Of a stretch of DNA of 46,982 nucleotides, positions 1 through 46,982 are shown piece by piece. The notes beneath the pieces were generated by a model. It saw only the letters and a list, made by a program, of their open reading frames with translations, had not been told where the DNA came from and searched no databases. Position 1 is the first letter of the stretch; every line of letters starts with the position of its first letter. This DNA comes from Chitinophagaceae bacterium (GTDB lineage: Bacteria; Bacteroidota; Bacteroidia; Chitinophagales; Chitinophagaceae): assembly GCA_009885535.1 (NCBI GenBank), contig VFKL01000009.1, positions 1 to 46,982 of the forward strand, in the 5' to 3' direction. The position numbers and the translations under genes were made by a program.

Positions 1-130
1 CTCTCCGTAGAAAAATCTGAAAAAAAATTATTTATATTCATTTTGCTAATTTAAGTAGCAAATATACTAAATAAATTAGTTTGCACCTAATTACGGATAG
101 TCATTAAAAAAATATAATCCAAAAATTTAA

Positions 131-199
131 GCTCCGTAGGTGCGAAATAGTGATAGCTCCGTATGTGCGAAATATTAACAGCTCCGTAGGTGCGAAATA
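131..199. repeat. three spaced copies of a GCTCC-type palindromic repeat
   Basis: Three near-identical 19-bp units begin at 131, 156 and 181, giving a spacing of exactly 25 bp. Each has the form GCTCCGTAGGTGCGAAATA; the middle copy has one change (GTATG). The core is a degraded palindrome of the form GCTCC-nnn-GGAGC. A related sequence recurs at 29386-29457. The surrounding gene-free stretch, 1-338, is AT-rich and shows no other clear feature except a possible promoter just before the first gene. Confidence 0.7.
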
Positions 200-313
200 A
201 TAAATAATGAGATAGTGTCTAATGAGTATCTAATGCTTTTGCGAAATAAGAAAAATCTTACCTTAATTTAGGTTTCTACCCTCTAATCAAAGCCATTTTC
301 AAGCAATTTCTTT

Positions 314-321
314 TACTTTTG
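314..321 (+). promoter_or_regulatory. possible -7 promoter element of the nfuA-like gene
   Basis: TACTTTTG fits the Bacteroidota -7 consensus TAnnTTTG exactly and lies 17 bases before the ATG at 339. I see no good -33 TTTG at the expected spacing, so this is a weak call in AT-rich DNA. Confidence 0.35.
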
Positions 322-338
322 TTTATTAATTTTTTTAT

Positions 339-938
339 ATGATCAAAACAGGAAACCCAGTTATCAGTATTTATACCGAAATGACCCCGAATCCGGAAAC
401 GATGAAATTTGTAGCCAACAAATTATTGTATCCCGGAAAAAGCATCGACTTCCCCGATGAAGCTAGCGCAAAACCATCACCATTGGCTCAAGAATTATTC
501 AGTTTCCCTTTTATAAAAGCCGTTTTTATAGCCAGCAATTTTATTACCCTTACCAAAACTTCCGAAACAGAAGATTGGCAAGACATGATTCCTACCATCA
601 AACAATTTTTGAAAGATTATTTGGAAGAAGGTAAACCGGTGGTGAATGATGAGGAAGTTTTAAAAATGAAATCTGAAAGCAGCAACGAAATCAATGCAGA
701 TGATAATGATGTGGTTAAACGCATTAAAGAATTACTTGAAAACTATGTAAAACCTGCTGTTGAAATGGATGGTGGTGCAATTCAGTTTAAGAGTTTTGAA
801 AACGGAAAAGTGAATTTAATGTTGCAAGGAAGTTGCAGCGGTTGTCCTTCTTCAATGATTACACTAAAAGCGGGTATCGAAGGCATGATGAAAAGAATGA
901 TTCCTGAAGTAAAAGAAGTAGTGGCAGAAGCAGAATAA
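339..938 (+). CDS. nfuA: NfuA/NifU-type Fe-S cluster carrier protein
   Basis: The 199-residue protein is a cytoplasmic scaffold or carrier that hands Fe-S clusters to apo-proteins. It has two domains: an Nfu N-terminal domain (about residues 10-95, beginning with the TPNPETMKF motif typical of this domain) and a C-terminal NifU domain (about 125-195). The C-terminal domain carries the cluster-binding CxxC in the context GSCSGCPSS, with cysteines 166 and 169. The Nfu_N plus NifU_C order is the usual Bacteroidota and mitochondrial NFU1 architecture, and the length is normal. It appears to be monocistronic: a terminator follows 22 bases after the stop. No suf or isc genes are visible in the window. 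Confidence 0.9.
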   Translation: MIKTGNPVISIYTEMTPNPETMKFVANKLLYPGKSIDFPDEASAKPSPLAQELFSFPFIKAVFIASNFITLTKTSETEDWQDMIPTIKQFLKDYLEEGKPVVNDEEVLKMKSESSNEINADDNDVVKRIKELLENYVKPAVEMDGGAIQFKSFENGKVNLMLQGSCSGCPSSMITLKAGIEGMMKRMIPEVKEVVAEAE

Positions 939-959
939 AAAATACTTAACTCGATTATA

Positions 960-992
960 AAAGCACTTCATTTTGGAGTGCTTTATTTTTTT
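960..992 (+). terminator. intrinsic terminator after nfuA
   Basis: Stem AAAGCACT (960-967) pairs with AGTGCTTT (977-984) across a 9-base loop and is followed by ATTTTTTT. It ends before the most plausible start of the next gene. Confidence 0.8.
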
Positions 993-1013
993 AAAAAGAA
1001 ATTGTTTTCTTAC

Positions 1014-1640
1014 ATGTTGGCTTCCGAAATTTGGCATTCATTTTATTTAAACATATTGGCTACCACTTGGCAAGAGTGGGTGAGTTTTGTGTTTCAAATT
1101 GCCAGCGTTTGGTTTGCCCGAAAAAACAATGTGCTCGTTTACCCTACCGGAATCATCGGTGTTGTATTGGCAGCTTATGTTTATTATTTCGTTTCTACAC
1201 CACCGTTATATGCCGATACCATTTTAAATATTTACTACTTTGCCATGAGCATTTATGGCTGGTATTTTTGGACCAGAAAAAATAGCAATAAAGTTAGTTA
1301 TCCCATTAGCTGGTGCAATGCTTCAGAAATGAAAATTGGATTAGGTTTGTTTTTGTTTTTTTCTGTAATTATTTATCTAATGTTGATAAAACTCACCAAT
1401 AGCAACACACCGATTTTAGACAGCTTAGTTTCCTCTTCAGCAGTTACCGCCATGTGGTGGATGGCCAAAAGAAAAATGGAAAATTGGATTGCTTGGATTG
1501 TTTCAAACATCATTGCCATTCCACTAAATTTTTACAAAGGATTTATGCTGTTTACTTTAATGTATGTGCTGTTTTTATGGTTATCCGTTCTTGGATATAA
1601 AGCTTGGAAAATAGAAGTACAATCAAAAAAATCAGTTTAA
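1014..1640 (+). CDS. pnuC: PnuC-family vitamin transporter
   Basis: The product is a 208-residue integral membrane protein with about seven hydrophobic segments. It matches the PnuC family, which takes up nicotinamide riboside (or thiamine in the PnuT subgroup) by facilitated diffusion. Family features visible are VWFARKNN followed by YPTGI near residue 45 and the aromatic segment YYFAMSIYGWYFW near residue 80. I chose the ATG at 1014 because an upstream in-frame ATG at 978 lies inside the terminator hairpin of nfuA and would add only 12 unconserved residues. No TPP riboswitch, thiamine kinase or NadR-like gene lies beside it, so the substrate cannot be decided from context. Confidence 0.85.
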   Translation: MLASEIWHSFYLNILATTWQEWVSFVFQIASVWFARKNNVLVYPTGIIGVVLAAYVYYFVSTPPLYADTILNIYYFAMSIYGWYFWTRKNSNKVSYPISWCNASEMKIGLGLFLFFSVIIYLMLIKLTNSNTPILDSLVSSSAVTAMWWMAKRKMENWIAWIVSNIIAIPLNFYKGFMLFTLMYVLFLWLSVLGYKAWKIEVQSKKSV

Positions 1641-1728
1641 TGCAGTTTTTGAGCTAAGTAATGTATTTTTATTTTTTAAAAATAAGTTGCATTTCAAAAA
1701 TTGTAATTTTTAATACACTCAAATAATC

Positions 1729-2613
1729 ATGCTTACATTAAATCTTTCTACACTAAAGCCAGTCGACGTTCAAAATTATTTGCAACATGCGATTGCACCT
1801 CGTCCAATTTGTTTTGCGTCTACGATTGATACAGATGGACATGTAAATTTGAGTCCCTATAGTTTTTTCAATTTATTTTCTTCTAACCCACCCATTGTTG
1901 TTTTTTCGCCAGCCAGAAGGGTGCGCGATAATTCTACTAAACATACCTTACAAAATGTGCTTGAGGTTCCAGAAGTAGTAATCAACATTGTGGATTATGA
2001 TATGGTGCAACAAATGTCTTTGTCTTCTTGCGATTATGATAAGTACACCAACGAATTTCAAAAAGCAGGTTTTACAGAAGAGAAGTCAACTTTGGTTCGT
2101 CCGCCAATGGTAAAGGAAAGTAAAATAAAATTAGAGTGTAAAGTAAATCAAGTGATTCCATTGGGAACCGAAGGTGGTGCGGGCAATTTGGTGATTGCAG
2201 AAATATTAATGATGCATATTGATGAAAGCGTTTTAAATGCAGATAATAAAATAGATCAAACCAAATTGGATTTGGTAGCACGTTTGGGCGCCAATTGGTA
2301 TGCCAGAGTAAATGCCGATAATTTATTTGAAGTACCTAAGCCAAATTTAAAATTGGGCATTGGTTTTGATGCGCTTCCTGCTTCTGTAAAAAACAGTGCA
2401 GTCTTAAGTGGCAATGATTTGGGCATGTTGGCAAATGTTAGTGAAGTGCCTTTTGTAGACCCTACATTCCATGATGATACACTCAAAAACATCATTCAAT
2501 ATTTTTCTATAAACCCTGATGACATGGAAAAGGAGTTGCATGGATATGCTAAGAAATTACTTCAACATCATCAAGTAGATGCGGCATGGCAGGTGTTACT
2601 CGCTGCTGTATAA
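1729..2613 (+). CDS. flavin reductase-like FMN-binding protein
   Basis: The 294-residue protein has a split-barrel flavin reductase domain in its N-terminal two thirds (about 10-190), of the family that binds FMN and often reduces free flavin. Recognisable parts are APRPICFASTID near residue 23, NLSPYSFFNLFSSNPP near 40-55 (the flavin-binding loop) and a conserved SSCDYDKYTNEF segment near 100-112. The C-terminal 100 residues (KLDLVARLGANWYAR onward) are a tail often seen in Bacteroidota homologues. It stands alone between pnuC and lysS, all on the same strand, with 88- and 73-base gaps. The physiological substrate is unknown. Confidence 0.8.
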   Translation: MLTLNLSTLKPVDVQNYLQHAIAPRPICFASTIDTDGHVNLSPYSFFNLFSSNPPIVVFSPARRVRDNSTKHTLQNVLEVPEVVINIVDYDMVQQMSLSSCDYDKYTNEFQKAGFTEEKSTLVRPPMVKESKIKLECKVNQVIPLGTEGGAGNLVIAEILMMHIDESVLNADNKIDQTKLDLVARLGANWYARVNADNLFEVPKPNLKLGIGFDALPASVKNSAVLSGNDLGMLANVSEVPFVDPTFHDDTLKNIIQYFSINPDDMEKELHGYAKKLLQHHQVDAAWQVLLAAV

Positions 2614-2686
2614 TTTTCTATAATTCATCTTCAATTACTGATTTTCTTGGTTTACCTTCGTGCCTATTTAAACGTTTAATATAGTT

Positions 2687-4210
2687 ATGAGTACACAGCA
2701 TTTGTCGGAACAAGAAATAATCCGTAGAGAAAAGAAAACTGAACTTGAAAATTTAGGCATCGATCCATATCCGGCAGCATTATATCCTGTGAATAGTTCT
2801 GCTGAATTTATTAAAGCAAATTATAAGGGCGAAGAAAACAAAGCAGATTTTGCCGACGTATGTGTTGCAGGCAGAATCATGAGTGTGCGCGATATGGGTA
2901 AAGCCAATTTTGCGGTGATGCAGGATGGTACTGGAAAAATTCAATTTTATATTAAACAAGATGACATTTGCCCCGGCGAAGACAAATCGCTTTTTCAACA
3001 AGTTTGGAAAAAATTAATCGACATCGGCGATTTTGTAGGGATTAAAGGATATGTGTTTACTACAAAAACTGGAGAAACCTCTATCCATGTACGTGAGTTT
3101 ACCATTTTGAGTAAAGCTTTACGTCCTTTGCCGATAGTAAAAGAAAAAGATGGTGAATCATTTGATGAAGTTACTGATCCAGAATTCAGATACAGACAGC
3201 GTTATGCAGATTTAATTGTGAATCCTGGTGTAAAGGAAGTATTTGTAAAACGCACGAAATTCATCAATGCGGTACGTACCTTTTTAAATGATCGCGGTGC
3301 GTTGGAAGTTGATACGCCTGTATTGCAAAGTATTCCTGGTGGCGCAGCAGCTCGTCCTTTCAATACTCATCATAATGCGTTGGACGTGCCCATGTATATG
3401 CGTATTGCCAATGAACTTTATTTGAAAAGATTGATTGTGGGTGGTTTTGAATGGGTGTATGAATTCAGCAGAAACTTCAGAAATGAAGGCATGGATAGAA
3501 CACACAATCCTGAGTTTACAGTTTTAGAATTTTACGTAGCCTATAAAGATTACGAATGGATGATGGATACCACAGAGCAAATGCTGGAACATGCTGCAAT
3601 TGCTGTAAATGGAACGTCTACATGTACGGTTGGTGATAAAGAAATAAGTTTCAAAGCGCCTTTTAAAAGAATAACCATGTATGATGCCATCAAAGAACAT
3701 ACAGGTTTCGATATCAGTGAAATGGATGAAGCTGGCATCAGAGAAGTAGCTGTAAAATTGGGATTACATGCAGATGCGAAATGGGGAAAAGGCAAATTGA
3801 TTGATGAAATTTTTGGCGAAAAATGTGAAGGTCATTACATACAACCTACATTCATTACCGATTATCCGGTGGAAATGAGTCCGCTTACAAAAAAGCACAG
3901 AAGCAAACCCGGATTAGTAGAGCGTTTTGAGTTAATGGTAAACGGTAAAGAAATTGCAAACGCCTATAGCGAGTTAAACGACCCTATCGAACAACGTGAG
4001 CGTTTTGAAGAGCAAGTAAAATTAATGGAGCGAGGCGATGACGAAGCGATGTTTATCGATCACGATTTTTTAAGGGCTTTAGAATATGGCATGCCGCCAA
4101 CAAGTGGTATCGGCTTTGGAATTGATAGAATCTGTATGTTATTGACCAATCAGCATAGCATTCAAGATGTGTTGTTCTTCCCGATGATGAGGCCGGAGAA
4201 TAATGGGTAA
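2687..4210 (+). CDS. lysS: lysyl-tRNA synthetase, class II
   Basis: The protein has 507 residues, the usual length. It charges tRNA-Lys in two steps using ATP. The N-terminal OB-fold anticodon-binding domain spans about residues 55-165. The class II catalytic core shows motif 1 (about 204-225, GALEVDTPVLQ), motif 2 (264-277, FRNEGMDRTHNPEF, with the ATP-contacting arginine) and motif 3 (474-481, GIGFGIDR). No domain is missing. A degenerate -7 element, TACCTTCG, lies at 2653-2660. The stop codon is followed almost at once by a 9-bp tandem array, described separately. Confidence 0.97.
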   Translation: MSTQHLSEQEIIRREKKTELENLGIDPYPAALYPVNSSAEFIKANYKGEENKADFADVCVAGRIMSVRDMGKANFAVMQDGTGKIQFYIKQDDICPGEDKSLFQQVWKKLIDIGDFVGIKGYVFTTKTGETSIHVREFTILSKALRPLPIVKEKDGESFDEVTDPEFRYRQRYADLIVNPGVKEVFVKRTKFINAVRTFLNDRGALEVDTPVLQSIPGGAAARPFNTHHNALDVPMYMRIANELYLKRLIVGGFEWVYEFSRNFRNEGMDRTHNPEFTVLEFYVAYKDYEWMMDTTEQMLEHAAIAVNGTSTCTVGDKEISFKAPFKRITMYDAIKEHTGFDISEMDEAGIREVAVKLGLHADAKWGKGKLIDEIFGEKCEGHYIQPTFITDYPVEMSPLTKKHRSKPGLVERFELMVNGKEIANAYSELNDPIEQRERFEEQVKLMERGDDEAMFIDHDFLRALEYGMPPTSGIGFGIDRICMLLTNQHSIQDVLFFPMMRPENNG

Positions 4211-4215
4211 GTAGA

Positions 4216-4296
4216 GGTTTGTGAGGTTTGAGAGGTTTTTGAAGTTTGAGAGGTTTTTGAAGTTCAAAAGGTTCAATAAGTTCAATGAGTTCAAAA
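4216..4296 (+). repeat. 9-bp tandem array after the lysS stop codon
   Basis: Nine consecutive units of exactly 9 bp start 5 bases after the lysS stop. The first five are of the GGTTTGTGA / GGTTTGAGA / GGTTTTTGA type. The last four are AGTTCAAAA, GGTTCAATA, AGTTCAATG and AGTTCAAAA. The shift from GGTTTG to GGTTCA units keeps the 9-bp phase, so both types belong to one family. The sense strand is G/T-rich and poor in C. Confidence 0.9.
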
Positions 4297-4324
4297 GGTT
4301 GGGATTTTCGTCTGCCGATGAGAA

Positions 4325-4697
4325 GGTTTAAAGCGCTTCGCTAGTTTAACGGTTTAATGGTTGATCGATAATTTGCATTTAATCTCATCCACCTACGGTT
4401 GAAACCGTGGGCTATTAAAATGCAATAACAATTGACAATTCTATAAGGTGGAACGAAATCGTTATTGGCGCCGGTTTCGTTATTGGCGCCGGTTTCCTAA
4501 CCGGTGTCGTACCAGATTTAATTGGATTCAAATCCAATCCAGCATCACGATTATAGTAGAAGGGTTAAAGCGCTTCGCTGGTTTAACGGTTTAATGGTTT
4601 AATGTTTATCGAAAATTTGCATTTAATCTCATCCACCCACGGTTGAAACCGTGGGCTATTGAAAATGTAATAACAATTGGCAATTCTATAATGTGGA
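4325..4697. repeat. two direct copies of a composite ~130-bp intergenic repeat
   Basis: Copy A (4325-4452) and copy B (4562-4697) share the same parts in the same order. First comes a 5' part with AGCGCTTCGCT followed by 8-bp GTTTAACG / GTTTAATG units. Then comes an AT-rich linker ending in a TCTCATCCACC segment, and then a palindrome: 4392-4411 (one mismatch) in A and 4636-4655 (CCCACGGTTGAAACCGTGGG) in B. A tail of the form CAATTGRCAATTCTATAA ends each copy. The palindromic core recurs at 38173-38192, and the 5' part recurs inverted at 5486-5528 and 22027-22074. It resembles REP-type elements, but no REP-associated transposase gene is in the window. Confidence 0.8.
4461..4540. repeat. 18-bp tandem duplication and hairpins between the two composite repeats
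   Basis: The 18-mer GTTATTGGCGCCGGTTTC occurs twice head to tail (4461-4478 and 4479-4496). The second copy runs into a hairpin, CCGGTT-TCCT-AACCGG (4489-4504). A perfect inverted repeat, ATTGGATT-CA-AATCCAAT, follows at 4521-4538. The high GC of this patch stands out from its surroundings. Confidence 0.75.
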
Positions 4698-4821
4698 AAT
4701 AAATCCACTTCCTTATTCTTTATTTTTACTTTCTTATTTGTTATTTTCAAAAAGCTAAATTTAATCTAAATGCTATTCTGTATCCAGAATATTTCTATAG
4801 TTGTAAAGGAAAGAACACTTC

Positions 4822-4839
4822 CAACGCCAAACACCAAAC
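4822..4839 (+). repeat. short (CRCCAAA)n heptamer repeat
   Basis: Two 7-bp units of the CGCCAAA / CACCAAA type follow the word TTCCAA. Longer members of the same family lie at 18796-18886 and 45541-45759. Confidence 0.6.
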
Positions 4840-4870
4840 AAAAAATGAGAATGCTTCTAAATTGAAAACG

Positions 4871-4924
4871 CTTCCAACCTCTCAAACCTCTCAAACCTGA
4901 AAAACCTCATAAACCTCTTAAACC
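4871..4924 (-). repeat. 9-bp tandem array containing the stop codon of the SRPBCC gene
   Basis: Six 9-bp units are seen on the minus strand, reading GGTTTAAGA, GGTTTATGA, GGTTTTTCA, GGTTTGAGA, GGTTTGAGA, GGTTGGAAG. The first unit (4916-4924) encodes the last valine codon and the TAA stop (4918-4920) of the gene that ends here, so coding sequence and array overlap. The array points in the sense direction of that gene. Confidence 0.9.
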
Positions 4925-5385
4925 TTATTATTCATCTCCTCCACCACCTTAAATCTATGATCAAAAATTCCTTTCAATTGTTTTTTTACAAATAGAAAAT
5001 GTGCGATATCGCCTAAAAATCCAAGTGGCAATTTATAATGAACAATATCTGTCATTTCAATGCCTTCGGGTACTTGCTTAAAATGATGTTGGTGATGCCA
5101 CATGGTATATGGTCCAAAACGTTGTTCATCTACAAAATATTTTTTATCCTCAACATGCGATATTTCAGTCATCCAATATAATGGAATACCTAAAACCGGT
5201 TTCACAATGTATTCAATAATTTGACCCGGATACATTTTATCGCCATGGTGTTTGGATACAATTTTAAATCCCAAAGCAGCAGGCGTAATTTTTTGAAGAT
5301 TTTTAGGACTACTAAAAAAATCCCAGGTGGTTTCTATATCCGACTTAATGATTTGTACGGTTTTGATGGAATATACTTTACTCAT
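4918..5385 (-). CDS. SRPBCC/START-fold ligand-binding protein
   Basis: The product is a 155-residue cytoplasmic protein without signal peptide or membrane segments. It has the SRPBCC pattern: an early beta strand (YSIKTVQIIKSD), the helix-grip signature WDFFSSPKNLQKITP near residue 22, then alternating strands and a C-terminal long helix (about 130-150). The family binds hydrophobic ligands in a deep cavity. Close relatives are annotated only as polyketide cyclase-like or ligand-binding SRPBCC proteins, so no substrate can be named. It is encoded alone, convergent to lysS. Its last codon and stop are supplied by a 9-bp repeat unit. Confidence 0.8.
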   Translation of the reverse strand: MSKVYSIKTVQIIKSDIETTWDFFSSPKNLQKITPAALGFKIVSKHHGDKMYPGQIIEYIVKPVLGIPLYWMTEISHVEDKKYFVDEQRFGPYTMWHHQHHFKQVPEGIEMTDIVHYKLPLGFLGDIAHFLFVKKQLKGIFDHRFKVVEEMNNKV

Positions 5386-5485
5386 GCAGAGATAACAAAT
5401 TTGGTAAGGATTTGTTTTGAAATGGGATGAACAAAACTTGAATACGACGAAGAGTGAATAATATAAAATACAAAATACCGATCAA

Positions 5486-5528
5486 CCTTAAACCATTAAA
5501 CCGTTAAACCAGCGTAGCGATTTGAACC
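5486..5528 (-). repeat. 8-bp unit repeat with GCTACGCT hairpin motif
   Basis: On the minus strand this reads GGTTCAAATCGCTACGCT and then GTTTAAC/GTTTAAT units with an 8-bp period. It is the same module as the 5' part of the composite repeats at 4325 and 4562. It lies downstream of the peptide transporter's terminator, in that gene's sense orientation. Confidence 0.7.
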
Positions 5529-5554
5529 ATTTACAGGAAAATTTTAAAATAATA

Positions 5555-5579
5555 AAAGCGCCTAAAAAATAGGCGCTTT
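5555..5579 (-). terminator. intrinsic terminator of the peptide transporter, possibly bidirectional
   Basis: A 10-bp perfect stem, AAAGCGCCTA / TAGGCGCTTT, has a 5-base A loop (T loop on the minus strand) and T-rich flanks on both strands. It lies 24 bases past the transporter stop. Confidence 0.8.
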
Positions 5580-5602
5580 CATTTTATCATAATTTAACCC
5601 AT

Positions 5603-7399
5603 CTACACAATCCCGTGCATCATTTTTTTAAGCTTCGGTACCAATGCCAGCAACAACGCAGACGCCACGCCGCAAAGCACCACAAACACCATGAAAAATT
5701 CAAACAAATTGTGTATCGTAAACCCGGCAAATTTCGGATAAACCGCTTTTACAATTTGTTCTTTTTTTATCGTTGAATACTGTGCATCTGTTAATACGAC
5801 ACTGCTATCTTTAAATGATTTTTTAATTTCTAAACCAAATTTCTTTTCCAAACCTTCATCTAAACTAGCCGCTTTTATTTTTGCCAATGTGTACAAATCT
5901 TTTCCAGTTGGATCTACATTTCCATCAAGAATTCCTTTCAAATCAATCTTCTCTTTTTCTGCAGCGATATATTGCTCACTTGTTGGAGGTAAGATTGAAC
6001 CTAATGTTCCAGCTAATGCATAACCAGAAGCACTTGACATGAAGAACACACCAAATAATAATGAAGCAAATCTTTTTGGCGCTAATTTTCCAACCAATGA
6101 AAGTCCAATTGGCGATAAACATAACTCAGCCCAAGTTTGAATTAAATATAGCAAAATCAACCATTGTACACCAAGCAAACCCGAATTGCCTAAATCTTTT
6201 ACATTATAAGCGATGATGAAATAACTTACAGCAATTAACGCTAAACCTACCGCTTGTTTTGCTGGAGAAATAGGCTCTTTACCTTTTGCACGCATTTTAT
6301 CCCAAAGCAAACTAAATGGAACGGCAAAAATTACTACGAAAATACCATTGAATATTTGAACCATTGATGGTGGCATATCCCATCCAAAAATTCTTCTGTC
6401 TGTTTGATAATCTGCAATAAAAGTTAATGATGAACCCGCTTGTTCAAAAGCCGCCCAGAAGAAGATGATGAAAAACGATACAATATAAATTACAAGAATT
6501 CTATCTCTTTCTATTTTTGTTAAACTCTTATCTGACAAAATCAAACCAGCTAATGTAATACCGGAAGAATAGATAGTTGCATAAATCCAGTTTTGTCCAA
6601 GGAAATTATGAAACACTAAAATCAAAGCAGCCAAAACAGCACCAGCAATCATAATAGATACATTAGTAAACTGCGCTTTTTGTGATTCTCCTTCTTCATA
6701 ATCATCGGTATTGTTTCCTGATGGCAACCCGCCAATTGCTTTACCATCGGGTGATACAACGTATTTATTTTTTAACAAGAAGAAAGTTAATGTACCTAAT
6801 AACATTGCAATTGAAGCCGACAAGAATCCCCATTTAAATGCAGTAACCTGACGAACGCCATCAACTACAACATCACCTATCAAAGGACAAATCAATTGAC
6901 CAAGAAATGCACCAATATTGATTCCCATATAAAAAATGGTAAACGCGGTATCCAATTTATTTTTTTCTGCTTTTGGATACAAACTCCCCACCATACTTGA
7001 AATGTTTGGTTTAAAAAATCCGTTACCAAAAACAATCACACCAAGTGCGATATACAAAATCGTTTTAGCCAATTCAAGATTGGTTTCAAAAATTGATGCA
7101 CTAAAAAACAACAACATTTGTCCAATTGCCATTAATATGCCACCCAACATAATACAATTTCTATTTCCCAAAAAACGATCGGAAATGAAACCGCCCAACA
7201 TGGGTGTTAAATAACATAAGCCAAGAAAACCTCCGTAAATAATAGAGGAATCTTCTTTGCTAATCATCAGCGCATTTACAATAAATAAAGTAAGCAAGGC
7301 GCGCATTCCATAAAAGTTAAAGCGCTCCCACATTTCGGTTCCAAATAATACCCACAATCCTTTGGGGTGACTTTTTTTCTCGTTAATTGTTTCTGACAT
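5603..7399 (-). CDS. POT/PTR-family proton-coupled oligopeptide transporter
   Basis: The product is a 598-residue inner-membrane transporter that imports di- and tripeptides with protons. The POT signature ExxERFxFYG is seen near residue 20-30 (EMWERFNFYG). Second-signature features FFKPNISS and FYMGINIGA occur near 125-160. About 12-14 membrane segments follow. A soluble stretch of roughly 85 residues between the last two helix groups (about 470-555) is common in Bacteroidota members. I chose the ATG at 7399 because the 13 residues upstream are lysine-rich and not conserved. It is divergent from purD and has its own terminator. Confidence 0.9.
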   Translation of the reverse strand: MSETINEKKSHPKGLWVLFGTEMWERFNFYGMRALLTLFIVNALMISKEDSSIIYGGFLGLCYLTPMLGGFISDRFLGNRNCIMLGGILMAIGQMLLFFSASIFETNLELAKTILYIALGVIVFGNGFFKPNISSMVGSLYPKAEKNKLDTAFTIFYMGINIGAFLGQLICPLIGDVVVDGVRQVTAFKWGFLSASIAMLLGTLTFFLLKNKYVVSPDGKAIGGLPSGNNTDDYEEGESQKAQFTNVSIMIAGAVLAALILVFHNFLGQNWIYATIYSSGITLAGLILSDKSLTKIERDRILVIYIVSFFIIFFWAAFEQAGSSLTFIADYQTDRRIFGWDMPPSMVQIFNGIFVVIFAVPFSLLWDKMRAKGKEPISPAKQAVGLALIAVSYFIIAYNVKDLGNSGLLGVQWLILLYLIQTWAELCLSPIGLSLVGKLAPKRFASLLFGVFFMSSASGYALAGTLGSILPPTSEQYIAAEKEKIDLKGILDGNVDPTGKDLYTLAKIKAASLDEGLEKKFGLEIKKSFKDSSVVLTDAQYSTIKKEQIVKAVYPKFAGFTIHNLFEFFMVFVVLCGVASALLLALVPKLKKMMHGIV

Positions 7400-7580
7400 T
7401 TTTATTTTTTTTGATATTGAATAAAATTTACCTCCCAAAATACAGAAATTATTATTACATCTACGTTTTTAGTTTTTTTTCTTACTAATTTTTAAAATGA
7501 AAGAAAAGAATAAGTTCTTGTGGAATACCAAAAAAAAGAAATTAGTTCTATAATTTCGCACTTCATACAATCACAAAAAA

Positions 7581-8861
7581 ATGAACATTTTAATCCTTGG
7601 ATCTGGTGGTAGAGAACACGCATTCGCATGGAAAATAAAACAAAGTACACTTTGCAATCAATTGTTTATTGCGCCCGGAAATGCAGGCACCATGCAATGT
7701 GGTACCAATTTAAATATTTCCGTTACTGATTTTGACGCCATAAAAAATGCAGTGATAGAAAATAAGATTTCTATGGTTTTAGTAGGTCCCGAAGATCCTT
7801 TGGTTAAAGGTATTTACGATTTTTTCGCTGAAGATGATACATTAAAACATGTACAAGTTATTGGACCAAGTAAAAAATCGGCTCAATTGGAAGGAAGTAA
7901 AGCTTTTGCAAAAACATTCATGCAAAAAAACAACATTCCAACTGCAGCTTATCAAGAGTTTAATAAAGATAATTATGCCGATGGAATTGAATACATCAAA
8001 CAACAAGCTTTACCCATTGTATTAAAAGCCGATGGTTTAGCAGCCGGAAAAGGCGTTTTAATTTGTCAAAATCATGAAGATGCTTTAGCAGAATTTGAGT
8101 TGATGATTCAGCAATCTAAATTTGGTGCAGCCAGCGAAAAAGTGGTGATAGAATCTTATTTGAATGGTATTGAAATTAGCGTGTTTGTGCTTACCGATGG
8201 CAACAATTATTTGATTTTACCCGAAGCAAAAGATTATAAAAGAATTGGCGAAGGCGACACAGGATTGAATACGGGCGGCATGGGCGCGGTTAGCCCTATT
8301 CCATTTTTTGATGCAGCATTGAAAGAAAAAATTATAAAACAAATTATCGAACCCACCATCAATGGATTTAAAAATGATGACATGATTTATCATGGATTTA
8401 TATTTTTAGGATTGATGATAGATAACGGAAACCCGTACATGATTGAATACAATTGCAGAATGGGCGATCCGGAAACCGAAGTGGTTATTCCAAGAATTAA
8501 ATCTGATTTTGTTGCTATTTTAAAAGCTGTTGGAGATGGTACACTTGGAAATATATCATTAGAAATTGATGAAAGAGCCACAGCCACAACGATCATGGTT
8601 AGTGGCGGTTATCCAGGCAATTATGAAACCGGAAAAAAAATATCCGGATTAACAGAGGATACCCATGAAAATGCCATCGTCTTTCATTCGGGAACAAAAA
8701 TGAATCATGAAGAAATCGTTACTAACGGAGGAAGGGTACTCGCTATTACGTCTTATGGAAACAGCATTCAAGCCGCAACCAAAAACGCACATCAACATTT
8801 GAATAAAATAACATTTGAAGGCGTGTATTTTAGAAAAGATATTGGTTACGAATTTGAATAA
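7581..8861 (+). CDS. purD: phosphoribosylamine-glycine ligase (GAR synthetase)
   Basis: At 426 residues this is the normal length. It catalyses the ATP-dependent joining of phosphoribosylamine and glycine in purine synthesis. It has the ATP-grasp architecture. The N domain begins with GSGGREHAFAWK (residues 7-18). GPEDPL lies near 73, the ATP-grasp lid has LKADGLAAGKGV near 150, and the glycine/ATP site has NTGGMGAVSP near 230. The metal-binding NCRMGDPETE lies at 291-300. No other pur genes are adjacent. A one-mismatch -7 element, TAATTTCG, lies at 7552-7559. Confidence 0.97.
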   Translation: MNILILGSGGREHAFAWKIKQSTLCNQLFIAPGNAGTMQCGTNLNISVTDFDAIKNAVIENKISMVLVGPEDPLVKGIYDFFAEDDTLKHVQVIGPSKKSAQLEGSKAFAKTFMQKNNIPTAAYQEFNKDNYADGIEYIKQQALPIVLKADGLAAGKGVLICQNHEDALAEFELMIQQSKFGAASEKVVIESYLNGIEISVFVLTDGNNYLILPEAKDYKRIGEGDTGLNTGGMGAVSPIPFFDAALKEKIIKQIIEPTINGFKNDDMIYHGFIFLGLMIDNGNPYMIEYNCRMGDPETEVVIPRIKSDFVAILKAVGDGTLGNISLEIDERATATTIMVSGGYPGNYETGKKISGLTEDTHENAIVFHSGTKMNHEEIVTNGGRVLAITSYGNSIQAATKNAHQHLNKITFEGVYFRKDIGYEFE

Positions 8862-9025
8862 AAAAACATAACTCTAATTAAAAAACTAACAACTTTAGCA
8901 ATGCAAAATCAATGTAAATAAATCATTGAAAATACTTTGAAAATAAATTGTTTGTCGTTGATTATTCCAATAAATTACATCAACTTTGTTTGAATACGAA
9001 TTTACAAGTTGTATTAATTTAAAAT

Positions 9026-10051
9026 ATGGGCATTTTCAATTTTTTTACACAGGAAATTGCGATTGATTTAGGAACCGCAAACACATTAATCATACACAAT
9101 GGTGAAGTAGTGGTAAACGAACCATCTATTGTGGCTTTAGATAGAAACAATCCCAAATTATTATTGGCTGTGGGCAAAAAAGCCCTGATGATGCATGAAA
9201 AAACGCATGAAAGCATCCGTACGGTTCGCCCGTTACGTGATGGTGTAATTGCCGATTTCAACGCTGCCGAATTAATGATTCGCGAATTGATTAAATTGGT
9301 TTATCCTAAAAAGCCATTGTTTGCTCCTAGCTGGAGAATGATGATTTGCATCCCAAGTAGTATTACCGAGGTTGAAAAAAGAGCGGTTAGAGATAGTGCC
9401 GAACAAGCAGGCGCAAAAGAAGTATATTTAATTCATGAGCCTATGGCTGCTGCTTTAGGTATTGGTATAGATGTAGAAGAACCCGTTGGAAATATGATTA
9501 TTGATATTGGTGGCGGAACAACTGGCATCACGGTTATTGCACTTGCAGGTATCGTTTGCGACCAAAGTATTCGTATTGCCGGAGATGAATTTACGGCTGA
9601 TATCATGGAGGCATTGCGTAGATATCATAGTTTACTGATTGGCGAACGTACCGCAGAACAAATCAAAATTCAAGTCGGTTCGGCAATGAAAGAATTAGAA
9701 AACCCTCCAGATGATATTCCTGTTAATGGAAGAGATTTGGTTACGGGAATTCCAAAACAAGTCATGGTGAGTTATCAGGAAGTAGCCGAAGCATTAGATA
9801 AAAGCATCTTCAAAATTGAAGAAGCGATTTTAAAAGCTTTAGAAACAACACCTCCCGAATTAGCAGCCGACATTTATAGAAGAGGTTTATACATTACAGG
9901 CGGTGGATCTTTACTTCGTGGTTTAGACAAACGCTTGCAAAATAAAATTAAGCTTCCCGTTCATATCGCCGACGATCCGTTGAAAAGTGTGGTAAGAGGT
10001 ACTGGAATTGCATTAAAAAATTATGATCGTTTCCCTTTTGTAATGAGATAA
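9026..10051 (+). CDS. mreB: rod-shape-determining actin homologue MreB
   Basis: The protein has 341 residues. It forms membrane-associated filaments that guide lateral wall synthesis. Seen are an N-terminal amphipathic start (MGIFNFFTQ), the phosphate-1 loop IDLGTANTLI near residue 13, the phosphate-2 loop IIDIGGGTTGITVI near 158, and the adenosine motif YITGGGSLLRG near 290. It is the first gene of the shape operon; the next gene begins 65 bases downstream. A possible promoter is TTG at 8958 with a CAACTTTG box 20 bases later (8981-8988). Confidence 0.97.
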   Translation: MGIFNFFTQEIAIDLGTANTLIIHNGEVVVNEPSIVALDRNNPKLLLAVGKKALMMHEKTHESIRTVRPLRDGVIADFNAAELMIRELIKLVYPKKPLFAPSWRMMICIPSSITEVEKRAVRDSAEQAGAKEVYLIHEPMAAALGIGIDVEEPVGNMIIDIGGGTTGITVIALAGIVCDQSIRIAGDEFTADIMEALRRYHSLLIGERTAEQIKIQVGSAMKELENPPDDIPVNGRDLVTGIPKQVMVSYQEVAEALDKSIFKIEEAILKALETTPPELAADIYRRGLYITGGGSLLRGLDKRLQNKIKLPVHIADDPLKSVVRGTGIALKNYDRFPFVMR

Positions 10052-10116
10052 CGCAACTTACCTTATCCGTTTTCTGCTAAATAAATGGTTACAATTTTAT
10101 AAAACAAATGTAGCAG

Positions 10117-10971
10117 TTGAGAAATATTTTCCTTTTCATTCGAACACATTTTAATTTATTGTTTTTCCTGTCTCTACAGGTAATTTCGATATATTTCATT
10201 GTTAATTACAGCAAATATCACCAAGCTGCTTTTGGAAGCATTACCAATAACTTCACCGGAAAAATAAATGCCAACTATAATAATGTTCAGCAGTACTTTC
10301 ACCTCAAACAAACCAACGACTCATTAATAAAAGCCAATGAGTTGCTGTATAATCAGCTTTCTTCAAATTTTGAACTCCCCGACACTGCGAAAAAATCAGT
10401 AACCGATACAGTAATGGTGGATTCTATTAAACAGTATAGAAAAATTAGGTACATTTCTGCCAAAGTGATTTCAAACTCTATCACACTGCAAAGCAATTAT
10501 TTGGTACTCAATAAAGGATTGAATGATGGCTTAAAAATAGGCATGGGCGTGGTTGACCCCAACAATGCTGTAGTAGGAATTATCACCGAAGTAAATGAAA
10601 AATATGCTGTAGTTATGAGCTTATTGCACAAAGACAGTCATATTAGTGGAAAGTTGGCAAAAGGCGAAGAAACAGGAACACTAAATTGGGATGGAGCGAT
10701 GGTAAATTATATTACGCTAACCGGCATTCCTAAAAGTGCAAAAATAACAAAAGGTGATTCCATCATTACGAGTGGATTTAGTACGGCCTTGCCAAAAGGA
10801 TTGAAAGTAGGTTATGTTGATGCGGTATTTAAAGAAACCAGCACCAATCTTTTTAGAATAAAATTTAAAACTGCCGCAAATTTTTATAATATTCAATATG
10901 TTTATGTGATTGAAAATGTAGATCAGGAAGGTGTGAAACAAATTTTGGACAAAATAAAAACACAGCCTTAA
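10117..10971 (+). CDS. mreC: rod-shape-determining protein MreC
   Basis: The product has 284 residues. It is a periplasmic scaffold anchored by one N-terminal membrane segment (about 10-30) that links MreB to the wall enzymes. A coiled-coil stretch follows (about 55-85), then the two beta-barrel domains, with the conserved VLNKGLNDGLKIGMGVV near 135-150 and GDSIITSG near 210. The start is TTG at 10117: the only nearby upstream ATG (10108) is followed at once by a stop, and MRNIFLFIR is the usual beginning of this family in Bacteroidota. Confidence 0.93.
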   Translation: MRNIFLFIRTHFNLLFFLSLQVISIYFIVNYSKYHQAAFGSITNNFTGKINANYNNVQQYFHLKQTNDSLIKANELLYNQLSSNFELPDTAKKSVTDTVMVDSIKQYRKIRYISAKVISNSITLQSNYLVLNKGLNDGLKIGMGVVDPNNAVVGIITEVNEKYAVVMSLLHKDSHISGKLAKGEETGTLNWDGAMVNYITLTGIPKSAKITKGDSIITSGFSTALPKGLKVGYVDAVFKETSTNLFRIKFKTAANFYNIQYVYVIENVDQEGVKQILDKIKTQP

Positions 10972-10980
10972 TAAAATGAT

Positions 10981-11514
10981 ATGAGTGTACTTGTAAAAAA
11001 TATTTTTAGGTTTATTTTTTTGATGCTTATTCAAGTTTTTGTTTTGGATAAAATACGCTTGCATCAAATGATTACGCCGTATATCTACATCATTTTTATG
11101 CTTTGGCTTCCGTTTAAAACCAATAGAACAGTATTATTAATACTTGGCTTTGTCTTAGGCTTTACATTAGATAGTTTTAGGCATCATCCAGGTTTTCATG
11201 CAGCAGCTTGTGTGTTGATGGCTTATGTAAGGCCATTTTTGATTAATTTATTAATCCCTCAGGAAGGTGCCGAAACCAATTACGAAGAGCCCTCTTTTAA
11301 AAGTATGGGCGGTATACTTCCTTATTTGATTTATGCTGGAACATTAATTTTTATGCATAATTTTTGGTTATTCTTACTTGAAGCTTGGCAATTTGCAGAT
11401 GGATTGTATTTTTTATTGAAAACATTGGCTTCTACCGCCATTTGTATTTTGATGGTTTTAATAACCGAACTCCTTTTTTCAAGGAATCAGAAATTTAAAA
11501 CAAATACAATTTAA
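10981..11514 (+). CDS. mreD: rod-shape-determining protein MreD
   Basis: The product is a 177-residue, strongly hydrophobic protein with about five or six membrane segments. Its place between mreC and the class B penicillin-binding protein fits MreD, a membrane partner of MreC in the elongasome. Sequence conservation in this family is low; the segment LGFVLGFTLDSF near 55-66 is characteristic. It starts 9 bases after mreC, consistent with one transcript. Confidence 0.88.
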   Translation: MSVLVKNIFRFIFLMLIQVFVLDKIRLHQMITPYIYIIFMLWLPFKTNRTVLLILGFVLGFTLDSFRHHPGFHAAACVLMAYVRPFLINLLIPQEGAETNYEEPSFKSMGGILPYLIYAGTLIFMHNFWLFLLEAWQFADGLYFLLKTLASTAICILMVLITELLFSRNQKFKTNTI

Positions 11515-11586
11515 AATCTGTTTTTAACACAACAACAAACGTATTTTTGTACCATCAGCATCGCCAAAAAATAAATTAATTTTAAA

Positions 11587-13704
11587 GTGCCTGTTTACAA
11601 CGAATCGAGAAAATACACCATACAGCTGATTTTTATTTCCCTTATTGTAATTATTATTTTACGATTATTTACGCTTCAAATTATATCCTCTAAGTATAAA
11701 GATTTGGCCGAAGATCAAGGCATGTTTAGAAAAGTAATTTATCCTGATCGTGGAATTGTTTTCGATCGTAAAAAAAATGCCATTTTACAAAATACCAATA
11801 TCTCCGATTTAATGGTAACGCCCAACAAATTAAAAGGTATTGATACTATGTCGCTTTGTGAAATTTTAGATATTGATACCGCACAATTCAGAAAAAAAAT
11901 TATTGAATTGATTATTAAAAATGGCAGGTCAAGGCCATCTGTTTTTGAGCCATTGTTGAGTGAAGAAAAAATGGCCAAATTGAATGAATCTATGTTTAAG
12001 TTTACGCCTGCATTTTATTTGCAAGATCGTTCGGTACGCACCTTTCCCTACAATGCAGCAGCTAACGTTTTGGGATATACGGCAGAAGTAGATACCAATT
12101 TTTTGAAAAAACATCCCGACGAAGGGTATGTAGCGGGTGATTATGCCGGCATGACGGGTATAGAACGTAGCTATGAAAAAGTATTGATGGGACAACGAGG
12201 TATTGAATATTGGAAGCGCGATAATAAAAATAGATTAACCGAGCGACTTGAAAAAGGAATTTACGATACCCTTGCAATTGCAGGTCAAAATTTATACACT
12301 TCGCTTGATATTGAACTGCAAGAATTGGGTGAAAAATTGATGCAAAATAAATTAGGTGCTATTGTAGCCATCGACCCAAAAACGGGCGGGATACTCGCCA
12401 TGGTAAGTGCACCAACTTATAATCCAAATTATCTTACTGGTAGCGAAAGAAGAAAAAGATTCTCCGAACTTTTTTTAAACCCAGCATTGCCATTATTAAA
12501 CAGATCCGTTAGTGCTACCTACTCGCCAGGCTCTACGTTTAAAACACTTCAGGCTTTAGTTGGTTTGCATGAAGGCGTCATAGAAACCGACACCCGTTTT
12601 TCTTGCTCAGGTGCTTTTTACGGATGTGGTGGTGCAAAACCCATGCGTTGCTTAGATGTGGGCACTTTCGACTTAAGAAATGCAATTACCATTTCGGACA
12701 ATACCTACTTTGCAAACGTGATGCAGCGTGTAATTAATAATCCAAAATTCCCTAATGTTGATAGTGCCCTCGCGCATTGGGATAATTATATGCATGGGTT
12801 TGGATTAGGTAGAAAATTAGGCGTAGATGTGCCTTCTGAAAAAACAGGTAACATTCCTACACCAGCTTACTACAATAAAGTTTATGGAAAAGGCAGATGG
12901 AATTTCTGCACGTTCCGCTCCATCAGTATCGGACAAGGAGAAGTAGACGTTACGCCACTGCAGGTTGCCAATGAAATGGCCTACATTGCCAATAAAGGTT
13001 GGTATTATACCCCACACGTGGTGGATTCTATGGATGGTGGCGATAAGTATAATTTACTTGGCAGATTCAAAAATAAAAATGTGCCTACCTATATTCCTGA
13101 TAGTATTTTTGAAGCGGTTCATGATGGGATGCAAGGTGTTGTTGACCGCGGAACAGGAGGAGGTGCTAAAGTAAAAGACATTGTAATTTGCGGAAAAACA
13201 GGTACAGTTGAAAATTATTTCAGGGGGGTGAAACAACAAAACCACTCATTTTTCTGCGGTTTTGCACCAAGAGATAATCCTAAAATCGCCATCATGTGTG
13301 TGGTAGAAAATAGCGGTCGATTTGGTGGAACTTATGCTGCACCCATTGTTGGGTTAATGATTGAAAAATATCTAAAAGATTCCATTACTGAAAAACCTCG
13401 AATAGATAGAGTAGAGCAACTAAGCAAATTAAATTTAATGCCGCCAAGAATCGCTGTTGAATTACGTAAACAAGATTCTATGCGACATTCCAAAGATTCC
13501 GCTTATTTGTTTGCAAAAGGGTATATCAAATTTATTAGAGACACCATCGGTATAGACGAAGATCAAATAGATAAAGACGAACTTGAAAAAGTAAAAAAAG
13601 ATAAACAAAATAAAAAAGACCCATCTAAAGATTCTATTTCTAAATCTGAGGCTGTATTGCCGAAAAATAAATCCCTTTCTGATACGAAAAAAAATAAGCG
13701 TTAA
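11587..13704 (+). CDS. mrdA: penicillin-binding protein 2 (elongasome transpeptidase)
   Basis: The product is a 705-residue class B PBP that cross-links peptidoglycan during cell elongation with RodA. It has an N-terminal membrane anchor (about 12-30), a dimerisation/pedestal domain (about 45-240) and a transpeptidase domain (about 250-620). The active-site motifs are complete: SxxK as S316-T-F-K319, SxN as S370-D-N372, and KTG at 537-539. A C-terminal tail of about 50 residues is unusually rich in lysine, aspartate and serine and is probably disordered. The start is GTG at 11587; no in-frame ATG precedes the membrane anchor. Confidence 0.95.
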   Translation: MPVYNESRKYTIQLIFISLIVIIILRLFTLQIISSKYKDLAEDQGMFRKVIYPDRGIVFDRKKNAILQNTNISDLMVTPNKLKGIDTMSLCEILDIDTAQFRKKIIELIIKNGRSRPSVFEPLLSEEKMAKLNESMFKFTPAFYLQDRSVRTFPYNAAANVLGYTAEVDTNFLKKHPDEGYVAGDYAGMTGIERSYEKVLMGQRGIEYWKRDNKNRLTERLEKGIYDTLAIAGQNLYTSLDIELQELGEKLMQNKLGAIVAIDPKTGGILAMVSAPTYNPNYLTGSERRKRFSELFLNPALPLLNRSVSATYSPGSTFKTLQALVGLHEGVIETDTRFSCSGAFYGCGGAKPMRCLDVGTFDLRNAITISDNTYFANVMQRVINNPKFPNVDSALAHWDNYMHGFGLGRKLGVDVPSEKTGNIPTPAYYNKVYGKGRWNFCTFRSISIGQGEVDVTPLQVANEMAYIANKGWYYTPHVVDSMDGGDKYNLLGRFKNKNVPTYIPDSIFEAVHDGMQGVVDRGTGGGAKVKDIVICGKTGTVENYFRGVKQQNHSFFCGFAPRDNPKIAIMCVVENSGRFGGTYAAPIVGLMIEKYLKDSITEKPRIDRVEQLSKLNLMPPRIAVELRKQDSMRHSKDSAYLFAKGYIKFIRDTIGIDEDQIDKDELEKVKKDKQNKKDPSKDSISKSEAVLPKNKSLSDTKKNKR

Positions 13705-13708
13705 TAAA

Positions 13709-15064
13709 ATGTATCAAAAAAAACAAATTATATCAAACGATAAAGATTGGATTACAATTTGGTTGTACGCCATCATTTCAATTATAGGGTTGATCTGTAT
13801 TTTTTCTGTTGAATTTCGATCTAATGATGATTTCTTTAAAAGTATAATTGGGTTTAATAAAAATTATAGTAAACAGTTTTTTTACTTGATTCTATGTTTT
13901 GTTTTTGCCACTTTTATTTTACTCATGGACAGTAAACTATTTACGGCCACACCCAATATTTTGTACGTTGTTGGAATACTTCTAATGATTTCAACTTTTA
14001 TATTTGGTAAAACAGTTAATGGCTCAAGAAGTTGGATTCCACTGGGTTTTATGAATTTACAACCTGTAGAAACCTGTAAAATATTTGTATCATTAGCTTT
14101 AGCAAAATATTTATCTCGCCCAGAAACAGATTTTACCAAAACCAAATCTCAACTCATTGCTTCTGGTATCTGTTTTCTCCCGATAATTTTTTCTTTGCTT
14201 CAAAATGAAACGGGTTTGGCACTGGTTTATTTTACTTTTTTACTCCCCATGTATCGCGAAGGTTTTCCGCCTATTTATTTAATTATGGGTGTTTCACTTG
14301 GCGTGCTTTTAATTCTTACACTTCTATTGCCAACACTACATTTATTAATTGGATTAACCATCGTAGCATTTTTTTGTTTCTATTTTTTACAGCGAAAAAT
14401 AAAAAGAAACCGATCTATTATAATGATCATTTTTATTGCTTGGGGAATCAGTGCTGCATTTGTGGGTTTGGCAGTGCCATTTATATTTAAACATGTATTT
14501 CAAAAATATCAGGCCGACCGTATTTTCAGTATGGTGGGAAGAGACAATCCATACGTAACAGCAAACACGGCAAATTTATTATCGCCCGAAATTCAAACTG
14601 CAAATAAAAAAATAAAAACAGACACTGAAAATTACAATGTAAAACAATCAAAAATTGCAATAGGTTCTGGCGGATTATTTGGAAAAGGATTTTTAAAGGG
14701 AACGCAAACACAAGGCGATTTTGTGCCAGAACAACATACCGATTTTATATTCACTTCTCTTGGCGAAAACTTCGGATTTGTGGGTTGTACAATCCTTATG
14801 CTGCTTTACCTAGCTTTACTGCTTCGTATCGTTTTTATTGCCGAACGACAACGAAGCACGTTTAGTAGAGTTTATGCTTATTCTGTAGCTGCAATCATTT
14901 TCTTTCATGTGGCTATTAATATTTGTATGACAATCGGATTGGCGCCAGTAATTGGTATCACCCTGCCTATGATGAGTTATGGTGGATCATCTTTAATTAC
15001 TTTTACAGTGCTTATATTTATTTTAGTAAAACTTGATTCTGATAGACAAATGGTTCTTCGTTAA
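13709..15064 (+). CDS. rodA: RodA, SEDS-family peptidoglycan polymerase
   Basis: The product is a 451-residue polytopic membrane protein of the FtsW/RodA/SpoVE family, which polymerises lipid II into glycan strands together with PBP2. Family motifs seen are GKTVNGSRSWIPLG near residues 92-108, LQPVE near 113, an extracellular loop with the VPEQHTDFIFTSLGENFGF motif near 340-358, and ITLPMMSYGGSSL near 415-428. At 451 residues it is longer than enterobacterial RodA because of an enlarged loop before the EQHTDF motif. It begins 4 bases after the mrdA stop. Confidence 0.95.
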   Translation: MYQKKQIISNDKDWITIWLYAIISIIGLICIFSVEFRSNDDFFKSIIGFNKNYSKQFFYLILCFVFATFILLMDSKLFTATPNILYVVGILLMISTFIFGKTVNGSRSWIPLGFMNLQPVETCKIFVSLALAKYLSRPETDFTKTKSQLIASGICFLPIIFSLLQNETGLALVYFTFLLPMYREGFPPIYLIMGVSLGVLLILTLLLPTLHLLIGLTIVAFFCFYFLQRKIKRNRSIIMIIFIAWGISAAFVGLAVPFIFKHVFQKYQADRIFSMVGRDNPYVTANTANLLSPEIQTANKKIKTDTENYNVKQSKIAIGSGGLFGKGFLKGTQTQGDFVPEQHTDFIFTSLGENFGFVGCTILMLLYLALLLRIVFIAERQRSTFSRVYAYSVAAIIFFHVAINICMTIGLAPVIGITLPMMSYGGSSLITFTVLIFILVKLDSDRQMVLR

Positions 15065-15139
15065 TTTTTGAAAAAATATTTTATCATTTATGCATAATTA
15101 GTTTTCAATGCATCAGTGGTAAAATCAAAATTTATTTTT

Positions 15140-16804
15140 ATGAAAAAAATACAAATCGTTTTTGCAATTTTAGTTTCTACAACTTGCTTTGCACAAAAAA
15201 AAGACACCATTTATGCAAATGCCAATTTGGTTAAAGCCACCGTTTATTATGGTTATGGCGCTGATTTAAACCACAACACAAAACCAAATTTAGTTAAAGG
15301 TTTACAAGAAGTTATCATCAACAATGTTGCACTCGTACCAGACATCAACACCCTTCAAATTTCTTGCCCCGAAAATATTACTATACTTTCATACAAACAC
15401 CGCATATACCAAAAGCCGCCTGTTATAAAACCGAATCCCAATGAATCAAAAGCATTAGACTCGATTAAAATTCTGGAAAAATCAGTTGTAGTTTTCAACA
15501 ACGATATCTCCATTAGCGAAGATGCCATTAAAAGATTAACCAACATTGTAGAAATTAATTTCATCGCCAAAGAAAAGAACAATATTCAAAGTGATGATTT
15601 AATAAAACTCGCCAATTTTTATACAGATAAAATTAGTGTCAACAAACAACGGGTTTTTTCTTTGACCTTAAAAAGAGATTCTTGCAATCAAAAAATTGAT
15701 GAAATCAGAAATCGATTAAATGAATTCTACACACAAATAGATGTATTAGATCCTCCGAAACAAGTTGGTCAAATCATTTTACAAGTCATGTCTGATCAAG
15801 CGGCGCCAACCAATATAGACTTTAATTATTTTACAGCAAGTGCAGGCTGGACGCCATCTTACGATCTTAGAATAAAATCAATAGACAATGCGTTTAAAAT
15901 TGTGTACAAAGGAATGGTGTTTCAAAGCACAGGTTTAAATTGGAACGGCGTTAAATTAAACCTTAGTACCAATAATCCAAATCAAGGAAATAATATTCCA
16001 GAATTAACCCCAACCTTTCTTCAATTATTCAACCCGATTGTAGCCTACAACAATGTGCAAATGAGATCAGTAAATGCAATGGCGGCACCTGTAATGCAGC
16101 AAGACGATGTAATGGTAAGTGGCTACGCTGATAAAAAAATGGTTAAAGATTTAAAAAAAGAAACCGTTGCTGATTATGTAACGCTTAAAGAAAGTCAGCT
16201 TAATACCAATTTTGAAATCAATTTGCCTTATGATATTCCTTGCGATGGCGTTGGATATAGCGTAAACATCAAAGAAGAAAATATCAATGTAACCTATCAA
16301 CACACAGCCGTTCCTAAATTGGATAATGATGCATTTTTGATGGCGAGATTGAGCAGCTGGGATAGTTTAAACTTAATGCCAGGAAGTGCGAATGTAATTA
16401 TGGATAATGTTTTTCTTGGAAAATCTTATATCGATCCAAATACCACTTTAGACACATTGAATTTTTCTTTGGGTAGAGATAAACGTATTTCGATTGATCG
16501 CAAGCAGATAAAGGATTATAAAGCACCAAAAAGAAATGACTTTAAAACGGAAGCATTTACTTACGAAATAACCATAAAAAACAACAAGAAACAATCTGTA
16601 GAAATGATGGTTAAAGATCAATATCCAATTAGTCAGGTAAAAGAAATAGAAGTGAGTTTAACCGATGGCGGCGACGCAGATGTAAATACAGAAACGGGCA
16701 TCATGAGTTGGATGGTAAAATTGAAGCCAGGAGAAAGTAAAAAATTAAGATTCAGTTATCAATTGAAATATCCAAAAGATAAAATCATACAGGAGTACAA
16801 ATAG
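15140..16804 (+). CDS. MuiA-family secreted protein (DUF4140/DUF4139)
   Basis: The product has 554 residues with a clear signal peptide (MKKIQIVFAILVSTTCFA, cleaved before QKKD). The N-terminal part (about 25-125) resembles DUF4140 and is followed by a helical stretch (about 130-215). The C-terminal half (about 225-550), starting near FTASAGWTPSYDLR, resembles DUF4139; proteins of this build are labelled mucoidy inhibitor MuiA family. The middle carries a SGYADKK stretch. A GTG at 15116 would extend the frame by 8 residues, but the ATG gives a proper signal peptide. Its molecular role is unknown. The inverted-repeat element begins 9 bases after the stop. Confidence 0.8.
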   Translation: MKKIQIVFAILVSTTCFAQKKDTIYANANLVKATVYYGYGADLNHNTKPNLVKGLQEVIINNVALVPDINTLQISCPENITILSYKHRIYQKPPVIKPNPNESKALDSIKILEKSVVVFNNDISISEDAIKRLTNIVEINFIAKEKNNIQSDDLIKLANFYTDKISVNKQRVFSLTLKRDSCNQKIDEIRNRLNEFYTQIDVLDPPKQVGQIILQVMSDQAAPTNIDFNYFTASAGWTPSYDLRIKSIDNAFKIVYKGMVFQSTGLNWNGVKLNLSTNNPNQGNNIPELTPTFLQLFNPIVAYNNVQMRSVNAMAAPVMQQDDVMVSGYADKKMVKDLKKETVADYVTLKESQLNTNFEINLPYDIPCDGVGYSVNIKEENINVTYQHTAVPKLDNDAFLMARLSSWDSLNLMPGSANVIMDNVFLGKSYIDPNTTLDTLNFSLGRDKRISIDRKQIKDYKAPKRNDFKTEAFTYEITIKNNKKQSVEMMVKDQYPISQVKEIEVSLTDGGDADVNTETGIMSWMVKLKPGESKKLRFSYQLKYPKDKIIQEYK

Positions 16805-16813
16805 ACATCAATA

Positions 16814-16990
16814 AACCAAGATTTTGCAGTTGTAATCTATTACAAGAAAAAAATGCTGCAAATACAAGCGTTTGCTTGACTTTTTGATCTTAACATATTT
16901 CAATATGCTCTCGACCAAAAAATCGGCTCAAACACTCGTCTTTATTGCCTTTTTACCTTTCATGACGATTCCAACTGAAAAATCTTGGTT
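16814..16990. mobile_element. 177-bp inverted-repeat element (MITE-like)
   Basis: The outer 19 bases form terminal inverted repeats: AACCAAGATTTTGCAGTTG at 16814-16832, and its inverted partner at 16972-16990 with one mismatch. No coding capacity is apparent. The right-hand 105 bp (16886-16990) recur inverted at 46878-46982 with 97 of 105 bases identical by eye, which shows the element is mobile or dispersed. Inside are small palindromes (CATATTTCAATATG; CAAGCGTTTGCTTG). It fills the gap between two convergent genes. It could be a non-autonomous transposon or an insertion sequence with an internal deletion. The transposase family cannot be told from here, and no clear target-site duplication is seen. 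Confidence 0.75.
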
Positions 16991-17819
16991 AAAACAAACT
17001 CAATTGTTTGATATTGGTTTTATTGGTTTTTATTTTGGTCTTTTTAATAGCAGGATGAATCACTTCATAAATCAATGATGGCGAATATCTAGAGGCAATA
17101 ATGATTTCTGTATTTGTTGTATTTAATTCGAATAATTTTTTCACCAAATCGGGATCATTATTTTCTTTAGATAAATGCGAAAGCAGGAGGTATTTTAATT
17201 TAGACGTGCGATGATTAACAAATAAATCAAGCGCTTCATCATTGGATAAATGCCCGTCTCCTCCACTAATGCGCGTTTTTAATGTATACGGATAATGGCC
17301 ATTCATCAACATTTCCCGATCATAATTGGCTTCCAAAAAAACAGCATCACATTGTTGAAAATGATGTTTTACATTTTTACAAACTTGTCCTATATCGGTA
17401 AAAACACCCACTTTAATTTTATTGCATTCAACAACAAAACTTGTAGGATCTGCTGCATCGTGATTTTTTGAAAACGCTTTTACTTTGATGTTTCCAATGT
17501 CTATTGTTTGATCATTATTCATCCAAATCACCTGTTCTTTTGGAATGGGGCATCTGCTATTTTCGAAGGTATCAGGCGTAATGTAAACAGGAATGGTATA
17601 TTTTTTAGCAAGTACCTCAACGCCTTTGATATGATCGATATGCTCATGCGAAATAAAAATCGCCTTTATTCGATGTAATGAAAGCCCGAGTTCCTTCATC
17701 CTTTTTTCTGTTTCTTTACAAGATAAACCGGCATCAATTAAAATGGCATCTTGTTCATTTCCCAAGTAATAACAATTGCCGTTGCTGCCAGAATTTAAAG
17801 ATGCAAATGATAAAGACAT
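16989..17819 (-). CDS. MBL-fold hydrolase of the YycJ/WalJ type
   Basis: The product is a 276-residue cytoplasmic metallo-beta-lactamase-fold protein. The family is related to WalJ/YycJ, a putative 5'-exonuclease linked to DNA metabolism or wall control in Firmicutes. It has the start LNSGSNGNCYYLG, the metal motif SHEHIDHIKG near 58-67, TDIGQ near 141, an aspartate/glutamate ligand region LEANYD near 160, and SHLSKENND near 215. It is convergent to the MuiA-like gene. Its TAA stop straddles the end of the inverted-repeat element, so the insertion supplies the last two bases of the stop codon; the lysine-rich C-terminus may therefore have been altered. Confidence 0.88.
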   Translation of the reverse strand: MSLSFASLNSGSNGNCYYLGNEQDAILIDAGLSCKETEKRMKELGLSLHRIKAIFISHEHIDHIKGVEVLAKKYTIPVYITPDTFENSRCPIPKEQVIWMNNDQTIDIGNIKVKAFSKNHDAADPTSFVVECNKIKVGVFTDIGQVCKNVKHHFQQCDAVFLEANYDREMLMNGHYPYTLKTRISGGDGHLSNDEALDLFVNHRTSKLKYLLLSHLSKENNDPDLVKKLFELNTTNTEIIIASRYSPSLIYEVIHPAIKKTKIKTNKTNIKQLSLF

Positions 17820-17883
17820 GATGCAAAGAAAAACTATTTTTATTAGTAATTGAATTTGTTTCCTGCTTCCATCAAACTTGAAT

Positions 17884-17891
17884 TAATTTTG
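17884..17891 (+). promoter_or_regulatory. possible -7 element of the second MBL-fold gene
   Basis: TAATTTTG matches TAnnTTTG exactly and sits 17 bases before the ATG at 17909, implying a short leader of about 12 bases. Confidence 0.4.
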
Positions 17892-17908
17892 AGCCAAAAT
17901 ATGCCAAT

Positions 17909-18652
17909 ATGAAAATTATTCCATTGAGTGAAGGAAGTTTTACCATTGACCAAACCAAAGAATTTATTCCATTCAATCTCGAAATGGATGATTTACAAAC
18001 AAGATCAAGGGGTAGCTTATTGGTGGAAATACAGCCGTTCGTAATCGTTACAAAAAACGATGTGATTTTATTAGATACAGGTTTGGGATTTTCCAATGAA
18101 AATGATGTGTTGCAATTGCATCAGAATTTAATGGATAACGATATCGACCCAATGAGTGTTACTAAAGTTTTAATGAGTCATTTGCACAAAGATCATGCGG
18201 GCGGCATTAGCAAATATGATAAGCAACTCAATAAATCATTCATAAGTTTTCCTAATGCAATGTATTATGTGAATAGGCAAGAACTTGAATTTTCGATGCA
18301 ACCGGGAAACGCTTCATACAAAAAAGAGAAATTGGAGGTGTTGTATCATTCGGATAATGTGCATTTTATTGAAGGAAACGGAACTATAGATGGTTATATA
18401 CAATATGAATTAACGAGCGCACATTCACCTTTTCATCAGGTATTTTGGATTGAAGATGCTGGGGAAATTGCTTTTTTTGGTGCTGATGATGCACCTCAAT
18501 TGCAGCAAATGAAAAGTAAATTTGTGGCTAAATATGACTTCGACGGTAAAAAATGTATGGAATTACGTTTAAAATGGTGGGAAACAGGCAGAGAATTGGG
18601 TTGGAATTTTTTATTTTACCACGATATAAAAACGCCTCAATTTCAATTTTAA
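17909..18652 (+). CDS. MBL-fold metallo-hydrolase, lactonase-like
   Basis: The product is a 247-residue soluble metallo-beta-lactamase-fold protein. The zinc motif HxHxDH is present as SHLHKDHAGG near residues 90-99. A third histidine lies in SAHSPFHQ near 170-177 and an aspartate ligand in FFGADDAP near 190. The arrangement LLDTGLG then HLHKDH resembles the group that contains N-acyl-homoserine lactonases, but many members have other substrates and none can be assigned. It is divergent from the YycJ-like gene, with an 89-base gap. Confidence 0.8.
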   Translation: MKIIPLSEGSFTIDQTKEFIPFNLEMDDLQTRSRGSLLVEIQPFVIVTKNDVILLDTGLGFSNENDVLQLHQNLMDNDIDPMSVTKVLMSHLHKDHAGGISKYDKQLNKSFISFPNAMYYVNRQELEFSMQPGNASYKKEKLEVLYHSDNVHFIEGNGTIDGYIQYELTSAHSPFHQVFWIEDAGEIAFFGADDAPQLQQMKSKFVAKYDFDGKKCMELRLKWWETGRELGWNFLFYHDIKTPQFQF

Positions 18653-18659
18653 AAAGAGA

Positions 18660-18683
18660 GGCCTGCCCTAGAAAGGGCTGGCC
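18660..18683 (+). terminator. GC-rich hairpin 7 bases after the MBL gene, possible terminator
   Basis: GGCC-T-GCCCT pairs with AGGGC-T-GGCC around an AGAA tetraloop. No T-run follows, so termination is uncertain. It is the strongest GC hairpin in an AT-rich surrounding. Confidence 0.5.
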
Positions 18684-18795
18684 GTTGCTAACCTATGAAA
18701 AACACCTAAATCAAAAATAAACAATTTTGTAATATGCTTGTGGATTAATTTATAATCAGGATGTTAGAAGGCGGATGCTGTATAGTTGAAGATTC

Positions 18796-18886
18796 CAACA
18801 CCAAACACCAAACGCCAAACAATAAACAAATGAAAATGAATAATAGATAGTTGAAGGTTCCAACACCAAACGCCAAACACCAAACA
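18796..18886 (+). repeat. two (CRCCAAA)n heptamer repeats in the gap before paaZ
   Basis: Two tracts (18796-18827 and 18861-18886) of 7-bp units CACCAAA / CGCCAAA are each preceded by AGTTGAAGRTTCCAA. They form a direct repeat about 65 bp apart. The rest of the 326-base gap between the MBL gene and paaZ is AT-rich and holds the hairpin at 18660 and a -7 element at 18956. Confidence 0.75.
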
Positions 18887-18955
18887 AAAAATTCTTCCTG
18901 CTTGATAAAATATCAACTCCTAAAAATTTTTCCTAAAAATTAACCTATCCACCTA

Positions 18956-18963
18956 TACCTTTG
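18956..18963 (+). promoter_or_regulatory. possible -7 element of paaZ
   Basis: TACCTTTG matches TAnnTTTG exactly, 15 bases before the ATG at 18979, implying a very short leader. Confidence 0.45.
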
Positions 18964-18978
18964 AAGCAAAATAAAAAC

Positions 18979-21057
18979 ATGGAAAAACTAGGCAATTTCG
19001 TATTGGGAAAATGGATTGATGGTGATGGCGATGAACAAATTTTATATAATGCAATCAATGGAAACCCCATTGCAACAGCTACTACACAAGGATTGGATTT
19101 TGAATCAATTTTAAATTATGCAAGAGAAAAAGGCAACCCTGCGCTTAGAAAAATGACTTTTCAAGAAAGGGGTAGAATGCTTCGATCTTTGGCATTGCAT
19201 TTAATGGAAAAAAAGGAAAAGTTTTATGCATTAAGTTATCAATCAGGTGCTACCAGAATCGACAGCTGGATTGATATTGAAGGTGGAATTGGCAATCTTT
19301 TTTCTAATGCCTCATTACGTAGAAAATTGCCAGATGAAACATTTGCCATGGATGGAGATGCCATTTCTTTAAGCAAGCAAAATACATTTATTGGTCATCA
19401 CATACTAGTTCCAAAAGAAGGCGCAGCCATTCATATCAACGCATATAATTTTCCAATTTGGGGAATGCTCGAAAAAATCGCCGTTAACTTACTGGCAGGC
19501 GTACCCGCAATTGTGAAACCAGCAACCGTTACTTCTTACCTAACGGAAGCGGTTGTACGCGAAATCATTGCTTCTAATATTTTACCCGATGGCGCCTTAC
19601 AACTATTATGTGGCAGTGCAGGAAATTTACTTAACTATGTAAATTCTCAAGACGTAGTAACTTTCACCGGTTCGGCACAAACCGGATTAATGCTAAAATC
19701 TAATCCGAATATTTTATCTGAATCTGTACCTTTTAATATGGAAGCCGATTCTTTAAACTGTATTGTATTAGGTGAAGATGTTGAGCCAGGCATGGAAGAG
19801 TGGGGTCTTTTTATAAAAGAAGTTAAAAAAGAAATGACGGTTAAAGCCGGACAAAAATGTACCGCCATCAGAAGAATTTTTGTTCCAGAAAATAAAATGG
19901 AAGACGTTTGGAAATCGATTTCTACTGAGCTTGATAAAACAGTTATTGGAAATCCAACAAACGAAAAAGTAAGAATGGGTGCTTTAGCAGGTAACCATCA
20001 ACGTGATGAAGTAAGGGCTCAAGTACAAAAATTGCTGACCACTTCTGAATTGGTTTACGGCTCGATGGATAATGTGGAAGTAATGGATGCTGATTCTAAA
20101 ATAGGGGCATTTATTAGTCCGATGTTGTTGATCAATAAAACGCCTTTTTCATCTGAAGAACCACATAATGTAGAAGCTTTCGGGCCGGTAAGCACCATCA
20201 TGCCGTATAAAAATATTGATGAAGCCATTGAATTAAGCAAAAAAGGAAAAGGTAGTTTGGTTTCGTCTATTGTTACCAGTGATACATCAACTGCAAGAGA
20301 TTATGTATTGGGTGCGGCTAGTTATCATGGTAGAATTTTGGTGTTAAATAGTGAATGTGCAAAAGAGAGTACCGGACATGGATCACCGCTGCCATTATTG
20401 GTTCATGGAGGTCCTGGTCGTGCAGGTGGTGGCGAAGAAATGGGTGGTTTAAGAGGTGTAAAACATTATATGCAACGCACAGCCATTCAAGGTTCACCAA
20501 CCATGATAACGGCAATAAGTAATGTTTACCAAACACATGCCAAAGGCAATGTTGATGGGATTCATCCATTTAAAAAATATTTTGAAGAACTCAGAATTGG
20601 TGATCAAATTGTAACAGAAAAAAGATTGATTACTTCTGAAGACATCACCAAATTTGCCGATTTAAGTGGCGATCATTTTTATGCGCACATGATTGATACT
20701 GATTTTAACGGTACTATGTTTGAAGAACAAGTGGCACATGGTTATTTTATTATGAGCGCTTCTGCCGGTTTGTTTGTAGATAGTTATGATAGAAATCCAG
20801 TGTTGTTGAATTATGGAATTGATGAATTGAGATTTACAAAACCAATGTATGCGGGCGCTTCTTTGTATATTAGATTTACGTGTAAAGAAAAAATTGCACA
20901 AGAATTGAAAGAAGCAAATCCAGATGTGCCCATGGTTAAAGGCGCCGACATTCCAAAAGGTATTGTAAAGTGGTTGGTGGAAATGTTTGACCAAACAGAT
21001 GAAGTAGTTGGTATCGCAACAATTTTAACGATGGTAGAAATGAAAAATAAAATTTAA
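18979..21057 (+). CDS. paaZ: PaaZ: oxepin-CoA hydrolase / semialdehyde dehydrogenase
   Basis: The product is a 692-residue bifunctional enzyme of aerobic phenylacetate breakdown. The C-terminal MaoC-like domain opens the ring of oxepin-CoA, and the N-terminal aldehyde dehydrogenase oxidises the resulting semialdehyde. The dehydrogenase spans about 1-520 with Glu255 (NMEADSLN) and Cys294 (GQKCTA). The hydratase domain (about 535-690) shows Asp561 and His566 (DLSGDH). These positions match the known E. coli active-site residues almost exactly. I start at the ATG at 18979; an upstream TTG at 18961 overlaps the -7 element. The paaABCDE epoxidase genes are not in the window. Confidence 0.93.
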   Translation: MEKLGNFVLGKWIDGDGDEQILYNAINGNPIATATTQGLDFESILNYAREKGNPALRKMTFQERGRMLRSLALHLMEKKEKFYALSYQSGATRIDSWIDIEGGIGNLFSNASLRRKLPDETFAMDGDAISLSKQNTFIGHHILVPKEGAAIHINAYNFPIWGMLEKIAVNLLAGVPAIVKPATVTSYLTEAVVREIIASNILPDGALQLLCGSAGNLLNYVNSQDVVTFTGSAQTGLMLKSNPNILSESVPFNMEADSLNCIVLGEDVEPGMEEWGLFIKEVKKEMTVKAGQKCTAIRRIFVPENKMEDVWKSISTELDKTVIGNPTNEKVRMGALAGNHQRDEVRAQVQKLLTTSELVYGSMDNVEVMDADSKIGAFISPMLLINKTPFSSEEPHNVEAFGPVSTIMPYKNIDEAIELSKKGKGSLVSSIVTSDTSTARDYVLGAASYHGRILVLNSECAKESTGHGSPLPLLVHGGPGRAGGGEEMGGLRGVKHYMQRTAIQGSPTMITAISNVYQTHAKGNVDGIHPFKKYFEELRIGDQIVTEKRLITSEDITKFADLSGDHFYAHMIDTDFNGTMFEEQVAHGYFIMSASAGLFVDSYDRNPVLLNYGIDELRFTKPMYAGASLYIRFTCKEKIAQELKEANPDVPMVKGADIPKGIVKWLVEMFDQTDEVVGIATILTMVEMKNKI

Positions 21058-21066
21058 ATTCTTTTT

Positions 21067-21837
21067 ATGACAGATCAACAATTAGTAGGTTATGTACAAA
21101 GTAGTACATCAGAAAATATAACCACCATAGAATTTTTTCATCCACAAAGCAATTCGTTGCCAGGAAAAATCCTTGAAAAAATCGCAGATGAAATCCATAC
21201 AGCAAGTGCAGAAACAGAATCAAATGTCATTATTTTAAAAAGCGCAGGCAATAAAACATTTTGCGCGGGTGCTTCATTTGATGAGTTATTACAAATCACC
21301 AATGAAGAAGAAGGGTTGAAATTTTTCAGTGGTTTTGCTAATGTTATCAATGCCATTCGCGTATCACCAAAATTGGTCATTGCGCGTATTCAAGGGAAAT
21401 GTGTTGGTGGTGGCGTTGGCCTTGCAGCTGCAGCAGATTATGCCATTGCATTAGATACAGCTGAAATAAAATTAAGTGAGTTGGCTGTTGGAATCGGTCC
21501 GTTTGTAGTTGGTCCGGCAGTGGAAAGAAAAATGGGTAAAAGCGCTTTTTCCGCTTTAGCTATAGACGCTACAAGTTGGAGAAATGCAAGTTTTGCCATG
21601 AACAATGGATTATTTGCAGAAGTATATGCTACCATTGAAGAGGTTGATACCGCTGTTTTAAAATTAGCAAAAACACTTTCATTATCTAGTCCTGATGCTA
21701 TGAAAGAATTAAAAAATATTTTTTGGCAAGGCACCGAAAACTGGGATCAATTGCTTCTCGAAAGAGCGGGCATAAGCGGCAAATTAATTCTAAGCGATTT
21801 TTCAAGAAATGCGATAGAGAAGTTTAAGGCGAAGTAG
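21067..21837 (+). CDS. enoyl-CoA hydratase/isomerase family protein
   Basis: The product is a 256-residue crotonase-fold protein. The oxyanion-hole segments are NKTFCAGASFDEL near residues 60-72 and GKCVGGGVGLAAAADYAIA near 106-124. Glutamate-containing LSELAVGIGP near 137-146 is at the usual position of a catalytic glutamate. It begins 9 bases after paaZ, so the two are almost certainly co-transcribed, and it probably acts in phenylacetate degradation as a PaaF- or PaaG-like enzyme. Sequence alone does not separate hydratase from isomerase here. A long 9-bp array follows directly after the stop codon. Confidence 0.88.
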   Translation: MTDQQLVGYVQSSTSENITTIEFFHPQSNSLPGKILEKIADEIHTASAETESNVIILKSAGNKTFCAGASFDELLQITNEEEGLKFFSGFANVINAIRVSPKLVIARIQGKCVGGGVGLAAAADYAIALDTAEIKLSELAVGIGPFVVGPAVERKMGKSAFSALAIDATSWRNASFAMNNGLFAEVYATIEEVDTAVLKLAKTLSLSSPDAMKELKNIFWQGTENWDQLLLERAGISGKLILSDFSRNAIEKFKAK

Positions 21838-21840
21838 GGA

Positions 21841-21993
21841 GGTTTGAGAGGTTTGAGAGGTTTGTGAGGTTTGTGAGGTTTGTGAGGTTTGAGAGGTTTG
21901 AGAGGTTTGAGAGGTTGGTGAGGTTTGTGAGGTTTGTGAGGTTTGTGAGGTTTGTGAGGTTTGAGAGGTTTGTGAGGTTTGAGAGGTTGGTAG
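21841..21993 (+). repeat. 17-unit 9-bp tandem array after the hydratase stop codon
   Basis: There are 17 consecutive units of exactly 9 bp, starting 3 bases after the TAG stop. They are mainly GGTTTGTGA and GGTTTGAGA, with GGTTGGTGA once and GGTTGGTAG at the end. No insertion or deletion breaks the phase. The sense strand has no C. Both array strands have open reading frames because 9 is a multiple of 3; these are not genes. Confidence 0.95.
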
Positions 21994-22026
21994 GGGTTGA
22001 ATATTTTCAATAAAGGATAATTTCAA

Positions 22027-22074
22027 CCGTTAAACCATTAAACCATTAAACCGTTAAAAAAGCAAAGCGCCTTA
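22027..22074 (-). repeat. 8-bp tandem array abutting the stop of the next glycosyltransferase
   Basis: Four 8-bp units occupy 22027-22058, reading TTTAACGG or TTTAATGG on the minus strand. They are preceded, in minus-strand sense, by GGCGCTTTGCT, which directly follows the TAA stop (22072-22074). The layout matches the modules at 4325, 4562 and 5486. Confidence 0.85.
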
Positions 22075-23067
22075 AGCCGTTGCTGTTTTTGACACCTCGC
22101 TTTCAGAGGGCACGAATACCGTACGTAAAAATTTGGAAATTGATTTTATTATCGAAGCTGTTATCGGACTTGTAGAGATTTCTCTCATTCGAATTTGTAT
22201 GGAAATATCATTTGCAGAATAATTGCCTGTAAACGCATCTATCATTGGCCAAAATGCAAAACTTGCTTTCTTAATTTTATGCTCTTTTTGTTTAAATAGC
22301 ATCATTCCTGAAAAAGCAAAAACAAAAAAGCAATACGATACAAATGCAATTAGTGGATTATTGTATTTCGCTTTTAGTACTTGGTATCTGTTTCGTACAA
22401 AAAAATACATTTTCCATGATGTTTTTAAATCCCACTCTTGGTTAATGCCTATATTTTGTTGTGGATGATATTGAATGCTACTTGTTACTGTTTTTGCAGG
22501 TATATTAAACTTGTTTACAACACGATAAAAATATTCAGACCCTTCGCCCCAATAAAACAAATTTGATTTAGGCAGGCCAGCTTTTTCTATAATTGAACGA
22601 TGAATTAAAGTACCATTAAAGGGTTGACTTATCCCTTCTATAACATCTGTTTTCACATCTTCTAAGCATGAGAAGTTTTTTGTTTTCCAAACAAAAGAAG
22701 TTTTATCTACATTGTTTATCACAACACTATTTAGCAGTTCTACTTTTGGTCCCCTATGCTTAAAAAGCATTTCGAGCGCATCATTTTTCGGACAACTGTC
22801 GTCATCCATACACCAAATAAAATCATAGCCATTTTCATACGCCCATTTCATACCGGTATGATAACCGCCAGCAGGTCCAGCATTATCCTGATACAATTGA
22901 ATGATGTCTGTTTGCTTGTCTAGCCAAACACTGGTGTAATCTGAACTTCCATTATTGACTACTAAAATTGTATTGGGTAATTCTGATTGATTTCTTATTG
23001 CATTTATGCATTCCGCCAATAAAGTATGGCGATTATGTGAAACAATTACGGCGATTATTTTTTCCAT
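22072..23067 (-). CDS. glycosyltransferase family 2
   Basis: The product is a 331-residue GT-A glycosyltransferase. The N-terminal start is VIVSHNR, followed by the nucleotide-sugar region LVVNNGSSD near 35-43 and the DxD metal motif in WCMDDDSCP near 87-95. A C-terminal segment FFVRNRYQVLKAKY near 235-250 and a hydrophobic stretch near 253-273 suggest membrane association. It resembles GlfT2- and rhamnosyltransferase-like enzymes, but the sugar cannot be inferred. It is the last gene, in transcription order, of a minus-strand arm running from rfbB. It follows the acyltransferase after a 135-base gap that holds nothing I recognise. Confidence 0.85.
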   Translation of the reverse strand: MEKIIAVIVSHNRHTLLAECINAIRNQSELPNTILVVNNGSSDYTSVWLDKQTDIIQLYQDNAGPAGGYHTGMKWAYENGYDFIWCMDDDSCPKNDALEMLFKHRGPKVELLNSVVINNVDKTSFVWKTKNFSCLEDVKTDVIEGISQPFNGTLIHRSIIEKAGLPKSNLFYWGEGSEYFYRVVNKFNIPAKTVTSSIQYHPQQNIGINQEWDLKTSWKMYFFVRNRYQVLKAKYNNPLIAFVSYCFFVFAFSGMMLFKQKEHKIKKASFAFWPMIDAFTGNYSANDISIQIRMREISTSPITASIIKSISKFLRTVFVPSESEVSKTATA

Positions 23068-23202
23068 AGGGGTGGTTTCTTAGGGTTTACTATTATCTAG
23101 TATCCCAAAAACGTATTCCCATTTAAAAAATTGTTTCTTATTAAAAACAGGGTATTATCACGTAGTATTAAATAAAGAAAATGTGGAAATTACGGTCCGC
23201 AG

Positions 23203-23775
23203 TTAAGCAACTCGATTTATTTGTCCTTCAGAAAGTAAATATTTTTGCCCAGACTCGTGACATACAGCTTCGCCATCATTATTAAATTGTAGTTTATGTC
23301 CATACTCGCTCATCCAACATGTTTGTATAGCAGGCGTTCCTACCATCAATGCATAAGATTTTACAGATTTTGTTACCACTGCGCCAGCTCCTATAAATGA
23401 ATATGCCCCAATTTCATTTCCACATACAATCGTTGCATTTGCACCTATTGTAGCGCCTTTTCGAATTATGGTTGATTTAAATTCATCTTTACGACTGATT
23501 GCACTTCGGGGATTTATTACATTGGTTAGTACAGCACTTGGACCTAAAAAAACATCATCTTCACAAATAACCCCTTCATACACACTTACATTGTTTTGTA
23601 TTCTTACATTATCACCCAAAATTACATTTGGACCAATCATTACATTTTGTCCGAGAATACAATTTTTACCAATTGTCGCTCCGGGCATCACATGCGAAAA
23701 ATGCCAGATTTTGGTTCCGTCTCCAATGACACAACCATCGTCAATTACAGCAGTAGAATGTGCAAAAAACGACAT
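23203..23775 (-). CDS. left-handed beta-helix N-acyltransferase, WlbB/FdtC type
   Basis: The 190-residue protein is built of hexapeptide repeats and very close in pattern to sugar-nucleotide 3-N-acetyltransferases. It has IGDGTKIWHFSHVMPGA near 18-34, GQNVMIGPNV near 43-52, IQNNVSVYEGV near 59-69, NPRSAISRK near 87-95 and GATIGANATIVCG near 107-119. WlbB/WbpD acts on UDP-3-amino sugars and FdtC/QdtC on dTDP-3-amino sugars. The nearby dTDP-sugar genes favour the second kind, but the required aminotransferase and ketoisomerase are not in the window. A zinc-finger-like Cys pair is not obvious. Confidence 0.85.
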   Translation of the reverse strand: MSFFAHSTAVIDDGCVIGDGTKIWHFSHVMPGATIGKNCILGQNVMIGPNVILGDNVRIQNNVSVYEGVICEDDVFLGPSAVLTNVINPRSAISRKDEFKSTIIRKGATIGANATIVCGNEIGAYSFIGAGAVVTKSVKSYALMVGTPAIQTCWMSEYGHKLQFNNDGEAVCHESGQKYLLSEGQINRVA

Positions 23776-23829
23776 GTTATACCAATTTAGATGTTATTTA
23801 AAAATAGATTAAAAGCTACGTTATTGCTG

Positions 23830-24690
23830 TTATTGAGAAATTTTTCTAAGGTAATCGCCATACCCACTTTTTTGCAAGTTTGTTGCTAGCTTTTCTAATT
23901 GTTCTTTATTGATAAAGCCCATTCTCCAAGCAATTTCTTCAGGACAACCCACTTTCAAACCTTGTCTTTTTTCGATAACACGTACATACTCACTGGCATC
24001 ATTCAACGAATCAAACGTTCCAGTATCCAACCAAGCAAACCCGCGATTTAAAGTAACCACTTTAAGTTGCTTTTTTTCCATGTACACGCGATTTACGTCT
24101 GTAATTTCGTATTCCCCTCTTGGACTTGGGGCAATGTTTTTCGCGATTTCAACGACTTCATTATTATAGAAATACAAACCTGGTACAGCATAATTGCTTT
24201 TAGGTTCAATTGGTTTTTCTTCGATGCTTAATGCATTAAAATCAGCATCAAACTCAACAACACCGTATCTTTCAGGGTCGCTAACAGGGTAAGCAAATAT
24301 CACCGCTCCAGAAGGATCTGCCGCATCTTGAAGCATCTTGCTAAATCCACTTCCGTAAAAAATATTATCTCCCAATACCAAAGCAACACTATCGTTTCCA
24401 ATAAATTTTTCTCCAATTACAAATGCTTGCGCAAGTCCATTGGGCACTTCTTGTTTTTCGTAAGAAATATTACAACCCCATTGTGAACCATCGCCAAGCA
24501 AACGCATAAACTGCGACTGATCATCGGGTGTAGTTATGATTAAAATGTCTTTTATACCAGCAAGCATCAAAGTGCTTAACGGATAATAAATCATTGGCTT
24601 ATCATAAATTGGCATTAATTGTTTGCTTATGCCCATCGTAATTGGGTAAAGTCTTGTGCCTGATCCGCCTGCTAAAATGATTCCTTTCAT
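23830..24690 (-). CDS. rfbA: glucose-1-phosphate thymidylyltransferase
   Basis: The 286-residue protein makes dTDP-glucose from glucose-1-phosphate and dTTP. The nucleotidyltransferase signature is complete: [13 protein letters not shown] near 6-18, [18 protein letters not shown] near 22-39, GDNIFYG near 108-114, [18 protein letters not shown] near 160-177, and [10 protein letters not shown] near 218-227. Length is typical of the short RmlA/RfbA class. It lies 61 bases after rfbB on the same strand. Confidence 0.96.
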
Positions 24691-24751
24691 AATTTATTTT
24701 TTAAGATTTTTTTTAACCAATATTTATGTTGATTTTTTGATAATATTTTTG

Positions 24752-25801
24752 TTACTCGCCGTACATTCCTTCATAATACTTTTGGTAAGCGCCACTTGTA
24801 ACGTTGGTTAACCATTCTGTATTTGCCAAGTACCAATCAATGGTTTTTGAAAGCCCTTCTTCAAATTGTAATGATGGCATCCAACCCAATTCCTCTTTTA
24901 ATTTTGTAGCGTCAATGGCATATCTCAAATCATGACCAGCCCTGTCTGTTACATAAGTAAGTAACTTTTCGTTTGTACCTGGTTCTCTATTTAATTTAGC
25001 ATCCATTTGCTTACATAATTCTTTAACCAAGGCAATGTTTGTCCATTCGTTATGACCACCAATGTTATATGTTTCTCCAATTTTTCCATTGTGAAAAATC
25101 GTGTCAATTGCACTTACATGATCTTCAACAAAAAGCCAATCACGCACATTTTCTCCTTTTCCGTAAATAGGAAGTGGTTTGTTGTTGATGATATTATGAA
25201 TGCAAAGCGGAATTAATTTTTCTGGAAAATGAAATGGCCCGTAATTGTTTGAGCAGTTAGATATTTTTATAGGGAGCTTATACGTATGGTGATATGCACG
25301 TACAAAATGATCAGAAGAAGCTTTTGAAGCAGAATATGGACTGCGTGGATCATAAGCAGTTTCTTCCACAAAAAATCCAGTTTCACCCAATGAACCATAA
25401 ACCTCATCCGTTGATATATGGTAAAACAACTTTCCTTCCATATTGTTTTTCCAAAATTCTTTAGCCACTTGTAATAAAGTAACCGTTCCAATTACATTGG
25501 TTCTAACAAAAGAAAGTGGGTCTGTAATAGAGCGATCTACATGACTTTCGGCTGCACAATGTAAAATTGAAGCAAATTGATATTGCTCAAATAAAGATTG
25601 CAACAATTGTTCATCGCAAATATCTCCTTTTACAAATGTATAGTTGGGTTGAATTTCAATATCTTTTAAATTTTCGAGATTACCTGCGTAAGTAAGCTTA
25701 TCTAAATTTACGATATGATAATGCGGATATTTTTTTACAAATAATCTTGTTAGATGAGAACCAATAAATCCAGCTCCACCAGTTATTAAAATATTTACCA
25801 T
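24752..25801 (-). CDS. rfbB: dTDP-glucose 4,6-dehydratase
   Basis: The 349-residue extended short-chain dehydrogenase forms dTDP-4-keto-6-deoxyglucose. The NAD-binding GGAGFIGS lies at 8-15, the catalytic TDEVYGS near 131-137 with adjacent Asp-Glu, and YSASKAS near 160-166 holds the Tyr-x3-Lys pair. RSPYSASK and NCSNNYGPFHFPEKLIP segments are typical of RmlB. With rfbA it forms a two-gene sugar module. RmlC and RmlD are not in the window, so the final sugar may be rhamnose made with distant genes or an amino-sugar derivative. It is the first gene of the leftward arm. Confidence 0.96.
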   Translation of the reverse strand: MVNILITGGAGFIGSHLTRLFVKKYPHYHIVNLDKLTYAGNLENLKDIEIQPNYTFVKGDICDEQLLQSLFEQYQFASILHCAAESHVDRSITDPLSFVRTNVIGTVTLLQVAKEFWKNNMEGKLFYHISTDEVYGSLGETGFFVEETAYDPRSPYSASKASSDHFVRAYHHTYKLPIKISNCSNNYGPFHFPEKLIPLCIHNIINNKPLPIYGKGENVRDWLFVEDHVSAIDTIFHNGKIGETYNIGGHNEWTNIALVKELCKQMDAKLNREPGTNEKLLTYVTDRAGHDLRYAIDATKLKEELGWMPSLQFEEGLSKTIDWYLANTEWLTNVTSGAYQKYYEGMYGE

Positions 25802-25881
25802 AAATTATTATTTTAAAGTGATTTTTTATTGACTTTTTTTTATTAAAAAAACAAATTTCTAAATTGATTTATTTTGAAGTG

Positions 25882-25910
25882 CAAAAATAAAGATTAGTTT
25901 AGTATTTTTG
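25882..25910. promoter_or_regulatory. divergent -7 elements between the two polysaccharide arms
   Basis: Minus-strand TATTTTTG (25882-25889) points to rfbB and plus-strand TATTTTTG (25903-25910) points to the rightward glycosyltransferase. Both fit TAnnTTTG exactly. They lie about 13 bases apart in the 131-base divergent gap. No convincing -33 TTTG is visible. Confidence 0.45.
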
Positions 25911-25932
25911 AGATTATTACAAATTTGATTTT

Positions 25933-26997
25933 TTGAAAATATTATTTCTAACATCTGCTCCTAAAAATATTTCTCCTAGCCAGAGATTTAGATTTGAGCA
26001 ATATATTGGGCTTGAGGATTTCAGAGATATTACATGTACTGTAAAATCTTTTTATAATGATAGCGCTTGGAGTGTATTACACAAAAACAACTATCAACTT
26101 AAAAAGTCGGTTGGTATCCTTTCTGGTTTTTTGAGAAGATGGTTAATGCTTTTAACCGTTTATAAGTACGACTTTGTGTATATTCATAGAGAAGCTACCC
26201 CTATTGGGCCACCCATTTTTGAATGGATTATTGCAAAAATTTTCAAAAAGAAAATAATTTTCGACTTTGATGATTCCATTTGGGTAAAAATCGCTTCTGT
26301 GGCAAACCCTAAAGTGGCTAGTTTGAAATGCTCTTGGAAAGTAGCCAATATTTGTTCATATAGTAGAACTGTAAGTGTTGGAAATGATTTTCTTGCCGAA
26401 TTCGCTAGAAAATATTGTAAAGACGTTAGAATTATTCCAACCGTAGTAAACACAGATTCGTACCATAATAAACTAAAACATCAAGAAGAAAACAATTTTA
26501 CGATTGGTTGGACAGGTACTTACACGAATTTGTATAATCTTCAGTTGATAAAAAATGTAATTCGTGAACTTCAGAAAAAATATAAGTTTAATTTTTTAAT
26601 CATCGCCAATCGCGATCCAATGTTAGAAAAGGTAAAGTATACGTACAAAAAATGGGAATTGGCCACAGAAATTGAGGATTTACTACAAATGCATATTGGC
26701 ATTATGCCTTTAATCAACTCAGAAGTTGAACTGGGTAAATGTGCATTTAAAGCTATTCAATATATGAGCTTGGGTATTCCTCCAGTGGTTAGTCCGGTGG
26801 GTGCAAATAAAAAAGTAGTGATTGACGGAGAAAACGGATTTTGGGCAAATGATGAAGCTCAATGGTACGATAGTTTAGAAAAATTAATTACCAACCATCA
26901 ATTACGTACCGAAATGGGCAATAAAGCCAGGAATAGAATCATTGCAAATTATTCCGTAAAAGCAAATAAAGATAAGTTTTTGCAATTGTTTACTTAA
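25933..26997 (+). CDS. glycosyltransferase family 4 (GT-B fold)
   Basis: The 354-residue retaining-type glycosyltransferase has an N-terminal acceptor domain starting MKILFLTSAPKN. The donor domain (about 185-350) has GWTGT near 192-196 and the GT4-type segment GKCAFKAIQYMSLGIPPVVSP near 274-294, with PVGANKKVV and DGENGFWA following. The start is a TTG at 25933, 23 bases after a -7 element. The next ATG-like start would cut into the conserved first strand. It is the first gene of the rightward arm; the next gene, a flippase, starts 84 bases later. Confidence 0.87.
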   Translation: MKILFLTSAPKNISPSQRFRFEQYIGLEDFRDITCTVKSFYNDSAWSVLHKNNYQLKKSVGILSGFLRRWLMLLTVYKYDFVYIHREATPIGPPIFEWIIAKIFKKKIIFDFDDSIWVKIASVANPKVASLKCSWKVANICSYSRTVSVGNDFLAEFARKYCKDVRIIPTVVNTDSYHNKLKHQEENNFTIGWTGTYTNLYNLQLIKNVIRELQKKYKFNFLIIANRDPMLEKVKYTYKKWELATEIEDLLQMHIGIMPLINSEVELGKCAFKAIQYMSLGIPPVVSPVGANKKVVIDGENGFWANDEAQWYDSLEKLITNHQLRTEMGNKARNRIIANYSVKANKDKFLQLFT

Positions 26998-27081
26998 TCC
27001 GTTTTTCTAGAAAATATCATTTAAAATATTTTAATTTTTACATTTTCTACTTCAATTTCAAAAAATGGAAATTTAAAATAA

Positions 27082-28317
27082 ATGAAAAAATTTTTTAAAA
27101 GCTTTTTCTCTTTAGGATTAATCCAGGTATTTGGACTTCTAACCCCATTAATTTTAACCCCTTACATCATTCATAAAGTTGGCTTGTCTGTTTTTGGCAT
27201 TATTGCCACAGCACAAAGCATTGTTGTATTTTTCAACTTAATTACAGAATTTGGTTTCAATACTACAACCGTTAGAAATCTATCCCAACAAAAAAACAAT
27301 CATGCAGCATCTGAAAAAATTGTAACCACTGTTTTTTATTTAAAGCTTATTTTGTTGTTTATTTCCTTTGGCATTTATTTCCCCTTAATCTATTGGGTTC
27401 CAAATTTTAAAAATCATTTCGGCATTTTTTTATTAAGCTTTTCAATGGTAATTGGACAAACCTTACTTCCAATATGGTATTATCAGGGTACAGAAAAGAT
27501 CAGTAAAACTACAATACCAATACTTATTTTTAAATTATTGAGTGTTGCGCTTATTTTTATTTGTATTAAAAAACCTGAGGATGCATTGTATGTAAATCTG
27601 ATTTATGGTTTTTGTAATCTTTGTGCTGGCGTCTATTTATACATCCGCATTTTAAAATCGTATAATTTTTCATTACGACATTTATATTTTTCAAACATTG
27701 TAACCGAGTTAAAGGAAAATATGGCGATGTTTTTATCAAATGTCAGTATTGTCGCTTATGCCAATTCAACCATTATAATTTTAAGTTTTTTTATTTCACC
27801 AATAGCATTAGGCGTTTATGGTGTGATTGATAAAATTTTACAGCTGATGAAATCAGTGCTTGTGTTGGTTCATAATTCTGTTTACCCAATGATTTGTAAT
27901 ATCATAAAATTTGAAAAAGAAACATTAATCGGTTTTTTAAAGAAGATATATTTTGTTCTTTGGATCTTGGTTTTTTCTGGAGCCGTTTTCCTTTACTTTT
28001 TTCCAGATTTAATTTTAAGCTACTTCATTCGTGATTCCCATGAAGGCTCAAACTATTTAAAGTATCTAGGATTTTTGATTTTTATAGTTAGTCTTAACAT
28101 GCCTTTCAATCAAAGTTTACTGGCCTTAAAAAAAGATTGGTTGGTTTTAAGAGTTGTGTTTTTAAGTTCGATAATTAGTTTATTGTTGAATTTTTTAATT
28201 GTGCCGAAATACGGTATAAATGGTTCTATTTTAACGATGTTCGTTACCGAAACAATGGTTACTTGTTCATTTATTTATTGTTTTTTAAAAACAGATTTAA
28301 TTAAAATTCAAAAATAA
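27082..28317 (+). CDS. Wzx-like polysaccharide flippase
   Basis: The 411-residue protein has about 12 hydrophobic segments and fits the MOP/PST polysaccharide transporter family. Diagnostic are the N-terminal GLIQVFGLLTPLILTPYIIHKVG (about residues 13-35), with the conserved PYI, and EFGFNTTTVRNLS near 55-67. It would flip lipid-linked repeat units across the inner membrane for polymerisation by the Wzy-like protein encoded at 30437-31747. It is followed by a glycosyltransferase after 8 bases. Confidence 0.87.
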   Translation: MKKFFKSFFSLGLIQVFGLLTPLILTPYIIHKVGLSVFGIIATAQSIVVFFNLITEFGFNTTTVRNLSQQKNNHAASEKIVTTVFYLKLILLFISFGIYFPLIYWVPNFKNHFGIFLLSFSMVIGQTLLPIWYYQGTEKISKTTIPILIFKLLSVALIFICIKKPEDALYVNLIYGFCNLCAGVYLYIRILKSYNFSLRHLYFSNIVTELKENMAMFLSNVSIVAYANSTIIILSFFISPIALGVYGVIDKILQLMKSVLVLVHNSVYPMICNIIKFEKETLIGFLKKIYFVLWILVFSGAVFLYFFPDLILSYFIRDSHEGSNYLKYLGFLIFIVSLNMPFNQSLLALKKDWLVLRVVFLSSIISLLLNFLIVPKYGINGSILTMFVTETMVTCSFIYCFLKTDLIKIQK

Positions 28318-28325
28318 AATCCGGT

Positions 28326-29180
28326 ATGAAAATTTGCGCGGTTACCATTTTATTTCACCCAGAAGAATCTGTAAAATATAATGTTTCGAGTTATTTACAT
28401 GCCGTTGATTTAGCCTACATCATAGATAATACAGAAAGTGCAGCAATAAACAATCGTAAATTATTTGAAGGGATAGAAGGAGAAGAGAAAATTGTATTTA
28501 TAAAAAACGAAACCAATGTAGGGATTGGGAAATCTTTAAACATCGCATTTCAAATGGCAGAAGATGCCGGATTTGATTGGATCTTAACCATGGATCAGGA
28601 TTCTAATTTTAATGGAAATGCTTTTTTCGAATTAGCAGCAACAAAATTTAACGATAACAATATCGGAATAATTGGCGCATCAGCACATCAAAATATACCT
28701 TTCAAAAACGGCTTTGATGAACATTTCAACAGCAATCTTTTTTTGATTACTTCCGGGAATCTCGTTCGTATAAATGCTTGGAAAAAAATTGGTGGATATA
28801 ATGAACGATTATTTATTGATGAAGTAGATACAGATTTTTGTTTGAGGTTACAGAAAATGAATTTTCAAATTTTAAGTACTAAAGAAAATTATCTACAACA
28901 TAAATTAGGGAATCAATTCGATGTAAAATTTCCATTTTCTAAAAACGTTTGGCCTATTGGAATCCACGCTCCGTTTAGAATGTATTATATGGCTAGGAAT
29001 GGTTTGTTTATGATTAAGCAATATGCATTTAGCCATCCAAAATATGTGTTATACCGACTAAAAAGTTTCGTAGCAAAATTTTTATTTATCTTATTTTTCT
29101 ACCCCAGTAAATCACGCTACTTAAAAAGTTTTTTTAGTGGGGTGAAAGATTTTGTGGTGGGGAGATTTGGGGGGTTGTAG
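28326..29180 (+). CDS. glycosyltransferase family 2, rhamnosyltransferase-like
   Basis: The 284-residue GT-A enzyme has YIIDNTES near 31-38, NVGIGKSLNIAF near 63-74, the metal motif LTMDQDSNF near 88-96, and IDEVDTDFCLRL near 162-173 with a probable catalytic base. It resembles RfbF-type rhamnosyltransferases. The C-terminal tail has a basic/hydrophobic membrane-associated stretch. The last codons (GRFGGL-stop) lie in G-rich sequence that grades into the 9-bp array, so the C-terminus may have been remodelled by the repeat. Confidence 0.85.
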   Translation: MKICAVTILFHPEESVKYNVSSYLHAVDLAYIIDNTESAAINNRKLFEGIEGEEKIVFIKNETNVGIGKSLNIAFQMAEDAGFDWILTMDQDSNFNGNAFFELAATKFNDNNIGIIGASAHQNIPFKNGFDEHFNSNLFLITSGNLVRINAWKKIGGYNERLFIDEVDTDFCLRLQKMNFQILSTKENYLQHKLGNQFDVKFPFSKNVWPIGIHAPFRMYYMARNGLFMIKQYAFSHPKYVLYRLKSFVAKFLFILFFYPSKSRYLKSFFSGVKDFVVGRFGGL

Positions 29181-29181
29181 G

Positions 29182-29352
29182 GGTTTGAGAGGTTGGTGAG
29201 GTTTAAGAAGTTGGTGAGGTTTATGAGGTTTATGAGGTTGGTGAGGTTGGTGAGGTTTGAGAGGTTTGTGAGGTTTGTGAGGTTTGTGAGGTTTGTGAGG
29301 TTTGAGAGGTTTATGTGGTTTGTGAGGTTTATGAGGTTTGTGAGGTTTGTCA
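29182..29352 (+). repeat. 19-unit 9-bp tandem array after a glycosyltransferase stop codon
   Basis: There are 19 units of exactly 9 bp, starting one base after the TAG stop. They are variants of GGTTTGTGA, GGTTTGAGA, GGTTTATGA and GGTTGGTGA. The 9-bp phase can be followed backward over the last two units of coding sequence (GATTTGGGG, GGTTGTAGG). The sense strand is almost free of C. Confidence 0.95.
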
Positions 29353-29385
29353 AGTTGAAGATGTTTAAAATTTCCAAATTTCCAA

Positions 29386-29457
29386 GCTCCATAGGAGCGA
29401 CATAACTATAGAAAATGAATAAAAATAAGAAGATCCAAGCTCCATAGGAGCGACATA
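29386..29457. repeat. two copies of the GCTCC palindromic repeat
   Basis: GCTCCATAGGAGCGACATA occurs at 29386-29404 and 29439-29457, each preceded by CCAA. The core GCTCC-ATA-GGAGC is a perfect palindrome. It is related to the degenerate copies at 131-199. Confidence 0.75.
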
Positions 29458-29501
29458 AATTATTGGTTCAAAAGGTGCGTTCAAGAAGACAAAAACGGAA
29501 A

Positions 29502-29546
29502 ACTTCCAACTTATTGAACTCATTGAACCTTTTGAACCAATTAAAC
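29502..29546 (-). repeat. 9-bp tandem array containing the stop codon of the leftward glycosyltransferase
   Basis: Five 9-bp units read on the minus strand GTTTAATTG, GTTCAAAAG, GTTCAATGA, GTTCAATAA, GTTGGAAGT. The first unit encodes the final valine and the TAA stop of the gene, exactly as in the array at 4871-4924. The units match the GTTCAA half of the array after lysS. Confidence 0.9.
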
Positions 29547-30440
29547 ATTTTTACACAACATCCAATACCCCTTTACCAAATTCTTCGTTTCTTTCAAATT
29601 TCCTTTTATAAGCAGTTGTAAAAAGCGCATCAAAAATTCTACAGTGAATGTAAAAAATGCAACAGTAAAATAGCCTAGTGTGCTAAAATGTTTTTTGGCA
29701 TATTTCAATCGGCTGCTTAAACTTAAAAATAATCGAAATGCTTTTACAGATGCTGTAGTTCCCATGCCTGTATGTATGGCTTGAATGTGGGAATGGTAAA
29801 ATGATTTTCCACCTGCATTTTTTAAACTCAAAGAAAAATCCAACTCTTCAAAATACACAAAAAAACGTTCGTCAAAATATCCGGCTTTTTCAAATACCGT
29901 ATTACGCATAAACATATAAGCACCCATAACCTGATCCACAAACCTACTTTCCTTATGATCCCAATCTGTCATTAAAGTTGGCGGATGAAATAGTTTTGGC
30001 CATATTTTCGAAAGCCCTAATGAATGATACATAAAATTTATCGTCTTCGGAAATCTTGCACAAGTAGGTGTTACAAGATTGGATTCGTTTAACAATTGGC
30101 AACCTAAAACATCGACATCGTCATGAGCTTCCATATAATCAAAACTAGCAGATATTGTATTTTCCAACAACACAGCATCCGGATTAAGCAACAAAATATA
30201 TTTGGCTTGACTCATTTTAAAACCTTGATTACAAGCACGTGCAAATCCTACATTTTCTGTGTTTTTAATTACTTGAATTTTAGCATTTATTGGGAGCAAA
30301 TACAAAGAATCATCGGTAGAGTTATTGTCGATAACAATTACACTTGTAATTAATTCTGATTGATTGGATTTAAAAATCGATTCAACACATTTTCGTAAAA
30401 AATCATAACTATTCCAATTTACAATTACAATATCTATCAT
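29541..30440 (-). CDS. glycosyltransferase family 2, WbbL-type rhamnosyltransferase
   Basis: The 299-residue GT-A enzyme starts with the WbbL-like pattern IVIVNWNS and continues with VIDNNSTDDS near 36-45, NVGFARACNQGF near 63-74 and LLLNPDAVL near 84-92 as the metal/nucleotide site. FFVYFEELDFSLSLKNAG near 190-207 carries the probable catalytic acid residues and ends near GTTAS. The rfbA/rfbB genes fit a dTDP-sugar donor, so rhamnosyl transfer is plausible but unproven. Its ATG overlaps the polymerase stop by 4 bases (ATGA), which indicates translational coupling. Confidence 0.88.
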   Translation of the reverse strand: MIDIVIVNWNSYDFLRKCVESIFKSNQSELITSVIVIDNNSTDDSLYLLPINAKIQVIKNTENVGFARACNQGFKMSQAKYILLLNPDAVLLENTISASFDYMEAHDDVDVLGCQLLNESNLVTPTCARFPKTINFMYHSLGLSKIWPKLFHPPTLMTDWDHKESRFVDQVMGAYMFMRNTVFEKAGYFDERFFVYFEELDFSLSLKNAGGKSFYHSHIQAIHTGMGTTASVKAFRLFLSLSSRLKYAKKHFSTLGYFTVAFFTFTVEFLMRFLQLLIKGNLKETKNLVKGYWMLCKNV

Positions 30441-31747
30441 GCTAATTTTTTTGAATCAATAATAGATGTTGATTTTATACCTAAAGGATTGGGTAATTCC
30501 TTGTCAAGTAATAGGAATACCTCTACATAAATTACAATTTTAAGCCAGCTTGAAAAAACGGTAAAATAATGATCGCGAAAAAAAGACAGCATCAATGGAA
30601 ATAGCAAAAAAGAATAATACAATACATACCGCAACGATTTCGTATGGGCTGCTTTTAAATATAAAAAGCTTTGAAGTGCGCCTAATATCATCATAATAAA
30701 CAAGGCATAACCCTTTCCAAAATCCTGAATGTAAGCCCGAAATATAGTGTACACATTTGTTGGATAAGGAATAAAAACATACTCATCCGCGATGTCTTTT
30801 GTTTTTGATTTGGGCAACAAATGAATATTCTCCGCAAGCTTTACAAAAAAACCGAGTGTGTTATTTCCCGAATAATCTGATTTTTCTCCCTTATTGTGCA
30901 TGTAGTCCATTGCATTTAATGGACTAACCAAATATAAACTGGTGTACTCAAATGAAGATGAGATATTATTACTCAACCCATTTTCGGCGGATCCTCCTTT
31001 TTCATAAATAATACCTACAATCGAAAATAATACCGTGAAAAAAAGCATCATTAAAACCACTTTTTTAATAAAGTTTTTATTATTAATGAAATTATTAATG
31101 CCCAAATAAATGGCAAGGATCATAAATAGAGAAGTTCTTCCGGTATAAAAAACGGTATACACCATGGCAATTGTGAAACTCAAAATCAATATGAGCCTGT
31201 TTTGCATGGTCCTGTTTTGTAAAAAAACAAAATAGTTTATTGCAAAAATGACAATAGAAAATGAAACCAAATATTTTGTTGGACCAATATCAAGTTCTCC
31301 ATAAATCAATTCGGATCGTATGCCAATAAATATGTTATCTAGATTCGAGCCTTTATAAATGTTGAAAATGGATTTTAGGTAAAATGGAAGCCCGACTAAA
31401 ACAATACCCGTAAAAAAAAGGCGATAAAAAACACCAATTTGATGTTCAGCTTTTTCTTTGATTGAATGTTGTTCAATCACATTTTTCAACTGATGATGAA
31501 TATACACAGAACCCAAACTGAATGCCAAAGTAGCTAGTGAAACGAATATATATGTGTCAAACGAAATGGGATATAATTCGAACAACACAAACTTACTAAC
31601 TAGAAATTGCATCAAAACTATAATCGCCCAAAGCAATGAAAAAAGTACAGAGGGATGAAATAATTTTTTTGAAAAATAGTAAACGTTGATGATAAAAATA
31701 CCAAATTGAAAAAGAATAAACGTAATAGGAATTAAGATGTTATTCAT
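30437..31747 (-). CDS. Wzy-like oligosaccharide repeat-unit polymerase
   Basis: The 436-residue protein has about 11 hydrophobic segments and a long hydrophilic loop (about 270-350). Typical of this polymerase family are the GRTSLFMILAIYLG helix near 200-213 and the loop motif YPTNVYTIFRAYIQDFG near 335-351. It should join flipped repeat units in the periplasm. Identity is family-level; polymerases of this kind vary greatly in sequence. It is transcribed with the rhamnosyltransferase-like gene and lies downstream of wzz. Confidence 0.83.
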   Translation of the reverse strand: MNNILIPITFILFQFGIFIINVYYFSKKLFHPSVLFSLLWAIIVLMQFLVSKFVLFELYPISFDTYIFVSLATLAFSLGSVYIHHQLKNVIEQHSIKEKAEHQIGVFYRLFFTGIVLVGLPFYLKSIFNIYKGSNLDNIFIGIRSELIYGELDIGPTKYLVSFSIVIFAINYFVFLQNRTMQNRLILILSFTIAMVYTVFYTGRTSLFMILAIYLGINNFINNKNFIKKVVLMMLFFTVLFSIVGIIYEKGGSAENGLSNNISSSFEYTSLYLVSPLNAMDYMHNKGEKSDYSGNNTLGFFVKLAENIHLLPKSKTKDIADEYVFIPYPTNVYTIFRAYIQDFGKGYALFIMMILGALQSFLYLKAAHTKSLRYVLYYSFLLFPLMLSFFRDHYFTVFSSWLKIVIYVEVFLLLDKELPNPLGIKSTSIIDSKKLA

Positions 31748-31818
31748 TTTTACTTTCTAAAAAAACTATCGAATGTTTTAGTTTTACTTTTAAGTCAAAA
31801 AAAACCGGAATTCGACAG

Positions 31819-31846
31819 TTTTGACTTTTTAATTTTGACTTTTTAA
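31819..31846 (-). repeat. 14-bp tandem repeat containing the wzz stop codon
   Basis: Two exact 14-bp units (TTTTGACTTTTTAA on the plus strand) lie head to tail. The TAA stop of the wzz-like gene (31843-31845) is inside the first unit in sense direction. It is another case of a short tandem repeat at a stop codon, but here inside an operon. Confidence 0.75.
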
Positions 31847-32868
31847 TTTGTCCCTTCATTTTGACTCAACCTATTTTTCAGAAAACTAATCCATAAAAGC
31901 AACAACAAAATGGCATTGGCTAAAATGGCAAATATCACCGCAGATTTTATTTTACTAGATTTTATTTTCTCCATAGGATAATCTGCATTGTCTATAATTT
32001 GCAACAATGGAATCTTTTTAATGTATTGATATTTGGCTAGTTCTAAATTTTTGAAAAGTTCTTTATACGCTTCTCCATAAGCCGAAATATTATACTGTTG
32101 CATTTGAGGATTTGCAAGCGCTACAGAAAATGCAGGATTGATATTTGCATCAACATATTGTGCTTTAGACATTAAGCTTGACCCTACATTCTTTTTTAAA
32201 GAATCTACTCGAAGTGCCAAAACATCCACCGTTTCCTTCTCTTTTCTGCTTGTAATTTCTGTATAAAAAATTCCGGCTTCTTCTACCAACCTATCAGTAA
32301 ATACTTTCGAAAATTTTTCGTCATAGCTTGTAATTTGAATCTCGTAAATGCTTAATTTTTTATCCGGTCGTGCTGGATTTATATCTTCCTTCTCCATTTT
32401 TAAATAAATATAATGGAGAATACTATCTTGTAGATAATTCATTTTATCCTTAGTTATTCCCACTGGAAAATCAATACTGGCTAACCTTTCTTTTTTATTT
32501 AATGCTTTTCGAAGTCCTGTTATTTCTAAATAATAAGATGCTAGCGTGTACTTTTTATTGTTAAATATTTCATCGCTCAACAACACTTTTTCAATGATTC
32601 TTCGGCTTTTCATGATTTCGATGATGTTATCTCCATCAAATAAATTACCTGATCCGCCCAATCCATAACCAAACTGTGAAGCGAGGTTGAATGCGCCCGA
32701 CAAACTGTTATCAGAATTGCCTGCGTCTAAAGCAAAACTCAATCTACTTTGAAATTTTGGCTTGGTTAGCATGGCCACAACAAAGCCTGTGGTGCCGGCT
32801 AATACACCCAACGCTACAAATAAGTACCATTTTTTTAACAGCACATTCAAGAAGGAATTTGATTGCAT
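31843..32868 (-). CDS. Wzz-type polysaccharide chain-length regulator
   Basis: The 341-residue protein has the Wzz/PCP layout: an N-terminal membrane helix (about 15-35), a large periplasmic helical domain, and a C-terminal membrane helix (about 310-330) followed by a short cytoplasmic tail. The proximal segment after the first helix (KPKFQSRLSFAL) resembles the conserved Wzz entry. No tyrosine-kinase domain is fused, unlike Wzc. It would set polymer length with the Wzy-like protein. It follows the export gene by about 50 bases, so the two probably share a transcript. Confidence 0.85.
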   Translation of the reverse strand: MQSNSFLNVLLKKWYLFVALGVLAGTTGFVVAMLTKPKFQSRLSFALDAGNSDNSLSGAFNLASQFGYGLGGSGNLFDGDNIIEIMKSRRIIEKVLLSDEIFNNKKYTLASYYLEITGLRKALNKKERLASIDFPVGITKDKMNYLQDSILHYIYLKMEKEDINPARPDKKLSIYEIQITSYDEKFSKVFTDRLVEEAGIFYTEITSRKEKETVDVLALRVDSLKKNVGSSLMSKAQYVDANINPAFSVALANPQMQQYNISAYGEAYKELFKNLELAKYQYIKKIPLLQIIDNADYPMEKIKSSKIKSAVIFAILANAILLLLLWISFLKNRLSQNEGTN

Positions 32869-32920
32869 CTTTATAAATTAAATCTGAAAAATTTAAAAAT
32901 ACGAACTTTATATGCAGCCA

Positions 32921-35350
32921 TTAATTTTTCAAAGCCGTTAATACTACATTCGAAATGATGCCCATTGCCGAAACCAACAATGCCCATTCACCAACACCAA
33001 TTTTATTTCTATTTTCTTTATTTTTTTGTGGCACAAAAATTTCAGCCCTAGTTGTGATTTTTGGATAAAATTTAAATCCCAAAAATGATTTTACAGATTT
33101 TACTTTTCCACTTGGAAAAACAACCAATGTTTTCAATTTTCTTGCATCACTGGTATAACCACCAGATTGCTTGATATAATATTTTGCCGACTTATTGCTT
33201 CTTAATGACATTATATTTGGGTAATATACCTCACCCGTAACTTTTACCAAATTATTGTTTTTACTTACAGTAATCAAATCGCCATCTTCTAAATTCAAAT
33301 TATCATACTGCGAGTTGTCTTTAAATACTTTTTTGAGGTCTATACTAATGGTTTCAAACGCACCGTACAATTCATTTTTTAGTTGTTCATTAGTAGCAAT
33401 GCTATCATATTCCAGATTCATTAATCGTTGAAAAAACAATTCTCGTTCTGCTATGGTAAAAACAGAATTCTTTCTGCGTCTAATAATAATTGATGAACTA
33501 TCTGCTGATGCTTTAAAACCACCAACACGCTTTATGATATCCGTTATTTTCTCCCCACTTTTTTGAAGATTGTATTTTCCAGGTGTTAATACTTCACCCA
33601 CAACCATTACCATACGTTGGTTAATTACCCCAGGCAATACTTTCACATGTACAATATCAAATGGCATTAGCATAAGTTCTTCACCCGATTGACTTGTTTT
33701 AGATATGTTTACTGTAAATGTTTCTGTTTCTAAATAATTTAAAGTATTGGATTCTGATATCTTTTTTCTTCTCGAAATTTCTATTGTTGACGAATCGCCC
33801 AAATCGTTAATGCCACCAGCTTCCAAAAGCAATTCTTTTATCGTTAACTTTTCTCTCCATTGAACCTTTCCCGATTTTCTGATATTTCCCATAATGGTAA
33901 CATACTGATTATCTTTAAAATCATAGATTGAATATACATGTACCGAATCTGATTTGTTTAATGGAATATCCAATTGATTATTAAGGATTGAATCTAAATT
34001 TACAGACAAGATAGAAGGTTGACGACCTTTTTCTAACCTAAAAATATTCGCTCTCTCCGCATAAGCTACTTCCAGCAATCCACCCGATTTTTCTAATAAT
34101 GATTTTAATGTTGTTGTTGTACCTGATTCGTAATTTCCTGGTCTATACACTGAGCCGGTAATGGTGATTTTATCTAAAACTACATTTTGCAAATTGCTGA
34201 TGTAATAATCATCGCCATTGCGAATGGTAAACTTTGAAAATGCACTGTCTTTAATTTCTATTATTTTTCTTTCTTTTTCTGCTAATCTGGTAACAACCAT
34301 TCCGGTTCTATATGCCATCTCATTAAATCCGCCACAATAGCTTAATAGGTTTTCGATATTTTCTCCGCTTAACATTTCATATTTACCTGTGCGCTTTACG
34401 CATCCCAAAATGCTTACCCTGTTATCGTAATATGGTATTCTAACAACATCGCCTTCTTGTAGCAATATGTTATCTTTCTGAATGCCCTTGCATAAAAAAT
34501 CATAGAGATCTGCTTTTTTAACCAACTTATTTCCCCTGATTACTTCGATTTGTCTATAACTTCCTAAGTTGCTTGGACCGCCACACAAATACAAAATATT
34601 ATACAAAGTTGTTAGCGAAGAAACCGTGTATGTTCCTGGTTTATACGCTTCTCCAATAACGGTTACCCTTATGCTTCTTATTTTCCCTAATTTAATTTGA
34701 ACCCTAGTTTGTCCAGTTGAAATTGCTCGATATATTGTAGATGCCAGCTTAGATTTTATCTTTTCTGTTGCTTGCTCAATCGTTAACCCATTTACATATA
34801 TTGGACCAACCGCTGGAATGTACACTTCCCCATTTTCATTTACATCTAAATTATATCGCATTTCGCTATATCCAAAAACATTAACCACCAATTCATCATC
34901 TGGGCCAACCACATAAGAAGAAGGTGTAGCTATGCGAATATTGGGTTCGAAAACCAAACTGCTTTTTAAAAACAACTCCGAGCCAAAAACCGACAGGTCT
35001 TTATCAGCAATTTCCATTGGCGTTGTACTTGAGCTTCCACTATATGATCTATCTGATTCTTTTGCTGTTGTTTGACTTTTACCAGTAGGCACGTTGTTTA
35101 ATCTGTCCAACAACTTGCCCGCTTGTACACTTGACAATCCTTTAGCCTTCAAAATTTCTATTGCTTTATCATCATCCATACCCATGCTGCTCATTTTGTT
35201 GCGAATCGCCATAATGTCGCCATCGCTGTAGCTATCCACATTTATCTGCGATAAATTTCTTTGCTCAAACAAATTGGACTGTGCCTCACAAATTAAAACA
35301 ACGAATAAAAAAAAGAAAGTTGAAATCAGTTTGTTTTTAAAACTTCTCAT
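32921..35350 (-). CDS. Wza-like polysaccharide export protein with multiple SLBB domains
   Basis: The 809-residue protein has a signal peptide (cleaved near CEA-QSN). A small helical region (about 35-90) precedes a polysaccharide-export domain (about 140-225, starting YVVGPDDELVVNVFGY). I count six SLBB-type repeats: VTVIGEAYKPGTY, SILGCVKRTGKY, ITGSVYRPGNY, IMGNIRKSGKV, VVGEVLTPGKY and VTGEVYYPN. A hydrophobic C-terminal segment (about 785-805) is compatible with an outer-membrane helix as in Wza. The single-SLBB-pair enterobacterial Wza is less than half this size; the long form is common in Bacteroidota. It is the first gene of the leftward wza-wzz-wzy-glycosyltransferase unit. Confidence 0.9.
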   Translation of the reverse strand: MRSFKNKLISTFFFLFVVLICEAQSNLFEQRNLSQINVDSYSDGDIMAIRNKMSSMGMDDDKAIEILKAKGLSSVQAGKLLDRLNNVPTGKSQTTAKESDRSYSGSSSTTPMEIADKDLSVFGSELFLKSSLVFEPNIRIATPSSYVVGPDDELVVNVFGYSEMRYNLDVNENGEVYIPAVGPIYVNGLTIEQATEKIKSKLASTIYRAISTGQTRVQIKLGKIRSIRVTVIGEAYKPGTYTVSSLTTLYNILYLCGGPSNLGSYRQIEVIRGNKLVKKADLYDFLCKGIQKDNILLQEGDVVRIPYYDNRVSILGCVKRTGKYEMLSGENIENLLSYCGGFNEMAYRTGMVVTRLAEKERKIIEIKDSAFSKFTIRNGDDYYISNLQNVVLDKITITGSVYRPGNYESGTTTTLKSLLEKSGGLLEVAYAERANIFRLEKGRQPSILSVNLDSILNNQLDIPLNKSDSVHVYSIYDFKDNQYVTIMGNIRKSGKVQWREKLTIKELLLEAGGINDLGDSSTIEISRRKKISESNTLNYLETETFTVNISKTSQSGEELMLMPFDIVHVKVLPGVINQRMVMVVGEVLTPGKYNLQKSGEKITDIIKRVGGFKASADSSSIIIRRRKNSVFTIAERELFFQRLMNLEYDSIATNEQLKNELYGAFETISIDLKKVFKDNSQYDNLNLEDGDLITVSKNNNLVKVTGEVYYPNIMSLRSNKSAKYYIKQSGGYTSDARKLKTLVVFPSGKVKSVKSFLGFKFYPKITTRAEIFVPQKNKENRNKIGVGEWALLVSAMGIISNVVLTALKN

Positions 35351-35426
35351 GTGTTAATATTTAAATCAAAAAGCAAAAGCAATAAATCAAAAATGTTGAT
35401 TTATTCAAAAGCTTTGGAAAGGTGGC

Positions 35427-35434
35427 CAAAGTTA
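35427..35434 (-). promoter_or_regulatory. possible -7 element of the polysaccharide export operon
   Basis: On the minus strand this is TAACTTTG, an exact fit to TAnnTTTG, about 77 bases before the start codon at 35350. No clear -33 element is seen. Confidence 0.45.
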
Positions 35435-35529
35435 CAGTTTTTTATTATTCTTATTTTACTGAAAATTTGATAAATAATGCGACTTAATATAAATTAAATT
35501 AAACAAGTTTTCCTTCAATTTGCTTCAAC

Positions 35530-35537
35530 TATCTTTG
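35530..35537 (+). promoter_or_regulatory. -7 element of the ABC-F gene, implying a nearly leaderless mRNA
   Basis: TATCTTTG fits TAnnTTTG exactly and ends only 5 bases before the ATG at 35543. Transcription starting at the usual 5-8 bases downstream would begin at or next to the start codon. Confidence 0.5.
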
Positions 35538-35542
35538 CACCC

Positions 35543-37462
35543 ATGCATTACGCCTCAGTAGAAAATATCACCAAGTCATTTGGTATTAGAACCCTTTTTA
35601 AAAATATTACTTTTTATATTGAAGAAGGAGATAAAATTGCCCTAGTTGCCCGAAATGGTTCAGGTAAATCAACATTAATGAAAATTCTCGCCGGATTTGA
35701 TACGGCAGATAGCGGTACCGTGTGGGTGCATAAAGACATTAAAACGGTAATGCTCCAGCAGGATAATGATTTCGATCCCAATAAAACCATTTGGGATAAT
35801 GTACTTCGATTGGATAATCCTGTAATTAAAGCCGTTAAAGAATATGAGGAATACCTCGAAAATGGCTCCGAAGACATTGATCATTTATCTGAATTAATGT
35901 CGCAATTAGATGATTTAAACGCCTGGACTTTTGAAAGCGACCTTAAACAAATTTTAGGGAAACTCAACTTGCATATTTTAAACGAGCGCGTTGGAAATCT
36001 TAGTGGTGGTCAAAAAAAGCGTGTTGCCTTAGCGCAAGCCCTTATTGAATCTCAATTGCATGAAGGAAGATGTTTATTGATTATGGATGAGCCCACCAAC
36101 CATTTGGATGTGTCGATGATTGAGTGGTTGGAAGAGTTTTTAAGTGCACAAAAAATAACCTTGTTGCTAGTAACGCATGATCGCTACTTTTTGGATGCCG
36201 TATGTAATGAAATTATTGAAATTGATGACGAAAAAGTATTTGTATACAAAGGCGATTACGATTATTTTTTAGAACAGAAAAGTTTGCGCATTGAAGTAGA
36301 GCAAAGCGAATTACAAAAAGATAAAAACATATTTCGTAAGGAATTGGAATGGATGCGCAAGCAACCAAAAGCAAGAACGACCAAAAGTAAAAGTAGACAA
36401 GATGCATTTGTTGAAGTAGAAGACCGCGTAAAACAACAAAAAGAAGTTGCGGAAGTAAGTCTGCAAATGAAAATGACGCGACTTGGAGGTAAGATTTTGG
36501 AAATGAAGAAAGTGTATAAAAGCTTTGGCGACCTCAACATCATGAAGGGCTTTGATTATACCTTCAAACGTGGCGAAAGAATTGGCGTAGTAGGAAAAAA
36601 TGGCGTTGGAAAATCTACGTTTTTAAAAATCGCTTTGTTGCAAGAAGCGGCAGATTCGGGAAAAATAAATCATGGCGATACGGTAGTATTTGGAAATTTT
36701 AGTCAGGATGGATTGATATATAAAGAAGATAAAAGAGCGATTGAGTATGTAAAGTCTATGGCTGAATTTTTCCCTTTGGCTGATGGCAGTAAAATTTCGG
36801 CAAGCCAGTTTATGGAAAAATTTGGGTTTACAGGCGAGCAACAATATACCATGCTCAGTAAATTAAGCGGTGGCGAAAAACGCAGATTACATTTGATGAG
36901 TGTACTATTTGTAAATCCCAATTTCTTGGTGCTTGATGAGCCGACCAATGATTTGGATTTGCAAACATTAAGAACGCTCGAAGAATTTTTAATGGACTAT
37001 CCCGGCTGTATTTTGATCGTAAGCCATGATCGATATTTTATGGATAGAATGGTAGAGCATCTTTTTGCATTTGAAGGAGATGGTGTGATCAGAGATTTCC
37101 CTGGAAACTACACACAATACAGAGAAGCACAATCTAAAGGACTGCTTGAAAACAATACGCAACAGCTCATGAAAGAGCATAGCGAAGTAAAAGAAGCACC
37201 AGAAAAAAAAGAAGCAACCAACGTTACCACTACCTCAAATCAACCGGTTAAAAAGTTATCGTTTAAAGAAAAATTTGAATTGGAGTCGTTAGAAAAAGAT
37301 ATGCCAGCTCTACAAAAAGAGAAAGAAATGTTGGAAGGAAAGATGGCAACCAATTTAAGTTATGATGAACTTCAAAAAGCAGCGGAGCGCATCAGCGAAA
37401 TCATCAATTCTTTAGATGTAATGGAAATGCGTTGGTTAGAGTTAAGTGAAAAAAATGGATAG
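35543..37462 (+). CDS. ABC-F family ATPase (Uup-like)
   Basis: The 639-residue cytoplasmic protein has two ABC ATPase domains and no membrane segments. Domain 1 has a P-loop at 36-44 (ARNGSGKST, with Ala in place of the first Gly), signature LSGGQKKR near 152 and Walker B LLIMDEPTNHLD near 175. Domain 2 has GKNGVGKST near 351, LSGGEKRR near 440 and LVLDEPTNDLD near 463. The linker (about 235-310) is rich in charged residues and includes an ARTTKSKSRQ motif. A C-terminal coiled coil (about 570-639) follows a disordered stretch. ABC-F proteins act on ribosomes; the exact role here is not known. Confidence 0.93.
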   Translation: MHYASVENITKSFGIRTLFKNITFYIEEGDKIALVARNGSGKSTLMKILAGFDTADSGTVWVHKDIKTVMLQQDNDFDPNKTIWDNVLRLDNPVIKAVKEYEEYLENGSEDIDHLSELMSQLDDLNAWTFESDLKQILGKLNLHILNERVGNLSGGQKKRVALAQALIESQLHEGRCLLIMDEPTNHLDVSMIEWLEEFLSAQKITLLLVTHDRYFLDAVCNEIIEIDDEKVFVYKGDYDYFLEQKSLRIEVEQSELQKDKNIFRKELEWMRKQPKARTTKSKSRQDAFVEVEDRVKQQKEVAEVSLQMKMTRLGGKILEMKKVYKSFGDLNIMKGFDYTFKRGERIGVVGKNGVGKSTFLKIALLQEAADSGKINHGDTVVFGNFSQDGLIYKEDKRAIEYVKSMAEFFPLADGSKISASQFMEKFGFTGEQQYTMLSKLSGGEKRRLHLMSVLFVNPNFLVLDEPTNDLDLQTLRTLEEFLMDYPGCILIVSHDRYFMDRMVEHLFAFEGDGVIRDFPGNYTQYREAQSKGLLENNTQQLMKEHSEVKEAPEKKEATNVTTTSNQPVKKLSFKEKFELESLEKDMPALQKEKEMLEGKMATNLSYDELQKAAERISEIINSLDVMEMRWLELSEKNG

Positions 37463-37570
37463 AATTTTGAGTGTCTGATAAGAATCATTTTCTACTTTGA
37501 TGAAGCGCATTTTAATGGGCTTTGATTGAAAATACATTTGCCTTGTAATAAAATTTATAATTTAAAAACA

Positions 37571-37577
37571 AGGAGGT
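37571..37577 (+). promoter_or_regulatory. strong Shine-Dalgarno site before hsp20
   Basis: AGGAGGT lies 6 bases upstream of the ATG at 37583. It decides the start against an in-frame ATG at 37526 that would add 19 unconserved residues. Such a full-length site is rare elsewhere in this window. Confidence 0.75.
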
Positions 37578-37582
37578 TATTT

Positions 37583-38032
37583 ATGTCAACAAGAGCACTA
37601 ACAAGAAACGGCGGCACAGTTCCAACAATTTTTGATGATTTTTTTAAACCATGGAATGAATGGTTTGATAATGAAAATGTTTTACTAAATCGCGTACTTA
37701 CGGTACCCGCAGTAAACATAGTAGAAACATCGAGCGAGTTTAAACTTTCCATTGCAGCACCAGGAATGAAAAAAGATGATTTCAACATTGATGTTGAAGG
37801 CAATATGCTGACCATCAGTTGTGAGAATGAAACCACTACGCATGAAAAAGAACATAAGTACACCAAAAAGGAGTATAATTATTCATCGTTTAGCCGAAGT
37901 TTTTCGTTACCAGAAGATGTGAGCAAAGAAAAAATTCATGCAAGCTATACCGATGGCGTATTAAATTTGATGCTTCCGAAAAAAGAAGAAGCGAAGAAAG
38001 TAAATGCGCATCATACCATTCAGGTGAAATAA
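37583..38032 (+). CDS. Hsp20/alpha-crystallin small heat-shock protein
   Basis: The 149-residue ATP-independent chaperone holds unfolding proteins. A short N-terminal arm (FDDFFKPWNEWF near 17-28) precedes the alpha-crystallin domain (about 45-135), with PAVNIVETSSEFKLSIAAPG, and the beta-7 segment GVLNLMLPKKEE near 122-133. The C-terminal IxV-type motif is IQV at 146-148. It lies alone between the ABC-F gene and a strong terminator. The consensus Shine-Dalgarno suggests high translation, in keeping with stress induction, although no CIRCE or other heat-shock operator is seen. Confidence 0.93.
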   Translation: MSTRALTRNGGTVPTIFDDFFKPWNEWFDNENVLLNRVLTVPAVNIVETSSEFKLSIAAPGMKKDDFNIDVEGNMLTISCENETTTHEKEHKYTKKEYNYSSFSRSFSLPEDVSKEKIHASYTDGVLNLMLPKKEEAKKVNAHHTIQVK

Positions 38033-38048
38033 TAATTATTGCTTTTTG

Positions 38049-38080
38049 AAAAAGCCCTCAGTTTTGGGGGCTTTTTTATT
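38049..38080 (+). terminator. intrinsic terminator of hsp20
   Basis: AAAAAGCCCTC pairs with GGGGGCTTTTT around AGTTTT (one T-G pair) and is followed by a T-run. It is 17 bases past the stop. Confidence 0.9.
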
Positions 38081-38172
38081 TTAATCCGGAAAATTTTTTC
38101 AATCAATATTTGATGTTCAAAATGAAAAATAAAATGGTTGAAAACATTATAAACGTTAAAAGATTCCATTAA

Positions 38173-38230
38173 CCCACGGTTTAAACCGTGGGCTATGAAA
38201 AAAATTGTCAACATAACCGTTTAAACGGTT
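38173..38230. repeat. perfect REP-like palindrome and a second palindrome
   Basis: CCCACGGTTTAAACCGTGGG (38173-38192) is a perfect 20-bp palindrome. It is the same core as in the composite repeats at 4392 and 4636, with GCTAT following. AACCGTTTAAACGGTT (38215-38230) is a second perfect palindrome. They lie in the 327-base gap between the convergent hsp20 and crtZ, which otherwise holds only the terminator and AT-rich sequence. Confidence 0.8.
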
Positions 38231-38359
38231 TACGGAAATAATACAACGCTCAAATAAATTTTCAGTTAAATAAAATGATGTACAAAAAATGACCACATTG
38301 AGTTTAGTGGAATTTATTGCAAAATTTGAAAACCGCTGAAGAAAATACTTGAATCACCC

Positions 38360-38839
38360 TTAATTCTTCTCCTGTATTTTCTTATCCTTCTGTACCTTAT
38401 CCCAATATTTTTTTGCTACCAACAACATGCCAAAACTTTCGCCGTCTTCTTTCCCCAAACGTTTATGATGCATTTTATGTGCCCATCGAATTGTTTTTAC
38501 ATACGTATTGTTACTTCTTGTAAACCACTTGAAACGTTGATGAATAATGACTTCATGCACAATGAAATAACCTAAACCATAAAGTGCTATGCCAAATCCA
38601 ATGGCTGCAACCCAATAATATTGATGTTGCAAACCCAGCATGATGCATAACCAACTTGGAATGGCAAATATTAAAAAGAAGGCATCATTTTTTTCAAAAA
38701 ATCCTTCAGATGGTTGATGATGATCTTCATGCAAAAACCACAAAAAACCATGCATTACATATTTATGCGTTAGCCAAGTAATGCCTTCCATGATAAAGAA
38801 AGTACCCAATACAATAGATAAAAAAATTAGTGGATTCAT
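38360..38839 (-). CDS. crtZ: beta-carotene 3-hydroxylase
   Basis: The 159-residue membrane di-iron hydroxylase adds 3-OH groups to beta-ionone rings. The histidine clusters are all present: H25 and H30 (HKYVMH), H37/H40/H41 (HEDHH), H95 and H100 (HEVIIH), H121/H124/H125 (HKMHH). Three or four hydrophobic helices separate them. It is the last gene of the crt operon; its ATG overlaps the TGA of the upstream gene by 4 bases. Length is normal for bacterial CrtZ. Confidence 0.95.
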   Translation of the reverse strand: MNPLIFLSIVLGTFFIMEGITWLTHKYVMHGFLWFLHEDHHQPSEGFFEKNDAFFLIFAIPSWLCIMLGLQHQYYWVAAIGFGIALYGLGYFIVHEVIIHQRFKWFTRSNNTYVKTIRWAHKMHHKRLGKEDGESFGMLLVAKKYWDKVQKDKKIQEKN

Positions 38840-39540
38840 AAAAAGGTTCTTAATAAGGAAAAAAACATAATTTGTATTAACAACAAATGTAGTGCGAATT
38901 TGTTTTGTTTGTCAAAAGTACAAAAATGAAAAATCATTAAAAATAACATGCTAAAAATAAACCAGCATGCATAATTAAAAATAGGAATCTCACCCGTACC
39001 GCCCCATGACCAGTAACCCAAACGGATTGCCACCGGCTCCATCAGCCAATCAAAAATTAATGCGAGTGTAGCACCATCCACAATTACAGAAATGGTTTTT
39101 AAAATTGGCTTTTTAATCACTTCGTCAGCGTCTATTTTTTTTGCCAATTTAAACATCATCATATGCATTGCACTGCCACAACAAAACATAACAGTAAACC
39201 AATTAATCCCAATAATGAATGGCACGTTGAAGATTTTTGGACCTAACGTAGTGCCGTAAGTGTAGTCACCAAATAGAATACCCGTGTTGGTTCCAATGAT
39301 TTCTATAATAATGCCGATAATAAAACAAGTTAAAAGAAAAACATAAAAAGAAACATTGCGGGTGTTTTGTGTATATAATATCAACCCAAACATAAGTAAC
39401 AGATTAAGCGGTGATGACGCAATAATTAAATCACTTTTGAAGCCCAAAATACCAACCAATCCAATAATATGAAAAACTATTGCAATGGTGGTGGCAATTT
39501 GAACCCTTGTAAATTTATTTAAATCACTAATCCCGAGCAT
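38836..39540 (-). CDS. CruF-like carotenoid biosynthesis protein (DUF422)
   Basis: The 234-residue membrane protein has about seven hydrophobic segments. The pattern GDYTYGTTLGPKIFNVPFI (about 91-109), then a TM segment, DWLMEPVAIRLGYWSWGG (about 164-181) and FNYACWF matches the DUF422/CruF family. CruF proteins hydrate the 1',2' double bond of acyclic carotenoid ends. It is not a CrtY or CrtYcd lycopene cyclase by pattern. It overlaps the crtD-like gene by 14 bases and crtZ by 4. Its exact substrate in this organism is inferred from the cluster only. Confidence 0.8.
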   Translation of the reverse strand: MLGISDLNKFTRVQIATTIAIVFHIIGLVGILGFKSDLIIASSPLNLLLMFGLILYTQNTRNVSFYVFLLTCFIIGIIIEIIGTNTGILFGDYTYGTTLGPKIFNVPFIIGINWFTVMFCCGSAMHMMMFKLAKKIDADEVIKKPILKTISVIVDGATLALIFDWLMEPVAIRLGYWSWGGTGEIPIFNYACWFIFSMLFLMIFHFCTFDKQNKFALHLLLIQIMFFSLLRTFL

Positions 39541-41011
39541 GTTTGTTTTTTATTAATTCTGATGTGATGTAAGCACTTTTTAAACACAGTGGAATGCCTC
39601 CACCGGGATGAACAGTTCCGCCACAAAAATACAATCCATTTATTTCTGATGAAAAGTTTGATGGCCTAAAAAATGCGGCAAATTTCGAATTGGAACTTGT
39701 GCCATACAACGACCCTTGATACGTGCCCGTTTTTTGTTCTATGATTACAGGATCCATAATATGCTCTGTTTCAATAATGGCTTCAATATCTGTTTTTAAT
39801 ATTCGATTGATTTTTTGAATGATATGTTGTCTTGCTTCTTTTACCATTTTATTCCAATCTTGACCAATATTCGTCGGTGCATTAATCATTACAAACCAGT
39901 TTTCGCAGCCATCTGGTGCTTGATTGGCTTCCATTTTGGAAGTTATATTGATATAAATTGTAGGGTCGTTGAACAGTGTTTTTTTATTAAATAGATGATC
40001 AAATTCTACTTCATATTTTTCGCTAAACAAAATATTATGTAAGCCAAGTGGTGCAAATTCTTTTTTTATGCCCCAATAAAAAATCAACGCACTGCTGCTG
40101 CGTTCCAGCTTTTCAAGCGTCTTTATTTTTGCAGGGTTTTGCAAAAGATTTTTGTACGTATAATATACATCGCCATTGCTTACAATTAAATTGGCATCAA
40201 TCTTTTTGCCATTTGTAACAATTCCTTTTACCTCTCCCTTTTCATGAATAATTTTTTCTACCCGATGGTTAAAATGAAATTGTACGCCTTTTTTTAAAGC
40301 CAATTTGTACAATGCATTGGTTATGTTTATCATCCCACCTTTTGGATAAAACGTGCCTTGATTTTGTTCGAGGTGTGGAATCAAACTCAGCATTGCCGGT
40401 GCTTTGTACGGATTGCTGCCATTATAGGTTGCAAAGCGATTGAATATTTGTACCGCTTCCTTCGATTTAAATTGTGTTGAATTATATTGATGTAAACTAT
40501 TAAATAAATAAGGCAGCTTGATATTTTTCAAAGCATTTATTACCCTTTTGTGAAACCAGGTTTTTGATAGATGCAACGAATGATTTAAGAATATTTCACC
40601 GATATTATCATACAAGGTTTCTGCTTTGGATAGATATTTTTTTACACTATCGGGTTGCTCTCCCAACTTCGTATGAAATTCATGTGCTAGTTTTTCTCTA
40701 TCAGCATATGTATTAAGTTGTATGCCATTTTCAAAAAAATAATGACATACAATGTCTACTTCTTGATATTGAAAATAATCTTCAATAGGTTCATTGGCTA
40801 AAGTAAAAAGCGCTTCTATATTTTCTGGTTGAGTAAATAAAGAAGGACCGGCATCAAATCGATATCCGTTATTTTCAAAAGCGGATAATTTACCACCTGG
40901 ATAATCATTTGCTTCAAACACATGTACTTCATATCCTTGTACGGAAAGCCTTATCGATGCTGCAATTCCGGCAATGCCACTTCCAATGATGATTGCTTTT
41001 TGCATTGACAT
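39527..41011 (-). CDS. CrtD-like carotenoid 3,4-desaturase
   Basis: The 494-residue FAD-dependent desaturase belongs to the phytoene desaturase superfamily. It has the Rossmann motif GSGIAGIAASIRLS near residues 9-22, the PGGKLSAF segment near 38-45 and FDAGPSLFTQPENI near 52-65. The C-terminal FCGGTVHPGGGIPLCLKSA near 463-481 is the second flavin-binding signature. The FTQPE motif and the FAAFFRPSNFS segment near 440 are like 1-hydroxycarotenoid 3,4-desaturases (CrtD) rather than the CrtI at the start of the operon. Its ATG shares one base with the idi stop (TAATG). Confidence 0.8.
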   Translation of the reverse strand: MSMQKAIIIGSGIAGIAASIRLSVQGYEVHVFEANDYPGGKLSAFENNGYRFDAGPSLFTQPENIEALFTLANEPIEDYFQYQEVDIVCHYFFENGIQLNTYADREKLAHEFHTKLGEQPDSVKKYLSKAETLYDNIGEIFLNHSLHLSKTWFHKRVINALKNIKLPYLFNSLHQYNSTQFKSKEAVQIFNRFATYNGSNPYKAPAMLSLIPHLEQNQGTFYPKGGMINITNALYKLALKKGVQFHFNHRVEKIIHEKGEVKGIVTNGKKIDANLIVSNGDVYYTYKNLLQNPAKIKTLEKLERSSSALIFYWGIKKEFAPLGLHNILFSEKYEVEFDHLFNKKTLFNDPTIYINITSKMEANQAPDGCENWFVMINAPTNIGQDWNKMVKEARQHIIQKINRILKTDIEAIIETEHIMDPVIIEQKTGTYQGSLYGTSSNSKFAAFFRPSNFSSEINGLYFCGGTVHPGGGIPLCLKSAYITSELIKNKHARD

Positions 41012-41556
41012 TATTTTACTAATACAGGATTGGCTTTTAAATATTCAATCAATTGCGGAAATGCAATTTTAAACCAAGTGGTGTATTTATGCTGATGATT
41101 TTGCAAACTATCTGAAATGGCTTGAACAGTCATAAAACAAAAATCTTTTACTTCATTTTGATTGATGTCGATTGTGCCATTGAATTTTCCGATAAATACA
41201 TGATCAAATTCGTTTTCACACAAACCATTATCAAATTCGGCTTTATATGTAAAAGAAAATGCGAAATCCAAATGCGAATCAAATCCCATTTCTTCCATCA
41301 ATCTTCTATGCGCTGCATCAATGGTAATTTCACCAGGCATGGGATGACTGCAACAAGCGTTTGTCCAAAGGTTTGGACTATGATATTTATTAGAAGCCCT
41401 TTGTTGTAAAAGCATTTCGCCTTTCTCATTAAAAATAAAAATGCTGAAAGCCCGGTGTAGTAAAGCTTTTTGATGTGCTTCGATTTTTTCCATCGAACCA
41501 ATCACTTCATCATTTTCATTCACCAATATAACTTCAGCAATGGGTGTAGTAATCAT
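41011..41556 (-). CDS. idi: isopentenyl-diphosphate isomerase, type I
   Basis: The 181-residue Nudix-fold enzyme interconverts IPP and DMAPP and so supplies the carotenoid pathway. The catalytic cysteine is Cys69 in TNACCSHP and the catalytic glutamate is Glu116 in ENEFDH. The Nudix-like helix is RRLMEEMGF near 84-92. A metal-binding histidine lies near 28 (EAHQKALLHRAF). It overlaps crtB by 4 bases (ATGA-type), so translation is coupled. Confidence 0.95.
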   Translation of the reverse strand: MITTPIAEVILVNENDEVIGSMEKIEAHQKALLHRAFSIFIFNEKGEMLLQQRASNKYHSPNLWTNACCSHPMPGEITIDAAHRRLMEEMGFDSHLDFAFSFTYKAEFDNGLCENEFDHVFIGKFNGTIDINQNEVKDFCFMTVQAISDSLQNHQHKYTTWFKIAFPQLIEYLKANPVLVK

Positions 41557-42389
41557 AACATATTTAACTGACTTCTTAATCCAGCTTTAAAAACGATATA
41601 CATTTTGGCATAATTTGGAATCCTGATTCTGTCTTCTAAAATTGCCGCTGGTTGAACACGTTTTATTTTTTGAAATAATGAACGATAATATTTGTAAGCC
41701 ACGTAAACACCGAATCTTGCGCTTTCAGGTAATTTTAAAATACCTTCGTATGCCAATTCAAAATCTTTTGAAATGTCTGCCTCAATTTCGTTTTTCATGG
41801 CTTGTGAAAAATTATTAAAATCCACTCCAGGAAAATATATTCGGTTCAAGTGTTCGGAATCTGCTTTTACGTCACGCAGAAAATTTACTTTTTGAAAAGC
41901 AGCACCTAACGCACATGCATAAGGTTTAAGTTGTAAATAACTTTTTTCATCCCCTTTACAAAAAACGTATAAACACATCAATCCAACTACTTCTGCACTT
42001 CCGTAAATATATTCTCGATATCCTGCATCATCATATTTTACCTGACTTAAATCCAACTCCATACTTTTGAAAAAAGCTTCAATCAAATGGTGGTCTATGT
42101 TGTACTTATTTACTACAAATTGAAAGCTGTTTAAAATTGGATTTAAACTAATACCACGTTCAATGGCTAAATAAGTTTCTTTTTTAAATTCTGCAAGCAA
42201 AACAGCTTTGTCGTACTCATGAAAAGTATCCACAATTTCATCCGCAAAACGCACAAATCCGTATATCTGATAAATGGGTGTTCTTAAATCTTTATGAAGC
42301 AAATGAATGGCGCTGCTGAAAGATGTGCTATATCTCTCCGTAGTTATTTTACTGCATTCGTTACTTACATTTTGAAAAAGCTGCATCAT
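41553..42389 (-). CDS. crtB: phytoene synthase
   Basis: The 278-residue trans-isoprenyl diphosphate synthase condenses two GGPP molecules to phytoene. The two aspartate-rich motifs are present: DEIVD (50-54) and D173-V-K-A-D177 in FLRDVKADSE. YIYGSAEVVGLM near 127-138 is typical. The annotated start MM gives an alternative start one codon later. It begins 8 bases after the crtI stop and overlaps idi. Confidence 0.95.
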   Translation of the reverse strand: MMQLFQNVSNECSKITTERYSTSFSSAIHLLHKDLRTPIYQIYGFVRFADEIVDTFHEYDKAVLLAEFKKETYLAIERGISLNPILNSFQFVVNKYNIDHHLIEAFFKSMELDLSQVKYDDAGYREYIYGSAEVVGLMCLYVFCKGDEKSYLQLKPYACALGAAFQKVNFLRDVKADSEHLNRIYFPGVDFNNFSQAMKNEIEADISKDFELAYEGILKLPESARFGVYVAYKYYRSLFQKIKRVQPAAILEDRIRIPNYAKMYIVFKAGLRSQLNML

Positions 42390-42397
42390 AAATCAAC

Positions 42398-43879
42398 TTA
42401 TTTATACTTCTTTATTATTTCTTTTGAAACCACTTCTCCACTAATTAATGAAGGAGGCACACCTGGACCAGGAACAGTAAGTTGTCCGGTATAATACAAA
42501 TTACTTACTTTTTTGCTTTTAAGCGATGGTTTTAAAATAGAAGTTTGCATTAACGTGTTGGCTAATCCATAAGCATTGCCTTTAAACGCATTGTAATCTG
42601 CTTTGAAATCACTTACCGCATACGAGCGTTTGTAAATTATGGCAGACTTAATTTCTTGTCCGATTCTATTTTCGTATCGGGTTAATATTTTTTCGAAATA
42701 CTTATCTCTAGTGGCCTCGTCGTCACCTTGTAAATCTGCAGCAATTGGTATTAAAAAAAATAAATTTTCACAACCTTCTGGAGCTACTGTTGAATCGGTA
42801 ACCGATGTTGCACTTACATAAAACAATGGTTCTGTTGGCCATTGCGGGTTATCATAAATTTCAGACCCATGCTTTTCAAAATCAACATCAAAAAACAACG
42901 TGTGGTGCGTTACATTATTCAGTTTTTTATTTAACCCAACATAAAAAAGTAAAGACGAAGGCGCCATTACTCTTTTATCCCAGTAAGATTCGCTGTAAGA
43001 TTGATATTCTTTGGATAATAAATTAGACTCAATAAAATGATAATCTGCACCACCTATAACCACATCTGCATCAAAATCAATTGGCTGATTATTGAATGTA
43101 GCTTGTACTTTTTTAGCAATGCCATTTTCTACCAGAATATTATTTACATCATGGTTGAATTTAAATTTCACACCAAGCTCAACCGCAAGTTTATGCATGG
43201 CAGAACCAATATTGAACATACCGCCTTCAGGATACCAAGTTCCCAATTTAATATCGGCATAATTCATCAAACTATATAATGCAGGAATATCAGCAGGTAA
43301 CGCACCTAAAAAAAGCACCGGAAATTCCATCAACTGAATTAGCTTTGGATTTTTAAAATATTTGCGCACATGTTGTTTCATCGATGTAAATACATCAAGT
43401 TTAAACAACCCTTTTGCCAAATCCATATCCAAAAACTCGGTAAGACTTCTACTCGGCTTGTGCACCAATTTATGAATGCCCACATTATATTTGTATTCCG
43501 CTTCTTTTAAAAATAAATCCAATTGAATTCCACTTCCTGTTTCTATGGATTCAAATAAAGATTTGAGTGCTTCGTAATTTGCGGGAATATCTATGTGCTG
43601 ATCATCGTAATAAACTTTATACGAAGGATCTAAACGGAGGAGGTTATAGTATTGATTGACTTTCTTACCAAAGCAATTGAAGTATCTGTCAAAAACATCG
43701 GGCATCCAATACCAACTTGGGCCCATATCAAAAGTGAAACCATCTTGAGAAAACATTCTACCTCTTCCACCGGGTAAGTCGTGCTTTTCGAGAACAGTAA
43801 CATCCCAGCCAGCTTTAGCCATAAAAGATGCAGCAGACATGCCGGCAAAACCACTTCCAATTACTACAATTTTTTTCAC
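42398..43879 (-). CDS. crtI: phytoene desaturase
   Basis: The 493-residue FAD-dependent enzyme converts phytoene to lycopene through successive desaturations. The N-terminal dinucleotide-binding motif is VVIGSGFAGMSAASF (4-18), and the PGGRGRMFSQDGFTFDMGPSW stretch lies near 37-57. The C-terminal signature YTGQLTVPGPGVPPSLISG lies near 462-480. The start is a GTG at 43879. It is the first crt gene, 43 bases downstream of the ECF sigma factor gene, with no terminator between, so read-through from the sigma gene is likely. Confidence 0.95.
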   Translation of the reverse strand: MKKIVVIGSGFAGMSAASFMAKAGWDVTVLEKHDLPGGRGRMFSQDGFTFDMGPSWYWMPDVFDRYFNCFGKKVNQYYNLLRLDPSYKVYYDDQHIDIPANYEALKSLFESIETGSGIQLDLFLKEAEYKYNVGIHKLVHKPSRSLTEFLDMDLAKGLFKLDVFTSMKQHVRKYFKNPKLIQLMEFPVLFLGALPADIPALYSLMNYADIKLGTWYPEGGMFNIGSAMHKLAVELGVKFKFNHDVNNILVENGIAKKVQATFNNQPIDFDADVVIGGADYHFIESNLLSKEYQSYSESYWDKRVMAPSSLLFYVGLNKKLNNVTHHTLFFDVDFEKHGSEIYDNPQWPTEPLFYVSATSVTDSTVAPEGCENLFFLIPIAADLQGDDEATRDKYFEKILTRYENRIGQEIKSAIIYKRSYAVSDFKADYNAFKGNAYGLANTLMQTSILKPSLKSKKVSNLYYTGQLTVPGPGVPPSLISGEVVSKEIIKKYK

Positions 43880-43922
43880 GAACGCAAGATATTAAATAAA
43901 CGGTTTTGAAGGGTAATATCCT

Positions 43923-44423
43923 TTAGTTTCTTGAAATTGTAGATTTTAAAAGTTTTCTTGCAAAGTGAATTCTGCTTTTTACGGTACCTAATGGTTCTTG
44001 TAAATAATCTGCAATTTCATTGTATTTGTATCCTTCGAAATAAAGGACAAAAGGATTTCTGAAAATATCCGGTAGATTTTGAATGGCTGTTTCAATTTCT
44101 TTTAATCTTAGTTTAGATTCTGCACCATTTGAAACCGTATTTTGATTATGGTCAATCAAAAAATCATTGGGAGATTGATCAAAAACCACATTTTGACGAG
44201 ATTTTTTACGGTAATCGTTGATAAATATGTTACGCATGATGGTGTACATCCATGCCTTGATATTGGTACCAACGTTATATTTATCCTTATTGGCTAACGC
44301 CCTGAAAATAGTTTCTTGGGTTAAGTCTTTTGCTGTTTCATTGTCACGGGTTAAAGTAAAAGCGAATGGCTTTAAAAAATCAACGTTTGAGGTTAAGATT
44401 TGTTCAAATTCTTGATTAGACAT
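43923..44423 (-). CDS. ECF-type sigma factor of the carotenoid cluster
   Basis: The 166-residue protein has sigma region 2 (about 15-80) with the RDNETAKDLTQETIFRAL and IKAWMYTIMRNIFINDYR segments, and region 4 (about 108-160) with the helix-turn-helix YNEIADYLQEPLGTVKSRI. No anti-sigma gene is adjacent. The order MerR regulator - ECF sigma - crt genes parallels the LitR/LitS and CarH-type light-controlled clusters of other bacteria, where the sigma factor activates crt transcription. Its own promoter lies in the inverted repeat described at 44431-44490. Confidence 0.88.
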   Translation of the reverse strand: MSNQEFEQILTSNVDFLKPFAFTLTRDNETAKDLTQETIFRALANKDKYNVGTNIKAWMYTIMRNIFINDYRKKSRQNVVFDQSPNDFLIDHNQNTVSNGAESKLRLKEIETAIQNLPDIFRNPFVLYFEGYKYNEIADYLQEPLGTVKSRIHFARKLLKSTISRN

Positions 44424-44430
44424 ATTATTC

Positions 44431-44490
44431 TGTTTAACTTTTGAATGCCAAAGCTAAACAAGAATATTTAAGTAGCGAAATTTTTGTTTA
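44431..44490 (-). promoter_or_regulatory. promoter of the sigma gene overlapped by TGTTTA/TAAACA operator-like repeats
   Basis: On the minus strand a TAGCTTTG -7 element (44449-44456) fits TAnnTTTG exactly and lies about 25 bases before the ATG. It is embedded in an inverted repeat, TGTTTA at 44431-44436 and TAAACA at 44455-44460, and the second half-site includes the first two bases of the -7 element. A third half-site, TTGTTTA, is at 44484-44490. This placement suits repression by the neighbouring MerR protein. Confidence 0.5.
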
Positions 44491-44509
44491 AGTATTTTTA
44501 AAAATAGTT

Positions 44510-45388
44510 CTACAAATCAGAAATAAATTGCATGACTTCAGTAATGCTTCTTTTAAATGTAACGGGCGGATGGATTTTCTTCTCATAATTTTGTGTAAGT
44601 TGACCTGAAATAATGCAAGGGGTATCTGCAAAATTTTGAGAAATGTTGTTCATGAACTTGTCGAAATTAAAGTTTTGTCCGGGGCGGGTAATATGGCAAT
44701 ATAAATAGTCTGGTTTTTTTACTTTTACTACATATCCAACATCAGCCAAAGGAACATTGCATCCCAAATAAATTACGTTTACGCCTCTATTTTTTAAAAG
44801 GTAGTACATAAATAAAAGGCCTAATTCGTGGTATTCAGCTTCAGGAAGGAAAAGTAAAATTGTTTTATTTGATATTAAAGGGGTAGAAATGCGATCGATT
44901 CCTACAATTAATTTTTGACGAATAATGTTGGTTACCAAATGTTCTTGGGCTGGATTGATGTGGTTTGTTATCCATAGCATACCAATTTTTTCCATGTAGC
45001 TGAAGATGATTTGGGTAATGGTTTTTTCTATCCCTTTTGTTGCGATGTGTGAATCTATCGCTTGAGCAAAATCTTCTGTTTTTAATTCAATCATGTATTT
45101 CACCAGCTCGTTTACAGATTTTTCTTTTTGTGCATCTTGCTGATTAAGATTTAAAATTTTGTCATTGACTTCATCAGCGTTCATTTTATCAATATGCGAT
45201 ATTTTGTATCCATATTTATTGAGTAACGCGATGTTCAAAATCGTTTTTAATTCCTCATTGGAATAATATCTAATATTGGTAAATGTTCTGCTTGGTTTTA
45301 AAAATTGATAGCGTTGCTCCCAAATGCGTAAGGTGTGCGCCTTTACTCCTGATAAATTTTCTAAGTCTTTTATTGTAAATGCATTCAT
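44510..45388 (-). CDS. MerR-family B12-binding regulator, CarH/LitR type
   Basis: The 292-residue protein has an N-terminal MerR helix-turn-helix (about 1-70: TIKDLENLSGVKAHTLRIWEQR) and a C-terminal cobalamin-binding unit. The four-helix B12 cap shows the W-x9-EH motif as W139...E149-H150. The Rossmann-type domain has His187 in the EYHELG variant of DxHxxG, the expected lower axial ligand, and LGCNVP near 208. CarH-type proteins bind adenosylcobalamin, repress in the dark and release DNA in light. All key residues are kept, so a photoreceptor role is likely. It is separated from the sigma gene by 86 bases. Confidence 0.9.
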   Translation of the reverse strand: MNAFTIKDLENLSGVKAHTLRIWEQRYQFLKPSRTFTNIRYYSNEELKTILNIALLNKYGYKISHIDKMNADEVNDKILNLNQQDAQKEKSVNELVKYMIELKTEDFAQAIDSHIATKGIEKTITQIIFSYMEKIGMLWITNHINPAQEHLVTNIIRQKLIVGIDRISTPLISNKTILLFLPEAEYHELGLLFMYYLLKNRGVNVIYLGCNVPLADVGYVVKVKKPDYLYCHITRPGQNFNFDKFMNNISQNFADTPCIISGQLTQNYEKKIHPPVTFKRSITEVMQFISDL

Positions 45389-45403
45389 AAAATGTTTTTT
45401 ATA

Positions 45404-45430
45404 TAAACAACAAAAAGTTCAATTTGTTTA
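45404..45430. promoter_or_regulatory. second TAAACA/TGTTTA inverted repeat upstream of the merR gene
   Basis: TAAACA (45404-45409) and TGTTTA (45425-45430) form an inverted repeat with a 15-base spacer directly upstream of the MerR start codon. The same half-site surrounds the sigma gene promoter, which suggests autoregulation by the MerR protein. Confidence 0.4.
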
Positions 45431-45540
45431 ACTATCAAAATATAATTGGGGATTAAACTTAAAAATAAACGTGATTTTCTGCAGAAATTCTGATGAAATG
45501 AACTTTATATACAAATAAGGGGATGGTAGATTTGTGGTTT

Positions 45541-45759
45541 GTTTGGTGTTTGGGGTTTGGAGTTTGGCGTTGGAAGCATTTTCCATTTTGGAATATTAGA
45601 AACTAAATACTGGTTTAGATTTCATTTCATTTTGATAATTTAACACCAAACGCCAAACACCAAACGTTTTGGATAATTGAAATTGGATGCTTGATGCTGA
45701 AATTGATTTCGTTACAATTGAAGATTTCAACACCAAACACCAAACGCCAAACACCAAAC
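45541..45759. repeat. three heptamer repeat tracts in the merR/phospholipase divergent gap
   Basis: 45541-45575 holds GTTTGGN units with a 7-bp period, the reverse orientation of the family. 45642-45666 and 45728-45759 hold CACCAAA/CGCCAAA units. The last is preceded by TTGAAGATTTCAA, similar to the tracts at 18796. A GGATGCT-TGATGCT stretch at 45685 foreshadows the array at 46767. The rest of this 401-base gap is AT-rich and contains the operator-like sites near merR. Confidence 0.75.
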
Positions 45760-45789
45760 GTTTTTAACCTCTTTTATAAATCGAAAAAC

Positions 45790-46758
45790 ATGAAACCATT
45801 CTTGCTTTTAATTAGTCTACTTACCCTAACCTTTCCAAAAGTCTATTCTTGGGGGTTTTATGGGCATGAGCGAATAAATTATTATGCCGTTTTTTTATTA
45901 CCGCCGGAGATGATGGTATTGTACAAACCTAACATTCGGTTTTTACAGGAGCACTCGGCAGATCCAGATAAGCGGCGTTATGCAGTGCTTGAGGAAGGAC
46001 CACGACACTACATTGATATGGACCACTATGGTAAATTTCCATTTGATAGCTTGCCTAGAAATTGGAAAGACGCCGCTGAAAAATTTACGCCAGATAGTTT
46101 GCAAGCACATGGAGTTGTGCCTTGGCATATTTTAATCATGATGAACAGATTAACCAAAGCATTTCGAGAGAAAAACTTTGCTTCCATCATGAAAAACAGT
46201 GCAGAAATTGGGCATTATATTTCTGATGCGCATGTGCCTTTGCATACGAGCAGCAATCACAATGGTCAATATACCAATCAACGCGGCATACATGGATTTT
46301 GGGAAAGTAGGGTGCCAGAATTATTGGCCGAAAAGGAGTTTGATTTTTTTATTGGGAAAGCGGCATATGTGCAATCTCCGGGCGATTATATATGGCAAAG
46401 GGTTATGGAAAGTGCTTTGGCGGTGGATAGTGTTTTACAATTCGAAAAAAAACTCAACAACGAATTTAAGGAAGATCAAAAGTATTCGTTTGAAAATAGA
46501 AATGGTAAAACAATTCGCCAATATTCGAGTACTTATACAAAAACATATAATCAATTGTTAGATGGTATGGTAGAACGAAGAATGCGTCAATCAATTTTTT
46601 CAGTGGCTTCTTTTTGGTATACGGCTTGGGTAAATGCAGGCCAACCCAATTTAAAAAAATTAGCTAAAAAAGAATTTACTTTAGACGAGTTAGCCGCATT
46701 CGAAAAATTAAATGATGCTTGGAAAACAGGAAGTGGAATAATTGGAAGGGAAGAGTGA
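45790..46758 (+). CDS. secreted zinc-dependent phospholipase C / S1-P1 nuclease-like protein
   Basis: The 322-residue protein has a signal peptide (MKPFLLLISLLTLTFPKVYS). Predicted cleavage leaves Trp21 as the new N-terminus in W-GFYGH, with His26 five residues on. In this family the N-terminal tryptophan amino group and that histidine bind zinc. Further ligand candidates are in HYIDMDHYG near 78, GHYISDAHVPLH near 141-152 and NHNG near 156. The long frame that starts at 45691 reads through a heptamer repeat and is not the true start. Whether it cleaves phospholipids or nucleic acid cannot be decided here. Confidence 0.85.
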   Translation: MKPFLLLISLLTLTFPKVYSWGFYGHERINYYAVFLLPPEMMVLYKPNIRFLQEHSADPDKRRYAVLEEGPRHYIDMDHYGKFPFDSLPRNWKDAAEKFTPDSLQAHGVVPWHILIMMNRLTKAFREKNFASIMKNSAEIGHYISDAHVPLHTSSNHNGQYTNQRGIHGFWESRVPELLAEKEFDFFIGKAAYVQSPGDYIWQRVMESALAVDSVLQFEKKLNNEFKEDQKYSFENRNGKTIRQYSSTYTKTYNQLLDGMVERRMRQSIFSVASFWYTAWVNAGQPNLKKLAKKEFTLDELAAFEKLNDAWKTGSGIIGREE

Positions 46759-46766
46759 TGGAGGAA

Positions 46767-46815
46767 GGATGCAGGATTATGGATTATGGATACTTGATGC
46801 TGGATGCTTGATTGC
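46767..46815 (+). repeat. 7-bp tandem array just after the phospholipase-like gene
   Basis: There are seven units of exactly 7 bp (GGATGCA, GGATTAT, GGATTAT, GGATACT, TGATGCT, GGATGCT, TGATTGC), starting 8 bases after the TGA stop, in the sense direction. The intervening bases (GGAGGAA) keep the same phase. Confidence 0.8.
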
Positions 46816-46877
46816 ATTTCGTTTCAATTTGCAGCTTTTGATTTTTTCGAAATTTGAGTGACAATCATTTCCATTTA

Positions 46878-46982
46878 AACCCGGATTTTGCAGTTGGAAT
46901 CGTGATGAAAGGGAAAAAGGCAATAAAGACGAGTGTTTGAGTAGATTTTTTGGTCGAGAGCATATTGAAATATGATAAGATC
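46878..46982. mobile_element. truncated second copy of the inverted-repeat element at the window edge
   Basis: The outer terminal repeat AACCCGGATTTTGCAGTTG is at 46878-46896. The 105 bases to the window end match the reverse complement of 16886-16990 with 8 differences. The rest of the element, or a full insertion sequence, would lie beyond the window. Confidence 0.8.

Follow-up and report, generated by a model that had tools for sequence, protein, structure and literature searches.

Short tandem arrays that begin at a stop codon and read in the sense direction of the gene just ended raise the question of what ties a repeat to the end of a coding sequence. Eight such arrays had been described by the first-pass annotation in the window analysed here, a stretch of 46,982 nucleotides from a Chitinophagaceae bacterium, and were regarded as locked to stop codons.

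Tandem arrays in the window

All eight arrays were present in the window sequence by TRF, with overlapping rows merged to place them, and are real features of these gene ends (Table 1). A distance of 0–8 bases past the stop had been given for all but the 8-bp array; four arrays instead overlap the stop or the coding end (4876-4925, 29514-29551, 31819-31849 and 29125-29350, the last a repeat tract starting inside ORF 28326-29180). The 14-bp unit of the 31819 array (sense TTAAAAAGTCAAAA) consists of two AAAAAGT-type heptamers, its C count being equal to its G count. The arrays at 22025-22058 (-) and 21839-21988 (+) face each other.

Further arrays, located off stops and absent from the first-pass annotation, were found at 4344-4362, 4579-4608, 5484-5511, 18797-18828, 18862-18886, 45540-45571, 45642-45665 and 45729-45759. 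Those closest to a start are oriented antisense to that gene. The 45729-45759 array is a start-edge counterpart of the stop-side arrays, and both it and 45642-45665 are faced by 45540-45571 (+). Start positions are uncertain, since genes were called by a purpose-written script without annotation. An Rfam scan of the window gave no match at gathering score.

Table 1. Tandem arrays placed by TRF in the window, with their relation to genes
Array	Positions	Strand	Relation to gene
9-bp, GAGGTTTGT grading into RAGTTCAAW	4213..4300	+	Begins 2 bp past the lysS stop (gene name from the first-pass annotation)
9-bp	4876..4925	-	Covers the stop (4918) of ORF 4918-5385
9-bp, 16.7 copies	21839..21988	+	Begins 1 bp past the stop (21837)
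8-bp, sense GGTTTAAT/C	22025..22058	-	13 bp past the stop of ORF 22072-23067, behind GGCGCTTTGCT
9-bp	29162 (or 29182)..29350	+	At the stop (29180) of ORF 28326-29180
9-bp, sense GTTCAATRA type (9b)	29508 (or 29514)..29551	-	Over the stop (29541) of ORF 29541-30440; faces the 29162-29350 array
AAAAAGT type, TRF period 14	31819..31849	-	Over the stop of ORF 31843-32868
7-bp GGATGCT; weak (76% matches, score 36)	46767..46812	+	8 bp beyond the stop that closes an ORF at 46758
7-bp (7a)	45729..45759	-	30 bp upstream of script-called start 45790; G-rich strand points away from the gene
7-bp (7a); second copy 18797-18828	18862..18886	-	74 bp upstream of ORF 18961-21057; G-rich strand points away
7-bp (7a)	45540..45571	+	151 bp from the start of minus-strand ORF 44510-45388; points away from that ORF

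Arrays at both edges of genes

Array placement was analysed in 60 stretches picked by contig number (L009-L068; 586,942 bp), a systematic sample of about one third of the window's own Chitinophagaceae-type MAG, G000. The main families were 9a (9-bp GAGGTTTGT), 7a (7-bp GGTGTTT) and 7b (7-bp AAAAAGT/AAAAGTG). Eight predicted ORFs consisting mostly of array were removed before counting, and arrays flanked by a called gene on both sides were compared with random placement and orientation within the same intergenic region.

In this 0.59-Mb sample, 27 of the 64 9a, 7a and 7b arrays lay in sense orientation within 12 bp of a stop and none in antisense. The sense/antisense counts were 9/0 of 22 for 9a (null means 1.17/1.19), 7/0 of 19 for 7a (1.10/1.07) and 11/0 of 23 for 7b (2.28/2.12), each with P ≤ 0.0005, so chance placement does not give this alignment and strand bias, as had been argued, and the missing enrichment or strand bias that was to refute the first-pass annotation did not turn up for these families in the sample. 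The enrichment did not extend to the other families, with no stop locking seen in the sample for 9b (1/0 of 17, P 0.34), 8a (0 of 5), 8b (0 of 4) or 9c (0 of 3), each by itself. The wider G000 DNA, including arrays beside contig ends, yielded two antisense exceptions: one 7a array at -6 bp and one 9c array within 12 bp of a stop. The sense bias was still present 13–60 bp from stops (20:2) and gone beyond 60 bp (12:12). A general G–C skew past stops was rejected as its source; in the G000 sample, skew was -0.05 in the first 15 nt of non-array DNA past stops and 0.80 in arrays.

Stop adjacency and sense bias, confirmed in the G000 sample and two relatives, are nevertheless only half of the pattern. 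Where an array lies no more than 12 bp from a start codon, it too sits at the gene edge, pointing away from the gene (antisense) in 9 cases vs 1; a further count of polarity at starts gave 10:2. The G-rich array strand runs 5´ to 3´ out of the gene near both of its ends, and paired intergenic arrays consequently face one another: of 41 pairs with opposite orientations, 40 had the + array to the left of the - array (binomial p 4e-11, pairs treated as independent). The sole exception is an 18-mer at window positions 4459-4496, put into 9b by the classifier and seemingly misclassified. Within an intergenic region, the family of one arm does not depend on that of the other: 11 of 40 pairs share a family, 9.6 being expected. 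Stop edges are the richer in array motifs, with the outward 9a word occurring 109 times over 419 stop edges vs 41 over 475 start edges. The arrays are markers of gene edges rather than of stop codons. Sixteen tRNAs had eight arrays nearby, four per orientation, too few to judge tRNA edges.

A codon footprint beside the arrays

On the outward strand, the adjoining ~10 codons (~30–40 nt) show a shift of A to G and of C to T that is mainly silent. This footprint was tested at stops beside 9a, 7a and 7b, and at starts with families pooled. The share of G-ending NNR codons beside stop-side arrays was 0.63 vs 0.23 in the same 79 genes. Gene by gene, 73 of 79 exceeded their own body, as did 39 of 43 where the array was clear of the CDS. 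Copying of the array word into the gene was discarded as its origin because the footprint remains without unit-like words: 26 of 28 genes were raised where the array was clear of the CDS and no such word occurred.

Beside 9a (38 genes, G000 and G059), the G-ending NNR share was 62/76 at codons 1-3 from the stop, 59/71 at codons 4-6 and 62/88 at codons 7-10; farther in, it was 39/101 at codons 11-15, 33/165 at codons 16-25 and 83/530 at codons 26-60. The arrayless control of 882 genes gave 420/1406 at codons 1-3 and 3034/13522 at codons 26-60. In the window, the final codons of minus-strand ORF 4918-5385 include AAG GTG GTG GAG GAG ATG. The stop-side footprint is the same for three unit families that are unrelated, and amino acids are shifted as well (beside 9a, Val makes up 16% of the final 8 residues vs 6%), which looks like a pressure acting at the DNA level.

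The mirror image is found at starts. In 20 genes whose start has an outward-G array no more than 20 bp away, NNY codons ended in C in 52/108 cases vs 1682/5888 without an array, and NNR codons ended in G in 3/74 vs 919/5267, codons being counted as independent in these tests; within 60 bp (35 genes), the figures were 74/188 and 9/134. The mirror was absent at 16 starts with an array of opposite orientation within 60 bp (22/74 and 15/78). Slippage tied to translation termination, one of the meanings first offered, is therefore an inadequate mechanism, as start edges show both outward arrays and a mirrored footprint.

The footprint goes with the array regardless of its family. Gene L026:4415-5305 reads AAG GAG TTG GTG GTG in G000 and G017, which have a 9a array, and in G005, which has a 7a-like one (array presence judged by eye), vs mixed or A/C-ending codons in seven orthologs without an array. 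Stops at which no array was detected can show the footprint as well, both where the other edge alone bears an array (93/168) and where the post-stop DNA is G-skewed (117/202). Part of these are arrays missed by the period filter, the one after lysS included. Arrays with a shortest TRF period above 9, which in some runs applied to lysS, escape the 6–9-bp counts used for the relatives, the start-side and gene-by-gene codon tests, the stops lacking a detected array and the terminators. Some footprint stops adjoin other repeats, so the footprint tracks G-skewed, repeat-rich edges and not detected arrays alone.

Arrays in related genomes

In relatives, arrays with periods of 6–9 bp were oriented by G–C skew alone. 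Within 12 bp of stops, sense and antisense arrays numbered 20:1 in G059 and 6:0 in G011, with facing pairs at 10:0 and 3:0; for periods of 10–30 bp, polarity at stops was not seen in G011 (3:4), where the footprint was raised in 3 of only 4 testable genes. In Myroides, five arrays of short period could be oriented, with a count of 2:0 at stops, and there was no clear footprint in the two genes read (2/6 and 3/5 codons).

Judged by eye, the same stop of the lysS-labelled gene in G011 (93% identical protein) is followed by a TTTGGCG-type 7-bp array. In some intergenic regions the position occupied by an array block of one family in one species holds a block of another family in a second species, with the flanks kept. 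Arrays were absent, by eye, at 16 of 20 orthologous gene ends examined. A separate look-up of 20 gene ends in named loci yielded no ORF for 4, including the single Paenibacillus array.

Terminators and shared modules

Of 71 stops bearing an array, 3 had an intrinsic terminator-like site (a GC hairpin followed by a T-run), compared with 87 of the 431 remaining stops, a depletion that arises in part because the array fills the searched space; with the search restricted to the DNA past the array, they numbered 6/68 vs 78/409 (p 0.04). In the arrayless relatives G004 and G006, a hairpin and T-run follow the corresponding stop, as judged by eye. The scarcity of terminators gives some support to the early suggestion of a 3´-end RNA signal.

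The suggestion of a mobile or copied sequence is likewise partly borne out, by the array blocks that differ between species and by modules common to intergenic regions. Two motifs have 13 and 27 copies in the G000 DNA searched, and a GTAG palindrome is among the modules. Where 9a and 9b occur together, the order is fixed, with 9a nearer the gene and 9b farther out (13:0, excluding the 18-mer at 4459-4496). Y1_Tnp (RAYT-type) genes were found in 8 of 10 genomes and none in G017 or G067, though both have array-pattern matches.

Possible origin of the arrays

Together, the arrays and the footprint suggest that a strand-specific process, so far unrecognised, operates at the gene boundaries of these freshwater bacteria. 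The explanation tentatively preferred here is that transcription exits expose the outward strand, where damage and slippage build arrays that act as outward-facing transcription boundaries. The outward strand at array-bearing edges would be repeatedly single-stranded, and damage to it would turn it G/T-rich. Changes of A to G and C to T on one strand are the deamination pattern of exposed strands, as in mitochondrial heavy strands. Slippage in the exposed zone may seed 7–9-bp arrays and lengthen them up to the first selection-protected base. The likeliest cause of exposure would be transcription leaving the gene, with the outgoing RNA polymerase halted in the array and R-loops forming; such arrest would fit a G-rich non-template strand and units about the length of the RNA–DNA hybrid. 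At these genes the arrays would replace intrinsic terminators. Against this explanation, start-edge arrays require transcription to leave genes backwards, the AAAAGTG family and the T-rich GGTGTTT are no obvious R-loop formers, and the codon pattern could also result from selection that keeps outward strands rich in G and T.

A more general formulation, possible but somewhat doubtful, is a mirror-symmetric local 'heavy strand' at gene edges. An A-to-G and C-to-T process on the exiting strand would rewrite the ~10 first or last codons mainly silently, could supply stop codons and would raise varied arrays, with those of Xanthomonas and Nostoc as further cases.

Start/stop symmetry would need no antisense transcription if resected intergenic breaks or gaps left 3´ tails, the outward strand on both sides, with damage and refilling slippage making G/T-rich arrays that ratchet to gene edges and have no transcription role. 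The family-independent arms, which pair no better than permuted ones, and the blocks that differ between species within kept flanks fit such a process; the excess of motifs at stop edges, the terminator depletion and the lack of a clear purity gradient (proximal half purer in 13/33 arrays, distal in 16/33) speak against this rather unlikely model. Similarly improbable is selection on mRNA ends and translation initiation for C-poor, G/U-rich last codons and 3´ UTRs and for A/C-rich unstructured leaders, with arrays as a cheap route to both. Start-side A/C richness, the stop codons inside several sense units, the few terminators beside arrays and the hairpins of arrayless G004 and G006 agree with it. 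However, it needs two separate selective reasons that are by coincidence mirror images, and it has to accommodate one footprint from three unrelated families, the amino-acid shift and the many orthologous ends where arrays are absent.

Dispersed modules (an array with a GGTTGGAAGYATTTTCC tail and GTAG palindromes), spread between intergenic regions through recombination or by a Y1 transposase of RAYT type, and kept only if their array end is turned toward genes, would explain the shared tails and modules, the fixed 9a–9b order and the unlike blocks between species, and Y1_Tnp genes occur in 8 of the 10 genomes. This origin is decidedly unlikely, since a footprint without CDS overlap or unit-like words is not predicted by it and Y1_Tnp was not found in two genomes with array-pattern matches. 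Very improbable is neutral survivorship, in which arrays arise anywhere between genes and only those in sense persist at stops, as a sense overrun brings its own stop codons and an antisense one mostly does not. Units of 9a and AAAAAGT do hold sense stop codons and many such arrays overlap the stop, and stop-free GGTGTTT arrays nearly all begin past it; the polarity of GGTGTTT, of arrays at 13–60 bp and of starts, together with the synonymous footprint, is left unexplained.

Other candidates were rejected. A hairpin between the two arms would have a mean of -21.4 kcal/mol vs -22.5 (sd 2.1) for permuted arms (40 pairs). Against telomere-like distal growth, 33 trimmed arrays showed no clear purity gradient (0.73 mismatches per unit in the proximal half vs 0.66 in the distal half), the gradient of untrimmed arrays having vanished once 9b-like end units were removed. 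As for a reverse-transcriptase origin, a single own-genome match adjoins an array (L082); PF00078 was found in 4 of 10 genomes and in none of G011, G017, G064, G066 and G067, which have arrays or array-pattern matches, although these MAGs may be incomplete.

What began as a repeat curiosity becomes a measurable rule, an outward G-strand at gene edges, whose trace in coding sequence can help to tell DNA-level from RNA-level causes. Were its cause mutational, the boundaries of bacterial genes would prove to be a hidden hot zone of mutation; were it functional, the rule would reveal a transcription boundary standing in for hairpin terminators.

Comparison with known repeat systems

REP/BIME and RAYT-linked palindromes are abundant, lie near gene ends and occur in facing pairs. 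The GTAG palindrome among the modules recalls them, but the arrays are not palindromic and their arms pair no better than permuted arms. No prior account of a codon footprint beside such arrays was found among the papers listed by the literature searches.

Borg tandem repeats, in the available part of PMC9879509, differ from the present arrays in belonging to archaeal elements and in having perfect units (20, 18 and 21 nt) that also occur inside ORFs. The TAACTGA heptamers of Beggiatoaceae, cyanobacteria and some Bacteroidetes, as far as covered by the portion of PMC4679880 drawn on, share the intergenic location and non-random orientation to genes. In the main genome described there, they lie mostly immediately upstream of start codons in forward orientation, whereas the start-edge arrays here point away from the gene.

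The closest match is provided by Rehm et al. 2015 (PMC4692102), and heptamers tied to stops are thus not as unprecedented as the first-pass annotation supposed. In the accessible sections of that paper, quadruplex-forming GGGAATC and GGGGA(C/T)T arrays of Xanthomonas and Nostoc lie mostly 0–50 bp past the stop in coding-strand orientation, in some cases reaching over it, or 0–50 bp upstream of genes on the non-coding strand. Facing pairs number 70 and 75 in two Xanthomonas genomes, transcript starts and ends are commoner at the quadruplex-forming repeats irrespective of the transcribed strand, and function is left open. The arrays described here share the coding-strand position past stops, the non-coding strand before starts and the facing pairs within one intergenic region. 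The codon footprint and terminator depletion are additional to what those sections mention. Theirs are of one heptamer type per genome, interpreted as quadruplexes with G-runs of at least three and comparatively conserved in place; here, unrelated units of 7 bp (7a and 7b) and 9 bp (9a) follow the rule in one genome, the main units having at most GG and 7b single Gs only, although two 9a clusters have a GGG variant (consensus AAACCTCCC). This suggests that quadruplex formation is not required for the geometry reported in 2015.

Array families in the window and the sample

The first-pass annotation had described eight short tandem arrays beginning at stop codons, always in the sense direction. 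All eight are present in the window (C203:1-46982 of a 2.57 Mb MAG in 210 contigs), with slightly shifted coordinates, and four overlap the stop codon or the coding end. Protein names of flanking genes in the window are that annotation's labels, taken over as given; 35 of 35 genomes contain a match to the lysS-labelled protein. Across 80 stretches plus the window, TRF detected 370 array clusters with a period of ≤30, and our own script called 790 genes; eight predicted ORFs that consisted mostly of array were then left out. The true array number may be higher, since some MAG contigs end inside arrays (see table). The families comprise 9a (unit GAGGTTTGT), 9b (GGTTCAATA), 8a (GGTTTAAT), 7a (GGTGTTT) and 7b (AAAAAGT/AAAAGTG), with 8b and 9c as further families in the own-genome sample.

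The TCGTCTGCCGA module was found at 13 sites in the own-genome DNA examined; several copies run on into TTGGTGTTTTCACCAA, a possible hairpin. Arrays of 9b, 8a and 7a can end distally in a tail, GGAAGYATTTTCC (27 sites). The palindrome GTAGGGGTTGAATATTTTCAACCCTTAC is one that we take to be GTAG-REP-like. Y1_Tnp genes occur in 8 of 10 genomes. For the reverse transcriptase gene, all NCBIfam matches fall below their cut-offs.

Coordinates of features discussed (L, DNA stretch examined; G059, a relative's genome)
Location	Feature	Detail
window 4300-4330	TCGTCTGCCGA module	after 9a/9b arrays
window 21990-22020	GTAGGGGTTGAATATTTTCAACCCTTAC or variant	adjoining 9a and 9b arrays
L046:15582	GTAGGGGTTGAATATTTTCAACCCTTAC or variant	adjoining 9a and 9b arrays
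L088:4762	GTAGGGGTTGAATATTTTCAACCCTTAC or variant	adjoining 9a and 9b arrays
window 130-203	25-bp repeat, three copies	AGCTCCGTAGGTGCGAAATAGTAAC
window ~29385	CTCCATAGGAGCGACATAAC	similar to AGCTCCGTAGGTGCGAAATAGTAAC
L082:260-1501 (-)	reverse transcriptase gene	outward 9a array 20 bp from start
L026:4415-5305	gene with compared orthologous end	
L175:4757	family swap, own genome/G059	7b/9a, by eye
L176:15789, right edge	family swap, own genome/G059	8a/9b+9a, by eye
L185:6513	family swap, own genome/G059	8a/9a, by eye
L118:2747-2868	9a-like array	Paenibacillus sp. NFR01
L135:1627-1668	9a-like array	Bacteroidales
L020:1	contig end inside array	
L041:1	contig end inside array	
L048 end	contig end inside array	

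Outward polarity at both gene edges

In the 60 systematic stretches of the genome, stop adjacency and sense bias were borne out for three families. Sense arrays started at most 12 bp from a stop in 9/22 cases for 9a, 7/19 for 7a and 11/23 for 7b, with no antisense case; 9b, 8a, 8b and 9c by themselves showed no stop-locking in sense. All own-genome DNA examined yielded two antisense exceptions, a 9c array ≤12 bp from a stop and a 7a array at -6 bp, beside a contig end or with another edge nearer. Where 9a and 9b share one orientation, 9a is the closer to the gene (13 of 13 regions).

Near start codons the orientation flips, and the G-rich strand points upstream, away from the gene. With each array assigned to its nearest edge, the ratio of arrays reading out of the gene to those reading into it is 50:0 at ≤12 bp from stops, 20:2 at 13-60 bp and 12:12 beyond 60 bp; at starts it is 9:1, 10:2 and 24:5, respectively. 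Opposite-orientation pairs within one intergenic region face each other in 40 of 41 cases, the sole other pair involving a window 18-mer that the classifier assigned to 9b. The arms of facing pairs differ in family in 29/40 pairs, in line with permuted partners, and pair with each other no better than permuted arms. This independence identifies the gene edge, rather than a palindromic element, as the unit of the outward rule.

Two relatives repeat the pattern when orientation is taken from G-C skew alone (periods 6-9): G059 (E1_MAG_00001) has 20 sense and 1 antisense arrays ≤12 bp from stops and facing pairs of 10:0, and G011 has 6:0 at stops, 5:0 at starts (both ≤12 bp) and facing pairs of 3:0. 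Myroides, with five arrays in all, shows 2:0 at stops. Non-array DNA after stops in the own-genome sample has no such skew.

Codon footprint beside arrays

G makes up 41% of the final 15 coding nucleotides beside 9a arrays (29 genes) vs 18% in 690 genes, and the stop is TAG in 17/29 vs 108/690. The change is mainly silent. Among A/G-ending synonymous codons (NNR), the G-ending share beside 9a falls with distance from the stop, from ~0.82 over the final six codons to 0.70 (codons 7-10), 0.39 (codons 11-15) and then 0.20-0.16; in genes without arrays it rises towards the stop from 0.22 to 0.30. G-ending codons make up 15/20 (codons 1-3) and 12/18 (codons 4-6) beside 7a (11 genes), and 22/39 and 20/40 beside 7b (23 genes). 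C-ending codons among those ending in C/T (NNY) drop to 25/207 in the last 10 codons vs 308/952 in codons 21-50. Gene by gene, 73/79 array-bearing genes are raised, including 39/43 with the array clear of the CDS and 26/28 that, in addition, lack any unit-like word; of the 1007 genes without arrays, 501 are up and 502 down.

Twenty genes have an outward-G array at most 20 bp from the start. In these, C-ending codons make up 52/108 of NNY (1682/5888 without an array; p 2e-5) and G-ending codons 3/74 of NNR (919/5267 without an array; p 1e-3), p-values that treat codons as independent. For the 35 genes with such an array up to 60 bp away the counts are 74/188 and 9/134; beside opposite-orientation arrays (16 genes) they are 22/74 and 15/78. 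The start-edge codons thus mirror those at stops, and at both edges alike the outgoing strand shifts towards G and T.

Distribution and orthologous gene ends

A 22-base array pattern (≤2 mismatches) gave 378 overlapping matches in the own genome, and its reversal none. At ≤1 mismatch, the 22-base 9a pattern occurred, besides the own genome, only in G017 (same genus) among 58 relatives. A 31-base 9a scan of named genomes, possibly not covering the own genome's records, returned 29 stretches: 16 from Chitinophagaceae MAGs, five from a Chitinophaga-labelled MAG, four from Myroides sp. WP-1 and one each from Bacteroidales, Bacteroidetes, a Spartobacteria MAG and Paenibacillus sp. NFR01. When genes were first called, the Paenibacillus and Bacteroidales arrays lay in sense at a predicted stop; a later look-up did not recover the Paenibacillus gene. 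The footprint is seen in most gene ends read at other Chitinophagaceae MAG loci, and is not clear in the Myroides ends read.

Arrays, judged by eye, are present at 4 of 20 orthologous ends of three genes. At the L026 gene, the array bearers (own genome, G017 and G005) share the end AGT AAG GAG TTG GTG GTG AGT GA, followed by 9a in the first two and a 7a-like array in G005; in seven arrayless relatives the corresponding codons are mixed or end in A/C, and two of the seven, G004 and G006, have a hairpin and T-run after the stop (by eye). The lysS-labelled gene carries a 9-bp array in the own genome and a 7-bp array in G011 (by eye). Ten orthologous regions were compared by eye between the own genome and G059 (median protein identity 91%, 136 matched proteins). 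In three, the two genomes carry blocks of different families at the same place, the last codon being altered in one; the others have the same or a related family.

Possible origin of the polarity

The mirror symmetry of start and stop edges speaks against translation termination, among the causes originally suggested. A->G combined with C->T on a single strand suggests that this strand is exposed. We prefer exposure of the outward strand by outgoing transcription that would stop at the gene edge, because terminators are scarce at array edges and arrays are commoner at stops than at starts. Terminator-like sites follow 3/71 array-bearing stops vs 87/431 other stops in the sample (shuffled 3/521), and 6/68 vs 78/409 when only DNA past the array is searched (p 0.04).

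Against transcriptional exposure stand the loss of array polarity far from stops, the footprint at stops without a detected array, where flanks are G-skewed or repeat-rich, and the T-rich and A-rich units, which are poor R-loop candidates. The main rival is that resected break ends would expose the outward strand; selection on mRNA ends comes next.

Relation to known systems

Titles and abstract openings of the literature searched mention no codon footprint beside arrays, a weak absence given that few subscription journals were covered. The array-to-gene geometry seen in this genome is already on record for the quadruplex heptamers of Xanthomonas and Nostoc (PMC4692102).
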